A stretch of DNA of 64,000 bases from Pseudomonadota bacterium. Its GTDB lineage: Bacteria > Desulfobacterota > Desulfobacteria > Desulfobacterales > Desulfolunaceae. Position numbers and translations under genes: made by a program. Each line of letters begins with the position of its first letter. Positions within the stretch are counted from its first letter, which is position 1. The stretch spans positions 1 through 64,000 of the forward strand of contig JAHIRD010000030.1 of the NCBI GenBank assembly GCA_018818835.1, in the 5' to 3' direction. The notes under the pieces are model-generated. The model had not been told where the DNA came from. It saw only the letters and a list, made by a program, of their open reading frames with translations, and searched no databases. Positions 1 through 64,000 of the stretch are shown here, in pieces.

Positions 1-240
1 GGCTAAGGGCAGGGAATAATAGTTGGTTGTTTTTTCTTTGTGATCTTTGTGGCTTTGTGAGAAAAAAATGATTTTCAATGCGCAGCATTGGTTGCGTTTA
101 AGCTGCGCTTTTTGAATTGATCTGAGATCAGTCTGTTGGGGTCTCTCACGGAGGCACAAAGAGCACGGAGAAGGGCTTGGGGATTGGGAATTATTGTTGA
201 TAGGTTTTTCTTTGTGATCTTTGTGCCTCTGTGAGAAAAA
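1..240. repeat. Hairpin repeat units upstream of the GxxExxY gene
   Basis: Positions 1-62 are the right arm of an imperfect hairpin whose left arm lies off the window, and 141-240 is a complete unit. The left arm carries the motif TCTCACGGAGGCACAAAG and the right arm its approximate reverse complement ending in CTGTGAGAAAAA. A small hairpin (GCGCAGC...GCTGCGC, about 80-108) and the palindrome TTGATCTGAGATCA sit between units. Bases 1-177 recur at 1242-1418 with one mismatch that I can see (131/1372). I see no coding potential here; open frames across it are products of the repeats. Confidence 0.85.
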
Positions 241-387
241 TTTATGAGCACCCCCCAAGGGGGATGCGAACAGTTTGATGTCTACTATAAATAGGGTTGT
301 TCTATAAGCATAAGCGTTCGAAAAAACAAATAAAATTTATGTATTGCAAACAACTTCCAGCAAAAAAAACTAAATTTTACGAGATAG

Positions 388-468
388 TAGCACGGAGAAG
401 GGCTAAGTGCAGGGGGAATAGTAGTCGTTAGTTATTTTTATCTTTGTGGTTTTTCTCTGTGGAAAAAA
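388..468. repeat. Degenerate hairpin unit
   Basis: A left-truncated copy of the same hairpin: CACGGAGAAGGGCTAAG, a loop containing AATAGTAGTCGTTAG, then TCTTTGTGGTTTTTCTCTGTGG. It is the last unit before the GxxExxY gene. The stretch between it and the 141-240 unit (241-387) is AT-rich, contains CCCCCCAAGGGGG, and shows no gene. Confidence 0.65.
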
Positions 469-569
469 GAATTGGATTTATCGGTCTTGGGCCTGGACTT
501 TTGGAGTCAGTTTATTTGGTGGTTTTCGAAATGATCAGGGATAATTCTTGTCGTAGAGACCATTAGAAA

Positions 570-950
570 ATGGATGAAAATGATATAGGCAGAGAAGTGG
601 TGGATGCAGCAATTGCAGTGCATCGTGAGCTTGGTCCGGGGCTGTTGGAGACGGTTTATGAGGTCGTTCTGTTTGATGAACTTCAGAAACGCGGGCTTGT
701 CACTGAGCGCCAAGTTCCCATTCCGATTGTGTGCCGGGGCATCCGTTTCGATGAAGGATTCCGGGCTGATCTTATTGTTGAGGGGACTGTTATTGTAGAA
801 CTGAAGTCCATTGAAAAGGTGAGTCCTGTCCACAAAAAGCAACTTCTCACTTATTTGAAGCTTACGGGTTTGAAATTAGGCTATTTGTTGAATTTTGGCG
901 ATGCTTTGATGAAAAATGGGGTCACTCGAACAATAAACGGTCTCCTGTAG
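570..950 (+). CDS. GxxExxY protein, PD-(D/E)XK nuclease-like
   Basis: This 126-residue protein carries the family-defining motif G24-x-x-E27-x-x-Y30 (GLLETVYE) and a PD-(D/E)XK-like core: D67 in FRADLIV, then E77-x-K79 in VIVELKS, and a conserved QLLTYLK helix at 91-97. Length and order match the GxxExxY family (PDDEXK_3), whose function is not established; a nuclease or DNA-binding role is inferred from the fold. The chosen ATG lacks an obvious ribosome-binding site. The gene stands alone, with hairpin repeats on both sides (141-468 and 1002-1465), an arrangement suggesting that the repeats and gene travel together or that the protein acts on the repeats. Strand and frame are secure; the role is unknown. 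Confidence 0.85.
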   Translation: MDENDIGREVVDAAIAVHRELGPGLLETVYEVVLFDELQKRGLVTERQVPIPIVCRGIRFDEGFRADLIVEGTVIVELKSIEKVSPVHKKQLLTYLKLTGLKLGYLLNFGDALMKNGVTRTINGLL

Positions 951-1001
951 TTTTTTATTGTTTATTTAGTGCTTAATGATAATACAAACTTATCGAATTG
1001 A

Positions 1002-1465
1002 GTCTCTTACGGAGACGCAGAGAACACAGCGTGGCATCGCCACAACCAAAAAGCAAGTCTCTCACGGAGGCACAAAGAACACAGAGAAGGGCTAAGGGCT
1101 TGGGAATAATAGTTGATAGTTTTTTTGTGGTCTTAGGGGTTTTGTGAGAGGGGAAAAGGGACGCGGTTAACCCGCGTCGGTGTGATTGATCTGCGGTCAA
1201 TCTGTTGGGTCTCTCACGGAGGCACAAAGAACACGGAGAATGGCTAAGGGCAGGGAATAATAGTTGGTTGTTTTTTCTTTGTGATCTTTGTGGCTTTGTG
1301 AGAAAAAAATGATTTTCAATGCGCAGCATTGGTTGCGTTTAAGCTGCGCTTTTTGAATTGATCTGAGATCAATCTGTTGGGGTCTCTCACGGAGGCACAA
1401 AGAGCACGGAGAAGGGCTAAGGGCAGGGAATAATAGTTGATTTTTTTGTATCCTTGGGCTCTGAG
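1002..1465. repeat. Tandem array of hairpin units downstream of the GxxExxY gene
   Basis: Left-arm motifs (TCTCACGGAGGCACAAAGA) begin near 1057, 1209 and 1382, with a degenerate one at 1002, so the units repeat at about 152 and 173 bp. Each has a right arm such as CTTTGTGATCTTTGTGGC, making a stem of roughly 28 bp with mismatches. The spacers contain distinct small hairpins, GACGCGGTTAACCCGCGTC at 1161-1179 and GCGCAGC...GCTGCGC near 1321-1349, each followed by a TTGATC..GATCAA-type palindrome. Bases 1242-1418 duplicate 1-177. No gene is visible between 951 and 1557. Confidence 0.85.
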
Positions 1466-1557
1466 AGCGGAAAAGTGTTATTGCTGGTGTGAAAAGCGAG
1501 TAGGGTTGGATAGTCCTTGTTGTGATGAGTTATTAACGTTTACCAGGATTTAAGAAT

Positions 1558-3231
1558 ATGTACCGTTCTTTTTATGGTCTGGAAGAAAAACCGTTTGATA
1601 TCAGTACGGACCCGAAGTTTCTTTGGTTGGGTGAAAAACATAAGGAGGCTTTTTCCGTATTGAAGTACGGTGTTCTTGAAAACAAGGGCTTCCTGTTGCT
1701 GACCGGGGATGTGGGTGCGGGAAAAACAACGTTGATTCATGCCCTTGTGGAAAGTCTCGGTGAAGATGTGATTCATGCGACCATCCCGGATCCTGGCCTT
1801 GATTTAATGGATTTTTTCAAATACCTTGCCCGGGCTTTTAATCTTGACAATTCGTTTAGTAACAAGGCGGATTTCATTTTTATTTTCAGAGAATTTCTGC
1901 ATCATGCATATGATAATGGGAAAAAAGCCCTTTTGATTATCGATGAGGCGCAAAGGCTGTCCAACGAACTTCTCGAAGAGATCCGGCTTTTGTCTAATAT
2001 TGAACTTCATAATATGAAGCTTTTGAATATTTTTTTTGTGGGTCAGATGGAGTTTAATACCAAGTTGCTGGAACCGGAGAACCGGGCGGTTCGCCAAAGA
2101 CTTACCATCAGCAACCATATCCAGCCCTTAAGCGAAAAAGAAACCGGAGATTATATCCGTCACAGGCTCAAGGTTGCCGGTTCCCAAAAAAATATTTTTT
2201 CCTATGTGGCCATCCATGAGGTCTATAAATTCTCAGGTGGGTATCCCCGACTGATCAATATCATATGTGATATCTGTTTATTGTCCGGCTATGTGAAAGA
2301 AGTGAAAAAGATTGGCAAAGATATTGTCGCTGAAAGCATCGAAAGTCTGAATATTGAATCCCATACACGGCAAATGCTTGAATCTATTGAGAAGAAATCC
2401 GACCAGAATGGGAAAGAAAATCCCGCCCCTTATTCAGGCAATCAACAAAACCCCCTGATTCAACCTGTGATTGTGAGGCAAAATGGCTGGCCCAGGTCTG
2501 CTACCGTGTATGTTTGTCTTCTATTGACCGTTTTTGTCGGGTATATTCTGTATTCGAACAGTTATTTAACCTCAATGAAAAAATATGTGGAAAATCTTGA
2601 GCGCTCTGTCCCACGAGCTTCAACGCAGAAAAATGCGGACCTGCCTCTGGTTGTTCCCAACAAACAGGATCACGAGGTGAAGTCGGAACAGAAAAATATA
2701 TTTCCACTGATTGAAACCGGTGAACGTGATCCCTTACCAATGGATGGGGAAAAAAGCAACGTTGATGCATCAGGTGCAGACATAGGGACAAATTCTTCTG
2801 TTGATCAGTCCATTGAGACACCCTTGCCCGGAATTGACACGAAAACACAAGAATCAGATAGTCGGATAGATTCCGATTTTAATTTTGTCGGGAATAAGCT
2901 GGTATTTGATTTCAAACATAATTCCAATGAGTTCTCTGATGAAGGGTATCAGATCCTTGAAAAGCTGTCTCGGTTTATGAAAATGAATCCTGATGTGTTT
3001 ATACGCGTGGTCGGCTATACAGATGATATGGGATCTTATAGTTACAATGTCAACCTGTCGTCATTCAGGGCCAATATTGTGAAAAGCTATCTGGCCGGTA
3101 AGGGCGTTGATGTGGCCAGAATACAGGCGGTTGGTCTTGGCCCGGAAAATCCCAGAGCATCAAACAGTACCCCGGAAGGGCGGCGCTATAATCGACGGGT
3201 TGAAATAGAAATCATGAATAATAAGGCCTGA
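1558..3231 (+). CDS. ExeA/GspA-type AAA ATPase fused to OmpA peptidoglycan-binding domain
   Basis: This 557-residue protein starts at an ATG preceded by CCAGGA. Residues 1-270 match ExeA/GspA-type ATPases: N-terminal YGLEEKPFDISTDP, Walker A GDVGAGKTT (50-58), Walker B ALLIIDEAQ (124-132). One membrane segment follows around residues 315-335 (VYVCLLLTVFVGYILY), then a low-complexity acidic linker. An OmpA C-terminal domain (about 440-557) contains GYTDDMGS and the terminal RRYNRRVEIEI. The topology predicted is cytoplasmic ATPase, one span, periplasmic domain gripping peptidoglycan. Classical ExeA uses a different wall-binding domain in the same place and helps assemble the type II secretin; a similar envelope-assembly role is inferred. 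No secretion genes lie nearby. Confidence 0.85.
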   Translation: MYRSFYGLEEKPFDISTDPKFLWLGEKHKEAFSVLKYGVLENKGFLLLTGDVGAGKTTLIHALVESLGEDVIHATIPDPGLDLMDFFKYLARAFNLDNSFSNKADFIFIFREFLHHAYDNGKKALLIIDEAQRLSNELLEEIRLLSNIELHNMKLLNIFFVGQMEFNTKLLEPENRAVRQRLTISNHIQPLSEKETGDYIRHRLKVAGSQKNIFSYVAIHEVYKFSGGYPRLINIICDICLLSGYVKEVKKIGKDIVAESIESLNIESHTRQMLESIEKKSDQNGKENPAPYSGNQQNPLIQPVIVRQNGWPRSATVYVCLLLTVFVGYILYSNSYLTSMKKYVENLERSVPRASTQKNADLPLVVPNKQDHEVKSEQKNIFPLIETGERDPLPMDGEKSNVDASGADIGTNSSVDQSIETPLPGIDTKTQESDSRIDSDFNFVGNKLVFDFKHNSNEFSDEGYQILEKLSRFMKMNPDVFIRVVGYTDDMGSYSYNVNLSSFRANIVKSYLAGKGVDVARIQAVGLGPENPRASNSTPEGRRYNRRVEIEIMNNKA

Positions 3232-3235
3232 TTCT

Positions 3236-3512
3236 TTCTTCGTGCTCTTCAGTGAGCGGAGCGAACGGGTGGTGGACAAAAAAGAAAACAACGTTTCAAT
3301 CCCAGGCAAAGCCTGGGATTGAAAAAAGCAGTTTAACCTTGCCACACCGTCTGCGGAGCATGTCCGTGTTTGTCTGTGACAGTCCGTGTTTGTCCAGGCT
3401 ATTTCTTTGGTGGACGAATACAGACGACCACGGACTGACACGGACATTGGCACACTGTCTGCCGCACTGTGCTCTTCGTGTTCGCAAGCGACCACCGGGA
3501 GCGGGTGTTTGA
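3236..3512 (-). repeat. Dispersed element, copy A (two 20-bp units)
   Basis: Read on the minus strand, this copy runs from GAACACGAAGAGCAC through CGGCAGACAGTGTGCC, an inverted-repeat body with about two copies of a 20-bp unit (GGACAAACACGGACTGTCAC type), CGCAGACGGTGTGGCAAGG, the perfect hairpin TTTCAATCCCAGGC-TTT-GCCTGGGATTGAAA (3297-3326), and ends in CACTGAAGAGCACGAAG. Related copies lie at 20664-21063 and 50327-50495, with a fragment at 15478-15540. This copy keeps both halves of the terminal hairpin and looks closest to intact. It fills the gap 3232-3570 and no gene is visible in it. Confidence 0.85.
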
Positions 3513-3573
3513 TAAACACAATATGTCTGTTTACAGATTTTAATGGCAGTCGTGTTAAAATTTCGAAATAGAC

Positions 3574-3618
3574 AAAAAATCCCGACGGCCGTGATTCAAG
3601 GTTCGTCGGGATTTTTTT
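3574..3618. terminator. Terminator of the DUF1571/LysM gene
   Basis: The arms AAATCCCGACG and CGTCGGGATTT are separated by a 16-base loop, with T-runs on both strands. It lies just past the stop of the minus-strand gene at 3628, so it probably terminates that gene, and it could act in both directions. Confidence 0.8.
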
Positions 3619-3627
3619 TATTTAGAC

Positions 3628-4533
3628 TTAGAATTTGTATTCCGGATTTTCCGGGTCAAAATCTTTATCGGTCAGGCCGACGTTCATTTTAATATCTTTG
3701 AATTCGTAAAATTCGTAGAGATTGTTGTCCCAGTCATAGATTTCAAGTTTCACAAGGAGGTTGCTGTTTTTTTCCGTGTAGGTGATGGCCCTGCGGCAAT
3801 AGTGGTAGGGCACAAGAATCTGCTGACCTTCTTTGACATCGGTGGGGCCGCTTACACCTTTGTTGTTTGACAGGATCACGTACATATCCTGATTGTATTT
3901 GTTTGCGATGTCCCAGAGGGTTTCGTCTTTGGCCACGGTATGAGTGACGCCTTCGCATTTTTCAGGGTAGAGTGCTTCAACTTTAATCAGCTCCCGGCCA
4001 TCTTCTTTGACAATGCCATGGTTGATAAAGGTGGCTTCGTTGCGTTCAAGTCCTTTGTCCATGCCCCGATAAACAAGGGCGGATGTGGGTCCGATACCGG
4101 CGTCAACGATACGATGATGCTGGCCGTCCATGGCGAGCTTGCCTTCGGGCTGGGAATTGATATTGATTATATTAAGCAGTCCCCCTTTGTGGGCCTTGAC
4201 TCTGTCTTCATTGTGACCTTTTCGGAAAAGGGCTTCCTGATTTTTATTGGCGTCCCCGATCCATTTCATATACACATCATTGGGTTTCCTGAATTTAAAT
4301 TCGATGGTTTCCAGTTTACCCATTTTCTTGCCGAAGCGTTCTTGTTTGATAAACGTCGCTGTGTAATCACTGATCTGGTTAAGGGCTTGTTTCGATATCT
4401 CAACCAGGGGCCTTGGGTCATAACTTTCGGAGGAGTTGTCCGTCGACGCATTGAGGGGCGAAATGCAAAGGGCTAAAAGAAGTATCGCCGGAAACAAGAT
4501 AACTGCTTGTTTGAAATAGGTCGTTTTTTTCAT
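3628..4533 (-). CDS. Exported DUF1571 protein with inserted LysM domain
   Basis: The ATG at 4533 follows AAAGGA by eight bases and begins a signal peptide (AVILFPAILLLALCISPLNA). The mature protein resembles DUF1571 (LolA/LppX-like fold) proteins: YTATFIKQERFGKKMGKLE and FKFRKPNDVYMKWIG near residues 58-95. Around residues 197-245 a LysM module appears (VTHTVAKDETLWDIANKYNQ ... VKEGQQILVPY), after which the DUF1571-like strand pattern resumes. It is predicted to be periplasmic, with LysM binding peptidoglycan and the rest perhaps carrying lipid or lipoprotein. It is monocistronic, ending at a strong terminator. The LysM insertion within the domain is unusual. An in-frame TTG lies one codon upstream. 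Confidence 0.8.
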   Translation of the reverse strand: MKKTTYFKQAVILFPAILLLALCISPLNASTDNSSESYDPRPLVEISKQALNQISDYTATFIKQERFGKKMGKLETIEFKFRKPNDVYMKWIGDANKNQEALFRKGHNEDRVKAHKGGLLNIININSQPEGKLAMDGQHHRIVDAGIGPTSALVYRGMDKGLERNEATFINHGIVKEDGRELIKVEALYPEKCEGVTHTVAKDETLWDIANKYNQDMYVILSNNKGVSGPTDVKEGQQILVPYHYCRRAITYTEKNSNLLVKLEIYDWDNNLYEFYEFKDIKMNVGLTDKDFDPENPEYKF

Positions 4534-4788
4534 CAATCATTCCTTTCAATTTTAATCAGTTATAGGCTGTGTGCCAGGGTTCAATCGATGGTCATTGTGT
4601 TTTCCGAACGTATAATTTTTACATGGATACATTTCTTAAAGTATTTTTCATGGGTTTGTCAAGAAACAATGTTGTCGGCCAGGAACATATATTTTAAATG
4701 GGGTCAATGTCCTCAAAAGCATATAGGGAGATGTTTACAGGGTTTTCAGGGGGGATATGATGCTGGTTTTAAATGGGAAACAGGCCGG

Positions 4789-7700
4789 TTATTCAAGGGG
4801 GATATTCATTTGTTTCGCCAATGTTTCAAGTTCGATTTTTGCGTGGCTGTACTCAAGCCGGTTGACATGATCTGCCAGGCGCTTGACTGTTGACCGGGAA
4901 TGGGTCTCGAGATGGGTGACAATGGATTGGAGGTAGGTCTCTGCAGAAAAACTATTTTTATCAAGCAGATTTTTTAGTTTGGACAACATAAAATGGAGTT
5001 CTGATGAAGGGAGTGACGGACCCTTTTCCGAATAAGGTTCTTGTTCTTGTTCCTTGTTTGTATCAACGGCCGTGAGGCATGATGTTGATTCAAGCACCTC
5101 AGCCAGTGCACGTTCAAAATGATTCAGTGTCGCATCAGAAGGTTGGTTGTTTTGGTGAATCTCCGATTCAAGGGCTTTGGCAGACTGATAAATGCCATCG
5201 GCACCAATGTTACCGGAAGAGCCTTTTAAAGCATGAAGAAGGGTTAGGGCGTACTCGGGATTGTTATGTGTTAATGCCTTTCTCACCCGTTGAGCTGTTT
5301 CTTTGTTTTCCAGATGGAATTCTTTTAAAAGATCACGATAAAGTGTTTTGTTTCCTTTGATCCGGTTCAGTCCATTTGTGATGTCTATTCCGGCAAGGTC
5401 TTCAGGGAAAAGCGAGGTGGAAATGACCGTTGGCGTTGGGAGTATGGCCGGGCTGATATGGATTTCACTCGAAATGTGTGACAATTGATTTTTGTCCATG
5501 GTGATCCATCTGGAAAGAGCTGCATAGATTTGTCGACTTTCGATGGGTTTAGAGATGTAATCATTCATCCCGGCCCCGATACATTTTTCCCTGTCACCTG
5601 TCATGGCATTGGCTGTCATGGCAATGATGGGAAGCATCTTAAGATTTAATTCGTTGCGGATGATGCCTGTTGCTTCGAAGCCGTCCATGATGGGCATCTG
5701 GATATCCATGAGAACAGCATCGAATTGTCTTTCCCTCAGAATTTCCACGGCTTCAAGACCATTCCCTGCTTTATGGATGTTTATATCAGCGGCTGCAAGG
5801 ATTTCTGTGGCCACCATTTGATTGATGGCATTGTCTTCGGCCAGAAGGACATGGGCACCGGCCAGATTGTTTGTGATGGAATGATAGATTATTTTTCGGC
5901 CTGCTTTTTCCGGCTGGTAACCAAAGGCGTTCATGATTGTATCAAACAATAATGATTGTTTGATGGGTTTTGTCAGGAAATTGTCAATGCTTTCTTTGCC
6001 GAAACGGTGGATATAGCGGCCATAGTCCGATGCGCTGATAAAAATCATTGCCGGTGCCATGGATGGATAGTTTTTTCTAATCTCCTCTGCTGCTGTAATA
6101 CCATCCATATCCGGCATTCTGATATCCATGATAATCAGGCTGAAAGGATCGCTCTCTTCCATGGATCCGGCACATTTTAAAATGGCTTCCTGGGAGGTTC
6201 GGGCCGTTTCAGGTCTGAACCCGAAGGATGTCACAAAACGTTTGAGTACAGCCATGGTGGCAGGGTTGTCATCCACGATCAGAGCTCGGATGCCTTCCAG
6301 TGCCTGGGGCATGATGGAGCGTAAGGATATTTCGCCGCTCAAATACTTGAATGTTGCTGTGACAATAAAGGTGCTACCGATGCCTACCTCACTGGTGACA
6401 TGGATTTTGCCCTGCATAAGCTCAATGATTTTTTTGGTGATACTTAAACCCAGGCCCGAGCCCCCATGTTTTCTGGTGGTGGATGAGTCGGCCTGGGAAA
6501 AGGATTCGAATAGATTGTCAAGGCCTTGGGGACTCAACCATTGTGGTGAGATGCCGGTGCCTGTATCTCTGACTTTGAATGTCAGGGAAACGGTATCCTG
6601 GGTTTTACTCTCAAGCTCAACCGAGATGCAGATTTCTCCTTTGTTGGTGAATTTTAACGCATTAGACGTGAGATTCACCAGGACCTGTTTTAATCGTAAG
6701 GGGTCAGAGACCAGACGCTGGGGAACATTGGGCGCGATATCAATGATGAATTCAAGTTCTTTTTCTTGAATTTTGTTTCGAAACATATCCGATACCTCAT
6801 CAATGACTTCACCCAGCACAAAGGGAATTTCTTCAAACTCCAACTTGCCGGCTTCGATTTTTGAAAAATCCAGAATGTCATTGATCAGGGAAAGCAGCGC
6901 CCGGGAAGAGGATTTAATGATATTCATGTATTCCCGTTGCTTGATGGACAGCTTTGAATTTTTCAAAAGGTCGCTCACACCGATGATGGCATTCATGGGT
7001 GTTCTGATTTCGTGGCTCATATTGGCCAAAAATTCGCTTTTGGCCAGTGTCGCGGCCTCTGCTTTGTTTTTAGACAGAACAAGCTCCTGGTAGGCAGCCT
7101 CAAGCTCAAGGGTCCGTTCTTTGACCAGATCTTCAAGGCGGTATCTGTGTTGGTCCAATTCTTCTTCGGATTTTTTTCTGTCAGTGATATCTTCCATGAA
7201 ATGAATGGATGCGGGTTTGTTATCCCATTGTCCCCGAACGGAATCGATTTCAACCCATCGTATGTCGCCCTGTGTATTTAATAGTTTGAGTGTGGCCTTT
7301 TCCTGATTTGTGTCTGTATGCATGGTTTTGAAATGCCTTTTAGAGGCCGTATCATGCTCACTGGGATGAAGAAAATCGAGAAAGGAACGGAACTCTTTAT
7401 CTTTCATTGCGTAACCGGAAATTTCTTGGGCTTTAGGGTTTCCATACTTGACCAATCCGTCTTGGATAACAAAGATACCCTCGGATGCGTTTTCGATCAG
7501 AAGGCGAAATTTTTCCTCACTTTCTTTGAGCCTTTGTTGGGTTTCCACGAGTTTCATGTAATTTTCTTCTGTGTCTTTAAGACGGACCTGGTCCATTTGA
7601 ATCTCGATCAACTCCCTGTATGATTTTTCAAGGGCTATGACAAGGGCATTGGAAATCACTGAAGAAAAAAAACTGACAAAAAGGATATTGAGGTTCGAAA

Positions 7701-8172
7701 TAAACCAGATCTGGGAATCAGGCTGGTTCGGGATGAAAATTAATGCGGCACTACCTGCGCCGACAAGGGTACCGAAGGGGAGTATGGGAAGTTTGGTGAG
7801 AAGGCCATAGGTAAAACCGCTGAATACAAGAGCCACAGTCCATACAGGCACAGATGGGTTCATGAGGGACATGCAGGTGAAGGAAAAGGGGAAGATGAAA
7901 CACAGGCTGATCTCGTAATAGATTTTTTTGAATGGATGATTCAGGTTGTTTTTTAAAAAAAAGCTGTAGGAAGCAAAGATTAATATGGAGACCGATCGGA
8001 GCAAAAAACTCTCATTGTAACCTGAAATGTACCGAAGGGTGATATAAAAAAACAAATGGCCGCCAATGCCTATGCCGATGATGCTTGGCAGGAATTTCTC
8101 AGTAAAAGAATAATCAGTGAAAAATGATTTTATTGTTCCGATGGTTTTGAAATTCCTTATCATGGCAAACAA
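4789..8172 (-). CDS. Hybrid histidine kinase (membrane sensor, PAS, HisKA, HATPase, two REC, HPt)
   Basis: About 1,127 residues. The first 200 form roughly six membrane segments, followed by a coiled coil, a PAS domain (about 220-335), HisKA with H-box [13 protein letters not shown], and HATPase with [14 protein letters not shown] and [12 protein letters not shown]. Two receivers follow ([10 protein letters not shown]...[13 protein letters not shown] and [10 protein letters not shown]...[13 protein letters not shown]), then an HPt domain ([13 protein letters not shown]). It is predicted to be an inner-membrane phosphorelay kinase. It is a close relative of the kinase at 32252-35548 with the same order of domains. 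No dedicated output regulator is adjacent. The start may be TTG 8172 or ATG 8163. Confidence 0.9.
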
Positions 8173-8382
8173 CTATCCAAAGACATTGTTTTAAAACGAA
8201 AATACCGAATGAGGAGAAAGATAACGATTCGAACCTTAAGTGAAGACAAAATTAGAGACCCGGAATTAATAATTCAAACATGTCACGCGTTTATTATAAA
8301 TGCAAAAAACAAAAAACTCAAAATAAAAAAACATCTTATTGGAAAACCTTTTTTACTAAAAAGTATGCTCTCTCGAAATATA

Positions 8383-8411
8383 TTGAAATAAAACAGTATA
8401 AATTATATAAT
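8383..8411 (+). promoter_or_regulatory. Sigma-70-type promoter for the DUF3141 gene
   Basis: TTGAAA (8383-8388) and TATAAT (8406-8411) are 17 bp apart in a very AT-rich intergenic stretch (8173-8530) between divergent genes. The predicted start near 8418 gives a leader of about 110 bases before the ATG at 8531. The rest of the gap shows no gene; short open frames there lack ribosome-binding sites. Confidence 0.65.
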
Positions 8412-8530
8412 AGTTGTATTCTTTTTGATGAGAGTCCTATCATCATGCCAGATGTTCTTTCCCGTTTTGGGATTTATTCTTCAAACATTACATTGTCATC
8501 ACGCATTTTTAAAATATTCCGGAGGTTATC

Positions 8531-10735
8531 ATGGTACTATCGAATTTGATGGAACAGATATTAGGCCAGAACAGTATGGCCCGACAGGGTTACGATTATT
8601 TGTTGGACAGTATGCAACGGTCCATTTTGTTTTTGGATGTCATGCGAGAAAGGGGAAATGTCTATCTGGATCATATTGAACAAGAGCAACCCCCTGTTCT
8701 GGTTTTTGATTATGACATTATCCTTGACGGAAGAACCCTTGACCGACCTGCAAATTACGCGCTGGCCCGTATTCTTGATAAAAGAAAAAATGATTTAGAG
8801 ATTCCCAGCGGAAAGGAAAGACGGAAAAAACCGGATTTGAAATCCCTGCCCACGGATTCAAAAAAAAGACCCATTGTGATTATTGACCCCAGGGCCGGAC
8901 ATGGCCCCGGAATCGGAGGGTCCAAGCAGGATTCTGAAATAGGCCTGGCTCTGAGCAAAGGTCATCCTGTGTACTTTTTTCTTTTTTTCACCTATCCGGC
9001 TGAGGGGCAGCTTCTTGCCGATGTGAAGAACGCCGAGATCGTTTTTCTTGAAGAAGTGAAACGGCGGCACCCGAATGCACCTCGTCCAACAGTCATTGGC
9101 AATTGCCAGGGTGGATGGGCCGGGGCCCTTGTGGGGGCTGATCGGCCGGATTTGGTCGGCCCATTAATTTTGAACGGGTCCCCTTTGTCATATTGGTCCG
9201 GTGTGGGGGGCAAGAATCCCATGCGATATAAAGGAGGCTTGTTAGGTGGTGTCTGGATGAATTCCTTGCTTGGGGATTTAGGGAATGGTTTATTTGACGG
9301 TGCCAATCTGGTCCTGAACATGGAGCTTCTAAACCCGGCCAATACTTTCTGGTCCAAGCAATATAACCTGTATTCAAAAGTGGATACCGAATCCGAACGG
9401 TTTCTTAATTTTGAAAAATGGTGGGGGGGGTTCTACATGATGACCACCGAAGAAATCCATCAGATCGTGGATGGACTTTTCGTGGGAAACAGGTTGGTCC
9501 GGGGCACCTTTGAGCTGGAAGAGGGCAAAACCATTGATCTCAAGCGGTTCAATGATCCTGTGGTGGTGTTTGCTTCCGAAGGGGATAACATCACTCCCCC
9601 ACAGCAGGCGTTGAACTGGATTCATCGCGTTTACTCGTCGGTTGATGAGATCAAACGTCATAAACAGATCATCGTTTATATCGTTCATCCCACCATCGGT
9701 CATCTGGGAATTTTCGTAGCCACCTCCATCGCCAAAAAAGAGCAGAAAAAAATTATCGGAAGTGTGGAGATGATTGAATACCTTTCACCGGGTCTCTATG
9801 AAATGGTGATCGTTGATGCACCCAGTGAACCTTGGCTTAATGATTATACGGTGAAATTTGTTGAGCGGGACATTTCAGATATCATGAAGTACGATGACGG
9901 GGATGAAGAAGAAGAGGTCTTCAAACAGGTGGCGGTTATTTCCGAATTGAATGATAAGTTTTATCAGGCATTTTTAAGACCTTTTGTGCGATCGTTTACA
10001 ACAAAATATACCGCTGAAGCGTTAAGGCAATCGCATCCGCTTAGAACCCAGCGATATATGTTGTCGGACCTGAACCCCTTCATGACTCCGGTGAAAACCA
10101 TGGCCCATTATGTTCGGGAAAATCGGAAACAAGTGAACGGAAATAATCTTTTTTCAGAGTTGGAAAAATCCTTTTCAGAGGGTGTGGTCAATGCGTTTGA
10201 ACGTTATACCGAGATTCGCGATCTGAATCAGGAAAGAAAGTTTTTCAGGATTTACAAGAACCCATTGATGAAAATCATGTTTCCTGATGCAGGTGATCTT
10301 CTTGATACTCCTGAAAAATTAAAAAATGATAGGAAAAATCTCAAGTCTGTTGTGAAAGAGGACAAAGACCAGTGGCTAACCACCATGGAAGAAGGGGGAT
10401 ACCCGGAAGGCGTTATCCGCATGATGGTTGCCATGGCAGGAGTGGATGGCAGTATTGATGATGCTGAGTTTAAAGTTGCAGGTAAAATTATCAAAGCCCA
10501 GAAAAGGCTGAAGAACCTGAGCCCGGATGAACTGCGGAAAATAACTCGCGAACAGGCACGTATACTTCAGACAGACTGGGACAAGGCGATTCAGACTTTA
10601 CCGAAATTAATCCGTACCAAAAAAGATAAGGTACGGGCCTTAGAGTTCGCGCAGCAAATCGCCTTTGCCGATAAGGTCATTGATGACAAGGAAAAGAAAC
10701 TTCTTGATACGCTGAAAACCATATTGAAGGTATAG
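8531..10735 (+). CDS. DUF3141 alpha/beta-hydrolase (PHA-synthase-like) with C-terminal TerB domain
   Basis: The ATG follows GGAGG. The 734-residue protein belongs to the DUF3141 family: an N-terminal region like polyhydroxyalkanoate synthase partners, then an alpha/beta-hydrolase with IIDPRAGHGPGIGG (117-130) and the lipase-like box G190-N-C192-Q-G194. A cysteine at the nucleophile position is the PHA-synthase signature (GxCxG). Residues of about 620-734 form a TerB-like helical domain (MAGVDGSIDDAEF ... AFADKVIDDKEKKLLDTL), usually a metal-binding or protein-interaction module. The substrate is unknown; an acyl-transfer or stress-linked envelope function is inferred. It is monocistronic, with its own promoter and a terminator at 10766-10804. 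Confidence 0.85.
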   Translation: MVLSNLMEQILGQNSMARQGYDYLLDSMQRSILFLDVMRERGNVYLDHIEQEQPPVLVFDYDIILDGRTLDRPANYALARILDKRKNDLEIPSGKERRKKPDLKSLPTDSKKRPIVIIDPRAGHGPGIGGSKQDSEIGLALSKGHPVYFFLFFTYPAEGQLLADVKNAEIVFLEEVKRRHPNAPRPTVIGNCQGGWAGALVGADRPDLVGPLILNGSPLSYWSGVGGKNPMRYKGGLLGGVWMNSLLGDLGNGLFDGANLVLNMELLNPANTFWSKQYNLYSKVDTESERFLNFEKWWGGFYMMTTEEIHQIVDGLFVGNRLVRGTFELEEGKTIDLKRFNDPVVVFASEGDNITPPQQALNWIHRVYSSVDEIKRHKQIIVYIVHPTIGHLGIFVATSIAKKEQKKIIGSVEMIEYLSPGLYEMVIVDAPSEPWLNDYTVKFVERDISDIMKYDDGDEEEEVFKQVAVISELNDKFYQAFLRPFVRSFTTKYTAEALRQSHPLRTQRYMLSDLNPFMTPVKTMAHYVRENRKQVNGNNLFSELEKSFSEGVVNAFERYTEIRDLNQERKFFRIYKNPLMKIMFPDAGDLLDTPEKLKNDRKNLKSVVKEDKDQWLTTMEEGGYPEGVIRMMVAMAGVDGSIDDAEFKVAGKIIKAQKRLKNLSPDELRKITREQARILQTDWDKAIQTLPKLIRTKKDKVRALEFAQQIAFADKVIDDKEKKLLDTLKTILKV

Positions 10736-10765
10736 GATCTCCCTAACTTGTTTAAAAGAACACCG

Positions 10766-10804
10766 ATAAAAAGAGCCTCTGATCATAAGGGGGCTCTTTT
10801 TATA
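10766..10804 (+). terminator. Terminator after the DUF3141 gene
   Basis: AAAAAGAGCC and GGCTCTTTTT form a stem around a 14-base loop, followed by a T-run. It sits 30 bases after the stop codon. Confidence 0.85.
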
Positions 10805-11185
10805 TGGATGCATTGAAAAAGATTATTTGAATGATGTCACCAAACGTCTCGTTCATACCCTATAAGGCTTTGGTTTAATACGTTGCACGGATATGAGCCA
10901 ATTGTTCATTGATTTTAGTATGTTGTCTATTTGGATGATATTTAATTGATAAATTATTTTCCATTATATGCTGTTTAGTATTGCAACTCCTTATAATACA
11001 TTGTAATCAAATGACGATAAAAGTGTTATTATATTCGGTTATGTAACCACTGTTCACCCTTCCGATTGCCAGGCGGGGTACAAACTGTCGTTCATAAGTA
11101 TGGGCCATGTACGCAAAGATGGTGTTCTGGCTCCTGCCTATGGTCCCCACGAAACTGTCCCAAACTGTTTTTTAAGGAGTGGAAA
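10805..11185. other. Intergenic region upstream of the TRAP operon
   Basis: This 381-bp AT-rich stretch holds no recognisable gene. It must carry the promoter and any operator of the TRAP genes. TATAAT occurs at 10992-10997 without a good partner box. An in-frame extension of dctP back to 11066 exists, but the signal peptide and ribosome-binding site place the start at 11186. Confidence 0.5.
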
Positions 11186-12178
11186 ATGAAAAAGAGACTT
11201 GCGTTAGCCTTCTGTTGTTTATCTGTTATCATGGCATGGCATCCAATGACTTCAACTGCAAAGGAAGTGGAACTTAAGATGGCTTCTTGGGGTCCCGATC
11301 AACATTACGCTGCCCAGGCAAGGAATGTCTGGCTTGATGAGGTCAACAAGGCCTTGGTTGGGAAATGCAAAATTGTAGATTATCCTGGAGGCCAATTATA
11401 CGGACCCAAAGATGTGCATAAAGCCGCGGCTAAAGGCCAGATTGATATCGCTGTAGCCCTCCAGCCTGCCATGCTGGCCATGATCCCCATGCTCCAGGGT
11501 GTCTACCTGCCCTTTGCATTTGACAATGTAGACCAGGCGGCTAAGGCCTATAGCGGCGAATCTCTGGCCATTATTGAAAAAGCCATGGAACAGAAGGGAT
11601 TGAAACTGCTTTTCGTCAGTTACCTGGATGGGGTCCAAATTTTCAGCAACAAAGGAAGTATTGAAAAAATTGATGATTTCAAAGGCTTGCGTGTTTTATC
11701 CACCAGCCCCATTTTTTCTGAAATTATCGCAAAACTGGGTGCCGCACCGGATACATCCATTCCCCAGACAGAACAGTACATGGCTTTAAAACGATCTGTT
11801 TCTGATGCCATGGCCCAGGCCATCGTGGGTGGATATTTCCAGAAATCTTTTGAAGTTGCACCCTATGTTAGCAAAATGAATATGAGTTTTCCGACTATCC
11901 TGACCTGTATGAATTTGAAAAAATGGAAAACACTGCCCAAAGACGTTCAGGATACCATGATTTCGATTGGCCAGAAGCAAAGTGCTTATACTCTGGCGGT
12001 ATGCAAAGGCTGGGAACAGAAATTTACCGGCGAATTGACAAAAGCTGGTGCCACTATCACTGTCATGTCAGATGCAGAACGTGCAAAAATCAAAGAGGTC
12101 AGCAAGACCATCTGGACCAAATGGGCCGATGAGAATGGAAAAGATGCAAAACGCCTTTTGGAACTGAATGGAAATTAG
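11186..12178 (+). CDS. dctP: TRAP transporter substrate-binding protein (DctP family)
   Basis: The ATG at 11186 follows AAGGAGTGG and starts a signal peptide (MKKRLALAFCCLSVIMAW, cleavage probably after STA). The mature protein shows the DctP pattern: VELKMASWGPDQHYAAQ, then GQIDIAVALQPAMLAMIPML and the helix-rich C-terminus with DVQDTMISIGQKQSAY. It binds an organic anion in the periplasm and delivers it to DctQM; the ligand (C4-dicarboxylate, other carboxylate or sulfonate) cannot be read from sequence. It is separated from dctQ by 315 bp with a strong hairpin terminator, an arrangement that would give far more binding protein than permease. Confidence 0.9.
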   Translation: MKKRLALAFCCLSVIMAWHPMTSTAKEVELKMASWGPDQHYAAQARNVWLDEVNKALVGKCKIVDYPGGQLYGPKDVHKAAAKGQIDIAVALQPAMLAMIPMLQGVYLPFAFDNVDQAAKAYSGESLAIIEKAMEQKGLKLLFVSYLDGVQIFSNKGSIEKIDDFKGLRVLSTSPIFSEIIAKLGAAPDTSIPQTEQYMALKRSVSDAMAQAIVGGYFQKSFEVAPYVSKMNMSFPTILTCMNLKKWKTLPKDVQDTMISIGQKQSAYTLAVCKGWEQKFTGELTKAGATITVMSDAERAKIKEVSKTIWTKWADENGKDAKRLLELNGN

Positions 12179-12203
12179 TGACCATGTTTAAGGTATTCTG
12201 ATT

Positions 12204-12257
12204 AAAAAAAAATCCATGCCATTTACGAGTGCCTTTTGATGGCATGGAATTTTTTAA
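12204..12257 (+). terminator. Intra-operon terminator/attenuator between dctP and dctQ
   Basis: AAAAATCCATGCCAT pairs with ATGGCATGGAATTTTTT around a 16-base loop, with a T-tract. It lies 26 bases after the dctP stop. The remaining sequence to 12493 shows no gene; it may hold a second promoter for dctQM. Confidence 0.8.
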
Positions 12258-12493
12258 AAGGGCTTAGCTATATTTTATGAGTGACCGGATTCATCCCTTT
12301 TTGTGTGAATTCCCCATGAAATATCCATGGGATCCGAATGGGGGGAGCCTAAAAAAACACCGCCATCATCGTTTGATCACGATTTTCAATGTTTTTAACA
12401 TATGAATCATTATACAGGATTCTGGTATGGGTCCTGGTCGGGAGATTTATCTCCTGTGATGTGACCGAAAAAAAACAGAAATAGGAAGGGGTT

Positions 12494-13006
12494 ATGGAAA
12501 CACCAGCTAAAAGAAAGTTTTTTTTGTTCCGTTGGATCGATTATTCGAGCCAGGTTGGGGGTATATTGGCATCCATCTGCTTGTTGGGGGTGACGGCCAT
12601 TATCGTCTATGAAGTGATTGCGCGATATTTGTTCAACGCACCCACCACCTGGGTTGGGGAGATGAGCATCTATCTGTGCATGGCCATTGGTTTTTTGGGC
12701 CTTGCCTTTGGACTTAAAAGCGACAGCCATTTCTCAATCAGCATTGTCACCAATCGTTTGGTTCCCAAAAAACGTATTCTGTTAAAGATTTTTACCGACT
12801 TTGTTGGTTTTCTCTATTCTGCAACCTTTGTTTATAAGGGAATTGAAATGGCTAAATTTGCTTATGATATTGAGGATGTCAGCAGTGGCATGATGCAAGT
12901 CCCCTTGTGGATGCCATGGTCATTGGTCCCTATTGGAGGCTTTTTACTATCACTGCAATTTATCAACAAGCTGGCGGAAGACATTAAAAGCCTGAAACAG
13001 AATTAG
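12494..13006 (+). CDS. dctQ: TRAP transporter small permease (DctQ)
   Basis: The 170-residue protein starts at an ATG preceded by GGAAGGGG. It has four predicted membrane helices (VGGILASICLLGVTAIIVYEVIARYLF; ICMAIGFLGLAFGL; FVGFLYSATFVYKG; SLVPIGGFLLSLQF, each read approximately) and the DctQ signature EVIARYLFNAPTTWVGEMS. It forms the small integral-membrane subunit that pairs with DctM in sodium-driven uptake. dctM begins 49 bases after its stop, so the two are co-transcribed. Confidence 0.92.
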   Translation: METPAKRKFFLFRWIDYSSQVGGILASICLLGVTAIIVYEVIARYLFNAPTTWVGEMSIYLCMAIGFLGLAFGLKSDSHFSISIVTNRLVPKKRILLKIFTDFVGFLYSATFVYKGIEMAKFAYDIEDVSSGMMQVPLWMPWSLVPIGGFLLSLQFINKLAEDIKSLKQN

Positions 13007-13055
13007 TTTTTGTTTTGAAAGCTTCGTTTGAATCAGTCATTTTGAGGATGGACTT

Positions 13056-14372
13056 ATGACACTCTATGTTATTGGTTTTGTGCTATTGTTTTTGTTGGTG
13101 TTATTCAGTGGTTTGCCTGTGGGGTTTGGCTTGGGGGTTCTTGCCATAGGATTGTTGACCACCATTGCAGGCCCGGAAATGGCCTTGAGTATCGGGATTG
13201 AAAAGGCGTATGCCTCCTTGGATACCGATGTTCTTGTGGCCATCCCCTTGTTTGTTCTGGCCGCACAGCTCATATCTGCAACAGGCATGGGCAAGCGCTT
13301 ATTTGATGCAGCCAAGTCCTTTACCGGTGGGTATCGCTCCGGTCTTGGTGTGGCGACCATTGCCAGTAGCGGTGTTTTTTCAGCCATGACAGGTTCGAGC
13401 TTTGTATCTGCCTCAACCATGGGGCTGATTGCCATCCCAGAACTTCGCAAGGCAAAATATTCGGATACCATGATAGCGGCCGCTATTACAGCCGGTGGCT
13501 CATTGGGCAGTGTTATTCCTCCCAGCCTTGTTATGATCATCTACGGATTTCTCACCGATGAATCCATAGGGCGTTTGTTTATGGCGGGAATGATCCCCGG
13601 TATTATGCTGATGGTCTTCTATTCCATCGCCCTGGCCGTACTCACGAGAAAAACGGACGCTGAAAAAAACTCGGATATGATCTTGCCTGTGGAAGATGTT
13701 GAGCCGATAGAGGTCATGAGTAAAAAAACAGCCCTTAAAGAGGCCTTCTGGGGTTTGATGGCTCCGGTCATTATCCTGGGTGGTATCTATCTGGGAATAT
13801 TTACGGCCAATGAAGCTGCGGCTGTGGCTGTTATTTATTGTATCGGTATTGGTTTTGTGGTCTATCGGACTTTGACCCTGAAATCCCTTTGGGAGGTTGT
13901 GATGTCTGCAACCACCGTTTCAGCAATGATTGCCCTTGTTGTCATCGGAGGAGGGATGCTGGCCCAGGGTGCTATTTTTGGACGGGTTCCCCAGAAAATT
14001 CTTGAACTGATTATACTTAAAGATTTATCACCCAATCTGCTGCTTTTTCTTGTTATTGTTTTTCTGTTTGTCCTTGGCATGTTTATGGAAAGCGTTTCCT
14101 TGATGTATCTGGCCATTCCCTTGCTTCATCCGGTTGTTGTTCACGTTGGATGGGACAATGTCTGGTTTGGTGTGATCTTGTTGATCAACGTCAACCTGGG
14201 GCTTATTACGCCACCCATGGGCGGGGTGCTCTATATCGTATCACAGATTGGAGCCATTCCCTTTAATAAGGTAGTCAAGGGCGCTTTGATGCCCATTGCC
14301 GTGTTGCTTTTGGTTATGTTTCTGATGATTCTTTACCCCCCCATCGCAACATGGTTGCCAAGTTTGATGTAA
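13056..14372 (+). CDS. dctM: TRAP transporter large permease (DctM)
   Basis: 438 residues, 11-12 predicted membrane helices, ATG preceded by GAGGA. Typical DctM features include FSGLPVGFGLGVLAIGLL near the start, the first-half ATIASSGVFSAMTGSSFVSA with GSLGSVIPPSLVMIIYG, and the second-half GLITPPMGGVLYIVSQI. It is the elevator-type transport subunit working with DctQ and the DctP binding protein. A universal stress protein gene follows 156 bases later, a pairing seen in other TRAP operons (for example TeaABC-TeaD). Confidence 0.93.
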   Translation: MTLYVIGFVLLFLLVLFSGLPVGFGLGVLAIGLLTTIAGPEMALSIGIEKAYASLDTDVLVAIPLFVLAAQLISATGMGKRLFDAAKSFTGGYRSGLGVATIASSGVFSAMTGSSFVSASTMGLIAIPELRKAKYSDTMIAAAITAGGSLGSVIPPSLVMIIYGFLTDESIGRLFMAGMIPGIMLMVFYSIALAVLTRKTDAEKNSDMILPVEDVEPIEVMSKKTALKEAFWGLMAPVIILGGIYLGIFTANEAAAVAVIYCIGIGFVVYRTLTLKSLWEVVMSATTVSAMIALVVIGGGMLAQGAIFGRVPQKILELIILKDLSPNLLLFLVIVFLFVLGMFMESVSLMYLAIPLLHPVVVHVGWDNVWFGVILLINVNLGLITPPMGGVLYIVSQIGAIPFNKVVKGALMPIAVLLLVMFLMILYPPIATWLPSLM

Positions 14373-14528
14373 AAATGATAATGTGCATTGGCTTGATATC
14401 AATGCAGAATGTTTAAGGGCGGAATATTTAAGGTCGGTGCACATCCCATGTGCCCGGCATCCAAAGTAAACGGATAAACGAGCGGATGACCTTGCCTGAT
14501 CGGCAGGGTTGGTAGGAGAGTGGGACAC

Positions 14529-15056
14529 ATGGTTCGACACATAAAAAAAATTCTTTTTACGACGGATCTTTCCAAAAGTGCCATTGAAGTCTTTGAGCAG
14601 ACAGTCGCCCTGGCGACCCAGACCGGTGCTTCCATTGTTATGCTGCACGTGATTGAAGACGGGTCAACCAGTGGCCAGAACCGGACGGTTCATCTGGTCA
14701 ACAAGGACGATTATGAAAAAATAAGAAATGACCGAAGTAATATGGTTAAGAATGTTCTGATTGGTAAAATGAAATCCATTCCTCTTATTCAAAACGCACT
14801 TCAGGAACTCGGTAAGAATGCCAACGATAAGATGTGTGTAGAGAATATCCCGCCCGTTATCATTGATGATATTATTGTCCTCTACGGTATTGCTGCCGAT
14901 TTGATTACACAGATGACCGAAATCGCAGAGTGTGATCTCGTTGTCATGGGTTACCATAAAAAAGGTTCCATACTCAAAGCTTTGATGGGCAGTGCGGGTA
15001 AGAGGGTTCTTCAGCAGAGTAAGAAGCCGTTGATGTTGGTGCCCCTTGAATCATAG
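14529..15056 (+). CDS. Universal stress protein (UspA family) of the TRAP operon
   Basis: About 175 residues. The ATG at 14529 is preferred because GGAGAG lies about nine bases upstream; a GTG at 14520 would abut that site. The N-terminus IKKILFTTDLSKSAIEVFEQ and the C-terminal VVMGYHKKGSILKALMGSAG follow the ATP-binding Usp pattern (G-x2-G-x9-G-S). A roughly 45-residue insertion in the middle (residues 50-110) makes it longer than a minimal Usp. Its place after dctPQM suggests regulation of the transporter, as for TeaD; that role is inferred. Confidence 0.88.
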   Translation: MVRHIKKILFTTDLSKSAIEVFEQTVALATQTGASIVMLHVIEDGSTSGQNRTVHLVNKDDYEKIRNDRSNMVKNVLIGKMKSIPLIQNALQELGKNANDKMCVENIPPVIIDDIIVLYGIAADLITQMTEIAECDLVVMGYHKKGSILKALMGSAGKRVLQQSKKPLMLVPLES

Positions 15057-15209
15057 TGCCCGTCCAGAAACAGCATATTCCGATCCATGACTGCGTTCTC
15101 GGGGTTTCGGAGTCTGATGGCGCTGTAGGGGCAGGCCGCCATAATCGCTAAGTTGTTTGTTTGGATAATCGCAATCGAAAAGAAAATGAAATGACAATCT
15201 GCTATGCCG

Positions 15210-15317
15210 CCTCGTTCCCAGGCTCTTGCCTGGGAATGCCTACATGGAGGCTCTTGCCTCCAGATGCATGGCTGGAGCCATGCGGAATACACTCCCAGGC
15301 AGGAGCCTGGGAGCGAG
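15210..15317. repeat. String of four adjacent short hairpins
   Basis: Four hairpins follow one another: TTCCCAGGC-TCTT-GCCTGGGAA, TGGAGGC-TCTT-GCCTCCA, GCATGGC-TGGA-GCCATGC and CTCCCAGGC-AGGA-GCCTGGGAG. Stems differ in sequence but all end in GGC...GCC around a four-base loop. The outer ends (CTCG and CGAG) also pair, so the whole 108 bp is an inverted repeat. The sequence is non-coding. Confidence 0.8.
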
Positions 15318-15357
15318 AAGAAACACAATGCCTTGCCTATGGACCTTTTTCATAAAT

Positions 15358-15452
15358 TTTTCTCACAGAGGCACAAAGATCACAAAGAAAAACTATCATT
15401 ACCAAGCTTTTAGCCCTTCTCCGTGATTTTTGTGCCTCAGTGAGAGACCTAT
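15358..15452. repeat. Hairpin repeat of the GxxExxY-array family
   Basis: The arms TCTCACAGAGGCACAAAGAT and TTTTGTGCCTCAGTGAGAGA flank about 45 bases. This is the same hairpin family as at 141-240 and 1057-1465, here without a GxxExxY gene within view. Confidence 0.8.
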
Positions 15453-15477
15453 ATTTTGGTCGTGGCTTTGAAGCGAT

Positions 15478-15540
15478 AAGCCCTTCGTGTTCTTCGTGTG
15501 CTTCAGCGACCAACGGGAGTGGGTGGTAGATAAAAAAAAT
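15478..15540 (-). repeat. Fragment of the dispersed 20-mer element (terminal part only)
   Basis: On the minus strand it reads TTTTTTTATCTACCACCC ... GCTGAAGCACACGAAG, matching the right end of the copy at 20664-21063. The internal 20-bp unit is absent. Together with the two preceding repeats it makes 15200-15545 a cluster of three repeat families; the gap 15057-15640 contains no gene. Confidence 0.65.
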
Positions 15541-15595
15541 GTATACGTCCCAAGCCAGCGTCTGGAAACGAGTGTGGCTTACCCGTGAACGAATA

Positions 15596-15630
15596 CAAAA
15601 AAAGTCCGGCAGATTCTGCCGGACTTTTTG
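15596..15630. terminator. Terminator of the enoyl-CoA hydratase gene
   Basis: AAAAAGTCCGGCAG and CTGCCGGACTTTTT form a near-perfect 14-bp stem with a three-base loop and T-runs on both strands, eleven bases from the stop of the minus-strand gene at 15641. Confidence 0.85.
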
Positions 15631-15640
15631 ATTGGACGAT

Positions 15641-16411
15641 TTATTCACCCGTGAAATTGGGTTCCCGTTTTTGCATAAAGGACATGAAGCCTTCGATGGC
15701 ATCTTTGGATGTGGACACCAGGTCACTGCCCTGGGATTCCATGGCAAGACCCTGGTCTTTGCCTTCGTATTCTCCGGCTGACATGGCTTTGAGGACGGCG
15801 CTGACGGCAAGGGGAGGACGCTTGGCAATGGCAGCGGCCAGTTCAAGGGCATCGTCCAGGGTTTTTCCGGCTTCTGAGATTTTGTTGACAAGGCCGATTT
15901 CAAAGGCTTCCTTGGCATCGATTCGTTTGCTGAAAAGAATCATATCCAGCGCTTTGGCTTTACCCACGATGGCTGAGAGTCTCTGGGTTCCGCCCCAACC
16001 TGGAATAATGCCCAGATTCAGTTCGGTGAGACCGATTTTGGCTTTGGGTGTATCCACCATGACTCTGAAATGACAGGACAGGGCCAATTCAAGGCCTCCA
16101 CCCAATGCAAATCCGTTGATGGCTGCAATGACAGGTTTGGGAAAACGGTCCACACGTCGCCATAATTCACGGCCAAGGGGGGCTGTCTTTGCCACATTGC
16201 CGGCATCGCTTACATCAAAACCTGCTGAAAAACATTTTTCTCCGGCTCCGGTGAGAATCATGACCCTGACATCCTTATCATGTTCAACATCATCCAACGC
16301 TTTTTTGAAATCCTCCATGGTGGCAAGGTTCCAGGCATTGGCCGGAGGATGGTTGATGGTGACAATGGCGACATGGTCTTTTTTTTCAATTTGGATATTA
16401 TCAAGTTGCAT
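15641..16411 (-). CDS. Enoyl-CoA hydratase/isomerase (crotonase family)
   Basis: 256 residues, ATG preceded by AGGAG. The crotonase signature is complete: AINGFALGGGLELALSCHF with the first catalytic glutamate E108, and IGLTELNLGIIPGWGGTQRL with the second glutamate E130. Both present argues for hydratase activity (hydration of trans-2-enoyl-CoA to 3-hydroxyacyl-CoA in beta-oxidation). It lies 45 bases downstream of the acyl-CoA ligase gene on the same strand and with the thiolase forms a fatty-acid module, probably under the MerR-type regulator at 19940. Chain-length range is not readable. Confidence 0.9.
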   Translation of the reverse strand: MQLDNIQIEKKDHVAIVTINHPPANAWNLATMEDFKKALDDVEHDKDVRVMILTGAGEKCFSAGFDVSDAGNVAKTAPLGRELWRRVDRFPKPVIAAINGFALGGGLELALSCHFRVMVDTPKAKIGLTELNLGIIPGWGGTQRLSAIVGKAKALDMILFSKRIDAKEAFEIGLVNKISEAGKTLDDALELAAAIAKRPPLAVSAVLKAMSAGEYEGKDQGLAMESQGSDLVSTSKDAIEGFMSFMQKREPNFTGE

Positions 16412-16456
16412 ACATGGCTCCTAAAAATAAAGTGTGTTTTGAACCCATTTGAGTTC

Positions 16457-18133
16457 TTATTCTTTTCTGAGATCCTTTCTCAGAATTTTTCCAACTGTTG
16501 ATTTGGGTAGTTCCGTTCTGAATTCTATTTTTGTCGGCAATTTGTATTTTGCCAGTTTGTCCTTGCAGTAATCAATCAATTCTTCTTCCGTAGCAGTCTG
16601 TCCGGCTTTGAGAACCACGAAGACTTTGATCTGTTCACCACGGGTTTCGTGGGGTATGCCGATGGCACAGGCTTCCTCCACTTTGGGGTGTTCATAAAAA
16701 ATTTCATCAATATCACGTGGATACACGTTGTAACCTCCTGAAAGAATCATGTCTTTTTTTCTGTCCACAATATAAAAATAACCGTCTTCATCCATTTTGG
16801 CAATGTCACCGGTATAAAGCCATCCGTCTTTCATCGTATCGTTTGTGGCATCGGGACGGTTCCAGTAGCCCTGCATCACTTGGGGCCCCCGGATTACAAG
16901 TTCACCGATTTCACCTGTGGGCATATCAGTCATTCCGTCATCAAGGCTGACAATGCGGCATTCCGTGTCGGATATGGGGAGACCGATACTACCGATTTTA
17001 CGTGTTCCCTTAAATGGATTCGAATGGGTAACAGGAGACGATTCAGTCATTCCGAAACCTTCTGAAATTGATGCCCCTGTTTTTTCCTGGAATGTTTTAA
17101 GAACTTCCACAGGAAGGGGTGCGCTTCCCGAAAAACAGCCTTTGATACATGAAAGGTCTGTTTTAGCCATGTCCGGGTGGTTAAGCATACCGATCAGCAT
17201 GGTGGGGACCAGGGGTGCGAAGGTGGGTTTGAATTTTCGAATGGCCTCCAGAAGTTCCTTGGGCTGGGGTTTGGGAATCAGCACAATGGTCCAGCCTGCT
17301 GAAAGGGCAAGATTCATGGAACATGAAATCCCGAAAATGTGAAAAAAGGGCAGGGCGCCAAGCATGATTTCATGATCGCCCTCAATGAATTCCGGGAACC
17401 AGGCATCCAGTGCCTGGGGTTGTTTGATCAGATTGCTGTGGCTGAGCATGACACCTTTGGAAACCCCTGTGGTTCCACCGGTGTATTGAAGCATGGCAAT
17501 ATCATCGGGTTTGATGGTGACCACCGGTGGATTGGGTTTGTGGGATTTAATCACATCCTTCCACGAATAGAGACGGTCAGCAGGCTTCACATCGGCTGCC
17601 AGTTTTTTCTTTTTTGCCACCAGGGGAAAAAGAAGGCTTTTTGGAAAGGGGAGATAATCGCCGATGGATGTATAGATGATCTGATTAATGGTCGTTTTGG
17701 GACGAAGGTCCAGCATTCTGTCCACAAGAAGGTCAAGGGTCACAAGAACTTTGGCTTGGGAATCGTTGAACTGGTGTTCAAGCTCACGATTGGTGTAAAG
17801 TGGGTTGTTCATCACCACAATTCCACCCATTTTCAGGATCGCTGCGTAAGCGACCACGCAGGGAATGATATTGGGAAGAAGAATGGCCACACGATCACCC
17901 TGTTTGACTCCAAAATCATCAAGACAGCTGGCAAAACGGTTTCTCATACCGATAAGCTCTCGATATGTCATGGTGTATCCCATGAAAATCAAGGCGGGTC
18001 GGTCCGGGTATGTTTGGGCAATTTTTTCTAGTTTTTCCGGCAGGCATATGTGTTCATAATCAATATTGTGAGGGACACCGTTGTCGTAATGGCTGAGCCA
18101 TGGCTTATCTGAGTACGTGATGATTTCAGACAA
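16457..18133 (-). CDS. Long-chain fatty acid-CoA ligase (AMP-forming)
   Basis: 558 residues. The start codon is TTG (18133), fixed by GGAGG five bases upstream and by the protein beginning MSEIITYSDKPW. The adenylate-forming motifs are present: P-loop-like YTGGTTGVSKG (217-227), GFGMTESSPVTH, YTGDIAKMDEDGYF, and the C-terminal catalytic lysine K549 in STVGKILRKDL. It activates fatty acids to acyl-CoA in the cytoplasm at the expense of ATP to AMP. It lies between thiolase and hydratase genes on the same strand; the long leader (18134-18385) suggests its own promoter. The TTG start may lower its translation. Confidence 0.92.
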   Translation of the reverse strand: MSEIITYSDKPWLSHYDNGVPHNIDYEHICLPEKLEKIAQTYPDRPALIFMGYTMTYRELIGMRNRFASCLDDFGVKQGDRVAILLPNIIPCVVAYAAILKMGGIVVMNNPLYTNRELEHQFNDSQAKVLVTLDLLVDRMLDLRPKTTINQIIYTSIGDYLPFPKSLLFPLVAKKKKLAADVKPADRLYSWKDVIKSHKPNPPVVTIKPDDIAMLQYTGGTTGVSKGVMLSHSNLIKQPQALDAWFPEFIEGDHEIMLGALPFFHIFGISCSMNLALSAGWTIVLIPKPQPKELLEAIRKFKPTFAPLVPTMLIGMLNHPDMAKTDLSCIKGCFSGSAPLPVEVLKTFQEKTGASISEGFGMTESSPVTHSNPFKGTRKIGSIGLPISDTECRIVSLDDGMTDMPTGEIGELVIRGPQVMQGYWNRPDATNDTMKDGWLYTGDIAKMDEDGYFYIVDRKKDMILSGGYNVYPRDIDEIFYEHPKVEEACAIGIPHETRGEQIKVFVVLKAGQTATEEELIDYCKDKLAKYKLPTKIEFRTELPKSTVGKILRKDLRKE

Positions 18134-18305
18134 AGTAACCTCCTTGTTCGCGAGAATGATTTCTGTGACGAGCCTGGTTTTGAAATGGTGATATTACTAT
18201 TTCATAGCATGATCCCCTTAAAAATCAAATGATAAAACAAGGCATAAACAAGATCACATAAGCTGAAGGAAATTGAGGGGTTCGCTCCGTCACAGGAGGA
18301 GGAAC

Positions 18306-18365
18306 ATGCTTAAAATTTCTGGAGGTGAATACGGTGTTGTTTTACGGCTACTATGTCCGGGTTGA
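18306..18365 (+). other. Possible 19-codon small ORF with strong ribosome-binding site
   Basis: An ATG at 18306 lies six bases after GGAGGAGG and opens 19 codons (MLKISGGEYGVVLRLLCPG) before a stop. The terminator hairpin at 18386-18424 follows. Neighbouring genes are on the other strand. Without conservation data it could be chance. The rest of 18134-18385 shows nothing else. Confidence 0.25.
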
Positions 18366-18385
18366 TCTGAAATTATCAAAGAACT

Positions 18386-18424
18386 ATAAAAGATCCGCAG
18401 CCTTTGACAGGCTGCGGATCATAT
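18386..18424 (-). terminator. Terminator after the thiolase gene
   Basis: GATCCGCAGCC and GGCTGCGGATC form an 11-bp stem with a seven-base loop; on the minus strand TTTTAT follows. It lies just past the thiolase stop at 18440 and separates it from the acyl-CoA ligase. Confidence 0.75.
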
Positions 18425-18439
18425 AAGCAGTCCGTGTGA

Positions 18440-19621
18440 TCAGACTTTTTCTATCAGAACGGCAACGCCGTTACCAAAACCGCCGCACAGAGTGGCGATT
18501 CCGTATTTTGCGTCGGGCTTTTCCGTTTTCATTACATTAAGAAGTGTAACGATAATTCGAGCACCGGATTCACCCAGAGGATGACCCAGAGCAATGGCGC
18601 CGCCCCAGAGATTTACTTTATCAAAGGGTGCGTTGGGTTTGTCGATACCGGTTTCACGGATGCAGGCAAGGGCTTGTGCCGCAAAGGCTTCGTTCATTTC
18701 CACAACACCGATGTCTTCTTTTTTGATGCCTGTTTTTTTGATGATTTTTTCGATGGTAACAGCCGGTCCCATACCCATAATCGTGGGATCATTTCCTTCC
18801 TGGACTCCGAAGGAGTATTTGTACGTGTAGGAAAGGCCCAGTTCATCCGCTTTTTTCCGGCTCATCATCAAAAGGGCCGCTGCACCGGCAGTCAAGGGTG
18901 AAGATGTGGCAGCCGTGACACGGCCATCCAGTTTGAATGGTGTTCTCATGGTGGCCATATGGGCTGGATCAAGGGTTTCACGGATCCATTGATCTTTTTC
19001 AACCAAGAGGTCGTTACCGGCCTCGTCTTTGCCCATGAGAGGAACGATTTCTTTCTTGAATTTTCCTGAAATGGTTGCAGCATGGGCATTCTTGTGGGAA
19101 TAGATGGCCATGTTTTCCATGTCGGCTCTGGAAATGTCGTACATTTCAGCGACTTTTTCTGCGGTGTTGCCCATGGGGATATCACCGATGAAGTAACGTT
19201 GCATGAATTGGTCCGGGAATGCCATATTGGCGCCCATGGGAACCTTTTCCATATCTTCAACGCCAGCTGCGATCATGATGTCCGCTTCTCCGGTCATGAT
19301 GGCTCTGGCTGCGTTGATGGTGGCTGTCATGCCTGAAGGGCACTGGTTGGAAACGGTCTGGGATCCTACGCGCTCCGGATAACCATGGGCAAGCCAGGCC
19401 AATCGACCGATATCATTCTGGTAGCCCGAAGGATTGGCAGTACCCACGATAACGGTATCCACGTCTTCGGGTTTGACTTTGGGATTTCTTTCAAACAGAG
19501 CTTTGTATACGGCAGCTAAGGTCTGATCTGGTTTGAGCTCCTTGAACCATCCTTTTTGTGCATGGGCCCGGACATTGGCGGTTCTGACACCATCGATAAA
19601 TACGCATTCTCTTAATTCCAT
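18440..19621 (-). CDS. Acetyl-CoA acyltransferase (thiolase)
   Basis: 393 residues, ATG preceded by GAGGAG. Catalytic residues of thiolases are visible: nucleophile C94 in SNQCPSGMTA, H347 in GGAIALGHPLGESGARI and C379 in ATLCGGFGNG. It catalyses thiolytic cleavage of 3-ketoacyl-CoA (or the reverse condensation to acetoacetyl-CoA) in the cytoplasm. Length and motifs are normal for the family. It is first in the minus-strand fatty-acid cluster and divergent from a MerR-type regulator, which probably controls it from the 319-bp gap between them. Degradative versus biosynthetic direction cannot be fixed from sequence. Confidence 0.93.
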   Translation of the reverse strand: MELRECVFIDGVRTANVRAHAQKGWFKELKPDQTLAAVYKALFERNPKVKPEDVDTVIVGTANPSGYQNDIGRLAWLAHGYPERVGSQTVSNQCPSGMTATINAARAIMTGEADIMIAAGVEDMEKVPMGANMAFPDQFMQRYFIGDIPMGNTAEKVAEMYDISRADMENMAIYSHKNAHAATISGKFKKEIVPLMGKDEAGNDLLVEKDQWIRETLDPAHMATMRTPFKLDGRVTAATSSPLTAGAAALLMMSRKKADELGLSYTYKYSFGVQEGNDPTIMGMGPAVTIEKIIKKTGIKKEDIGVVEMNEAFAAQALACIRETGIDKPNAPFDKVNLWGGAIALGHPLGESGARIIVTLLNVMKTEKPDAKYGIATLCGGFGNGVAVLIEKV

Positions 19622-19738
19622 CGTTAAAATCTCCTCGTTGAATGTTTCTCAAAAAACATGAACCGGTTTGAATACGAAAGATGTACGTGTGACGATTTAT
19701 TTTTTTTAAAATAGTATAAACAATTCATTAAAAAATAT

Positions 19739-19758
19739 ATAGTGAGACTACACACTAT
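19739..19758. promoter_or_regulatory. Candidate operator between thiolase and MerR genes
   Basis: ATAGTG (19739-19744) and CACTAT (19753-19758) form an inverted repeat with an eight-base centre in an AT-rich divergent intergenic region (19622-19939). A weak promoter-like pair (TTGACG at 19825, TAAGTA at 19848, 17 bp apart) points toward the MerR gene. The geometry fits a MerR-type dimer site but binding is inferred. Confidence 0.4.
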
Positions 19759-19939
19759 GTGTTACAACCGTATAATTTATTAGTCTGATCGTTGTCAAGA
19801 AGATAAATCGATTTTTTTTTACTGTTGACGAAAAATCAATCTGACGCTAAGTATTGTCCCGAAAATTGTTAAAATAAAGTGGCTTGTGGGTGGGTCATAA
19901 TTACGCCTGCCCTGGATATGACCCTGAGGATGGCCAATC

Positions 19940-20647
19940 ATGAAAATCAGTGAGTTAGTCAGCCGTACAAACGTGGCTCGGGAAACGATCCATTATTATA
20001 TCCGGGAAGGGGTGCTGGCCAAGCCCCGGAAAAAAGGGAAGAACACGGCGGACTATGACGAAGGTTACATCGATCAGATACGGATCATCAAAGGTCTTCA
20101 GGATAACTATTACCTGCCCCTTTCAGTCATAAAAAAAATTCTGAAAAGCCAGAAAAAGAAATCGGTTCTTGATCAGTCGACCTTATGGATACACAGCGAA
20201 TATTCCAGACCCATTGATCAGCTTTTATCCGAAGTGGTGGAAGGCAGGGAAAAATTCATCGAACTCACAGGACTGGATGGCCGATGGGTGGATCAGATGG
20301 AATCCTGGGGTGTTCTTGCGTCCCAGGTCCGGAATGGTGTTAAAATTTATTCCAGGGATGATGTGGTCATCGGAAAACTGATCTCTGATATGGGTACTTC
20401 GGGTTTTGGCTCCAAGGAGGGGTATGATCCGGAAGAACTCCGCCGTTTTGTGGATTTTTTCAGGTCTGTTGCCAAGGATTGGATGATCCGATATATCGAA
20501 CCCAGCCTTGAAATGGCCACCTCCGAGGATTTTACGGCCAAGGGTGGTCAGTTTACGGAAATGATGAGCCTCTTTTTTTACCATGCCTTTCGGCGAATCG
20601 TACGCGAAGAATTCGCAAAATTCTTGAAAAATATTGCCAAAGATTAA
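19940..20647 (+). CDS. MerR-family transcriptional regulator
   Basis: 235 residues, ATG preceded by GAGGA. Residues 1-70 form the winged helix of MerR proteins (MKISELVSRTNVARETIHYY ... LQDNYYLPLSVIKKIL). The rest is a longer helical effector region (about 165 residues) with no cysteine cluster, so it is not a metal sensor of the classical type. Its divergent position next to thiolase, acyl-CoA ligase and hydratase suggests it senses an acyl-CoA or fatty acid and controls that cluster. It is followed directly by the 20-mer repeat element. Confidence 0.85.
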   Translation: MKISELVSRTNVARETIHYYIREGVLAKPRKKGKNTADYDEGYIDQIRIIKGLQDNYYLPLSVIKKILKSQKKKSVLDQSTLWIHSEYSRPIDQLLSEVVEGREKFIELTGLDGRWVDQMESWGVLASQVRNGVKIYSRDDVVIGKLISDMGTSGFGSKEGYDPEELRRFVDFFRSVAKDWMIRYIEPSLEMATSEDFTAKGGQFTEMMSLFFYHAFRRIVREEFAKFLKNIAKD

Positions 20648-20663
20648 CCTGAAAATCGGTTAA

Positions 20664-21063
20664 ATAGCACTGAAGAACACGAAGAGCACCTTGCGGCAGA
20701 CAGTGTTCCAATGTCCGTGGTCGTCTGTGTTCGTCTACGAAAGAAATAGCCTGGACAAACATGGACTGTCACGGACAAACATGGACTGTCACGGACAAGC
20801 ACGGACTGTCACGGACAAGCACGGACTGTCACGGACAAGCACGGACTGTCACGGACAAGCACGGACTGTCACGGACAAGCACGGGCTGTCACGGACAAGC
20901 ACGGGCTGTCACGGACAATCACGGACTGTCACGGACAAACACGGGCTGTCACGGACAAACACGGACATGTTCCGCAGACGGTGTTGCAAGGCCTGGGATT
21001 GAAACGTTGTTTTCTTTTTTATCCATCACCCGTTCGTGCAGATCACTGAAGAACACGAAGACG
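20664..21063 (+). repeat. Dispersed element, copy B, with 10-11 tandem 20-bp units
   Basis: The copy is bounded by CACTGAAGAACACGAAGA at both ends (about 20669 and 21044). Inside, after CGGCAGACAGTGTTCC and an arm GTCCGTGGTCGTCTGTG, a 20-bp unit GGACAAGCACGGACTGTCAC repeats ten times plus a partial unit from 20753 to about 20970, with single-base variants (AAACATG, GGGCTGTC, AATCACG). CGCAGACGGTGTTGCAAGG and half of the terminal hairpin follow. Other copies (3236-3512, 50327-50495) have about two units. Because 20 is not a multiple of three and the unit lacks stops, open frames run through it in several frames; these are not genes. It fills the gap 20648-21109. Confidence 0.9.
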
Positions 21064-21109
21064 GGCAATTAAAGCCTCTGGCGGCCGTGCCCTTAAATGA
21101 AATCCGACG

Positions 21110-21283
21110 TTATTTAAACAAATGGCAAAGTCCTATAGCCGTGGTCATGGCAAGGACATACCAGACAAGAAATTTTATTGAATTCCGGATCATGCTGTCT
21201 CTGTGCTGATCCATGGAATTGTTCCAGGTTTCCTCGGGTGAGATCAGATATTTTATAAAGTCTGTGATGGATGATATGTTCAT
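21110..21283 (-). CDS. Possible small single-span membrane protein
   Basis: An ORF of about 57 codons from ATG 21283 (an upstream ATG at 21307 is in frame). The C-terminal third is hydrophobic (FLVWYVLAMTTAIGLCHLF) and could form one membrane helix; the N-terminal part is polar (SPEETWNNSMDQHRDSM). The ribosome-binding site is weak. It is divergent from the MocR-type gene at 21412. I do not recognise a family. It could be a real small protein or a chance frame. Confidence 0.35.
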   Translation of the reverse strand: MNISSITDFIKYLISPEETWNNSMDQHRDSMIRNSIKFLVWYVLAMTTAIGLCHLFK

Positions 21284-21411
21284 GGTTTTTTCGTCCCGGT
21301 GAATCACGATGGATCTGTCTTTGTTTTTTTGGTGTGATTTTATATGGAAAAGGTGTAAAAAAACAGATACAGAATTTTAGAAAAATAAGCATAACAGATC
21401 CGGGAGATTCC

Positions 21412-22878
21412 ATGAAATTATCAAAAGAGCCTTTTCACTATGAGCGTCTGGTGGAAGAACTTGAATTGAAGATCGCCAACGGGACATATAAAATCGGTGA
21501 GAAGCTGCCTTCGATCAGGGATTTTCATGAGCAGCAGAACCTGAGTATCAGTACGGTGTACAAGGCCTATGTCGAACTTGAAATGATGGGATTGGTCGAG
21601 GCCAGGCCCAAATCTGGCTACTATGTGAGTGGTTTTACCAAAACCCTCAAAGAACCTACCTTCAGCCTTAAAAAGTCTCCGCCCAGAAAGGTTGATCTGG
21701 CCGCCATTATTCATACGGTCCACCAGGCCATCAGCGACCCCCGCATGCTTCCCCTCGGGGGACTTGTGATCGCTCCGGAACGTTTGCCCTACAAGCAATT
21801 CGCACGAATACTAAAAGGGATATCGGCAGACCTTATGAAGTCCCTTCTTGTGTATGAACTGCCTGAGGGGAATATAGAACTCAGACGTCAGGTGGCCATG
21901 AGGACACCGGGTATTGAAGGCGGGGTGGACCCCGACGATATTATTATGACCAATGGCTGTATGGAGGCCCTGGCCTTATCTCTCCAGGCTGTGGTTCGCC
22001 CTGGAGATACGGTGATTATTGAGCGGCCCACCTTTTTTGTCGTTCTCCAGCTTCTGGAGGAAATGGGTATTTACGTCATCGAAATTCCCACGGACCCCAC
22101 AACGGGCATGGATATGGCTGCCCTGAAAAAAATCATTGAAACAAACACAGTCAAAGCCTGTATCACCCAGCCGAATTTTCAGAATCCCCTGGGGGCACTT
22201 ATGCCCGACGCTACCAAGCGTGACATGGTGGAATTCTTGAACAGCAAAGACATCGTCATTATTGAAGACAATATCTATTCGGAACTTTATTTCGGGGAGT
22301 CCAAACCCGTGTCCTTGAAACGGTTTGACAGGAAAGATCTGGTGATTACCTGCTCGTCGTTTTCCAAAACCCTTGCCCCAGGCCTCAGAATCGGCTGGGT
22401 GATTCCGGGGCAACGGTTCAAAGATCGGATACAACGGTTGAAAACAGGTTTTTCCGTTTCAACTTCGTCACTGGATCAGTATGTTCTGGCTGAATTTCTT
22501 TCCGGTGGCGGCTATGACCGCCACTTAAGGGTCTTGCGTTCCCAGGTCAGAAAGCAGGTCCGGGCCACGGCCCAGGCGGTGCAGAATTTTTTTCCGGAAA
22601 AAACACGCCTGATGATACCCCAGGGCGGTGCCTTTCTCTGGGTGCAATTGCCCGATGGAATTGACAGCGTGGCGTTGTACTGGAAAGCCCTGGAGCATAA
22701 GATCGCCATTTTGCCGGGAACCGTTTGCTCGGCATCCCATATGTTTGGAAACCATGTGCGCCTGAGTTGCGGATATCCGGTCACCAACACCATTCTTGAA
22801 GGGATTCGGACCTTGGGGAATCTGGTGCGTGGGATGGACAAAGAAAACACTTTATCCCATAGAAAAAAAAGTTTATAA
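21412..22878 (+). CDS. MocR-type regulator: GntR DNA-binding plus aminotransferase fold
   Basis: The ATG at 21412 follows GGGAGA; an in-frame extension to 21271 lacks a matching site. The 488-residue protein has a GntR winged helix (KIGEKLPSIRDFHEQQNLSI and STVYKAYVELEMMGLVEAR) followed by a fold-type I aminotransferase domain with NPLG, IIEDNIYSELYF and the PLP-lysine motif SSFSKTLAPGLRIG. MocR proteins use PLP as a cofactor to sense amino acids or B6 vitamers and regulate a neighbouring gene. The target is not obvious; purB follows 52 bases later on the same strand. Confidence 0.9.
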   Translation: MKLSKEPFHYERLVEELELKIANGTYKIGEKLPSIRDFHEQQNLSISTVYKAYVELEMMGLVEARPKSGYYVSGFTKTLKEPTFSLKKSPPRKVDLAAIIHTVHQAISDPRMLPLGGLVIAPERLPYKQFARILKGISADLMKSLLVYELPEGNIELRRQVAMRTPGIEGGVDPDDIIMTNGCMEALALSLQAVVRPGDTVIIERPTFFVVLQLLEEMGIYVIEIPTDPTTGMDMAALKKIIETNTVKACITQPNFQNPLGALMPDATKRDMVEFLNSKDIVIIEDNIYSELYFGESKPVSLKRFDRKDLVITCSSFSKTLAPGLRIGWVIPGQRFKDRIQRLKTGFSVSTSSLDQYVLAEFLSGGGYDRHLRVLRSQVRKQVRATAQAVQNFFPEKTRLMIPQGGAFLWVQLPDGIDSVALYWKALEHKIAILPGTVCSASHMFGNHVRLSCGYPVTNTILEGIRTLGNLVRGMDKENTLSHRKKSL

Positions 22879-22930
22879 GACAGGCACGAAAAAAGGCCAT
22901 AAATCCGAACATCGATGAAGGGAGATTTAT

Positions 22931-24295
22931 ATGGAAAGCATCATGGCATTGTCTGTGCTGGACGGACGGTACAAACGCCTGACCAACGAACTCAGGGATA
23001 CGTTCTCGGAGTATGGGCTGATTAAATTCAGGGTCAGGGTGGAAATCGAATGGCTCAAATTTCTGGTCAGGGATTTGAAGCTTGCGGATATCTCTGAAGC
23101 TGATCTTACAAAGGCCGATGGGATAATGGCCGCATTCAACGGTGACAGCGCACTAAGGGTCAAGGCTATTGAAAAAACAACAAACCATGATGTAAAAGCC
23201 GTGGAGTATTATATCAAAGAAGAGCTGGACCGTTCAGGTTTGTCAGCCATACGGGAATGGGTTCATTTTTCATGTACTTCCGATGACATCAACAACACGG
23301 CCTATGCCTTGATGATCAAGGAGGGCATCAGCCTTGTTCTTGTGGTGATGAAAAATCTTCTTGACGTCATTGAAACCCTTGCCTTGACATACAAAGGCCA
23401 GGCCATGATGTCCCGGACCCATGGCCAGCCCGCAACCCCCACAACCACAGGCAAGGAAATGGTGAATTTTGCCTGGCGACTGAGAAAAGAGATCCGGGTC
23501 ATGGAAGCCCTTGAGATCGAAGCCAAAATGAACGGGGCCACCGGGAATTTCAATGCCCATGTGTTCGCCTTTCCGGACATTGACTGGATTGCTGCTGAAA
23601 AAAGATTTATTACGGATTGCCTTGGCTTGAAACCCCTCTTGTATACCACCCAGATCAATCCCAACAGCTACATTTCACAGACCCTCCATTCCATGATACG
23701 TGCTGCGGCCATTATCATTGATATAGACCGGGATATGTGGGGTTACATTTCCCTGGGCTATTTCAAACAGAAACTCAAGGATGGAGAGGTGGGTTCCTCA
23801 ACCATGCCCCACAAAGTAAATCCCATTGATTTTGAAAACAGTGAAGGGAACATGGGTATCGCCATTTCCATGATGGAACACCTTTCCGTGAAGCTGCTTC
23901 AGTCACGTTTCCAACGGGATTTGACTGACAGTACGGTGTTGAGGAATATGGGAGCTCTTTTTGGATATTATTTGATTGGGCTTAAGAACGCCATCAAAGG
24001 CATGGGCAAGCTTGAGTTGAACCGGGATGCGATTCTAAAAGATCTTCACGAAAATCAAGAGCTTCTGGCTGAGCCTATCCAGACGGTTATGCGTGTATAT
24101 GGTGAAGACAAGCCCTATGAAAAGCTCAAGGAACTGACCCGGGGTGTGAAAATTACCCGTAAAACCCTGTCGGATTTTATCGCAAAGCTTACAAAAATTC
24201 CTCCCGAGGTCAAAGAACGCATGATGGAGCTGAGTCCCGAGACGTATACGGGCCTAGCCGAACAGCTGGTGGATGAGTATTTCAGGGAAAAATGA
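22931..24295 (+). CDS. purB: Adenylosuccinate lyase
   Basis: 454 residues, ATG preceded by GGGAGA. It is the longer E. coli-type PurB, beginning SVLDGRYKRLTNELRDTFSE. Catalytic features of the fumarase/aspartase superfamily are visible: TSDDINN, SRTHGQPATPTT (catalytic histidine region) and the signature GSSTMPHKVNP with the catalytic serine loop. It cleaves adenylosuccinate and SAICAR in purine synthesis. Co-transcription with the MocR-type gene is possible from the short gap but functionally unexplained. Confidence 0.95.
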   Translation: MESIMALSVLDGRYKRLTNELRDTFSEYGLIKFRVRVEIEWLKFLVRDLKLADISEADLTKADGIMAAFNGDSALRVKAIEKTTNHDVKAVEYYIKEELDRSGLSAIREWVHFSCTSDDINNTAYALMIKEGISLVLVVMKNLLDVIETLALTYKGQAMMSRTHGQPATPTTTGKEMVNFAWRLRKEIRVMEALEIEAKMNGATGNFNAHVFAFPDIDWIAAEKRFITDCLGLKPLLYTTQINPNSYISQTLHSMIRAAAIIIDIDRDMWGYISLGYFKQKLKDGEVGSSTMPHKVNPIDFENSEGNMGIAISMMEHLSVKLLQSRFQRDLTDSTVLRNMGALFGYYLIGLKNAIKGMGKLELNRDAILKDLHENQELLAEPIQTVMRVYGEDKPYEKLKELTRGVKITRKTLSDFIAKLTKIPPEVKERMMELSPETYTGLAEQLVDEYFREK

Positions 24296-24324
24296 GCAGT
24301 GAATTCTTGGGGCGGCTTGGGCTG

Positions 24325-24433
24325 TGGACTGGGGCATAGGTCCTATGGGTCTCATGAGTTTTATAGGTCTCATGGGACTTATGTCATGTGGATAAGTCCG
24401 CGGTCCCAATGGGTATTAACTGGGACCGCGGAC
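24325..24433. repeat. Short iterated repeat followed by a 13-bp hairpin
   Basis: Bases 24329-24385 are built of variants of TATGGGACTTATG and TATAGGTCTCATG; a related string is at 60113-60140, also just after a gene. Then GTCCGCGGTCCCA (24396-24408) and TGGGACCGCGGAC (24421-24433) form a perfect stem. No T-run follows, so it is not a classical terminator. It lies between the convergent purB and response-regulator genes. Confidence 0.7.
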
Positions 24434-24527
24434 CGTCTTCCCCCGATCGTTGTTTTGAACCCACGATTGTGCATCCAAATTCTAAGTGATCCGGCTTAAG
24501 GGCCGGAGGACATGACATAAAAAAAAA

Positions 24528-26045
24528 TCATTGTGATGAGCTGCTTTTCTTTTCTTCGGTATGTTCAGAGAGAAATGCTTTGGTGGAGATCCGGTTTTTT
24601 TTCAGAAGTGCATAGAAATGAGAGCGGGAAAGCCCTGATATCTTAAGTATTTTTTGAATATTATTTTGGGTGTAGCGGATAATTTCCTCCAGGTATTTTT
24701 TTTCCATACTTGATTTGAATTGTTTGAGGTCGGGTGTGTTACGTTCAAACATGGATGGGGGCATGAATTCCGACGCCAGGGGAAGTGTACACCCCAGACT
24801 CCCAGGGCGGGCAGGTGCTTGATGTGTGGTGTCCCTGTTTTTTTCAATGGATGATCGGGTGACCTCAATGCGGACATCCTGGGGAAGGTCCATGGCATAG
24901 AGGGTGTCCTTGGTGCCGGATGCGATGACGGCACGTTCAAGTACATTGAACAATTGGCGGACGTTTCCTGGCCAGGGATGATCCGAAAGAATGGTGAAAA
25001 ATTCCGGATCAGCGTGTTTTGGGGGCAGATTGTATTTTTTGCAAACATAACGGATATGGGCAAGGGCCAGATCCTTTATGTCCATGCTGCGTTCCCGCAA
25101 CGGTGGCAACGTAAGGGTAATGGTACAGATTCGAAACAGAAGATCCTGCCGGAAGGTGTTTTCGTAAATCATGGTTTCAAGGGATCGGTTGGTTGCGGCA
25201 ATGAGCCTGAAATCACTGTGAATTTCCTTGGTATCCCCCACGGGTCTGAATCGTTTCTCCTGAAGAACTCTCAGAAATGTTTTCTGGATGGATAAAGGTA
25301 ACTCGCCGATTTCATCAAGAAAAAGTGTGCCTTTATGGGCAGATTCCACCAAGCCGATTCGGTCGGTGACAGCACCGGTGAACGCCCCTCTTTTATTGCC
25401 GAAAAGGAGGCTTTCCACCAGAGTTTTGGTCAGGGAGGCACAGTCCACAATGATGAAATTCTTATGGGCCCTGTTGCTGTTGTCATGGATTGTTTTTGCA
25501 AAAAGCTCCTTGCCGGTCCCGGTTTCCCCGGTGATAAGCACGTTGGATTCTGTTCGTGCAGCCTGGCCCACGATGTCGAAACAGCGTTTCAATTCCGGGC
25601 TGCTCCCGATGATGTGGGACACCTTGAGATGGCTGACCTTGCTTTCCTGTTTTTTTTCTTTTCTGTACATCAGTGCCCGGGTCAGGCTCAGGCGGGTGTC
25701 CTTGGCTGATGACGGTTTGACCAGATAATCCCAGACCCCTTTTTGAATTGATAACTCGGCCCCGTCCGGGTCGCCCTGGCCTGTGAGCATGATGACTTCC
25801 GGCTCGGAAGGGCAGTGCCTGATTTCATCAATATAATCAATGCCATTACCGTCAGGCAGAAACACGTCCAGGAACACCAGATCAATGGGAGTCTTCCGGA
25901 GAAGTAAAAGACCATCATTCATGCAAAAAGCGGTATGGCATTGATAGCCAAGCCTTACCACAAGGCTTCGCATGGTTTCACAAAACCGTTTGTCATCATC
26001 GATGACCAGAATGTGTGGACTCGTTAAATGGTTTTCATTCATCAT
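24528..26045 (-). CDS. Sigma-54-dependent response regulator (NtrC family)
   Basis: 505 residues. Receiver domain with D15-D17 acidic pocket and phospho-acceptor D60 (LVFLDVFLPDGNG), lysine in YLVKPSS; AAA+ domain with Walker A GETGTGKE (173-180), the sigma-54-contacting loop GAFTGA (220-225) and GTLFLDEIGELP; a C-terminal Fis-type helix-turn-helix (IQKILKISGLSRSHFYALLK). It activates sigma-54 promoters when phosphorylated, probably by the kinase encoded immediately upstream, whose reading frame overlaps its start by 11 bases. Targets are not apparent here. Confidence 0.93.
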   Translation of the reverse strand: MMNENHLTSPHILVIDDDKRFCETMRSLVVRLGYQCHTAFCMNDGLLLLRKTPIDLVFLDVFLPDGNGIDYIDEIRHCPSEPEVIMLTGQGDPDGAELSIQKGVWDYLVKPSSAKDTRLSLTRALMYRKEKKQESKVSHLKVSHIIGSSPELKRCFDIVGQAARTESNVLITGETGTGKELFAKTIHDNSNRAHKNFIIVDCASLTKTLVESLLFGNKRGAFTGAVTDRIGLVESAHKGTLFLDEIGELPLSIQKTFLRVLQEKRFRPVGDTKEIHSDFRLIAATNRSLETMIYENTFRQDLLFRICTITLTLPPLRERSMDIKDLALAHIRYVCKKYNLPPKHADPEFFTILSDHPWPGNVRQLFNVLERAVIASGTKDTLYAMDLPQDVRIEVTRSSIEKNRDTTHQAPARPGSLGCTLPLASEFMPPSMFERNTPDLKQFKSSMEKKYLEEIIRYTQNNIQKILKISGLSRSHFYALLKKNRISTKAFLSEHTEEKKSSSSQ

Positions 26046-26769
26046 GGGGATTCACTACGGGTAAATAAATATGAATGACTGTTTGGGTAAAGGCCTGGCT
26101 TGAAACCATAATGAGGCCCTCGTGGTTTTCAACAAGACTGTACACGATGGAAAGCCCAAGGCCCTTGTGTGCATCCTTGGCCTTGGTACTGAAAAACGGA
26201 TCAAAAATAAAGGGCATAATATCTTTCGGGATACCGGAACCCGTATCCGAAATGCTCATTTTAAGACATGTTTCACTGTCTGTTTCCTGGCCGGGCATAC
26301 GGTCATAGCTTATTTTTAATTCAATCCGGCCTCTCGAAGGAGCCAGGGACTGCACACAATTGTCGATCACATGATCGAAAATCTCATTTAACTGCTCCGG
26401 ATCGGCCTTTGCAGTGTGCGATTCCACAGGAAGTTCACACTGGAAATCAGTGCCCTCAGGGATACGTTTTTGGATTCGGGCCACAGCCTCTTGGGCAAAC
26501 GGAAGAATGTCGAAGGTTGTAACACCGGACTTGGCAGGTTTACAGAACGACATGATCTCTCGGATATACTGCCCGGCTTCCAGGCTGGTCTTAAGCACCC
26601 GGTCCAGATCTTCATAAGTCAATGAGTTTTCAGGTATATCACCCATTGCCAGTTCAATGGAATATGAAATGGTGGTCAGAATATTATTGAAATCATGGGT
26701 GATGGCCGAAGCCATGGTTTTCATGGCATCCATCGTCCTGTTTTTTCTGATCATGAGAGTTGTTGCCAC
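26035..26769 (-). CDS. Soluble sensorless histidine kinase
   Basis: About 244 residues from GTG 26769 (ATG 26754 is an alternative). The H-box is ITHDFNNILTTISYS, a form common in NtrB-like kinases; the ATPase core shows NCVQSLAPSRG, SDTGSGIPKDIMPFIFDPFF and KGLGLSIVYSLVENHEG. No membrane segment, PAS or other input domain precedes the H-box. The gene overlaps the following NtrC-type regulator, so they form one two-component system. Input must come from a partner protein or from a lost N-terminal domain; the N-end looks short for the family. Confidence 0.85.
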   Translation of the reverse strand: MATTLMIRKNRTMDAMKTMASAITHDFNNILTTISYSIELAMGDIPENSLTYEDLDRVLKTSLEAGQYIREIMSFCKPAKSGVTTFDILPFAQEAVARIQKRIPEGTDFQCELPVESHTAKADPEQLNEIFDHVIDNCVQSLAPSRGRIELKISYDRMPGQETDSETCLKMSISDTGSGIPKDIMPFIFDPFFSTKAKDAHKGLGLSIVYSLVENHEGLIMVSSQAFTQTVIHIYLPVVNPHDE

Positions 26770-26988
26770 GGATAAGAAATCCCCGGTTTTGTTGTGTTCT
26801 GATCATTTGCCGTTTCATGTAAAGACGCAGCAGATAAACGAATTGGGAAAATATTTTGAAACAGGAACAAAAATGGATGGAATGTGATGTTGACAGATGT
26901 CTGCTTTTTGGAATCAAATTAAAAATTCTTTAATTAAAATACATGGTTTTTAAATCTTTATCAATGGTAAAGTCAAAAATCACCATAA

Positions 26989-27027
26989 AAAAAGGCACCG
27001 GGAACGAGCATCCGGTGCCTTTATATC
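26989..27027 (-). terminator. Terminator of the cold-shock gene
   Basis: AGGCACCGG and CCGGTGCCT form a stem with a ten-base loop; on the minus strand a T-run (TTTTTTTA) follows. It lies 20 bases beyond the csp stop codon. Confidence 0.85.
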
Positions 27028-27046
27028 AGTTGTTTCAAAAGATGTA

Positions 27047-27247
27047 TTAAAGCTTCAAGACATTTCTGGCGCTTGGGCCCCGGTTCGTGTCTTCGACTTC
27101 AAAGGATACCTTTTCACCTTCTTCAAGTGTTTTGAATCCGTCCATGGTGATTGATGAATGGTGGACAAACACATCAGCTCCATCTTCACGCTCAATAAAC
27201 CCAAAACCTTTTTTGTTACTAAACCATTTTACTGTTCCGTTAGCCAA
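27047..27247 (-). CDS. Cold-shock domain protein (Csp)
   Basis: 66 residues, the full length of the family. RNA-binding motifs RNP1 (KGFGFIE) and RNP2 (VFVHHSS) are intact, preceded by [12 protein letters not shown]. It is a single-stranded nucleic-acid-binding OB-fold protein that melts RNA structure. The ATG follows AAGGAG. The upstream region to the divergent aldolase gene (27248-27517, 270 bp, very AT-rich) probably includes a long 5' leader, which in this family often confers cold control; no specific structure was identified. Confidence 0.95.
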
Positions 27248-27517
27248 AACACAATCTCCTTATTTGATAAGTGACAACAAAAGCCTTTACAGAGCGAACC
27301 ATGGAAAAACACAGTCCACTGCAGGGACAATTCTCATAAACTGATCGAACATGGGGGCTCTTTTATATATTTTTAAGTATACTAATCATGAAGATTTGCT
27401 TTTTACAACATTTTTAATTTTTTTGATTTTGTTTTTTTCCGTATAATTGATATGACAGCACGATATTTAAACAAATGAATTGCATGGCAATAATTAATAT
27501 TTTTTTAGGAGGAACAG

Positions 27518-28318
27518 ATGATTACCGTAGGTAAGGCCATACGTATGGAACGAATCATGAACAGAAATACGGGGAAAACGGTTATCGTACCCATGGATCA
27601 TGGGGCCACAGTGGGACCCATCGAAGGCCTGATTGATATTTCGAAAGCCGTCAACGATGTTGCTGAAGGGGGTGCCAATGCCGTGATTGGGCACATTGGT
27701 CTTCCCCGTTACGGACATCGCCATCAAGGCAAAGACATTGGGCTGGTTCTTCATTTGTCGGCATCCACCATGCTTTCCACCCGGCCCAACCGGAAGGTCC
27801 TTGTCAATACTGTAGAAAATGCCTTACGCATGGGGGCGGATGGGGTGTCTGTTCATGTAAATATCGGGGATGACGACGAAGCGGATATGCTCAAGGACCT
27901 GGGACGGATTGCCGTGGAATGTAATTATTGGGGCATGCCCCTGATTGCCATGATGTACCCCAGGGGGCCTATGATCAAAGATGAACGGTCTGTTGAGGTT
28001 GTAAAGGTGGCGGCCAGGGTAGGTGCAGAGTTGGGAGCTGATTTTGTAAAGACCAATTATACCGGTGACCCGGAATCGTTTGCGGAAGTGGTCCAGGGTT
28101 GTCCTGCGCCTATTTTGATTGCAGGGGGCAGCAAACTGAGTCCACGGGAGATGTTTCAGACCATTGAAGGTGCCATGAAGGCAGGAGCCAAAGGCCTGTC
28201 CATCGGGCGGAATGTCTTTCAGCACAAAAAACCATCTTTGTTTGTAAAGGCAGCTTGTGCCATTGTTCATGATAATATGAGCGCAGAGGAGGCCCTTGAT
28301 ATGCTCAACCAGGGTTGA
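27518..28318 (+). CDS. Class I (DhnA-type) aldolase, ADH synthase/fructose-bisphosphate aldolase family
   Basis: 266 residues, ATG preceded by AGGAGG. The family pattern is [15 protein letters not shown] (24-38), [12 protein letters not shown], and the Schiff-base lysine K178 in [15 protein letters not shown], followed by the phosphate-binding IAGGSK and [10 protein letters not shown]. Members are archaeal-type fructose-1,6-bisphosphate aldolases or 2-amino-3,7-dideoxy-D-threo-hept-6-ulosonate synthases, the first step of the alternative 3-dehydroquinate route; the two cannot be separated here without alignment. It is monocistronic with a terminator at 28569. Confidence 0.9.
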
Positions 28319-28568
28319 TGAGTGCCCTTTAACGCATACTTTGGTTGCCTTCCAGAGTGTTTTGAATGTATAGTTGTTTATGCCTGATCAGATGACTATC
28401 GGAAATGGCACCTCCCAGGTTATTTTACATAGATGTCCTTGAAAGATAAAATAGTCTGATAATGATGAATTTGATTGATCGTTTTGTGTCATAAGCCATT
28501 TATATGGCGTTGTACCTGATAGGATCCATCCCAGTGGTTTTGGGTACATAGCAGATGGAAAATCCGAA

Positions 28569-28618
28569 AACCGCTGGAGCCCTGACCCCGGGGCATGGCT
28601 CCAGAGGGATTTTTTCAT
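28569..28618 (+). terminator. Terminator downstream of the aldolase gene
   Basis: CTGGAGCC and GGCTCCAG pair around a loop with a CCCCGGGG core, followed by ATTTTTTC. The preceding stretch 28319-28568 contains no recognisable gene, so this may be the distal terminator of the aldolase transcript. Confidence 0.7.
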
Positions 28619-28678
28619 GGAGTGAGCTGTCCTTCACACGAGGGCGAACTGCGTTTATGCCATAGAGTGTGGAAGCAA

Positions 28679-29170
28679 TCAGGAGATACTGAGCTCTTTT
28701 ATATATTTGACTAGTAGTTTAAATGATTTTAATGCATTTGGGCCTTCTTTGAGCTTTCTGGCATTCCGGGTTAGTTGTTGAAGTTTCTGGCGGTCTGTTC
28801 CAGGGAATCTGGAAAGGAGTGTGTCATGGACAGAGTCGTCTCCGTCCACAAGTGCCTTGGCCCATTCTTTTTCTTGCGTGTCCTTGTTTTTTTTCAAAGA
28901 GATGCCTGCCTCAATATAAGAAAGGGCCTGGTGAATCGGCTGGGTGTCGATGGTTCGCATCAAGGCGCCTATATATTGAAGTTGCCTGCGTTTCGCCTGA
29001 TTTGAGTTGATCGATCGGATGGTCCGGACCGCTTCTCTCAGTTCGGGAGGGATATCAATCGCCCCAAGCTGGTCATGGCTGAGACTGATCAGTCGTTCTC
29101 CAAGTTTCTGAAGATCATGGGCTTCTTTCTTTATCTTTGTCCTGCTTTTTTCGTCAAGATGATTGTCCAT
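28679..29170 (-). CDS. darP: DarP/YjgA (DUF615) ribosome-associated protein
   Basis: 163 residues, matching the DUF615 family: KKEAHDLQKLGERLISLSHD, then the conserved NSNQAKRRQLQYIGALMR and the C-terminal RFPGTDRQKLQQLTRNA. The E. coli homologue (YjgA, renamed DarP) assists late 50S ribosomal subunit maturation and promotes the peptidyl-transferase centre. It is highly charged and cytoplasmic. It is a single gene, divergent from the PP2C gene. Confidence 0.9.
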   Translation of the reverse strand: MDNHLDEKSRTKIKKEAHDLQKLGERLISLSHDQLGAIDIPPELREAVRTIRSINSNQAKRRQLQYIGALMRTIDTQPIHQALSYIEAGISLKKNKDTQEKEWAKALVDGDDSVHDTLLSRFPGTDRQKLQQLTRNARKLKEGPNALKSFKLLVKYIKELSIS

Positions 29171-29361
29171 GCTGCCTTTCCGTTCGTGTTTTTTTTTAAG
29201 TATCAGAAAAAATAAAACTTGTAACTTACCATAACCCTATGTAATCTCCTTATATCAGAAAAAGATATCGCTAAAAACAGATTTGTGCAGGCGAAGGGGA
29301 ATGCACGGTAAAAAATCTAGTCAATGGAAGATATCTTATAATACCAAGGATATTCAAACTA

Positions 29362-30117
29362 ATGAAATGCAGATACGTATGTGTGATGGATGTCGGGCCC
29401 AGAACTGAACAGGAGGACTGCATACTCATCGAGCATCAAGTATATCAGGAAGATCGTTTGACCACCCGCGCACAGTATGAATCGGATTTTGTTATCATGG
29501 CTGTCTGTGATGGCATGGGCGGACATGATGCAGGGGAAGAGGCCAGTCGGTTTGTCTGTGAAAAATTAAACACCATCGTTGATCTTGTTGATTTTTCAGG
29601 TGAAAGCCTCCAAACGATCATGTCCTTGGTCCAGAACTCATCAACCCATTGCCTGCCCAAGGGAAGCGGAACCACGCTTGCCGGGCTCATGGCTAAAAAT
29701 AATCGTGTGATCGTATTCAATGCAGGAGACAGCAGGGTTTATCGGATTTCAGAGGAAGGAATCCAATGCGTGTCCCAGGACCATTCCCTGGTTCAGGATC
29801 TTCTTACAAAAGGATTGATCAATGAAAATGATGCCTTTCATCACCCCTATAAAAATGTGGTGAATTTCGGCATTGGCCCAGCCTTTATCAAGGCAAAATT
29901 AAAATATGACCTCAACATTTTTGAGGAAGATATTTATTCTGACACCTTTTATCTGATATGTTCTGACGGTGTGAGCGATATCATGCGCAATCAGGAGATT
30001 CTTGACATACTGGGCTCCGAACCCCTGTCCAGGGCCGAAAACCTTATTGAGGCTTTGAAAAAAATAAGATTGAAAGATAACACCAGCTTTATTATTGCCA
30101 GAATATATCATTCCTGA
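29362..30117 (+). CDS. PP2C-type protein Ser/Thr phosphatase
   Basis: 251 residues. Metal-binding and catalytic motifs of bacterial PP2C enzymes are in order: DVGPRTEQED, VCDGMGGHDAGEEAS, GSGTTLAG, NAGDSRVYRI, CSDGVSDIM and KDNTSFII. It is a soluble cytoplasmic phosphatase for Ser/Thr-phosphorylated proteins. A protein kinase gene follows 87 bases later on the same strand, so the two are a likely kinase/phosphatase pair. The ATG is supported only by AAGGA about 12 bases upstream. Confidence 0.92.
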   Translation: MKCRYVCVMDVGPRTEQEDCILIEHQVYQEDRLTTRAQYESDFVIMAVCDGMGGHDAGEEASRFVCEKLNTIVDLVDFSGESLQTIMSLVQNSSTHCLPKGSGTTLAGLMAKNNRVIVFNAGDSRVYRISEEGIQCVSQDHSLVQDLLTKGLINENDAFHHPYKNVVNFGIGPAFIKAKLKYDLNIFEEDIYSDTFYLICSDGVSDIMRNQEILDILGSEPLSRAENLIEALKKIRLKDNTSFIIARIYHS

Positions 30118-30204
30118 AACAAAACACCACGGCCAGGGTAAGATGATATTTTGTTTTTTACTTTACCATCATGATATGCATTGGGAAACAGCGCGGAGAA
30201 GTGG

Positions 30205-31929
30205 ATGAAAGATATTATTAAAAAGTGTCTTCCAACATATGACATTGTGGATAAAATCGGTGAAGGGATTCATGGGAGTGTCTACAAGGTCAAGGACCAG
30301 TTCAAGGAAAGGGCTGTTAAAATCGTACCCATCCGTGTGGAGCGGTCGCGGCTTTATAAAACGGAGACAGATCTTGATTCCAAAGTGTCCCAGGATTTTC
30401 ATGCTGTGAGAGAATACTATGAAACCATCAAGGGAGATGGTGTTGTCGGTGTCCATGATTTCCATCTGGTGGACAAGCATGTGTCCAAAAAGGAGGCCGA
30501 AGCCTATCTGGTCATTTTAATGGAACTCTGTCCTGTTAATCTTCAGGACCATATCATCGATAATTTCCCCCTGTCTGCCGCAACGGGTATCCGTTACATG
30601 AAATCTCTTGCCGAGGTCCTTGAACGTCTGTCCAGAGGAATGAGGAATATCTTTTTGTTAACGGATTTCAAACCATCCAATCTTCTGATCAGTGATGATG
30701 ACCGTCTGTTGATCGGGGATCTTGGAGGGTTGAAGCGTCTGAGCAGCGTGTCCACCATTACCAATGCTCAGTTTACGCCCAACTGGTCTGCCCCTGAAAT
30801 GGTACTCAAGGGTGAAAGACCCACCCTATTATCAGCGATTTATTCCTATGGGTTGGTGTCCTATTATATCTGGGAAGGTCAGCTGCCCTATGAAAATGAT
30901 GATTTTATTGAGCGCATCGGACAGATCAAGGAAAAGGGGATCCGTTATGATAACACATTTATTCCGGACACCATTCGTGAGCTTATTCTCTTATGTCTGA
31001 AATTTGATGCTGATAAGCGGCCGGGCAGTTTTGAGGAAATACTTGGTCATATCCGGAAAATAGAAAATCCCCTTACAGGTGAAAATGCCTTTGTTTCTAA
31101 ACAGGCACCCAAAGCAGCCGGTGAAAAGGATAAAGAAGGTGATGAACATTTTTCAACCACCATGGATATGGGGACACGGAAAAACAGCAATATATCCGTC
31201 TCTAAATCTTATTCCAGGGTGTCTGTCAAGCAATGGCGGGAGCCTTCGACCCAGATGGATTTTGTCTGGGTTGACGGCGGTACATTCAAAATGGGCTGCA
31301 TTGATGGTGATGAGTACAGTCTTTCCAATGAAAAACCGGCCCATGACGTTGAGGTCGATGGCTTTTGGCTCGGTCGCTATCCGGTGACGCAGCAGCAGTG
31401 GAAAATGGTGATGGGTAACAATCCCTCCCATTTCATCAAATCACCGGAGCATCCCGTCGAACAAGTTTCATGGGATGACACCCAGCGTTTTCTGATCCGT
31501 ATGAACGCTTCGGCAAAAAAAGGGAGTCTGTTTCTTTTACCCAGTGAAAAACAATGGGAATACGCGGCCAGGAGCAGGGGCAACGTGGAATTGTACGCCG
31601 GAGGAAAAGACATCGGTGATGTGGCCTGGTACAAGGAAAACAGCAATCACTCTACCCAGGCCGTGGGTTTGAAACAACCCAATAGTCTGGGCCTTTTCGA
31701 TATGTGTGGCAATGTCATGGAATGGTGTGAGGATATTTTTGACGACGAAGCCTACAAAAAAGGCAAGCCCGACATGCCGGGCAGGTTGTCCCATGGTATG
31801 GACCGGGTGGCCAGGGGTGGCGGTTACAATCTTGATGCAAAACGATGCAGGACAACGGCACGCCGCCGTATGGCCCAGGGATTGAAATATGTCAATCTGG
31901 GTCTTAGGATTGTGATGTCTGAGGAGTGA
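30205..31929 (+). CDS. Ser/Thr protein kinase fused to FGE-sulfatase domain
   Basis: 574 residues from ATG 30205 (GGAG seven bases upstream; an in-frame TTG at 30181 is less likely). Kinase domain residues 10-285: glycine loop KIGEGIHGSVYKV, K39 in AVKI, catalytic D154-x-K156-x-x-N159 (LLTDFKPSNLL, with the usual HRD changed to LTD), DLG 172-174 in place of DFG, APE 196-198. A linker leads to an FGE-sulfatase (SUMF1-like) domain at about 345-574: VDGGTFKMGC, WEYAARSRG, GNVMEWCED, RGGGYNLDAK. No membrane segment is present. Most such domains act as binding modules. It pairs with the preceding phosphatase. Confidence 0.92.
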   Translation: MKDIIKKCLPTYDIVDKIGEGIHGSVYKVKDQFKERAVKIVPIRVERSRLYKTETDLDSKVSQDFHAVREYYETIKGDGVVGVHDFHLVDKHVSKKEAEAYLVILMELCPVNLQDHIIDNFPLSAATGIRYMKSLAEVLERLSRGMRNIFLLTDFKPSNLLISDDDRLLIGDLGGLKRLSSVSTITNAQFTPNWSAPEMVLKGERPTLLSAIYSYGLVSYYIWEGQLPYENDDFIERIGQIKEKGIRYDNTFIPDTIRELILLCLKFDADKRPGSFEEILGHIRKIENPLTGENAFVSKQAPKAAGEKDKEGDEHFSTTMDMGTRKNSNISVSKSYSRVSVKQWREPSTQMDFVWVDGGTFKMGCIDGDEYSLSNEKPAHDVEVDGFWLGRYPVTQQQWKMVMGNNPSHFIKSPEHPVEQVSWDDTQRFLIRMNASAKKGSLFLLPSEKQWEYAARSRGNVELYAGGKDIGDVAWYKENSNHSTQAVGLKQPNSLGLFDMCGNVMEWCEDIFDDEAYKKGKPDMPGRLSHGMDRVARGGGYNLDAKRCRTTARRRMAQGLKYVNLGLRIVMSEE

Positions 31930-32031
31930 GTGGACTTGGTGGATATATAAATTGGGGGTAATGTTTAAGTAAGTTACTGATTTATTATATAAAAAATTAT
32001 TAATTCTTCTGCAAATCTTAGGGGTGACACC

Positions 32032-32115
32032 CTTAAATATTTCAGGCAGGTTAACCTGTTGAAATTCTTCTATTGACTTAATATTTCAGCTGAAATACAT
32101 CTTAAATATTCCAGG
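32032..32115. promoter_or_regulatory. Palindromes and iterated motifs upstream of the RpfC-like kinase
   Basis: Two perfect palindromes, CAGGTTAACCTG (32047-32058) and TATTTCAGCTGAAATA (32082-32097), lie among three variants of TTAAATATTTCAGG (from 32033, 32079 and 32102). The gap 31930-32251 has no gene. The pattern looks like a multi-site operator for the kinase gene at 32252. Confidence 0.5.
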
Positions 32116-32251
32116 TGTACAATTGCGAATGGATATCTTCAAAACGTGCCCAGAAAGATATGGGTCACACGTTGGGCATGGATCGTGCGAGGGGGAATCG
32201 GGCTTATATATCTCAGGTGCCAGAAAACGGACTGCGCGAAGGGTATGAAAA

Positions 32252-35200
32252 ATGGGTGATGGGGGCCTCGGTGTTGAAGAGCCTATCGGGGTAAAAGGGT
32301 GGGCGAAGTATAAACAATGCAATGTTCCGAGATTGCAGTATCTGGTCCGCGGATTACTGCTTCTGTGTTTTCTATTGTATATTTACCTGATGCCGGAATC
32401 ACCCCTGATCATGAAAAACCTGGTATGGGCTTTCCTGGCAGGCTATACCCTCATTCAACTGTTTAACCGCTGGAAAATGGGCCACCACGGCTTGATCTGG
32501 CGCTATATAAGACCGAGTATCCTTGCAGATCTGACCCTGTCTTACTTTGTATGGATCTATGACCCCTGCCGACCCGCCCCCTTGATGCTTTTTACGGTTA
32601 TTATTGTTGTTGGTAATGCGATTCAATATGGAATTCGGGCCTTTAAACTGCTTAGCTGGAGTATCGGGCTTATCGCCCCCTTTGTTTTTCTTTTCCGGGT
32701 CTATTTTTTGGGTTTTAACACGCCTGAATTATTTCTTTTGATCATGTGTCTCGCGGTCCTTATCTATGTATATAAATTTATTTTTCGTATTGAAAAATTC
32801 CGAGATGAAACAAAGAAGAGAACACTTGCCCTTGAGATCAGTAATACCAAATACAGGAATATTTTTCAAAATACTGGGGCAGGACTCTTGGTGATTGAAC
32901 AAGACATGATTGTCTCCGAGTCCAACCCCAAGCTGGAAAAGATGACCGGTTACAGACGTGAGGAAATTGAAGGGAAATTTAAGTGGATGGATTTTGTGGA
33001 AAAAGAGGATCTGTCGCTGCTTAAGCAGTCTTACCTTGAAAGGCTTGCCAAGGGTGAGAGCCCTCCCACGGAATATGAATTTAAACTTGTGAGAAAAGAT
33101 GGTGAAATCATTCATGTTTTTTCTGAGGTGAATTCCGATGAAACAACCGGAAAGACCTTTGCATCAGTGATTGATATCACACCCAGAAAACAGGCTGAAT
33201 TCGCTCTTCAGAAAGCCCATGATGAGTTGGAGAAGCGGGTGGAGGAGCGGACGTCTGAACTCAAGGAAATCAACGACAAGTTGAAAAAAGCAAAAGAGTC
33301 GGCCGATGCTTCGGGGAAAGCGAAAAGCGAGTTTCTGGCCAATATGAGCCATGAAATAAGAACCCCCATGAATGCAATTATCGGGATGTGCGATCTTGTG
33401 ATGCATACGGATATGAACCGCAAACAGAAAGAGTATCTCAGCATTGTCCGTTCTTCTTCACGGTCATTGCTTGAACTGATCAACGATATTTTGGATTTTT
33501 CAAAGATTGATGCAGGCAAACTGGGTTTTGAAAATGTCCCATTTTATCTCCGCTCTGTGATCGAAGAAGTGTCCGATATGTTTCTTGAAAGGAGCATGAC
33601 CAAAGATATTGAACTGGTGGTGGACATTGATGCTGATGCACCGCGTAAGCTTATTGCCGATCCATTAAGGCTGCGGCAGGTTCTGGCCAATCTTACATCC
33701 AATGCCTTTAAATTCACGAAAAAGGGAGAAATCTGCATTTCCGTGAAAATCCAGTCACGGGTGACTGACCGGGCCAGACTTGTTTTTTCTGTGAGGGATA
33801 CGGGTATCGGCATCGACTCAAGGATTTCCGATAAGCTTTTTGATGCCTTTGCCCAGGCTGACGGCTCCACCACTCGGAAATATGGCGGTACAGGTCTTGG
33901 GCTGGCCATATGCAAAAAAATCGTTACGATGATGGGTGGTACAATATGGGTTGAAAGTGAATTGGGCAAGGGCAGTTGCTTTTACTTTACCATTGAAACG
34001 GGAATTGTCAACGGCGACATCGAACTACCCCAGGTGGTGCCGCCCAACCTCAAGAATACGAAAGTCCTTATTGTGGATGACAATCCCTCAACATTGTTAA
34101 TCGTTAAGCGATTTGTGGAGTCATTCGGGTTCAGAACCGATCTGGCGAATTCGTCGGAGTCTGCTTTGCAGATGTATGCGTTGTCCCAGAGCCAGGAACC
34201 TTACAGTCTGATTATCATGGACGTCAAACTCCCGGGTATGGATGGTATTGATGTTATCAATCGGATCAAGAACGACGAAACCCGGAAAGCCCCGCCCATT
34301 ATCTGTATGGGTGGCTATGGCCGTGAAGGTGATGTGCAACGTGCCAGAGCTGCGGGGGTGGACAGCTTTCTAATGAAGCCAGTCAAGCAATCCATACTTT
34401 TTGACACCATTATGGAAATTTTTGGTTTCAGGGTCATGAAAAACCGCGATGATGCCCAGGGCTTGAGATCGTGGGATGAGTTTAACGATGTGAGGGTGCT
34501 TCTGGTGGAAGACAATCCCATCAACCAGATGGTGGCCACGGAAATATTGATCTCCGCAGGCATCACGGTGGATAAAGCCAGCAATGGTCTTGAAGCCATC
34601 GAAGCCATTCGGGGTACACACTTCGATGCGGTGCTGATGGATGTTCAGATGCCTGAAATGGACGGCCTTGAAGCCTCACGGTATATCAGGAATCAGTTGA
34701 AAATGACCGATGTGCCTATCATCGCCATGACAGCCCATGCCATGTATGGTGACAGGGAACGGTGCATTGCTGCAGGCATGGATGATTACGTACCCAAGCC
34801 CATTGACCGCAAGGAGCTTTTTTCAGCACTGAGAAATAACATCTCACGTCTTGATGAGGAGCTTGATTTTTTACATACCACCCACTCAAGTGATGGGGAG
34901 CATCAGACCTGCTCTGATAAATTCAGCCTTCCGGGACTGGATGTGGGGGAGGGTCTCCAGAGACTCGGAGGAAATTGGCACCGCTATTTTGAAATCAGTC
35001 GGGAATTCATAAGGTCATTTAAAAACTTTTTTATTGAGTTTACAGACGTCATTGAACAAGGTAATTATACAGATGCACGATTGCTGGCACATGCCCTGAA
35101 AGGTGCGTCGGGGAATATCTCAGCCTTTGAATTAAAGTCCGTTGCCGGCATTCTTGAACAAGCCTGTGTCAAAAAGAATATAGAACGGGTTGTCATGTTG

Positions 35201-35548
35201 ATTCCTGTGGTTGAGGAAGCATTTTTACGTGTATCCGATTCAATCGCCATGTTGGGACGCAAGGTGGAAACCAAGGTCCATGTGGTGGATCCATGCGGAA
35301 CGCTGGATCCTGAAAAGCTTTTTGCCCTGTTCAAGGACTTGGGCGAAGGCCTTAAAGAATCGGATCCTGTCAAATCGGAAACCTGTTTCAATGAAATTAA
35401 ACAGGGGTTCTCATTTGGTTCGGTTAACCCTGAATTCGAAGATCTTGGGCGTATCCTGGAAAGGCAGGTTGTCGAGTACAATTTTGAAGAGGCATGTCTT
35501 ACTCTGAAAACAATTGACAGGAAACTGAAGAAACAACTGGGGTTTTAG
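32252..35548 (+). CDS. RpfC-like hybrid histidine kinase (5-6 TM, PAS, HisKA, HATPase, two REC, HPt)
   Basis: 1,098 residues. An N-terminal membrane region of about 190 residues is followed by a PAS domain (about 205-320), a coiled coil, HisKA ([14 protein letters not shown]), HATPase ([25 protein letters not shown]), two receivers ([10 protein letters not shown]...[13 protein letters not shown] and [10 protein letters not shown]...[13 protein letters not shown]) and an HPt domain ([13 protein letters not shown]). It works in the inner membrane as a phosphorelay sensor. An HD-GYP regulator follows four bases after the stop, the RpfC-RpfG arrangement, although a PAS domain and second receiver are extra. 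A paralogue with the same architecture lies at 4789-8172. Confidence 0.93.
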
Positions 35549-35552
35549 TTAT

Positions 35553-36593
35553 ATGCGCGATTTGAGCACGTGCAGGGTTCTGCTTGTGGATGATACGAAA
35601 ACAAATATCGACATTCTGGTTCAGACTCTGAAAGATGATTTTAAACTGGGTGTTGCCTTGAATGGCAAAAAAGCCATTGAATATGCCAACAAAAACCATG
35701 TGGATCTTATCCTTCTGGATGTGCTGATGCCGGAGATGGATGGATATGATGTGTGCAGGCAATTGAAAGCGAATAAGGAAACACATGATATCCCCATCAT
35801 TTTTATCACGGCCATGGATGCTCCGGAACATAAGACCAGGGGTTTTGAAATGGGGGCCGTGGATTATATCACCAAACCCTTTGATATTTCGGAAGTCAAA
35901 GCCAGAGTCAGAACCCATTTGACCCTTATTACCTCCCAGGCCGAGTTGAAAGAGCAGAATTTTGTTCTGGAGGGAAAAGTCAAAGAGCGGACCAGGGAAC
36001 TGGAAGAAACCCAGATTGAAATTATCAATAGGCTGGGTCTGGCTTCGGAATACAGGGATGAGGGTACGGGCCAGCATGTCCAGCGGATGAGTGAATACTG
36101 CCGTCTGCTTGGTGAGGCTGTCGGTATGGAGAAAGAGGAATGCGAACTTATTGCCCTGGCAAGTACCATGCATGACGCCGGTAAAATCGGGATTGCTGAT
36201 AAAATTCTTCTCAAACCCGGAGCCTTGGACACCGAGGAATGGGAGGAAATGAAGAGACATTCCATCATTGGGGGCGAACTTTTGTCGGGGAGCAATTCAA
36301 AGTTAATGCAAATTGCTGAAATTATAGCAAAAACACATCATGAGAGATGGGACGGCAGCGGTTATTTCGAAGGACTCCGGGGGGATGAAATTCCCCTTGC
36401 GGGCAGAATTGTTTGCATCTGTGACGTGTTTGATGCGCTGGTGTCAGAACGACCTTACAAAAAAGCCTGGACGGTGAACGAGGCCATTCGTGAAATAGAA
36501 AACTGGAGTGGAAGCCATTTTGATCCCTTTCTTGCCAAGAAATTCATTAGTCTGAAGCCCCAACTTCAGGCGATTATCGATAAGTTGAGCTGA
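35553..36593 (+). CDS. Response regulator with HD-GYP-type phosphodiesterase domain
   Basis: 346 residues. A receiver (D56 in LILLDVLMPEMDG; lysine in YITKPFD) is joined by a coiled coil to an HD-GYP domain: H207-D208 in MHDAGKIGIADK and H262-H263 in KTHHERWDGSGYFEGLRGD. The GYP triplet is GYF here (270-272), while the HD and HH metal ligands are kept, so cyclic-di-GMP hydrolysis remains plausible but should be tested. It is most likely phosphorylated by the hybrid kinase encoded four bases upstream, and its stop overlaps the start of sbcB by one base. Confidence 0.92.
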   Translation: MRDLSTCRVLLVDDTKTNIDILVQTLKDDFKLGVALNGKKAIEYANKNHVDLILLDVLMPEMDGYDVCRQLKANKETHDIPIIFITAMDAPEHKTRGFEMGAVDYITKPFDISEVKARVRTHLTLITSQAELKEQNFVLEGKVKERTRELEETQIEIINRLGLASEYRDEGTGQHVQRMSEYCRLLGEAVGMEKEECELIALASTMHDAGKIGIADKILLKPGALDTEEWEEMKRHSIIGGELLSGSNSKLMQIAEIIAKTHHERWDGSGYFEGLRGDEIPLAGRIVCICDVFDALVSERPYKKAWTVNEAIREIENWSGSHFDPFLAKKFISLKPQLQAIIDKLS

Positions 36594-38023
36594 TGAAACG
36601 TTTCCTTTTCTATGATCTGGAAACAACCGGTTTAAACAAAGCTTTTGACCAGATCCTTCAATTTGCAGCAATCAGTACCGATGCAGAGCTCAGGGAAATA
36701 GAACGCTATTCCATCCGAGTAAAACTACGGCCGGATGTTGTCCCATCACCACGGGCTTCAATCACACACAGGATTGGTATTGCCGATACCCGTGACGGAC
36801 TTACCGAGTTTGAAGCGGCCCAGCATATTCATGCCCTTTTGAACACGCCGGGGACCCTTAGTCTGGGTTACAATACCCTGGGCTTTGATGACGAGTTTTT
36901 GCGATTTTGCTTTTACCGGAACCTGTTACCCCCCTATACCCATCAATATGCAAACCAATGTGGCCGCATGGATCTCCTGCCCATGGCAGTCCTTTACTAC
37001 CTTTACATGCCTGGCGTTATCACTTGGCCAGAGGTGGACGGGAAGCCCACACTGAAACTTGAACATATTTCCAGCCAAAACAATCTTGCCACAGGTAGGT
37101 CCCATGATGCCATGGTGGATGTGGAAGCCACGGTTGAGCTTGCCAGGCGGTTTATCTCGGAAAAGGGCATGTGGGATTATGTGATGGGTTATTTTAATAA
37201 GGCCAGTGACCAGGAGAGGATTTTTAAACTTCCCTCTGCCTTTGACTCTTCTGCCGGAATGCATCTTAAGGGGATCATGACCGGTAGCAAATTCGGAGCG
37301 GCTCAGCTTTATCAGGCCCCGGTACTTTATCTTGGGGATTCCATACCATACAAGAACCAGAGCCTCTGGCTGAAACTGGATGATGACGAACTGCGTCAAA
37401 CCAGGGCGGATGACTCCTTTGACAATGTCAGGGTTTTTCGGAAGCGTATGGGTGAACCCCAGATCATTCTTCCCCCCCTGGATCGTTTCATGGGGCGGCT
37501 CAGTGACGAACGTAAAGCACGGGTTGAGGAAAATCTGGCCTGGCTCCAGGGTGAAAAAAAGCTGTTTTATGCCATGATTTCCAGGTTCAGGGAATTCAGG
37601 TATCCTGATGTGGATGATGTGGATGTGGATGCGGCCCTGTACCTGTCCGGATTTCTCAGTCGTGAACAACAGACCCTTTGCCGCCTGTTTCATCAGCACA
37701 TCCGATCAGAAGGTGCGCAATTTATTTCGAAATTCGGTGAATGTCCCTTAGGCACACAGGCCACGCGGGTTCTTTTCAGGAATTTTCCGGATGCCCCGCT
37801 CAGTGGTCTTGACGATGGCTACCGGAAGTACATGGCCAGGGTTAGCCCGGAGGATGAGGCACTGGCCATGAAGGATTTTCGAAATGAAAAACGTCTCACG
37901 CCACGAAGCGCATTAAAGGAGATTGAAAAAATCAGGGCAGAGGATTCCGTGGATGAGGAACAGAAGCAGATACTTAACGAACTTGAGATTTATCTGAAAA
38001 ACACATTTTTATGTGAAATATAA
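36593..38023 (+). CDS. sbcB: Exodeoxyribonuclease I
   Basis: 476 residues, the normal length of ExoI. DEDDh exonuclease motifs are visible: FLFYDLETTGLN (first acidic pair), SLGYNTLGFDDEFLRF, and RSHDAMVDVEATVELA with the catalytic histidine and aspartate. The C-terminal SH3-like and helical regions follow. It degrades single-stranded DNA 3'-5' in recombination and mismatch repair. Its ATG overlaps the stop of the HD-GYP gene, implying translational coupling and an operon of functionally unrelated genes. Confidence 0.93.
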   Translation: MKRFLFYDLETTGLNKAFDQILQFAAISTDAELREIERYSIRVKLRPDVVPSPRASITHRIGIADTRDGLTEFEAAQHIHALLNTPGTLSLGYNTLGFDDEFLRFCFYRNLLPPYTHQYANQCGRMDLLPMAVLYYLYMPGVITWPEVDGKPTLKLEHISSQNNLATGRSHDAMVDVEATVELARRFISEKGMWDYVMGYFNKASDQERIFKLPSAFDSSAGMHLKGIMTGSKFGAAQLYQAPVLYLGDSIPYKNQSLWLKLDDDELRQTRADDSFDNVRVFRKRMGEPQIILPPLDRFMGRLSDERKARVEENLAWLQGEKKLFYAMISRFREFRYPDVDDVDVDAALYLSGFLSREQQTLCRLFHQHIRSEGAQFISKFGECPLGTQATRVLFRNFPDAPLSGLDDGYRKYMARVSPEDEALAMKDFRNEKRLTPRSALKEIEKIRAEDSVDEEQKQILNELEIYLKNTFLCEI

Positions 38024-38027
38024 AGAA

Positions 38028-38066
38028 GATGAACTCGTAAAAAGTCGACAGATGGCTGACGCCATC
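38028..38066 (+). repeat. Left 39-bp terminal inverted repeat of a mini-element
   Basis: The core ACTCGTAAAAAGTC is followed by a small hairpin GATGGC-TGAC-GCCATC. It matches the reverse complement of 38345-38383 at 37 of 39 positions. It begins five bases after the sbcB stop. Confidence 0.88.
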
Positions 38067-38342
38067 TATAAAGGGCATTGCATGGAACCTGTGGACCGGA
38101 ATACACTGATTGAAAGCTTGGCATATGCCTTAAAAAAAATACTTCTTCACAGTCTGGAAGGGCTGGATCGCAAGGCCATGGAATCGAGTATCGACTGCTT
38201 TATGGACCAAGAGGTTGTCTGTCTGAGTGATGAAGACATTCTGGAAAAATTCTATACCCCCGAGGATTCTATCCGGCGTTTTATGGATTTTTTGGAAAAC
38301 TCGGGGGCTCTTGAGGATACCTTGCACAAGACCCTTCATTAA
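38052..38342 (+). CDS. Small ORF inside the inverted-repeat mini-element, function unknown
   Basis: About 96 residues from ATG 38052; a frame from GTG 38013 overlaps sbcB and another ATG lies at 38082. The body (DRNTLIESLAYALKKILLHS, then SIDCFMDQEVVCLSDEDILE and YTPEDSIRRFMDFLENSG) is amphipathic, acidic and helical, with coding-like base use. It ends three bases before the right repeat. I do not recognise a family. It may be a passenger gene of the element or a sbcB-linked gene flanked by repeats. Reality is moderately supported. Confidence 0.45.
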   Translation: MADAIYKGHCMEPVDRNTLIESLAYALKKILLHSLEGLDRKAMESSIDCFMDQEVVCLSDEDILEKFYTPEDSIRRFMDFLENSGALEDTLHKTLH

Positions 38343-38344
38343 TT

Positions 38345-38383
38345 GATGGCGTCAGCCATCTGTTGACTTTTTACGAGTTCGTC
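38345..38383 (-). repeat. Right 39-bp terminal inverted repeat of the mini-element
   Basis: GATGGC-GTCA-GCCATC followed by GACTTTTTACGAGT; partner of 38028-38066. The two enclose 278 bp, making a 356-bp MITE-like structure. No clear target-site duplication is visible (flanks ATAAAGAA and ATTAATTT). The right copy lies 19 bases from the convergent gene ending at 38402. Confidence 0.88.
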
Positions 38384-38401
38384 ATTAATTTAGAGGGTTT
38401 A

Positions 38402-39775
38402 TTAGCAGGCTTTATCCGCAAACCTCAGATCAACGAAATCATCCAGATTGATGACTTTGCCGATATCCATCTCGTGAAACATATATTGCTGGATTTTATC
38501 CAAATCTTTTTTTTCAGGATAGAGATGGTTCATGGTGATTCCGCCCTCCTGATTGAGGACATTGGTAAGAACGTTGGTGTTCAAACCCAGGCTCTTATCA
38601 GGATCAAGGAAGTTTACGGCGATATTTGCTGCTTTATCCTTATGCTTTTCAACATATTTCCCCGCCTTTACAAGCAGGTTTGTTAATTCGAAGACTGCAT
38701 CGGGGTAACCCTGAACCACCTCGTCACGAAGGGCAACAACGCAGCAGGGATGATCTTTCCACAGGGTGGCGGAAATAAACTCCATTTCCCCGATTCCGGC
38801 TGAAATGGTTTTGGTGCAGATGGGCTCGGCAACGATAAAACCTCCCACATCTTCATTTTCTTTCATAATGGCGGGCATTTTGATGGGCGGAACCACTTCG
38901 AAACGGACATCAATGGCTTTTTTCCCGGGGACACCCGGTTTCAACCCAAGGCCCGTGAGAAATTTATGGGCAAGCATATTGTGTATGGACATTTTATGGG
39001 GGATATTGACCACTTTGTATTTGTAAAAATCCTTTATGGAATCGGATGGTTCTGTCGCGTAGTTCTTGTTGCGAATAAAACCGCTTCCGTTTTTATGGGC
39101 CAGAAGAACCAGTTTGATGGGGACATTAAAGGCAAAGAGATCCATGGCTATGGGGGCCAGGACAAAAGCCCCGTCCACACGAGCTGTTTCAAGTTTTTCT
39201 TGAATAGGATTCCAGCCGTTGATGCATTCTGTTTCAAGGATGAAGGTATCGGGTTTGACCTGGCCGGTTTCGATCTGATGTTTAAGAACACCCAGGATCA
39301 AATGGTCGGTAATCTGGATGTGGGCCAGTTTGATCTTAACCTTGCCACCCACCATTTCAGGAACACGTATTTCAGACGTTTTATCCAGGGTGCCAAGGAA
39401 TACCGCTTCAATTTTCTTTTTGAGTTCTTCGGTATCAAAGGGTTTCGAGATATGGCCATTGCCTCCATTTTCCTTGACGACCATCTGCTGGGTTTTATCG
39501 CCCTGGGCCGTGGCCATGATAAAGGGCATCGTCTTGTATATGGCATGACCCCGAACCCATTGGAGCAGCGCAAGCCCGTCCATATTCGGCATATTCCAGT
39601 CACTGATAATCAGATCAATTTTTCCACCCTCTTCAAGTTTCTTGACGGCGTCTTTTCCGTCAATCGCCATGAGTATATTCCTGAAACCTCCTTTGTTCAG
39701 ATACTGCTTGAACATCAGGCGCATGGTTCCGGAATCATCAACAACTAAAATGGTCATATTCATGTCAAGGGGCAT
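38402..39775 (-). CDS. CheY receiver fused to cytoplasmic NrtA/NasS-like binding domain
   Basis: 457 residues, ATG preceded by AAGGAG. Residues 1-125 are a CheY-type receiver (acidic pair D13-D14, phospho-acceptor D59 in LIISDWNMPNMDG, K111 in HISKPFD). After a short linker, residues 145-457 resemble the NrtA/CmpA/NMT1-like substrate-binding fold (AHIQITDHLILGVLKHQIET, DGAFVLAPIAMDLF, KDHPCCVVALRDEVVQGYPD). There is no signal peptide, so the binding domain is cytoplasmic, as in the nitrate sensor NasS. It is encoded directly downstream of a receiver-less paralogue (39835-40773). A ligand-modulated receiver is inferred; the ligand is unknown. Confidence 0.85.
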   Translation of the reverse strand: MPLDMNMTILVVDDSGTMRLMFKQYLNKGGFRNILMAIDGKDAVKKLEEGGKIDLIISDWNMPNMDGLALLQWVRGHAIYKTMPFIMATAQGDKTQQMVVKENGGNGHISKPFDTEELKKKIEAVFLGTLDKTSEIRVPEMVGGKVKIKLAHIQITDHLILGVLKHQIETGQVKPDTFILETECINGWNPIQEKLETARVDGAFVLAPIAMDLFAFNVPIKLVLLAHKNGSGFIRNKNYATEPSDSIKDFYKYKVVNIPHKMSIHNMLAHKFLTGLGLKPGVPGKKAIDVRFEVVPPIKMPAIMKENEDVGGFIVAEPICTKTISAGIGEMEFISATLWKDHPCCVVALRDEVVQGYPDAVFELTNLLVKAGKYVEKHKDKAANIAVNFLDPDKSLGLNTNVLTNVLNQEGGITMNHLYPEKKDLDKIQQYMFHEMDIGKVINLDDFVDLRFADKAC

Positions 39776-39834
39776 TGCGACTCTCCTTATATTGAGTTAA
39801 CAGCTGGAACGTCTATTTCTGATATCGTAAGGGC

Positions 39835-40773
39835 TTATTTTGCTCCCGCAGCTTTTGCGAATCGTGGGTCAACAAATACATTCATATCAATGGCGGTTGT
39901 CATGATGTTCATATCATGGATCATGTAATTCTGGATGACGATCAGGTCATTGATTTTTGGGAAAAGTTCACTGGTCGTGATTCTGTCCGAAGGATCAGAG
40001 AGGACCGAGGAGATAATGTCCACGCCCTGTCCCAGGAATTCGGCTCCCACCACGGCGGCTTTCCCTGGATTTTTATCCACGAAAAAGCCGGATTGGACAA
40101 AACTGTTGGTTATCTCCTGAATGGCCTGGGGGTAACGCTCAATGATCTCGTCTCTGGCCACAAAAACACAGCAGGGGTGACCGGGCCAGAGGTCCTTTGA
40201 CAGACAGACCTGCTCGCCATACCCTTGTTTAATGGCCAGGGTGCCAATGGGTTCTGCAACAATAAAACCTCCGATTTCACCGTCTTCATCATACTGGATA
40301 GCCTCGGGCATCATGGAGGGTGCCATGACTTCCAGAAAAACATCGGCATGGGGGTCTTTGGTGGTTCCTGGCTTGAGCCCCATTTCAGCCAGCAGTTTAT
40401 GGAAGAGCATGTGGTGGACACTGAGTTGGTAAGGGATCAGAACAATCTTGCCTTTGAAATCCTGCATGCGTTTAATGCCTGCAGCCTTGTTTTTGACCAG
40501 AATACTTCCTGATCTGTGGGTGAACAATATCAGTTTGATGGGAACACCGGATTTGAACAGGTCCATGGCAGTGGGTGCCAGGATAAAGGCTCCTTCAAGG
40601 CTTCCGTCACTCAGGGCATCTGCCACCTGGTTCCAGCCATGCATGAGAACCGGTTCAAGGGTGCAGTGTTTCAGTGTTTCAACACCTGTTTTAATCTTAT
40701 CTGCTGAAATTCCGAGAATCAGGTGGTCGGTGATTTTTAAGTGGCCTATCCTGATGACAGGGTTGTCAGGCAT
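39835..40773 (-). CDS. Stand-alone cytoplasmic NrtA/NasS-like binding protein
   Basis: 312 residues, ATG preceded by AAGGAG and no signal peptide. It shares with the C-terminal half of the next protein the strings ITDHLILG, GWN, GAF(V/I)LAP(I/T)AMDLF and HPCCV, so it is a paralogue. It looks like an ABC-type binding protein for a small molecule, but no permease or ATPase gene is nearby and it lacks an export signal, which suggests sensing rather than transport. The gene lies 59 bases upstream of the receiver fusion on the same strand, an operon. Confidence 0.82.
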   Translation of the reverse strand: MPDNPVIRIGHLKITDHLILGISADKIKTGVETLKHCTLEPVLMHGWNQVADALSDGSLEGAFILAPTAMDLFKSGVPIKLILFTHRSGSILVKNKAAGIKRMQDFKGKIVLIPYQLSVHHMLFHKLLAEMGLKPGTTKDPHADVFLEVMAPSMMPEAIQYDEDGEIGGFIVAEPIGTLAIKQGYGEQVCLSKDLWPGHPCCVFVARDEIIERYPQAIQEITNSFVQSGFFVDKNPGKAAVVGAEFLGQGVDIISSVLSDPSDRITTSELFPKINDLIVIQNYMIHDMNIMTTAIDMNVFVDPRFAKAAGAK

Positions 40774-41366
40774 TGATCGTCTCCTTTTGGACGGGTCGCC
40801 AGTGAAGGGGATTCATATATCGTATGATGCGGAGGCATATTCAAGGATAAACATCGGGCGAATCCCTCATTTACTCCATTAAAGGCCCTTAAAAACGGCT
40901 TCGCAGCGATTTCGCGGCCATTTGAATAACATGATACGACAGGGTGTTTGGTTTAACGAATGGAATTGACAAGTCCATTACCAATCATGTTGTGGAATCC
41001 CTCATAATTAAATGAATTTAAGGATTTTTTTCTAAATTAGAATATCGGTATATTTAATACTGAACTTAAGGGGGCGTGCCAATTATATGGATTAAAGCCC
41101 TTTGAAAATTATGACAAATTCTAACAGATTTTTTTTTCTTTGGCAATACCATGAAGCATAAAAGGAAAAATGCCAAATAAACAATCAAGACACAGATGAT
41201 GTGTTTGATGGGGATAGAATTGACAAGAAATGGATTATTGAACTATAATTAAAAAGATAGCATCACCCAGAAGCACCATGCAACCTTATGTACCTCCAGA
41301 ATAATACCGGCCCATGGCTTTTTCCAGTCCTGGCCATGTCCACCATCATCAGGGGAGTCTGACACC
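40774..41366. other. Intergenic region with divergent promoters
   Basis: 593 bp of AT-rich DNA between divergent genes. Apart from the promoter at 41220-41249, I see no gene, no long repeat and no clear RNA structure. Confidence 0.5.
41220..41249 (+). promoter_or_regulatory. Consensus sigma-70-type promoter
   Basis: TTGACA (41220-41225) and TATAAT (41244-41249) are both perfect consensus boxes, 18 bp apart. Transcription would start near 41256, giving about 110 bases of leader to the ATG at 41367. Confidence 0.75.
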
Positions 41367-41885
41367 ATGAAAATTGCCGATTCGGACAGTATCAAAGCAG
41401 GTGAGAAGGAATTGATTTCTTCTATTATGGAAAAATTGAATCCTGAAACACTTTCACGTGTGGCCACCAAAAACATGTCACCGGACCAGATGGAATTTGT
41501 TCAAGGGGACATGATGATCTGGGACAACCGGATTGTCTACAAAATGAATTTTAAGGCGACTCTGGATATCTCGGTGATGTTCGACAGGAACGGGGAACTT
41601 GTATTTACGGACAGGTCCGAAGACATCAATGCTTCGGGATTGTCAGATTCCAGTGACGATATGGATGAAGAATGGGAACATGAGCAAGATCATGTGGATA
41701 CGGACACCATGGATGCCACTGCGTTTGAGGAGGTGATTCTTTCCGACGATGCCCCGACACAGTCACCGGACGACGAGATGTCCGACGTGTTTAGTAGAAC
41801 ACGTGAATTCTGGAATAAAAAGACAGAAGAGGCCCTTGGATCCGCGAATGAAATCACCTTGCCTCCGGGAGAGCCTGACCTGTAA
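41367..41885 (+). CDS. Acidic hypothetical protein
   Basis: 172 residues, ATG about nine bases after GGGGAG, and a consensus promoter upstream. The N-terminal 90 residues look folded (ISSIMEKLNPETLSRVATKN, then YKMNFKATLDISVMFDRNGE). The middle is strongly acidic (DDMDEEWEHEQDHVDTDTMD) and probably disordered, the C-terminus has VFSRTREFWNKKTEEALG. No signal peptide or membrane segment. I do not recognise a family. It precedes acetyl-CoA synthetase by about 210 bases on the same strand. Confidence 0.75.
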   Translation: MKIADSDSIKAGEKELISSIMEKLNPETLSRVATKNMSPDQMEFVQGDMMIWDNRIVYKMNFKATLDISVMFDRNGELVFTDRSEDINASGLSDSSDDMDEEWEHEQDHVDTDTMDATAFEEVILSDDAPTQSPDDEMSDVFSRTREFWNKKTEEALGSANEITLPPGEPDL

Positions 41886-42098
41886 GAAGATTCCCAAAAG
41901 GGGATGAGCACGATTGACACGGGGTAAAAAACGTTTTACATAATAACCAGTCTAAATGAAAAATCACATGCCAACAATTTGATACCATGTTTGGTCACAC
42001 CAGGAGGTTCTTTTTCCTTGAAAGATCCAGAGCAGTAATTTTTTCGTCCAGAAAACGTCCTTAATTTTAGATCGGTAATGTATGAAAAAGGAGAGCGC

Positions 42099-44081
42099 AT
42101 GGGAATGATTGAAAAAGATTCAAAATTCTATCCGGATAAGACCTTTGTTGAAACATCGCAGATAAATAGCCTGGAAATGTATCGCACCATGTACGAAAGG
42201 TCGGTCAATGAACCGGAATCTTTCTGGAAAGAGGTGGCTGAAGAACTTGTCTGGTTCAAGAAGCCCCACACCATTCTTAAATATAATTTTGACAATCGCA
42301 ACGGGCGTATCTTCCATGAGTGGTTTCGTGGCGGATATACAAATATGAGTTACAATTGTCTGGATCGTCATATGGGAACGGAAAATGAAAATAAACGGGC
42401 GTTGGTCTGGCAGGGAGAGCCCGATGAGGATACCCGGGAGTTCACATATCGCGAACTGCTGACTGAAGTCTGTCGTTTTTCCAATGTCCTCAAAAAAAAG
42501 GGTTTGAAAAAAGGAGACAGGGTCACCTTGTACATGCCCATGGTCTGGCAGCTGCCAGTGGCCATGCTTGCCTGTGCACGTCTGGGCTTGCCCCACAGTA
42601 TTGTATTCGGAGGATTTTCTTCAGAGGCTCTGATGCATCGTATCCAGGAAAGCGAGTCCAAACTTCTGATCACGGTGGATGAATCCATCCGGGGCGGGAA
42701 AACCTTTGATCTGAAATCCAATGCAGATCAGGCTCTTTTGAAATGCCCCAGCGTGGAACATGTGATTGTGGTCAAGCGCACGGGCCACGTCTCATCCTGG
42801 AAAGAGGGCCGGGATGTCTGGTTGGATGAGGAAATAAACAGCCCGGATATCGGCGATTTTTGCGAATGCGAGCACATGGAAGCCGAAGATACCCTTTTTA
42901 TTCTTTATACCAGTGGGAGCACGGGAAAACCCAAAGGCCAGGTGCATACAACCGGGGGATATATGACCTATGTGTACCTGACCCAGAAACTGGTGTTTGA
43001 TCTCAGAAAAGAAAGTTTTTACTGGTGCATGGCCGATATTGGATGGATTACAGGGCACAGCTATATCGTCTATGGACCTCTGCTGAACGGCACCACCACC
43101 TTTATGTATGAGGGAACGCCCCTTTATCCAGCACCGGACAGAGCCTGGGAGCTGATCGAGAGATATAAAATCACTATTTGTTATACAGCACCCACAGCCA
43201 TTCGGGCCCTTTCACGCCAGGGGGAATCGTGGCCTGCGAAACGGGACCTGTCCAGCCTGAAACTTTTGGGTACCGTGGGCGAACCCATCAACCCCGAAGC
43301 CTGGATGTGGTATTACGAAAATGTGGGAAGACGATCGTGCCCCATTGTGGATACCTGGTGGCAGACAGAAACCGGGGGCATCATGATTTCTCCTCTGCCA
43401 GGAGCCGCACCAACCAAACCGGGTTCAGCCCAGTTCCCATTTTTTGGAATCGTACCCAGGGTCTGTGATCCGGGGGTTGAAGATTTTGAAAAACAGGGAG
43501 AAAAAATGAAGCCAGGTGAAACCGGCCATCTGTGTATTGAAAAACCCTGGCCCGGACTTTCGAGGACCATTTACGGAGATCATGCCCGATGGGAGCAGAC
43601 CTATTTCTATCAGTATCCGGGTATGTATTTTACAGGTGACGGCTGTTATATGGATGCGGAAGGGTACCACTTCCTCCAGGGCCGTGTGGATGATGTCATC
43701 AATATCTCGGGCCACAGGATCAGTACGGCCGAGGTGGAAAGCGCACTGGTGCTCCACAAGGATGTGGCCGAGGCAGCGGCAGCTGCCAAGCCCGATGAGA
43801 TCAAAGGGCAGAGTATCTACGTGTTTGTGACTCTGAAGCTGGGTGTGGAACCCACAGAAGCCTTGAAAAAAGAGTTGATTGACCATGTACGAAAGGAGAT
43901 CGGTGCCATCGCCTCCCCGGATACCCTTCAGTTTGCCATATCACTTCCCAAGACCCGGAGCGGAAAGATTATGCGACGGATTTTAAGAAAAATTGCAGAG
44001 AATAAAACCGATGATCTGGGAGATGTCAGTACCCTTGAAGATGCCGACGTGATCCGTGATCTGATTCAGAACAGGAGCTGA
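42099..44081 (+). CDS. acsA: Acetyl-CoA synthetase (AMP-forming)
   Basis: About 660 residues. ATG 42099 follows AAAGGAG; an in-frame ATG at 42078 has no such site. Motifs of Acs: FGGFSSEALMHRI, the P-loop YTSGSTGKPKG, WWQTETGG, YFTGDGCYMDAEGY, and the catalytic, acetylation-regulated lysine region KTRSGKIMRRILRKI. It converts acetate, ATP and CoA to acetyl-CoA in the cytoplasm, the entry for acetate oxidation or assimilation. A strong terminator follows at 44092. Confidence 0.96.
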   Translation: MGMIEKDSKFYPDKTFVETSQINSLEMYRTMYERSVNEPESFWKEVAEELVWFKKPHTILKYNFDNRNGRIFHEWFRGGYTNMSYNCLDRHMGTENENKRALVWQGEPDEDTREFTYRELLTEVCRFSNVLKKKGLKKGDRVTLYMPMVWQLPVAMLACARLGLPHSIVFGGFSSEALMHRIQESESKLLITVDESIRGGKTFDLKSNADQALLKCPSVEHVIVVKRTGHVSSWKEGRDVWLDEEINSPDIGDFCECEHMEAEDTLFILYTSGSTGKPKGQVHTTGGYMTYVYLTQKLVFDLRKESFYWCMADIGWITGHSYIVYGPLLNGTTTFMYEGTPLYPAPDRAWELIERYKITICYTAPTAIRALSRQGESWPAKRDLSSLKLLGTVGEPINPEAWMWYYENVGRRSCPIVDTWWQTETGGIMISPLPGAAPTKPGSAQFPFFGIVPRVCDPGVEDFEKQGEKMKPGETGHLCIEKPWPGLSRTIYGDHARWEQTYFYQYPGMYFTGDGCYMDAEGYHFLQGRVDDVINISGHRISTAEVESALVLHKDVAEAAAAAKPDEIKGQSIYVFVTLKLGVEPTEALKKELIDHVRKEIGAIASPDTLQFAISLPKTRSGKIMRRILRKIAENKTDDLGDVSTLEDADVIRDLIQNRS

Positions 44082-44091
44082 TGGCATAAAA

Positions 44092-44150
44092 AATAGACCT
44101 TATTACCATAAAACCGGTGCATGGGATGTGAACATGCGCCGGTTTTATTA
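44092..44150 (+). terminator. Terminator after acsA
   Basis: AAAACCGGTGCATG and CATGCGCCGGTTTT form a long stem with one mismatch and a nine-base loop, followed by ATTAATG. Confidence 0.85.
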
Positions 44151-44276
44151 ATGAAATATTCCTTTCCGTAATATCCTTCCTGTAAAAATAATGTCATGCG
44201 CTGCTTTGTGCTATCTTTTTTTGCATAGAAATATTAAAATAATTTTTTTAATAAAAAGTTATATGACGGGGGTAAT

Positions 44277-44927
44277 ATGGGAATCAGAGTCCAGGAATCG
44301 TTTAATTTTTATTCACATCTTGCCGGAGTCCTGCTATCCATTGCGGGCCTGGTGTTTCTTTTCCGGGTGGCCAGTCCCTCTGTTCCGGCTTTGATCACAG
44401 CATTGATATACGGTCTTTCCATTGTATTTCTTTTTTCAGCCAGCTCCCTGTACCATGCCTTTAAAAAAGAAGAAAATGAGATTTCGTTCTGGAGAAAAAT
44501 GGACCGTCTTGCCATATTCTTCATGATTGCAGGAACCTATACGCCTGTGTGTTATTTTTGCCTTGAAGGACCCTGGCGATGGACCATGATTGGTTTGCAA
44601 TGGGGTCTGGTGGGTTTTGGCGTTCTATCCCAGCTTTTTTTCCCCAGGGCTCCCAGAAGTCTTTATGTTGCCATATATATTACCATGGGCTGGTTGGCTA
44701 TTTTTCCCATGAAGCAGATTTTGTTCCATATGTCCAGAGCCCAGGTGACGCTTCTGTTTACCGGAGGTATAGCCTTTACTTTGGGCGGGCTGATTTATGC
44801 CATCAAACGTCCCAAGATGGTTCCGGGTATTTTTAGTTTCCATGAACTATTTCATATCACGGTTCTTCTGGGGGGCACCCTTCATTATGCAATGATTTAC
44901 AGGGTTTACTTTGAATCACTTCTATGA
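44277..44927 (+). CDS. Hemolysin III/PAQR family membrane protein
   Basis: 216 residues with seven predicted membrane helices. The PAQR-type metal-site residues are in place: SASSLYHAFK, MDRLAIFFMIAGTYTPVCYF and the final HELFHITVLLGGTLHYAM (HxxxH). Family members (YqfA, HlyIII) are linked to membrane lipid/fluidity homeostasis; hemolysis is an older label. The gene overlaps the following hydrolase gene by four bases (ATGA), so they are translationally coupled. Confidence 0.9.
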   Translation: MGIRVQESFNFYSHLAGVLLSIAGLVFLFRVASPSVPALITALIYGLSIVFLFSASSLYHAFKKEENEISFWRKMDRLAIFFMIAGTYTPVCYFCLEGPWRWTMIGLQWGLVGFGVLSQLFFPRAPRSLYVAIYITMGWLAIFPMKQILFHMSRAQVTLLFTGGIAFTLGGLIYAIKRPKMVPGIFSFHELFHITVLLGGTLHYAMIYRVYFESLL

Positions 44928-45802
44928 TCGAATCTGACCTTTCACTGTCCTGCAGAAATCGTCTGGATCGGGAACGGAATCTTTTTCAGGGCGACTATAA
45001 AAAACATTATCTGGCCGGTGAAACCAAAGGGCCTGAAATTGGGGAACCGTTCTTGCTCCATCACCCCGGGGCAAAAGGTGCGGTGCTTCTTATTCACGGG
45101 TTTATGGCTGCCCCCCATGAAGTCAGGGACTGGGCGGAAGATCTTTATTCCCAAGGGTATACGGTTTATGCGCCACGATTGTCAGGCCACGGGACCTCGG
45201 CCATAGACCTTGACTTCCAAAATTATGGCAACTGGCTTGATTCGGTGGATAGGGGATACGAGATTTTATCCTTGTGTTCCGACCGGATTGTTGTGGCCGG
45301 GTTTTCAACCGGAGCGGGGATTGCCTTGCTCCAGGCCATACGACACCCTGAAAGATACAAAGCCGTTGTCTCTGTCAGTGCTCCCATGAAGTTTAAAAGC
45401 CTTTCATCATATTTTTCCGAAATAATCGAATACTGGAATTGGTTTGCCCGGACCATTAAGCTGGATTCCTTTCAAAAACGGTTTGCACAAAATCATCCGG
45501 ATAATCCTGATATTAATTACCACCGCTGCCCTATTCATGGCTTTAATCAGGTAAAAGCTCTAATGCGCAAGGTGCAGCAAGGGCTTCCCGGGCTTTGTAT
45601 TCCTGCGCTTGTTATCCAGGGAAATCGTGACCCCAAGGTGAGCCCTATGGCCGGTGAGAGAATTTTTGATCGCATCCGAATCCCTGAAAAAAAATATGTG
45701 GCGATTGATTACCATCTTCATGGAATCGTCCGGGGGCCCATCAGCGCGTCTGTCTTTTCGGCCGTGAATAATTTTCTGTCACAGTATGTTCCGCTGGGAT
45801 GA
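44924..45802 (+). CDS. Alpha/beta-hydrolase (carboxylesterase/lysophospholipase-like)
   Basis: 292 residues. An oxyanion-hole motif LLIHGFMAAPHEVRDWA, the nucleophile elbow AGFSTGAGIALLQA (GxSxG), a late acid in VIQGNRDPKVSP and histidine in YHLHGIVRGP give a full catalytic triad. No signal peptide. It is coupled to the PAQR-family gene, pointing to acyl-ester or lysophospholipid hydrolysis in membrane lipid turnover; the substrate is inferred only. Confidence 0.85.
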   Translation: MIESDLSLSCRNRLDRERNLFQGDYKKHYLAGETKGPEIGEPFLLHHPGAKGAVLLIHGFMAAPHEVRDWAEDLYSQGYTVYAPRLSGHGTSAIDLDFQNYGNWLDSVDRGYEILSLCSDRIVVAGFSTGAGIALLQAIRHPERYKAVVSVSAPMKFKSLSSYFSEIIEYWNWFARTIKLDSFQKRFAQNHPDNPDINYHRCPIHGFNQVKALMRKVQQGLPGLCIPALVIQGNRDPKVSPMAGERIFDRIRIPEKKYVAIDYHLHGIVRGPISASVFSAVNNFLSQYVPLG

Positions 45803-45935
45803 TATACATTCCCTCTGTTAATGATTACACTTTATCCCCGTCGCAAATTATAATATGTTAGTTGCTGCTGTCTAAAAATGGGACCGTCAGTCATATGTGG
45901 CTAAGGTCCTTCACACGGATAAGAGGAAACAGATT

Positions 45936-47897
45936 ATGGGCTTAGCCGCAGATATCGTGATCATCGTTGTGGCCGCGTTGATGGGAGCACTCCTGGCCCA
46001 GAAATTCAAACAACCCCTGATACTGGGCTATATTCTTGCCGGGGTTGTTGTGGGCCCTTATACCGGCGGAATAACCGTTGGTGATACCCATGAGATAGAA
46101 CTTCTTGCTGAAATCGGGGTGGCTCTTCTATTATTTGCCCTGGGGCTCGAATTTTCCCTTGATGAACTGAAACCTGTCCGTGCCATCGCTTTGATCGGAA
46201 CGCCTGTTCAGATCCTTCTTACCATGGCTCTGGGATATGGGGCAGGGCGTTACATGGGATGGACCACCGCATCGTCAATGTGGTTTGGAGCACTGATTTC
46301 ATTGTCCAGCACCATGGTGACTCTGAAAATTTTGATGAGCCGGGGTCTTATGGGGACCCTGTCCAGTCGGGTTATGATCGGGATGCTCATTGTTCAGGAT
46401 CTTGCCGTTGTCCCCATGATGATCATCCTTCCCCAACTGAGCGACCCCAAAGGAGGCTTACCGCTTCTTGGACTCGCCGTGATCAAATCTGTCGGATTTT
46501 TGGTCGGTATGTTTTACCTGGGCAGAAAAATTCTGCCCCTTTTTCTGTCCTATGTGGCCCAGTGGAATTCCAGAGAGCTGTTTATCCTGACAGTCACAGC
46601 CCTGGGTTTAGGGGTTGGTTATGCGACCTACCTGTTTGGCTTGTCTTTTGCTTTCGGGGCATTTGTGGCGGGCATGGTTCTAAACGAATCCGATTACGGT
46701 CACCAAGCGTTAAGCGACATCGTCCCTTTAAGGGATATCTTCGGGCTTTTATTTTTCACCTCCGTGGGCATGCTTCTGGACCCTTCCTTTCTATATCAAC
46801 ACCTGATAACGATCATGATTCTGGTTTTTCTGATTTCAGGGGTAAAGGGCCTGATCTTTGCGACGTTGGCAAGACTTTTCCGCTACATCAATATCGTGCC
46901 TTTGGCTGTGGGTCTGGGGCTTTTTCAGGTAGGCGAGTTTTCTTTTGTTCTTGCAAGGACAGGGCTTGAATGCCAGGCCATTGATTCCTACCTCTATTCT
47001 CTGATTCTTTCCGTGTCGGTTTTAAGCATGATCATAAGCCCATTTGTTTCGTATCTGGCCGAGCCGTTATATCAGGTCCGAAAACACCTGTTCAAACAAG
47101 AAGGCCCACAGATGGAGAATATGCCTCCTAATGGACTTCATGAGCATGTCGTCATTGCCGGAGGCGGCCGGGTGGGCCAGCATATCGCATATATCTTGAC
47201 CCAGCTGTCGGTTCCCTTTGTGGTTGTTGAGTTGAATTATCAGCGGATGAGTGAATGCAAACAGGCGGCTTATCCTTTAATATTCGGGGATATGAGCCAG
47301 CCCGGTGTGATGGGGGCCTCAAAATTGTTTTTGTCACGACTTCTTATCGTAACAACACCCTCGGAAATGATAACCCGCAGTATCGTTGAACAGGCCCATC
47401 GGATAAAGTCGGATCTTCGGATTGTGGTGAGGGCCGAAGGGATTGAACAAGCACGAAATCTTTATGCAAGAGGCGTTTATATGGCTGTGCTGCCTGAAAT
47501 GGAGGCAGGCCTGGAAATATCAAGGCAGGCTCTTCTTCACCTTGGCGTGCCCGTTACAGTAATTCAACAGTACACTGATTCAGTTCGCCAGACCCTTTAT
47601 ACAAACAGGCCCCATGCCCATCCTGACAATAAACTCCTGGAAAAAATCCATCACTTCAGAACCATGCTGGAAATGTCCTGGGTCCGCCTTGGTGAAGGCA
47701 GCCAGCTGGTTCATCAGAGTATCCAGGATGCAGCCATCCGCTCAAAAACAGGAGCCACCGTTGTTGGCGTTCTCAGGGACGGGGATATGAAGACAAACCC
47801 CAAGGCTGACTTTGTTTTTGACCAGGATGATCTGATTGCAGTTGTTGGAAATTCCATGGAACGTGAAGCGTTTAAAACAATTGCCATGGGCATATAA
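45936..47897 (+). CDS. CPA2 antiporter with TrkA-N and TrkA-C domains (KefB-like)
   Basis: About 653 residues from ATG 45936, which has GAGGA eight bases upstream; GTG 45897 is in frame but unsupported. Residues 1-385 contain 12-13 membrane helices of the CPA2 exchanger family ([43 protein letters not shown]). A Rossmann domain ([18 protein letters not shown]) and a C-terminal TrkA-C domain regulate it. Likely K+ or Na+/H+ exchange in the inner membrane. It stands before a second CPA2 gene and an MscS gene, an ion/osmotic homeostasis group. Confidence 0.92.
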
Positions 47898-47917
47898 GAA
47901 TCTTAGTGCATGCTTTT

Positions 47918-48031
47918 TTATTCAAGAATTTTCACCCGGCCCACATCCCCATTTTCAAGCCTCACCTTTATTCCATGGAGATGAGTGGGTGACTTTGTGA
48001 GAATATCTTTCACGATGCCTTGGGTCATCAT
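47918..48031 (-). pseudogene. Remnant of a YwbE (DUF2196) gene
   Basis: On the minus strand 37 codons read MMTQGIVKDILTKSP, then THLHGIKVRLENGDVGRVK and ILE. This matches the C-terminal two thirds of YwbE/DUF2196 proteins (about 65 residues; pattern LTxGIVKDILTxSPxHPHGIKVRLExGxVGRV). The N-terminal third is missing: an in-frame stop TAA occurs upstream within a few codons. It lies in the 318-bp gap between two antiporter genes, and nothing else is visible there. A short functional form starting at ATG 48031 cannot be excluded. Confidence 0.7.
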
Positions 48032-48215
48032 GCTCACGTATGATTAACGTGTTTTTTTAAATTCATTTGGTTTCGGTCTACTCCAATTAATAAAATAACT
48101 CAAGGTGCTTGAACATACTTGGATTACTTGTTGACTTCTTTTGACGTGACTGGCAAATAACGTTTGAAGATGTCAGCCCCCTTTTTTCCTTTTACAAACA
48201 TAGGACGTCATAACC

Positions 48216-49409
48216 ATGCATTCTGATCCATCCATGCACATACTTGTTTTTTCAATATTTTTTATTATTGTTATTGGTTTTATCATGAAGTCCTTGAAGC
48301 AGCCATCCGTGGTGGGTTATCTCTTGGCAGGTCTGGCTCTTGGGCCGTTTGGCCTGTCGATTTTGCCGGATACGGAGGCCGTGTCCAGGCTTGGGGGCCT
48401 GGGGGTTGTCTTACTGATGTTTTTTGTGGGTATTGAGATGTGTCTGCCTTGTCTTGTTGCAAAATGGCGTATCGTTATTTTTGGCACCTTGTTTCAAATC
48501 ATCGCGAGTGTTGCCGTTGTGGGGTTCATTGGTATTTTCTTTAACTGGTCGTTTAACCGGATACTTTTTTTGGGGTTTGTTATCAGTCTGAGCAGTACGG
48601 CTGTGGTGATTAAATTATTGAAAGATTCCAATGAACTGGATACGGATGTGGGCCAAAGTGTTATCGGAGTTCTCCTTGCACAGGACCTTGCGGTGATTCC
48701 CATGATTCTCATATTGCAGCTGTTAGGCAAACCTGAACTGCATATAATGTCATTTGCCAAACAGGCATTCGGCTTCTCTCTTTTTCTTCTGAGTATCATC
48801 TGGGTCAGCAAAAAAAAGACGAAAATGGAAATATCCTTTGGGAGGCTTTTTTTCTCTGATCCGGAATTCCAGGTGTTTATCGCTCTTCTGTTGTGTTTCG
48901 GAAGTGCTGCCCTTTTCGGCCTGTTGGAGTTATCCACAGCTCTGGGAGCTTTTGCCGCAGGCATTGCCGTTGCGGCATTAAAAAATACAGAATGGGTTCA
49001 CCATCATCTGTCCCCTTTTCGGGTCGTATTTATATCCCTTTTTTTTGTTTCAGTAGGGATGCAACTTGATATCACGTTTCTCCGGGAAAATTGGCTTGAA
49101 GTTCTGTCTCTGGTCGTTGGGGTTCTTTCAATAAATACGTTTATCAACGGATTGATATTCAAAATAATGGGTATGACCTGGCATCAAAGCCTGTATGCAG
49201 GGTCACTGCTCTCACAGATCGGTGAATTTAGTTTTGTTCTGGCTGCCATCGGCTACAACGCCGGATTTATTTCAGCTTACGGGTTTAACCTTGCCATGTC
49301 TACCATCGTTGTATCATTGATGATGACCGTTGTCTGGGTGAAACCCATGGCCAGATGGGCATTGAAACATCAAAAAAATGTTAACGTTAATTTTCCTTTA
49401 ATAAAATAG
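48216..49409 (+). CDS. CPA2-type cation/proton antiporter, membrane domain only
   Basis: 397 residues with 12-13 membrane helices and no TrkA-N domain. Family features: VVGYLLAGLALGPFGLSIL, VISLSSTAVVIKLLKDS, LAQDLAVIPMILILQLLG, LSTALGAFAAGIAVA. It resembles the transport half of the preceding protein and may share regulation with it. The ATG follows AGGACG. The following MscS-like frame opens at a GTG overlapping its stop. Confidence 0.9.
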   Translation: MHSDPSMHILVFSIFFIIVIGFIMKSLKQPSVVGYLLAGLALGPFGLSILPDTEAVSRLGGLGVVLLMFFVGIEMCLPCLVAKWRIVIFGTLFQIIASVAVVGFIGIFFNWSFNRILFLGFVISLSSTAVVIKLLKDSNELDTDVGQSVIGVLLAQDLAVIPMILILQLLGKPELHIMSFAKQAFGFSLFLLSIIWVSKKKTKMEISFGRLFFSDPEFQVFIALLLCFGSAALFGLLELSTALGAFAAGIAVAALKNTEWVHHHLSPFRVVFISLFFVSVGMQLDITFLRENWLEVLSLVVGVLSINTFINGLIFKIMGMTWHQSLYAGSLLSQIGEFSFVLAAIGYNAGFISAYGFNLAMSTIVVSLMMTVVWVKPMARWALKHQKNVNVNFPLIK

Positions 49410-50326
49410 TGTCATTCGTCATAAATAAGGATGTGACCGTGGATCTGACAGTCATCGTAAATCACCCTCTTTTCGGAAATGTTCTCCATACCCTTTTGAT
49501 CACCGTCGTTATTTTTTTTCTGAGGCGGATGGTCGGCAACCGTATGATCCTTGATCGTGATATGGATCAGAGCGAAAAACGGAAATGGATGGTGGCTGTA
49601 AAAAATATCGCTTTCTTTATTTGGCTGTTTGCCATTGTGGTGATCTGGATTCAACAACTCCAATCCATCGGTGCAACGGTCGTTGTTTTTGCAGCGGCCA
49701 TTGTTGTGGCGACCAAAGAATTTATTTTGAATATTGTCGGATATCTTTTCCGATCAAGCGCCAAGCCTTTTTCCATTGGAGATAGAATCGAGGTGAACGC
49801 TGTACGGGGTGATGTACTTGATCAGAATATCACCGGGGTCACCCTTCTGGAGGTGGGGTCCGGTGTGAAAACCCACCAGTATACCGGATCGTCTGTGTTC
49901 ATTCCCAATGCCGTGTTTTTATCGGCCCTTGTTAAAAATGAAACCCTTATGGGCGGGGACTATGTGTTTCATATCATCACCCTCAACCTTAAAATGACTG
50001 ATGACTGGCAGACTGCCGAAGCAGCGCTTTTGAATGCGGCTCAAGCCGTATGTCGGCCTTATTTTGACCAGGCCAATCGTCAGATGACCTATTTGTCAAA
50101 AAAACACGCGCTGGATCAACCGGGTGTTGAGCCGAGAATTAACATCCAGATACCGGAGCATGACAAGGTGACCCTCCAGTTGAGAATGCCTGTGCCCACC
50201 AAACGGAGAGGACGGATTGAGGCTGATGTGCTGAGGGCTTATCTTATGATTCAGGAAGAGAACAAAGCAAAATATGCTGACACAAAAAAAGTCTCACCTG
50301 AACGTGCTGAGGAAATACCGGAATAA
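49409..50326 (+). CDS. MscS-family mechanosensitive channel
   Basis: About 305 residues from GTG 49409 (overlapping the previous stop); GTG 49439 has AAGGA seven bases upstream and could be the true start. Three N-terminal helices, with the pore helix GATVVVFAAAIVVATKEFIL, are followed by the MscS beta domain (KPFSIGDRIEVNAVRGDVL, GSSVFIPNAVFLSALVKN) and a cytoplasmic alpha/beta domain. It releases solutes under hypo-osmotic tension. The gene arrangement suggests co-expression with the antiporter. Confidence 0.88.
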   Translation: MSFVINKDVTVDLTVIVNHPLFGNVLHTLLITVVIFFLRRMVGNRMILDRDMDQSEKRKWMVAVKNIAFFIWLFAIVVIWIQQLQSIGATVVVFAAAIVVATKEFILNIVGYLFRSSAKPFSIGDRIEVNAVRGDVLDQNITGVTLLEVGSGVKTHQYTGSSVFIPNAVFLSALVKNETLMGGDYVFHIITLNLKMTDDWQTAEAALLNAAQAVCRPYFDQANRQMTYLSKKHALDQPGVEPRINIQIPEHDKVTLQLRMPVPTKRRGRIEADVLRAYLMIQEENKAKYADTKKVSPERAEEIPE

Positions 50327-50495
50327 CGAAGAACACAGTGCGGCAGACAGTGTTGCAAGGTCCGTGTCAGTCCGTGGTCGTCTGTGCTCGTCCACGAAAG
50401 AAAAAGTCTGGACAAACACGGACTGCCACAGACAAACACGGACATGTTTCGCAGACGGTGTTGCAAGGTTAAACTGCTTTTTTTCAATCCCAGGC
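50327..50495 (+). repeat. Dispersed element, copy C (two 20-bp units), truncated at the end
   Basis: GAAGAACACAGTGCGGCAGAC begins the copy just after the MscS stop. It has the arm GTCCGTGGTCGTCTGTGC, about two 20-bp units (GGACAAACACGGACTGCCAC type), CGCAGACGGTGTTGCAAGG, then TTCAATCCCAGGC, and stops in the middle of the hairpin that is whole in copy A. The flank 50496-50766 is AT-rich with no gene; ATGAT-ACGA-ATCAT (near 50668) may be an operator for the TetR gene. Confidence 0.85.
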
Positions 50496-50766
50496 GGAGG
50501 CACTGGAAGCCATTTCTCGGCACTAGTGATCCGTGATATTACCTGAAGAAAATTACATGGGCTATGGTTCTCATTGCTGAACATTTTGCGGGTGTTTGTG
50601 CTTTATGGAGAACCAAATCTCTTTATTTGCCATCCTGGTCATAATAGAGTAATATACTAAAATATGATACGAATCATCGTGTGTTAATGATCTTTTTCAA
50701 CGTACCTGAAGGATTACTTGTAAGAGTTTAACTTCAGGCTTGACATGAATGGTTTAAATAGAAGCC

Positions 50767-51432
50767 GTGCAGCGAGGGTATTTGAAAGAAGAAAAAACAT
50801 TTCAAAAATTCAGGGAAAATGAGCGTGAGCTGAGAAAGCAAATTATTCTGGACTCCACATTGAATCTGTTTGAAAAAAAAACCTTGGGCAAGACCTCCAT
50901 GGCAGATATCGCCAAGGAAGTCGGGGTTTCAACCTCAACGCTGTACAGTTATTTTCCAAGCCAGGAAGAATTATTCCTTGAGGCATTCTTACGGGATCTT
51001 TCTCATATCGATACCATGATGGAAGAGGGGATGGCCAGTGATATTGAGAATGCAGACCAGCAGGCCATGGAAACCCTTGCAGAACGGATTTTAAACCATT
51101 TGCTGAACAGTGAGGCCACGTTCCAGATGATCAGTCTACTGATCACAGAATCAAGCATGCCCGAGCATATTCTTGAGAAATTCAATTATTTTAGAAATGA
51201 ATTCCATGAGAGGATCATCAATGTGCTGAAAATTTCCGGAGTCAAAAACCCGGATGTCACAACATCACGGGCGTTTTTTGCCTCAGTTCTTGGCGCTATC
51301 ATGATTTTCAGAAATCATCCGGATTTGGACAAGAATAATCCGGGTGAAACCGTCAAGGAACTCGTCGGATATATTGTCAAGGTGTTCAAGGTGGGCATAC
51401 CTGTTCTTGAAACCATGAAAAAAACCGTTTAG
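50767..51432 (+). CDS. TetR-family regulator
   Basis: About 221 residues from GTG 50767 (TTG 50782 is an alternative, closer to GAGGG). The helix-turn-helix is typical: ILDSTLNLFEKKTLGKTSMA, DIAKEVGVSTSTLYSYFPSQ. The C-terminal ligand domain is divergent, as usual. It converges with the truncated glycyl-radical gene, whose stop is only 31 bases past its own stop. Its target may be this locus; the other TetR gene at 53368 is better placed. Confidence 0.87.
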   Translation: MQRGYLKEEKTFQKFRENERELRKQIILDSTLNLFEKKTLGKTSMADIAKEVGVSTSTLYSYFPSQEELFLEAFLRDLSHIDTMMEEGMASDIENADQQAMETLAERILNHLLNSEATFQMISLLITESSMPEHILEKFNYFRNEFHERIINVLKISGVKNPDVTTSRAFFASVLGAIMIFRNHPDLDKNNPGETVKELVGYIVKVFKVGIPVLETMKKTV

Positions 51433-51462
51433 GGAAAAACCTGGACATTCATGCCCCTCTAT

Positions 51463-53307
51463 TTATTGCGAATAACGCACGGCATGTGGTTTTTCCTTCA
51501 CAGGCGTGTATGCCCCCGGAATCAGCTGCCCTGCCCCATCTTTATCCTGGATAGTCATACCATTCAACCCCAGCATGTTTTTGACTTTAATTATGATGCA
51601 GGTCATGTCATTGGCAGAGCTCTCATGTGTTCCCGGCATGTTGGAGCGTGTTATAACCGGGAGAGAGGATGGGGCGTTGAATAACGTGTTTCCCCATTCC
51701 AGGCATAGAGGGACATGGTCCGAAAGTCTCAGGATCAGGCAGCCAATCAGATCCAGTGTCTGACGAATATATTTGATTTTGTCTTTGTCGTTTGTGAGGT
51801 CGGCCATATCCTTTAGGAAATAAGGTTGCAGGTACTGGTCCAGGCGGCCCAAGGAAAAATCCCAATGGGTATTTCCCATGCTCATGCCAACCCATGTCAG
51901 GTTCAAGACATGGACGGCCTCATCAAGGGTTTTTGCCGGATTCATGGGAACAGTCTGGCAGATCTCCGCAAGTCTGAGCAGCTCCGCTTGTCGTTCAAAA
52001 ACATCTTCTCCTTTGACCATACGGATAGCACTCCGGGCCAGATTATCCGCATAGGCATTAAACCCCTCAAGATAAATGAACCTTGCCTTTAGTTTTGCCC
52101 GTCCTCTTCCATCTAAGCCAGGGTCTTTTAAGGTTTTGTTTATCTCATCCATGATTTTGTAGGTGCCTTTGTCAAGGATGGATTGGATATCAGGGATGGC
52201 CTGGGATATTCCCGAAGGAGTCTTGGTGTTAAATGGCTTCCAATGATTCTGGATTTGATCATTATTTGGGGTTTTGGCCCATGTTCTTGGATGACAGGAC
52301 CTCCAGAAAGGGAATATGTCATGATGCAGCTTATGAATGGTTTCTTTTGAAATGGTAAGGGGAATGAACGGGCTTTTTCCCATATGGCCCAGTTCACCCC
52401 ACACCAGAATGTCCATGGTCTCCGGGTAGACAATGGTCCCGATTATTTCATTGAGAGAGCTTGTTCCAGCAATGAGATCGTTTTTCCGAATCAGGGCTTT
52501 TTTGTAGGCCATAATATGGTAAAAGGCATTGGCTTTCTTTAGCTCAATGTCCCATGGTCTGTCTTGTGCATCGTTCGTGAACCTGTTTTCCCGGAGCCAG
52601 TCTGTGAGCAATTTTGCACGTTCGCAGCAGATGACGGGTCTCATGCATTGGTACTGGTCTTTGAATGTTTTCAGCCGTTGAAAATCATCAATGTTGAACA
52701 TGGATAAGAAAGGATCGGAAAGATGGATAATCTCGGGACCTTTTCCCGGACCGTTTATCCTGAATATCATCCTTTCAGGTGGTGGGGTAAACAAAGGGGT
52801 TTTCAAGCCCCTCTTATTCTTTTGAGATGGCAGGTCAATGACATAAGCTTTTTTATCACATTTCAGACGGTTTTTTTTACACAGGATTGAACAAAGATAG
52901 ATAAACAGCTGGAAGCAGATAACATTCCCCTCCAGAATGATCCGGTTCGTTGAAATCATATTCGCGATGTTATTGGGTTTCATCCGAAACATTGAAAAAA
53001 GAGTTGGGTCATCCTTGAAATACAGTATGGTATCAGTGTTTTCAGGGATGAATCCTATCACTGTCACTTTTCCGTTCATGCAACAAAGGGCCCGGCAAAA
53101 CCCGCTGGTTTTTGTTATAAAACCGATGGTGAAATCGAGCCAACCGTCCTTGCTTTTAAGGTATGCGTTCAGAGAAGACCTCTTTGAAAACATGATGGCC
53201 ATGAGTGTGAGGAATCCATGGGCCATGAACCGGCTTGCAGTATTCTTCCTCTTATCATTAAGGCTATCATTCCCAGGATTCATGGCCTTCTTATCAAGAG
53301 GGGTCAT
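51463..53307 (-). CDS. SCP2-like domain fused to N-terminal part of a glycyl-radical enzyme, catalytic half missing
   Basis: 614 residues. Residues 30-150 resemble an SCP2 sterol-carrier domain (VTVIGFIPENTDTILYFKDD, then MISTNRIILEGN). From about 200 the sequence matches the PFL-type glycyl-radical domain: RPVICCERAKLLTDWLRENR, KALIRKNDLIAGT, PFWRSCHPRTW, and LPVITRSNMPGT followed by ANDMTCIIIKVKNMLGL. It then ends after about 30 unrelated residues. The active-site cysteine and the C-terminal glycyl-radical loop of full enzymes are absent, and a convergent TetR gene occupies the place where they would be. The frame is open and uninterrupted. It is either a decayed gene or a repurposed binding protein. 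Confidence 0.7.
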   Translation of the reverse strand: MTPLDKKAMNPGNDSLNDKRKNTASRFMAHGFLTLMAIMFSKRSSLNAYLKSKDGWLDFTIGFITKTSGFCRALCCMNGKVTVIGFIPENTDTILYFKDDPTLFSMFRMKPNNIANMISTNRIILEGNVICFQLFIYLCSILCKKNRLKCDKKAYVIDLPSQKNKRGLKTPLFTPPPERMIFRINGPGKGPEIIHLSDPFLSMFNIDDFQRLKTFKDQYQCMRPVICCERAKLLTDWLRENRFTNDAQDRPWDIELKKANAFYHIMAYKKALIRKNDLIAGTSSLNEIIGTIVYPETMDILVWGELGHMGKSPFIPLTISKETIHKLHHDIFPFWRSCHPRTWAKTPNNDQIQNHWKPFNTKTPSGISQAIPDIQSILDKGTYKIMDEINKTLKDPGLDGRGRAKLKARFIYLEGFNAYADNLARSAIRMVKGEDVFERQAELLRLAEICQTVPMNPAKTLDEAVHVLNLTWVGMSMGNTHWDFSLGRLDQYLQPYFLKDMADLTNDKDKIKYIRQTLDLIGCLILRLSDHVPLCLEWGNTLFNAPSSLPVITRSNMPGTHESSANDMTCIIIKVKNMLGLNGMTIQDKDGAGQLIPGAYTPVKEKPHAVRYSQ

Positions 53308-53367
53308 GTTATAATCACCTTGATCCTGGACGTATATATATCAATACAATAACTGAACACAAATACC

Positions 53368-54024
53368 TCACGAAGACGTTTTTTCATCTGTTTCAATGAA
53401 ATGTTTGATAAGATCATCAATCAGTCTGCCCATGAATTGATCGGTGTTGTCTGACAATCCCTGGAGAACCCGGCTTGTATATAAACTTAAAATACCATGG
53501 AGTGTGCTCCATATGACGATGGTAATATACCGGGCTTCGTCTATGGACGTGACCTGGGCTGGGGAATTATTCTCCATAATGGTTTGAATTGGGATATCTG
53601 CCACATCAATGGCTGTTTGTCTTTGAAGAGCGGCTGACGGTTCCATGGACGTGTTCTGGTAATCCGAATATTTTGGAGTGTTCCGGCAAAACATGATTTC
53701 GTAATAATCAGGATTCTCAATGCCGAAATGAATATAGGCCCACATATAGGACCGCATTTTAATTTCAGTGCTGTGGGGTAAGGTTGAAATGGCCTTAAGT
53801 TTTTCGGCAAGAATCCGGAATCCCTGGATCTGAATGGCCAGGTACAATTCATCTTTGCTGGTATAATAATTGTATATATTGGCTGCTGTCATCCCCAGCT
53901 GGTTGGCCAGTTTGCGCATGGACAGAGCATCAAACCCGTCGTTGAACATGAGCTTCAATGCTTTATCAAGAATGTTCTGTTTGACAGTATCTACTTGACC
54001 TGCAGACCGTCCGGCTTTGGGCAT
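53368..54024 (-). CDS. TetR-family regulator
   Basis: 218 residues, ATG preceded by GGAG. The DNA-binding part is clear: ILDKALKLMFNDGFDALSMR, KLANQLGMTAANIYNYYTSK. The C-terminal domain has the WAYIHFGIENPDYYEIMF pattern of TetR_C proteins that respond to lipophilic ligands. It lies 60 bases upstream of the SCP2/glycyl-radical gene on the same strand, and a palindrome at 54064-54078 precedes it, so autoregulation of a two-gene unit is likely. Confidence 0.9.
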   Translation of the reverse strand: MPKAGRSAGQVDTVKQNILDKALKLMFNDGFDALSMRKLANQLGMTAANIYNYYTSKDELYLAIQIQGFRILAEKLKAISTLPHSTEIKMRSYMWAYIHFGIENPDYYEIMFCRNTPKYSDYQNTSMEPSAALQRQTAIDVADIPIQTIMENNSPAQVTSIDEARYITIVIWSTLHGILSLYTSRVLQGLSDNTDQFMGRLIDDLIKHFIETDEKTSS

Positions 54025-54063
54025 GTCTTTCTCCTATGATAATATAAATTGGAATGGCGTTAA

Positions 54064-54078
54064 TTTAACACTGTTCAA
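54064..54078. promoter_or_regulatory. Candidate TetR operator
   Basis: TTTAACACTGTTCAA is a near-perfect 15-bp palindrome (centre AACA-C/G-TGTT) 40 bases upstream of the TetR start. Size and placement fit a TetR dimer site. Confidence 0.5.
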
Positions 54079-54105
54079 TTTATTTTGTCAAAGAAAAAGG
54101 AGCAT

Positions 54106-54942
54106 TCACCCGTTGATTCGCGATACGAGACAACCCGGTCCTATGCCTTCAATAAAACCGATTTGCGCACTGGAATTCTCTTTTCCAAGGGTTTCTATCT
54201 GAAACCTTGCAACACCTTGTCCCTGATCGCTGAAAAGCATCAGCCACTCATCTTTTACAAGGCCATGTTTTTCTCCAAGGCCGAAAAAAATTTCAAGACC
54301 ATTGGCTTTTTTGCTGACCCGGTATATTTCCGCTTTGCCATCAGCTACCAGGTGGGCATCCATGAGGCCTGAAACGTAAAAAACACATGCAGAGCAAAGA
54401 ATCACCCCAGGGAAAAAAAACACGAACAACCACCAGGGAGAGATGCCCAGGATTCGTTTGACCCAGGAGATTTCATTCTGCCTGAGACTTAAGGCATCCG
54501 GGTAGGTATTCACATGATAGGTGGACAGCTTGTCCACCGCAGCAAGATTTTTGGCCTTGATATTGGACAGGTCCGAATAGATAATTTTAAGGATGTGGCT
54601 GCCTTTGCCCATACCGGGTTTTGCCGTGATGGTGGCCCGCCACATGTCTTCCCCCAGCCAGAAACCCCTGAACGCATCCGGATCAAAGGTCAGGTCAAGG
54701 TCCTTGGTGCTTGAAACCACAGAAAGATCGCTAAGACCCTGGGTCATGCCGTAAAACCGTCCGATGATTTCCGTGGATGAACCCTGAACAAGATCAATCC
54801 GGGTTTCCGGTTTTTGATACGAGGCATATAGTCCGTCAAAGATCCCTGCAATGGATAAGATGACGGCGATCAGACATACCTTGTTCAGGATGTTTCTCCA
54901 TGTCGTCAGTTTGTCCATGTCCGTCATATGTTTATTCATCAT
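54106..54942 (-). CDS. Membrane protein of the TauE locus, function unknown
   Basis: About 278 residues with two membrane segments, one near residues 20-42 (ILNKVCLIAVILSIAGIFDG) and one near 172-195 (WWLFVFFFPGVILCSACVFY). The region between them is periplasmic and beta-rich (FRGFWLGEDMWRATITAKPG). The C-terminal part is cytoplasmic. I recognise no family. It is the last gene of the minus-strand TauE cluster, after a terminator hairpin at 54962-55000, so its expression may be lower than that of upstream genes. Confidence 0.75.
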   Translation of the reverse strand: MMNKHMTDMDKLTTWRNILNKVCLIAVILSIAGIFDGLYASYQKPETRIDLVQGSSTEIIGRFYGMTQGLSDLSVVSSTKDLDLTFDPDAFRGFWLGEDMWRATITAKPGMGKGSHILKIIYSDLSNIKAKNLAAVDKLSTYHVNTYPDALSLRQNEISWVKRILGISPWWLFVFFFPGVILCSACVFYVSGLMDAHLVADGKAEIYRVSKKANGLEIFFGLGEKHGLVKDEWLMLFSDQGQGVARFQIETLGKENSSAQIGFIEGIGPGCLVSRING

Positions 54943-54961
54943 GTGACCTTTGTTTTATTCG

Positions 54962-55000
54962 GAAAAAAGCAGCGCCTCTTCGGAGAGGCACTGCTGTGAT
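54962..55000 (-). terminator. Terminator/attenuator within the TauE cluster
   Basis: AGCAGCGCCTCT and AGAGGCACTGCT pair around TCGG; on the minus strand a T-run (TTTTTT) follows. It lies between the lipoprotein gene (stop 55016) and the downstream membrane protein gene. Confidence 0.8.
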
Positions 55001-55015
55001 TCCAGCGTTTTGTTT

Positions 55016-55600
55016 TTATTTCTTGAATATATCCGTTTGGGTGATATTCATCATCCGAAGGGCCTTTCCCTTTTCCTTGTAATAGATTCTGATTTCATCA
55101 CCAGCCGCCCACGTTTCATCGGGCAGTGCGAAATATTCATCCGGAAGGGTGAAGGTCACCAGCCTCTTCTGGCGCTTTGAATAGATCTGTATGGTTTTTG
55201 CCCGTCGATCCACAACCGGGAACGCCACGTCCGCGACCAGGGCATTGTCACTGTCTATATAATCCTTTTTATCAATGGGTGTGTAGATGATATCTTTGAT
55301 CAGGTTTGCTCCTTGATCGAATATTCGGATGGTGTTCATGTCCGTATCCAGTCCCATTCGTTGACCTGCAGAAGGTGCCGGGCCCATTTCATGGGAGTCT
55401 TCGGGTATGGTGTATACAGCCGGGGGGATGATGCTGTAATCGGGCATGCCCTTGATAATACTCTTATCTTCCAGGAAGGTCACCTGTCCCTTGTCCTTGT
55501 CGTAAGCGATAACCCGGCCCTGGATCACCTGTCCCATGTCCTTGCAGCCCATGGTCATGATCATGGCAGCGCCGATAAAGAATCCGATATATTTTTTCAT
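55016..55600 (-). CDS. Predicted lipoprotein of the TauE locus
   Basis: 194 residues, ATG preceded by GAGGAG. A lipoprotein signal is evident: MKKYIGFFIGAAMIMTMGC with cysteine at residue 19. The remainder is beta-rich with repeated short domain-like stretches (VIQGRVIAYDKDKGQVTFLE; VVDRRAKTIQIYSKRQKRLV). No family recognised. It is 21 bases downstream of the TauE gene on the same strand, so it may be a periplasmic partner of the exporter. Confidence 0.82.
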   Translation of the reverse strand: MKKYIGFFIGAAMIMTMGCKDMGQVIQGRVIAYDKDKGQVTFLEDKSIIKGMPDYSIIPPAVYTIPEDSHEMGPAPSAGQRMGLDTDMNTIRIFDQGANLIKDIIYTPIDKKDYIDSDNALVADVAFPVVDRRAKTIQIYSKRQKRLVTFTLPDEYFALPDETWAAGDEIRIYYKEKGKALRMMNITQTDIFKK

Positions 55601-55620
55601 AAATGATCTCCTCTTAAATC

Positions 55621-56679
55621 TTACATGACTGATTTTTTCTTGGCTGCCACTTCCGCCCGGGCACCCTGAACCATTTTAATGAATATGTACGCAGACATGC
55701 AGAACACCAGTCCCAGAATTAATGTTGTTGAGGTGTTGTTGAATATGTTTTTGTACACCGGGAAATTTTTTGCCAAAAGCTTCAGGACGATGGACACGGC
55801 ACATCCGATAACAGCCAGGCCAAAAGCGATGCGGATGCCGTAGCCTTTGATGTATTTGGTTGCAACCGTACCCACCTGTGCGCCCACGGCAGCTCCTACG
55901 AGCATGATGATGGCGGCCAACAGTTCGGTTCTGCCTTTCATGGTGTATGTGAACGCGCCATATAACCCGGAGATCATGACTTCAAAAAGGTCGGTTCCCA
56001 CAGCCACATGGGTGGGGCAACCGATGAAGTAGATCAGGGCCGGCATACGGATCAGACCGCCACCGATGCCAAGGATACCTGCAATCCATCCCGTAAGAAA
56101 GCTGATGAAAATCGGAAGCCAGGCCGTACAGGTTATTCCTGCGGTTTTGAAGTGAACCATGGGGGCGATTTTGATTTTATGCAGGGTCTTGTGCCACTCA
56201 ATGCCTGTGGCAAGATGATCAATTTCTTCCCCCCTGGCAATGGACTCCCGTTCCTTTCTCTTCTTCTTGGCCACATCGGCAAAGACCATCCAGGCAATGA
56301 GGGTCAAAAGAACCAGATAAAGGTAACGGACAACCACTTCCACATTCCCGATTCGTTCAAGCCACATGACCATCTGGGCACCTGCTTCGAAACCCACGAT
56401 GGTACCCACCAGCATGATCATACCCAACTTGTAGTCCACGTTACCGAATTTTCCGTGCCTCATGGTGGAAATCAGTGATTTGCCGGCCATGTGAGCGATA
56501 TCCGTCCCGATGGCAAAGGCCATGGGAAATCCTAAAATATTAAGACCGGGTGTCACCATCCAGGCACCGCCCATGCCGAAAAAACCACCGATGATACCCA
56601 CGCCGACACCGAGAATAATCAGGCCGGGCCAGAAAATTGTAACGCCGGAAATCGGCATCAATACATATAGCCATTCCAT
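55621..56679 (-). CDS. TauE/SafE (TSUP) family membrane exporter
   Basis: About 352 residues from ATG 56679, which lies eight bases after GGAGGAGG; a TTG frame start at 56697 is unsupported. Nine or ten helices. Internal duplication typical of the family: GVGIIGGFFGMGGAWMVTPG and GWIAGILGIGGGLIRMPAL. These proteins carry sulfite, sulfoacetate, taurine-related or other organic anions across the inner membrane; substrate is not readable. It is second in a cluster of four minus-strand genes, divergent from the dikinase-like gene. Confidence 0.92.
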   Translation of the reverse strand: MEWLYVLMPISGVTIFWPGLIILGVGVGIIGGFFGMGGAWMVTPGLNILGFPMAFAIGTDIAHMAGKSLISTMRHGKFGNVDYKLGMIMLVGTIVGFEAGAQMVMWLERIGNVEVVVRYLYLVLLTLIAWMVFADVAKKKRKERESIARGEEIDHLATGIEWHKTLHKIKIAPMVHFKTAGITCTAWLPIFISFLTGWIAGILGIGGGLIRMPALIYFIGCPTHVAVGTDLFEVMISGLYGAFTYTMKGRTELLAAIIMLVGAAVGAQVGTVATKYIKGYGIRIAFGLAVIGCAVSIVLKLLAKNFPVYKNIFNNTSTTLILGLVFCMSAYIFIKMVQGARAEVAAKKKSVM

Positions 56680-56706
56680 AAATTTGTCCTCCTCCAACAG
56701 TTATAA

Positions 56707-57003
56707 TCAATGTTCCGAAAGTTCTCTGGATCCCAGGTCGATTCCGATGGTGCGCATGACAAGATCCGCAATGATGCCAAATAATAATCCGATCAAAGGA
56801 ATCAGAAGGATGGTCAGGAGTGAGAACTGGAGATGGCTCTCATTGTATAGATCTCCCCACCACCTTAAAATCCCCTCCAGCTTTCTGGTATCCGAAACAA
56901 TGACCACTGCCGCCGCCTTTTCCCCACTGGCAAAAACCACTGCCGGCAGGACAAGCAAGGCCGTCAGAACCATCGTACTGATTCTTGTCCATAAGGTTTT
57001 CAT
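56707..57003 (-). CDS. Small exported/membrane protein preceding the TauE gene
   Basis: 98 residues, ATG preceded by GGAGGA. A signal peptide (ISTMVLTALLVLPAVVFA) is followed by a short polar region and one membrane helix (LLTILLIPLIGLLFGIIADL). It ends 27 bases before the TauE start, so they are co-transcribed. No family is recognised; similar small proteins in front of TSUP genes suggest an accessory subunit. Confidence 0.8.
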   Translation of the reverse strand: MKTLWTRISTMVLTALLVLPAVVFASGEKAAAVVIVSDTRKLEGILRWWGDLYNESHLQFSLLTILLIPLIGLLFGIIADLVMRTIGIDLGSRELSEH

Positions 57004-57482
57004 TATGCTCCTCCCTGATTTATGTGATTAAAAAATGACTTGTTTTATCCTCTGCTATTTTTCAAACATAGCGTTTATCCTTAGGTGTTGGCATTCTCAT
57101 ATATCAAATCCCATGCCAGCATAAAATCCCATGGCGAACTATGAAACAGACCTGATTTTAAAGGGGAAATTAAAATTGAGATTAAAGACGGTACCATGAT
57201 GGGGTGAAGATTTGCTTTACAGTGTGTAAAGGAAACCTGTAAAGGATGAAAAGGACGAGGATGACCCATGAGCATATGATATGCCCCAAGGATAAACGTA
57301 TAACCGCGGATACTGCATATATTTAAAATGTGTGCTTCGTGGTACGTTTCTTGATTCCATGATAGTGATTGGTTGGGCAAGCCGCGTTTTGACCAAAAGG
57401 CGGATGATGACACATGGCACAGGGGTTTGGGCCAATCGTATAGAATATGATCCGGCAAACAGCGAGGAGATAACATTCGTTC
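57004..57482. promoter_or_regulatory. Divergent regulatory region between TauE cluster and dikinase-like gene
   Basis: 479 bp without a credible gene. It contains the inverted repeat CTTTACA-GTG-TGTAAAG (57215-57231), a half-site TGTAAAGG at 57239, and a direct repeat AAATCCCATG at 57106 and 57124. These are candidate binding sites that could control both directions. Confidence 0.5.
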
Positions 57483-60101
57483 ATGGCCACCATTATCGGA
57501 AATATCAGGAAATTTCTCTTGGACAGAAAGAAGAGCAGGGACATGGCCTCTGCCAGTGCTGAAATGAGTGCGGTGTTCAGGTTTAAATATTCGCTCTTCA
57601 AGGAACTCCTTACAGCCAATTCCGAGCTTTTGAATATTCTGGCCGATGTTGAGGAGAAATTGAAAGGGGACCAGTCATTTGGTAACGTCTATATCAAAAC
57701 ACAGACCAACAGAGCCCTTATGCAGGCCTTTCAAATGGTCAAAAGTATTAATGCCCTTTCGGGTAATAAATTCCCGGAACTGTATGAGGTGCTTGAAACC
57801 CTCAATGGAAAGATCAGGGCCGTTGTTGATGAACGAAAAGAGCGAAAGGCCCCTTCCTATGTGATGGATTATTCGGAAATTTCCATTGATGATGCAGACC
57901 TTGTGGGCGGAAAGAATGCCAATCTGGGGGAAATTAAAAACAACCTTCACCTGCCGGTCCCCCAGGGTTTTGCAATCAGCACCAGGGCCTTTGAAGATTT
58001 TATTAAACAGGGGCATCTCAAGGATGAGATCATAAAAAAAAGAAATCTAATCTATGTGGATGATTTTGAACTCTTAAACCGTCTGAGCAAAGAAGTGGAA
58101 ACCCTTATCCAATCCCGGTCCCTGCCGGACATACTGGAAAAAGATATAATGAACGCCGTTGACCGCATGTGGGGGCAGGACCCGGATCTGCGTGTGGCCA
58201 TGCGAAGCAGTGCCATTGGCGAAGACGGTGATATCTCTTTTGCCGGACAGTACCTGACCCTCCTTAATGTGGATCGGGACCGGATTTGTGATGCCTATAA
58301 ATCCATTGCCGCCAGTCTTTATTCTGCACGGGCCATTGCCTACAGAAGCTCCAAAGGATTCTATGATGAAGACCTTGCCATGGCCGTGGCCTGCATAAGA
58401 ATGGTGGACTCGGTGGCCAGCGGGGTCATGTATACCCGTCATCCGTATGATATTGTCAATGAAAACATCCTGATCAATGCAGTCTGGGGACTTGGAACCT
58501 ATGCGGTGGATGGCGTGATAATTCCTGACAGCTACGGGGTATCCAAAGACAAGGCACTGAAACTGATCAGTAAAACCATATCAACCAAAACCACGAAACA
58601 GGTGTGCCTGAAACATGGCGGGGTGTGTGAGGCCCCGGTTGAAGAAGAAAAACAGAATCAGGCCTGCCTTACCGATGATCAGATCCGCCTGTTGGCATCC
58701 TATGGCAGGGATCTGGAAAATCATTACAAAACAGCCCAGGATGTGGAATGGGCCCTTGATCCTGATGGAGTTATCACCATTCTCCAGTCACGTCCCTTGA
58801 AGGTTCAGGCCCCGGCCCAGGGTAAGGGCCTCAAGGCAGATGCGGTTCCGGGTTATCACGTGGTGATTGAGGGGGCTGATGTCGCCTGTCCTGGACTTGG
58901 AAAAGGGCTGGCTGTCCATGTCCGATCCGGAGACGATCTTATCCATTTCCCCCAAGGGGGTGTATTGATTGCCCGGCACTCATCCCCGGAATTTGTGGTG
59001 GCCATGAAACGGTGTCAAGCCATTGTGGTGGAATCGGGAAGTGTGAGCGGTCATATGGCTGCGGTGGCCCGTGAGTTCAACGTGCCCACCCTCATTGGCG
59101 GGAAAGACGTGATGGACCTTATCCCCCCGGGCATGGAACTGACAGTGGATGCCTACGCTGGCCGGGTTTATGAGAAGATTGTTCATGAGCTTGTCGCCGC
59201 TGTCAGAACCCAGGAACCTCATATGAAGGGAACCCCGGCCTATGGAATTTTGAAACGGGCGGCCGAATGGATGACTCCACTTTACCTGATAAGTCCCAAA
59301 TCCGCCCGGTTTACACCCGCCGGCTGTCGGACCCTTCACGATATCGCCAGGTTCTGCCACGAACACTCCTATGGGGAGATGTTCAATGTCAGTGATCTGG
59401 CCTCCAAACATCATGGCTGGTCCTTTTGCCTGGATGCCGACCTGCCCATGGATCTCCACCTGATCGATCTGGGTGGAGGGCTCAAGGACGAGGCCCTTTC
59501 CGGAAACCATAAAATCAGAGTGGAACAGATCCTGTCCGTGCCCTTTCTGGCCCTCCTTTCAGGAATGATGAGTCCTGAAATCGCAAGTATAGAACCCCGT
59601 CCCGTAAATCTTTCCGGCTTTTTTTCGGTCATGAGGGAGCAGGTCCTGTTTCCCGGCCATGTGGGCGAACGCTTCGGAGATCGCAGTTATGCCATCATCG
59701 CCGACAAATACCTGAATTTCAGTTCACGGGTGGGCTACCATTACAGCGTGGTGGATGCCTATTGTGGCAAGACCATCAACAAAAACTACATCACCTTTTC
59801 CTTCAAGGGCGGGGCCGCGGACAAGACCCGGAGAATCCGTCGGGTCAAGGCCATTGCATTGATTCTTGAAAAAGAAGGATTTCATGTGGATATGAAGGCG
59901 GACAAGGTGGATGCACGGATTTTGAAATATCCCTGCACCTCTATTGAAAGCCGCCTGGATATGCTCGGAAAGCTTCTGATCTTTACCCGCCAGATGGACA
60001 TGCTGATGACCTCTGACGCCAGCGTGGAATGGGTGGCTGAAAATTTTGTGAAGGGGAATTACAGACTTAGCTTTACAGGGTCTGGTCAGGGGGAATCGTG
60101 A
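57483..60101 (+). CDS. PEP-synthase/PPDK-like protein without the PEP-binding TIM barrel
   Basis: 872 residues. After about 125 N-terminal helical residues comes an ATP-grasp PPDK_N domain (VGGKNANLGEIKNNLHLPVP, AMRSSAIGEDGDISFAGQY, VMYTRHPYD, EWALDPDGVITILQSRPLKV). The phosphohistidine mobile domain follows with H524 in ESGSVSGHMAAVAREF. The remaining 270 residues are not the usual PEP/pyruvate TIM barrel; they include VNLSGFFSVMREQVLFPGHV and NKNYITFSFKGGAADKTRRI. It may phosphorylate a substrate other than pyruvate, as rifampicin phosphotransferase does. It is divergent from the TauE cluster. A GGAGA site lies 12 bases before the ATG. Confidence 0.87.
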   Translation: MATIIGNIRKFLLDRKKSRDMASASAEMSAVFRFKYSLFKELLTANSELLNILADVEEKLKGDQSFGNVYIKTQTNRALMQAFQMVKSINALSGNKFPELYEVLETLNGKIRAVVDERKERKAPSYVMDYSEISIDDADLVGGKNANLGEIKNNLHLPVPQGFAISTRAFEDFIKQGHLKDEIIKKRNLIYVDDFELLNRLSKEVETLIQSRSLPDILEKDIMNAVDRMWGQDPDLRVAMRSSAIGEDGDISFAGQYLTLLNVDRDRICDAYKSIAASLYSARAIAYRSSKGFYDEDLAMAVACIRMVDSVASGVMYTRHPYDIVNENILINAVWGLGTYAVDGVIIPDSYGVSKDKALKLISKTISTKTTKQVCLKHGGVCEAPVEEEKQNQACLTDDQIRLLASYGRDLENHYKTAQDVEWALDPDGVITILQSRPLKVQAPAQGKGLKADAVPGYHVVIEGADVACPGLGKGLAVHVRSGDDLIHFPQGGVLIARHSSPEFVVAMKRCQAIVVESGSVSGHMAAVAREFNVPTLIGGKDVMDLIPPGMELTVDAYAGRVYEKIVHELVAAVRTQEPHMKGTPAYGILKRAAEWMTPLYLISPKSARFTPAGCRTLHDIARFCHEHSYGEMFNVSDLASKHHGWSFCLDADLPMDLHLIDLGGGLKDEALSGNHKIRVEQILSVPFLALLSGMMSPEIASIEPRPVNLSGFFSVMREQVLFPGHVGERFGDRSYAIIADKYLNFSSRVGYHYSVVDAYCGKTINKNYITFSFKGGAADKTRRIRRVKAIALILEKEGFHVDMKADKVDARILKYPCTSIESRLDMLGKLLIFTRQMDMLMTSDASVEWVAENFVKGNYRLSFTGSGQGES

Positions 60102-60106
60102 TGATT

Positions 60107-60140
60107 GTTTGGGGGGGTATGGGACTTATGGGACCTATGT
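60107..60140. repeat. Short iterated repeat after the dikinase-like gene
   Basis: TATGGGACTTATGGGACCTATG at 60117-60138 (written here as one unit and its variant: TATGGGACT, TATGGGACC, TATG) resembles the string at 24329-24385. Both lie just past a stop codon. Confidence 0.6.
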
Positions 60141-60203
60141 GACTTTACAGAAGCTGAAACGTTGATTGAAAAATAATCACCAAGGTGCATTTAAAATCTG
60201 ACA

Positions 60204-60250
60204 TGTACATATAACTGGACATGTTGAAATAAATTATTTATACTTGTACA
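60204..60250 (+). promoter_or_regulatory. Promoter and YefM-type operator of the toxin-antitoxin module
   Basis: TGGACA (60216-60221) and TATACT (60239-60244), 17 bp apart, form a sigma-70-type promoter. Hexamers TGTACA lie at 60204-60209 and 60245-60250, just outside the two boxes. TGTACA is the core of the E. coli yefM-yoeB operator palindromes, so autorepression by the YefM/YoeB complex is the natural reading. Confidence 0.65.
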
Positions 60251-60277
60251 GTAAACAAAACAAGTCTGGAGGATCTG

Positions 60278-60532
60278 ATGAGAATTATCAATTTTAGCGA
60301 AGCAAGAAACAATTTAAAGTCTGTTTTGGATCAAGTCATAGATGATGCTGATTATACAATAATTACCCGCCGTGATTCTGAAGATGCAGTTGTGATGTCC
60401 TTAGAGACGTTCAATAGTGTCATGGAGACGTTCTATCTTCTTAGGTCACCTGCCAATGCCGCACATCTGACAAAATCTATAGAACAGTATAAAAATAAGA
60501 ACGTCCAAGAACGAGAACTCATAGATGAGTAG
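60278..60532 (+). CDS. YefM-family antitoxin
   Basis: 84 residues, ATG preceded by GGAGG. The Phd/YefM fold is clear: MRIINFSEARNNLKSVLDQV, then ADYTIITRRDSEDAVVMSLE and TFNSVMETFYLLRSPANAAH. The C-terminus (TKSIEQYKNKNVQERELIDE) is the toxin-wrapping tail. It neutralises the YoeB-like toxin encoded next and represses their promoter. The reading frames overlap by eight bases. Confidence 0.95.
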   Translation: MRIINFSEARNNLKSVLDQVIDDADYTIITRRDSEDAVVMSLETFNSVMETFYLLRSPANAAHLTKSIEQYKNKNVQERELIDE

Positions 60533-60785
60533 AAAATTAGCTTGGACTGATGAAGCATGGACGGGATATATTTATTGGCAATCACAGGATGAAAAAACAC
60601 TCAAGCGAATTAATAAACTGATTCATGATACGATGAGGAAACCCTTTGAGGGCATCGGAAAACCAGAGCCATTGCGAGAGAATTTATCCGGTTTTTGGTC
60701 ACGGCGAATTGATGATGTAAATAGACTTGTATATGCGGTTGAAAATGATTTTATTACAATTATTTCATGTAGATATCACTATTGA
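60525..60785 (+). CDS. YoeB-family mRNA interferase toxin
   Basis: 86 residues, full length. Residues expected for ribosome-dependent cleavage are visible: the PFEGIGKPEPL loop with glutamate, SRRIDDVNRLVY with arginine, and the terminal RYHY with catalytic histidine H85. It overlaps the antitoxin gene by eight bases. It would cut translated mRNAs at the ribosomal A site during stress. Nothing suggests inactivation. The 186 bp after it holds only a GC-rich palindrome (GGCCCCCGGAGGGCC). Confidence 0.95.
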   Translation: MSRKLAWTDEAWTGYIYWQSQDEKTLKRINKLIHDTMRKPFEGIGKPEPLRENLSGFWSRRIDDVNRLVYAVENDFITIISCRYHY

Positions 60786-60971
60786 CAAAAAATTTGATCC
60801 CTGAACACTGATGGCAGTGCGCGTCCGGGCTTCATGATTGTAGTCTTCTAACACCCCAAGACCACCACCCATTTGTCCAGATTTTTAAAGCTTGTCCCTG
60901 TGGAAGCAGGGATCTGGCCCCCGGAGGGCCGCCGGAGGCATATTTCTTCTTGTGGTGGAAAATATCATTTT

Positions 60972-62555
60972 TTAAATCATTGCTTTTCTTCCGGTCAGGC
61001 CATTCCAGAGCATGCCCGGGATGCCCATGCCGGGTTGGTATTCTTTTCCGGACAGGTATAATGTTTCCACCTTGAGGGAACGAAGATCCTGGGATTGCAT
61101 GGCCAGGGGATCCTGGTTCAGGATGACCATGTCGGCAATTTTTCCTTTTTCCAGGCTGCCGCGATCTGTTTCATCAAAGGTGGCATAGGCGACTTCATAG
61201 GTGAACATTTTCAAGGCGTCCACAATGGATAGAGACTGGGCCGGATCAAAGGGGTGGTTGCAGGCGCCAAAAAGTCCCTCGATGGGGTCGGGGTGTGTGA
61301 CCGGAGCATCTGAGCCGCCACTGACATGGATACCTGCATCGATCATTGATTTAAGGGGAGAACTCTGTTTGAGCCGGGGGCCCAGGATCGATTCCAGGTA
61401 AGATACCGGTTCAAGGGGGCTGACCAGGAAAGACGGCTGCAGAGTGATCCCGATGCCAAGATCGGCGATTTTTTTCAAATCGTCTTTGTTTATGAGACAG
61501 GCATGGATAATGGTGTGACGGTGGTCTTTTCTGGGGTGATCGGCCAAGGCAGCCTCAATGGCTTTGACAGCCCGTGAAACCGCTGCATCACCAATGGCAT
61601 GCATTTCAATCTGGAGGCCTTTTCGATTTGCATTTTTTGCAAAATCAAGAACCTGATTTTCTTCCTGAAACAAAATACCCTTATTGTCAGGATCATGGCT
61701 GTATGGCTCGTGCAGTGCAGCATCACAGGCGCCAAAACAACCGTCAAGGGCCGTGGCAAAACAGCCGCCGATCCGGGGGAGTTTTCGTTTTAAAACCTTG
61801 TCGACATCCATGGTCTGGAAAAACAGCCGTGTCTGGAACCGGCTTTTTTTGGTGGCGGCACGTGCAATAAGGCTCACAAGGGTGATATCAAGGTCATTGG
61901 GAAAGCCTATCCCTTCGGTTGCGTGGATCATGCCCACGCCATATTTAGCCAGGAGGTCATAGCTTTTGATGATGCTGTTCACAAGATCCTTTGGGGAAAC
62001 CAGAGATGCAGCATGATCCGTTCCTGAAAGGTAGGCTTCATTGAACAACTGCCCCTTATCTTCATCGAACCCACGCATCTGTTTAATATGATCCGGGAAT
62101 TTATCCACCATTTTGCTGTTGACTACGGCTGAATGGCCGTCATAGCATACAAGAATCAAGGGGATATCAGGACACACCGCATCCAGTTCCGTCCGGGTGA
62201 TCAAACGGTTTTCATTGACACTGTGTTTGGATGCTCCAAAGGCCATAACAGCCTTCTTTTTTTTATGGCGGACCATGTTTTGCTGAATAATCTGCTGAAG
62301 ATCCGGGATGTCTTTTGCGTCTCTCACATCAAAAAATGAGACAGCGAACAGTGCCCAGCTGGAAAAATGCATGTGGGCATCCCCGAAAGACGGAATCAGA
62401 ACCCGTTTACCCAGTTCCACCACAGGGGTATTGTTTGAAAACCCTGACGGCAGAGAATCACCCAGATGGATAATGCGTCCCTGGTCTTCAACCAGGTAGT
62501 TACAGATCGTGTTTTCTTTATCCAGACAGATTATTTTTCCATGATAAATGCGCAT
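60972..62555 (-). CDS. YtcJ-type amidohydrolase
   Basis: 527 residues. The metal-dependent amidohydrolase pattern includes an N-terminal beta-sandwich (RIYHGKIICLDKENTICNYL), the metal motif SFGDAHMHFSS, the HAIGDAAV motif, SGGSDAPV with the catalytic aspartate region, and the C-terminal KGKIADMVILNQDPL. The YtcJ subfamily hydrolyses amide or urea-like bonds; substrate unknown. It is cytoplasmic. It shares its strand with the 28-residue-repeat gene, separated by ten bases, so all three terminal genes may be one transcript. Confidence 0.9.
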   Translation of the reverse strand: MRIYHGKIICLDKENTICNYLVEDQGRIIHLGDSLPSGFSNNTPVVELGKRVLIPSFGDAHMHFSSWALFAVSFFDVRDAKDIPDLQQIIQQNMVRHKKKKAVMAFGASKHSVNENRLITRTELDAVCPDIPLILVCYDGHSAVVNSKMVDKFPDHIKQMRGFDEDKGQLFNEAYLSGTDHAASLVSPKDLVNSIIKSYDLLAKYGVGMIHATEGIGFPNDLDITLVSLIARAATKKSRFQTRLFFQTMDVDKVLKRKLPRIGGCFATALDGCFGACDAALHEPYSHDPDNKGILFQEENQVLDFAKNANRKGLQIEMHAIGDAAVSRAVKAIEAALADHPRKDHRHTIIHACLINKDDLKKIADLGIGITLQPSFLVSPLEPVSYLESILGPRLKQSSPLKSMIDAGIHVSGGSDAPVTHPDPIEGLFGACNHPFDPAQSLSIVDALKMFTYEVAYATFDETDRGSLEKGKIADMVILNQDPLAMQSQDLRSLKVETLYLSGKEYQPGMGIPGMLWNGLTGRKAMI

Positions 62556-62565
62556 TTAAATTATT

Positions 62566-63273
62566 TTATCCTTGACAGAGTTTTGTCCATAATGCTCCAA
62601 GGGTCTGGCGCCAGACCTTGTTTTCCCAGGCCAGCCCCCGCCATCGTTCGCCTTCCACCACATGGGATTCCAGAAGATTCCAGGCCGCATCGTGATCAAA
62701 GATGCGCCACCGTGTTCCGGCTTTATAGAGAAATTCAAGGTCCTTTATGGCTATCAGGGTATCAAATCCTTTTATAAAATCAAATGTTTTCCAGTAGGTT
62801 CCCGCATAAAAGATGTATTCGGCCTGATTCAGACAAAACAGGGCATCAGAACCTTTCTTAAAATCAAAGACTCTCCAGTTGAGACCTGCCTGGTACAGGT
62901 ATTTGGCCGATCGCAGCCGAATCATTTCCTCCAGACCTTTATCATGGTCAAAGTGCTTCCAGTACCATCCGCATTTGTAAAGGGTCTCCGGATCTTTGAG
63001 CTGTATCATGGCCGTGAAACCCTTTTCAAAATCAAAAACAGGCCAGGCATTGCCTGCCCTGTAAAGATCATGGCCATGGCCCAGTTTGACCAGTGCATTG
63101 AACCCTTCCTGGTAATCAAACAAAGCCCAGTTCCGTCCTCCGAGGAAAATATATTCGCTGTGATTGAGACGAATCAGTAACCGGCTTCCTTCGTTAAAAT
63201 CAAAGTCAGGATCAGACAGTCCTTGTTCATACAGGGCTTTCGCTTGTTTTTCCATGCTCTTTTCTTGATCCAT
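62566..63273 (-). CDS. Protein of six 28-residue repeats, coupled to VWA gene
   Basis: 235 residues from ATG 63273, which overlaps the stop of the VWA gene (TAATG). After about 35 charged residues, six consecutive repeats of 28 residues follow the pattern (L/I)YxAGxxWxxFDxxKGxxALxxLxxxEx: for example LYRAGNAWPVFDFEKGFTAM and LYKCGWYWKHFDHDKGLEEM. It ends with a short tryptophan-rich tail (RWRGLAWENKVWRQTLGALW). There is no signal peptide. I do not recognise the family; it looks like a helical solenoid for protein contacts. Translational coupling suggests it acts with the VWA protein in a MoxR-type complex. Confidence 0.82.
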   Translation of the reverse strand: MDQEKSMEKQAKALYEQGLSDPDFDFNEGSRLLIRLNHSEYIFLGGRNWALFDYQEGFNALVKLGHGHDLYRAGNAWPVFDFEKGFTAMIQLKDPETLYKCGWYWKHFDHDKGLEEMIRLRSAKYLYQAGLNWRVFDFKKGSDALFCLNQAEYIFYAGTYWKTFDFIKGFDTLIAIKDLEFLYKAGTRWRIFDHDAAWNLLESHVVEGERWRGLAWENKVWRQTLGALWTKLCQG

Positions 63274-64000
63274 TATGTTTCCTCCAGGTAGAGAACCGTC
63301 CCAAAGGGAGGAGAAAATGGGATTTGACCCGGCTCCGGGATCAGCCACAGGGTTTTGGGGTAGGGGCTGAGCATGGGAAGATCATAAATCTGGCCGTCCG
63401 TGATGACGACGAGCATCTCTTTGTGTCTCTTCATGTACCGGTTGAACAAGGGGGCGAAAAAGGTGGTGCCCGAATTGCCGCTCCGGATGTATTTCCAGTC
63501 TCCTTTTCTGTACACATAGGAGGCATGGGCTGTGTTTGAAGATACGAAATGGTCTCCATTTCGCGTGGGGATGAAAAGGGCCTCATCCAGACAGACCAGG
63601 GAGACCCTGAACGTCTTGATCAGGGATTCAACCGCATCAAAGGCTTTTTCGAGTGATTCGGGTCGGGTCACCATGGAGGATGAGACATCCACGGCAACGG
63701 TGATAGCCTTGTGATGAATATAGCTTCTGCCCGGTGTGTAAATTCCATTTGCAAAGAAACGGCGGTTGAATTTGTTGGACGAGGGCTGCCATTCAGACGA
63801 CTGGGAAAAGCGATGGACTATGGTTTTAATTTTCCGGATAACCGGTTTGATTTCAACGGGGCGTAATTGTGTGATGATGGCGCTGATATCTTTGAATAAG
63901 CGGTCGTTCAAAGCCGTGTCATCCTTTTGTGACAGCTGAACCGCTTTGAGCAGGTTGCTTTCAAGTCCCCGTCGGTTCTCATGGTGGTCAAGCATATGGG
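63273..64000 (-). CDS. VWA-like (DUF2201-type) protein, partial
   Basis: The visible 241 codons are the C-terminal part; the frame continues beyond 64000. The MIDAS-type motif AVDVSSSMVTRP (DxSxS), GNSGTTFFAPLFNRYMK and LVVITDGQIYDLP give a von Willebrand A domain, and the ending KTLWLIPEPGQIPFSPPFGT matches the DUF2201 group, whose N-terminal half is a putative metallopeptidase domain and which is usually encoded beside a MoxR AAA+ ATPase. The rest and any ATPase would lie off the window. Its stop overlaps the next start. Confidence 0.82.
   Translation of the reverse strand, partial: HMLDHHENRRGLESNLLKAVQLSQKDDTALNDRLFKDISAIITQLRPVEIKPVIRKIKTIVHRFSQSSEWQPSSNKFNRRFFANGIYTPGRSYIHHKAITVAVDVSSSMVTRPESLEKAFDAVESLIKTFRVSLVCLDEALFIPTRNGDHFVSSNTAHASYVYRKGDWKYIRSGNSGTTFFAPLFNRYMKRHKEMLVVITDGQIYDLPMLSPYPKTLWLIPEPGQIPFSPPFGTVLYLEET

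Follow-up and report, generated by a model that had tools for sequence, protein, structure and literature searches.

A cytoplasmic binding-protein domain joined to a phosphorylatable receiver recurs in Desulfobacterota with links to chemosensory genes

What does a binding-protein fold of the type used by ABC importers do inside the cell, joined to a CheY-type receiver? Inputs to chemotaxis and two-component systems are usually thought to sense through PAS, Cache or GAF domains, or through periplasmic binding proteins outside the membrane. The window analysed here, a 64,000-nucleotide stretch of a Desulfobacterota contig, encodes a protein in which a receiver (REC) precedes an NrtA-type solute-binding protein (SBP) domain, and a solo paralogue of that domain next to it (Table 1). 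The sequence-only reading of this locus, made before any database search, had seen in the pair a layout without a described pathway. This has held so far: no published REC–SBP fusion and no published combination of NMT1_2 with CheW was found in the literature covered, a scope that leaves out most subscription journals.

Table 1. Features of the fusion locus in window coordinates.
Feature	Position	Strand	Description and basis
REC–SBP fusion protein, without CheW domain	38402..39775	(-)	457 aa; intact ORF, Pfam, model
CheY-type receiver (residues 9–123; D59 phospho-acceptor, T89, K111)	39407..39751	(-)	Pfam PF00072
Cytoplasmic NMT1_2/NrtA-type binding-protein domain (residues 144–456)	38408..39346	(-)	Pfam, motifs, fold
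AAGGAG ribosome-binding site ahead of fusion gene	39783..39788	(-)	Direct sequence reading
Solo cytoplasmic SBP paralogue	39835..40773	(-)	312 aa; intact ORF, Pfam, AlphaFold2 model pLDDT 96
Small acidic protein	41367..41885	(+)	172 aa; homologues beside window-type fusions

Pfam assigns Response_reg (E 9.8e-25) to the receiver of the fusion and, above cut-off, NMT1_2 (PF13379; residues 145–385, E 2.1e-28) to its SBP domain, and the AlphaFold2 model of the whole protein has a pLDDT of 90. In fold searches the receiver superposes on CheY at about 0.9–1.2 Å, while the best folds for the SBP part are 3UN6, NrtA, CmpA and the regulatory domain of CmpC. The SBP domain carries the motifs ITDH, WNP, APxAMD, H-NGS, PHKMSIH, VAEP and WxxHPCC and is 84% identical to that of the orthologue in genome G561 over 310 columns. 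Neither the fusion nor the solo protein has a signal peptide, no leader precedes the SBP fold in the sequence, and no permease gene adjoins the pair in the window. A plain solute-binding protein of an ABC importer, with its leader and adjacent permease, is therefore rejected for both. As the sequence-only reading had proposed, an intact receiver and a NasS/NrtA-like fold, apparently a cytoplasmic sensor with a working-type receiver, are thus combined in one chain. Only about 60 bp separate the stop codon of the fusion from the facing gene, so that a CheW remnant 3' of it is impossible. The facing 109-aa ORF (38013–38342, plus strand) has no family match; a 52%-identical homologue occupies the same place in the locus of a family mate (L207).

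The solo protein, which begins with MPDNPVIRIGH, has NMT1_2 as its sole Pfam domain (E 5.5e-26) and shares about 43% identity with the SBP domain of the fusion. Its model matches 3UN6, NrtA and CmpA with Z scores of 35–39, and by PF13379 and fold both proteins belong to the NMT1_2/NrtA–SsuA type. The two genes share a strand with a gap of 59 bp, a good ribosome-binding site precedes the fusion, and the solo gene probably comes first in an operon. The same gene pair is present in four other loci (L207, L208, L209 and L216) and the fusion recurs in 102 distinct proteins, which excludes chance or an assembly error as its origin. A third copy in the host genome is a second solo SBP, encoded elsewhere (L001/L155, 8464–9402) beside a 413-aa protein resembling a MerR-type regulator; a similar pairing of a solo SBP with a MerR-like protein is seen in L152, L153 and L217.

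The surroundings of the pair are conserved in L207, where a hybrid kinase, an HD-GYP regulator, an exonuclease, the solo gene, the fusion and the acidic protein all recur. In the window, 32252–36593 encodes a hybrid histidine kinase (PAS, HisKA, two receivers and Hpt) and an HD-GYP response regulator. Since L207 preserves their arrangement with respect to the pair, they are candidates for the kinase and a partner of the fusion. The acidic protein has no Pfam match and consists of an N-terminal domain of ~85 residues, an acidic linker and a C-terminal FW-type motif (TREFW). Its homologues stand beside the fusion in at least nine loci (L020, L151, L204, L206, L207, L208, L209, L215 and L216). 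Most homologues end in an Sx(D/E)FW-type motif, and the one in L211 (3496–4890) has several repeats of it. The acidic protein looks like a tethered linear-motif partner.

The REC–SBP module is no isolated case: it is widespread, and its use is combinatorial. A search for REC–NMT1/NrtA-like fusions and their neighbours, which the sequence-only reading had suggested, yielded 102 distinct fusions in the census of fetched Desulfobacterota loci: 50 REC–SBP–CheW proteins, 50 REC–SBP proteins and two tandem REC–SBP proteins. Among the 50 REC–SBP proteins, 35 stop no more than 50 residues after the SBP domain and the remainder carry further domains. Scanning a single genome for each species gave 17 full-length relatives, nearly all from Desulfobacterota or deltaproteobacterial assemblies by title, and a CheW domain follows in 11 of them. 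Judged by bit score and open-frame length, fusions occur in about 20 of the 395 phylum genomes searched and in about 43 of the 194 from the order. No REC–SBP fusion appeared at the E 1e-40 level in the 349 Pseudomonadota and 148 Nitrospirota genomes sampled, which contained exported-type cousins only; judged on these samples, the fusion is likely restricted to Desulfobacterota.

REC is N-terminal in nearly all fusions, with a linker to the SBP domain of mostly 15–25 residues. In an alignment of 105 rows, 104 of them receiver domains and one the reference from the window, the family receivers show the acidic pair, Asp, Thr/Ser and Lys of phosphorylatable receivers, with D14, D59 and K111 present in every row and T89 in 104. 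The invariance of D59 and K111 argues that receiver phosphorylation is in use across the family.

What follows the REC–SBP unit varies. Besides the CheW forms, two fusions continue into a CheA-like core with dimerisation, ATPase and CheW domains (L179, L183), six into HATPase_c_2, an RsbW-like ATPase, and STAS (L188, L189, L195, L198, L202, L235), and two into a SpoIIE phosphatase (L191, L193). Another HATPase_c_2–STAS form has an additional N-terminal ATPase domain (L194), and in L182 the REC–SBP unit is placed after a DUF3369 histidine kinase. Both tandem proteins (L178, 5968–9567; L187, 4790–8407) have the order REC–SBP–REC–SBP, are about 1200 residues long and end in CheW. Because the short, steady linker is kept while the output changes, REC and SBP appear to act as one unit. 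The HATPase_c_2–STAS and SpoIIE outputs point to partner switching, not motility, in some members, and four of the HATPase–STAS forms (L188, L195, L198 and L202) adjoin a CheA–REC-type gene and a CheW gene, assigned with Pfam on L188.

Linkage or fusion to CheA, CheW, CheX, CheD, CheB or CheY places relatives of the window fusion in chemosensory networks. In L128 and L129, both from the window's order, the fusion and the solo gene flank a CheX gene, assigned with Pfam on the L128 gene. The solo gene has CheY as a neighbour in L154 and L209; L020 and L206 each include CheD, and L206 has CheB as well. In L008 there are two kinases resembling CheA, together with a CheC/CheX-like protein. MCP genes number about 20 in the host genome, which also has 11 CheW matches and four CheX matches, and no che gene is adjacent to the fusion in the window. 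The chemotaxis role of the window copy rests on its relatives, as it has neither a CheW domain nor an adjoining che gene. We think it probable, with reservations, that the window fusion serves a chemosensory network as a phosphorylatable sensor, similar to CheV, of a ligand in the cytoplasm.

How the window protein came to be without CheW depends on the tree. In a larger, quick tree the CheW-less proteins related to it form one clade (23 rows, SH-aLRT 100) nested among CheW forms (SH-aLRT 92 and 94), and this nesting suggests loss of CheW. A smaller, more careful tree places the window clade as sister to the CheW forms. CheW was probably lost in the window clade, a direction of change that varies with the tree used. 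The same clade has retained the solo gene. With assignments made by hand from the order search and the tree, a solo SBP is present in 18 of 19 genomes of the CheW-less clade versus two of 24 with other fusions (Fisher p 5e-9), and, counted by family, in 8/9 versus 1/15 (p 1e-4). The adjacent paralogue to which the sequence-only reading had drawn attention is indeed conserved. In Desulfoluna (L004, 7053–7883; L006, 4168–4944) the neighbour of the fusion is a shorter, strongly diverged SBP relative (43–55 bits), and the L004 genome has a normal solo copy elsewhere.

The absence of a partner permease, also claimed for this pair, is true of the window but does not extend to all close relatives. 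Among the loci read, an ABC importer stands beside the fusion at L020, L151, L204, L206 and L215 only, all of the window's clade, where the fusion, an ATPase, a Tat-exported SBP of the importer's own, a permease and a solo SBP form an operon-like run. The cytoplasmic SBP modules could thus gauge the substrate of a NitT/TauT-type importer and gate the transporter, as the NrtA-like C-terminal domain of NrtC/CmpC may do; the regulatory domains of these two are among the closest folds. We regard such transport feedback as unlikely: the importer is absent from the window and from nearly all CheW forms, and the CheD and CheB genes that flank some of them point to chemosensing of the imported compound. 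Signal peptides and ABC permeases are not general among the homologues, which have an N-terminal REC in nearly all cases and an importer at those five loci.

The exported members of the family, the only kind found in Pseudomonadota and Nitrospirota, have neighbours of another sort. In all 11 loci read, an exported cousin directly adjoins a sensor-like membrane protein; the eight such neighbours scanned, including that in L144 from the window's phylum, are MCPs, Cache–PAS histidine kinases or GGDEF/EAL proteins, and MCPs are the neighbours in L144 and L238–L240. Since its exported cousins adjoin MCPs, kinases and GGDEF/EAL proteins, the NrtA/SsuA-like branch that holds the REC–SBP proteins looks largely sensory. 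In Desulfobacterota, further exported cousins are parts of importers, some of them beside a CO dehydrogenase gene. In L141 (7948–10871) and L143 (7501–10424) the genes for the exported SBP, permease and ATPase directly adjoin that for the CO dehydrogenase catalytic subunit. In L126 an exported cousin lies beside a proton-pumping antiporter-type subunit. These neighbours suggest, though nothing in them is decisive, that the ligand is a one-carbon or inorganic-carbon compound or a metal.

The cleft-type motifs H-NGS, SxH, VAEP and HPCC are nearly unchanged in the fusions and solo proteins and largely retained in the closest exported cousins. The conserved Cys–Cys of HPCC stands where the HPGKV of CmpC-type proteins has a basic residue, Lys. 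This replacement does not favour nitrate, which from the pocket sequence is a doubtful ligand, and a nitrate-like ligand receives no support from the pocket residues. The same motif bears on a further reading, in which a ligand-dissociable complex of solo protein and fusion governs an output that binds RNA or DNA, and chemotaxis plays no part. Its model is NasS–NasT, in which NasS, a cytoplasmic NrtA relative of the same fold class, holds a REC–ANTAR protein (PMC3795266); the adjacency and co-retention of the solo and fusion genes would suit such a complex. Yet no ANTAR or DNA-binding domain was found among the family members examined, the linked or fused partners are Che proteins, HATPase–STAS and SpoIIE, and NasS reportedly keeps all nitrate-coordinating residues, whereas here Cys replaces the Lys of HPGKV. 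We hold this arrangement to be rather improbable, and membership of the window pair in the NasS–NasT system of nitrate assimilation itself is rejected on its single chain, the lack of ANTAR by Pfam, the Cys–Cys pocket motif and the different outputs. That the SBP domain binds no ligand and is purely structural or a docking surface, with the receiver alone signalling, has precedents in SBP-fold proteins recruited elsewhere to non-transport roles, but the almost unchanged cleft-type motifs would be unexpected after loss of binding, and we give this reading very little credence.

In the preferred, CheV-like reading, REC–SBP would be a metabolite-sensing input module of the cytoplasm that serves the chemosensory and phosphosignalling networks of Desulfobacterota. 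The SBP half, from the sensory NrtA/SsuA-like branch, would close on a small cytosolic ligand, and a kinase, either hybrid or of CheA type, would phosphorylate the receiver half. The short linker would hold the halves together so that ligand binding and phosphorylation are read in combination, an arrangement similar to the coupling of receiver and CheW in CheV, and the joint state would be passed to CheA, directly or via CheW. In most members the C-terminal CheW may anchor the protein in the array of chemoreceptors. The fusion of the window clade may work instead with the neighbouring solo SBP and probably also with the acidic linear-motif protein; because it has the same pocket motifs as the fusion, the solo SBP is likely to serve as another sensor, as a competitor or as a partner in a dimer. 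The sequences and models directly establish the domain architecture, the fold, the conservation of catalytic residues, the linkage and co-occurrence of the genes, and their distribution. We infer that the solo and fusion proteins make physical contact, that a ligand is bound, that CheA phosphorylates the receiver and that swimming is affected.

For the family as a whole we lean, if only slightly, towards a swappable REC–SBP cassette that couples the state of a cytosolic ligand to phosphorylation and feeds arrays, CheA-like kinases, RsbW/STAS switches and SpoIIE, with exported cousins feeding MCPs, sensor kinases and GGDEF/EAL proteins from outside; a single compound may then be reported by one family both within the cell and beyond its membrane. 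If this is true, a binding protein locked to a receiver inside the cell and reused on several outputs would be a new class of cytoplasmic sensor in a phylum of sulfate reducers. It would then be testable what CheV-type receivers do when their chain also holds a ligand sensor, and which metabolite inside the cell directs these anaerobes.

Several known systems share parts of this design. The sequence-only reading took NasS as its parallel, which stands for the fold and the cytoplasmic sensor, paired in NasS–NasT with a receiver-containing protein (PMC3795266). There, the two are separate chains with an ANTAR output and nitrate or nitrite as ligand, whereas the window has one chain with another pocket motif and the outputs of the family are chemosensory. 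The closest mechanistic parallel is instead the chemotaxis coupling of CheV and CheWS. CheV, for which a phosphorylation-dependent interaction with a subset of chemoreceptors has been reported (PMC12691637), is likewise cytoplasmic and joins a phosphorylatable receiver to CheW, as about half of the REC–SBP family does. REC–SBP–CheW proteins have the reverse order, REC first and CheW last, with the SBP domain in between, and the window protein differs from CheV further in having no CheW domain by Pfam. CheWS of Treponema, a fusion of CheW to a CheR-like SAM sensor, is described in PMC10653840 as the first characterised CheW-fused sensor; it too equips an array protein that contains CheW with a domain for sensing a ligand in the cytoplasm, with another sensor fold and no receiver. 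Fig. S10 of the same paper covers 30 undescribed CheW architectures, among which REC–NMT1_2–CheW may be included. The C-terminal regulatory domain of NrtC/CmpC is also a fused cytoplasmic NrtA-like domain and among the closest folds (8wm7, 9uai, 9uak), but its fusion partner is a transporter ATPase instead of a receiver or a domain of chemotaxis proteins. The S. aureus protein 3UN6 (the best match, Z 38.7, 25% identity), NrtA, CmpA, TauA and SsuA have the same fold and are solute-binding proteins of ABC importers, unlike the window proteins, which carry no export signal. What sets the REC–SBP family apart from CheV, CheWS, NasS–NasT and NrtC/CmpC is that it unites a receiver with a binding protein of the cytoplasm and with outputs to chemotaxis; none of the others combines all three.
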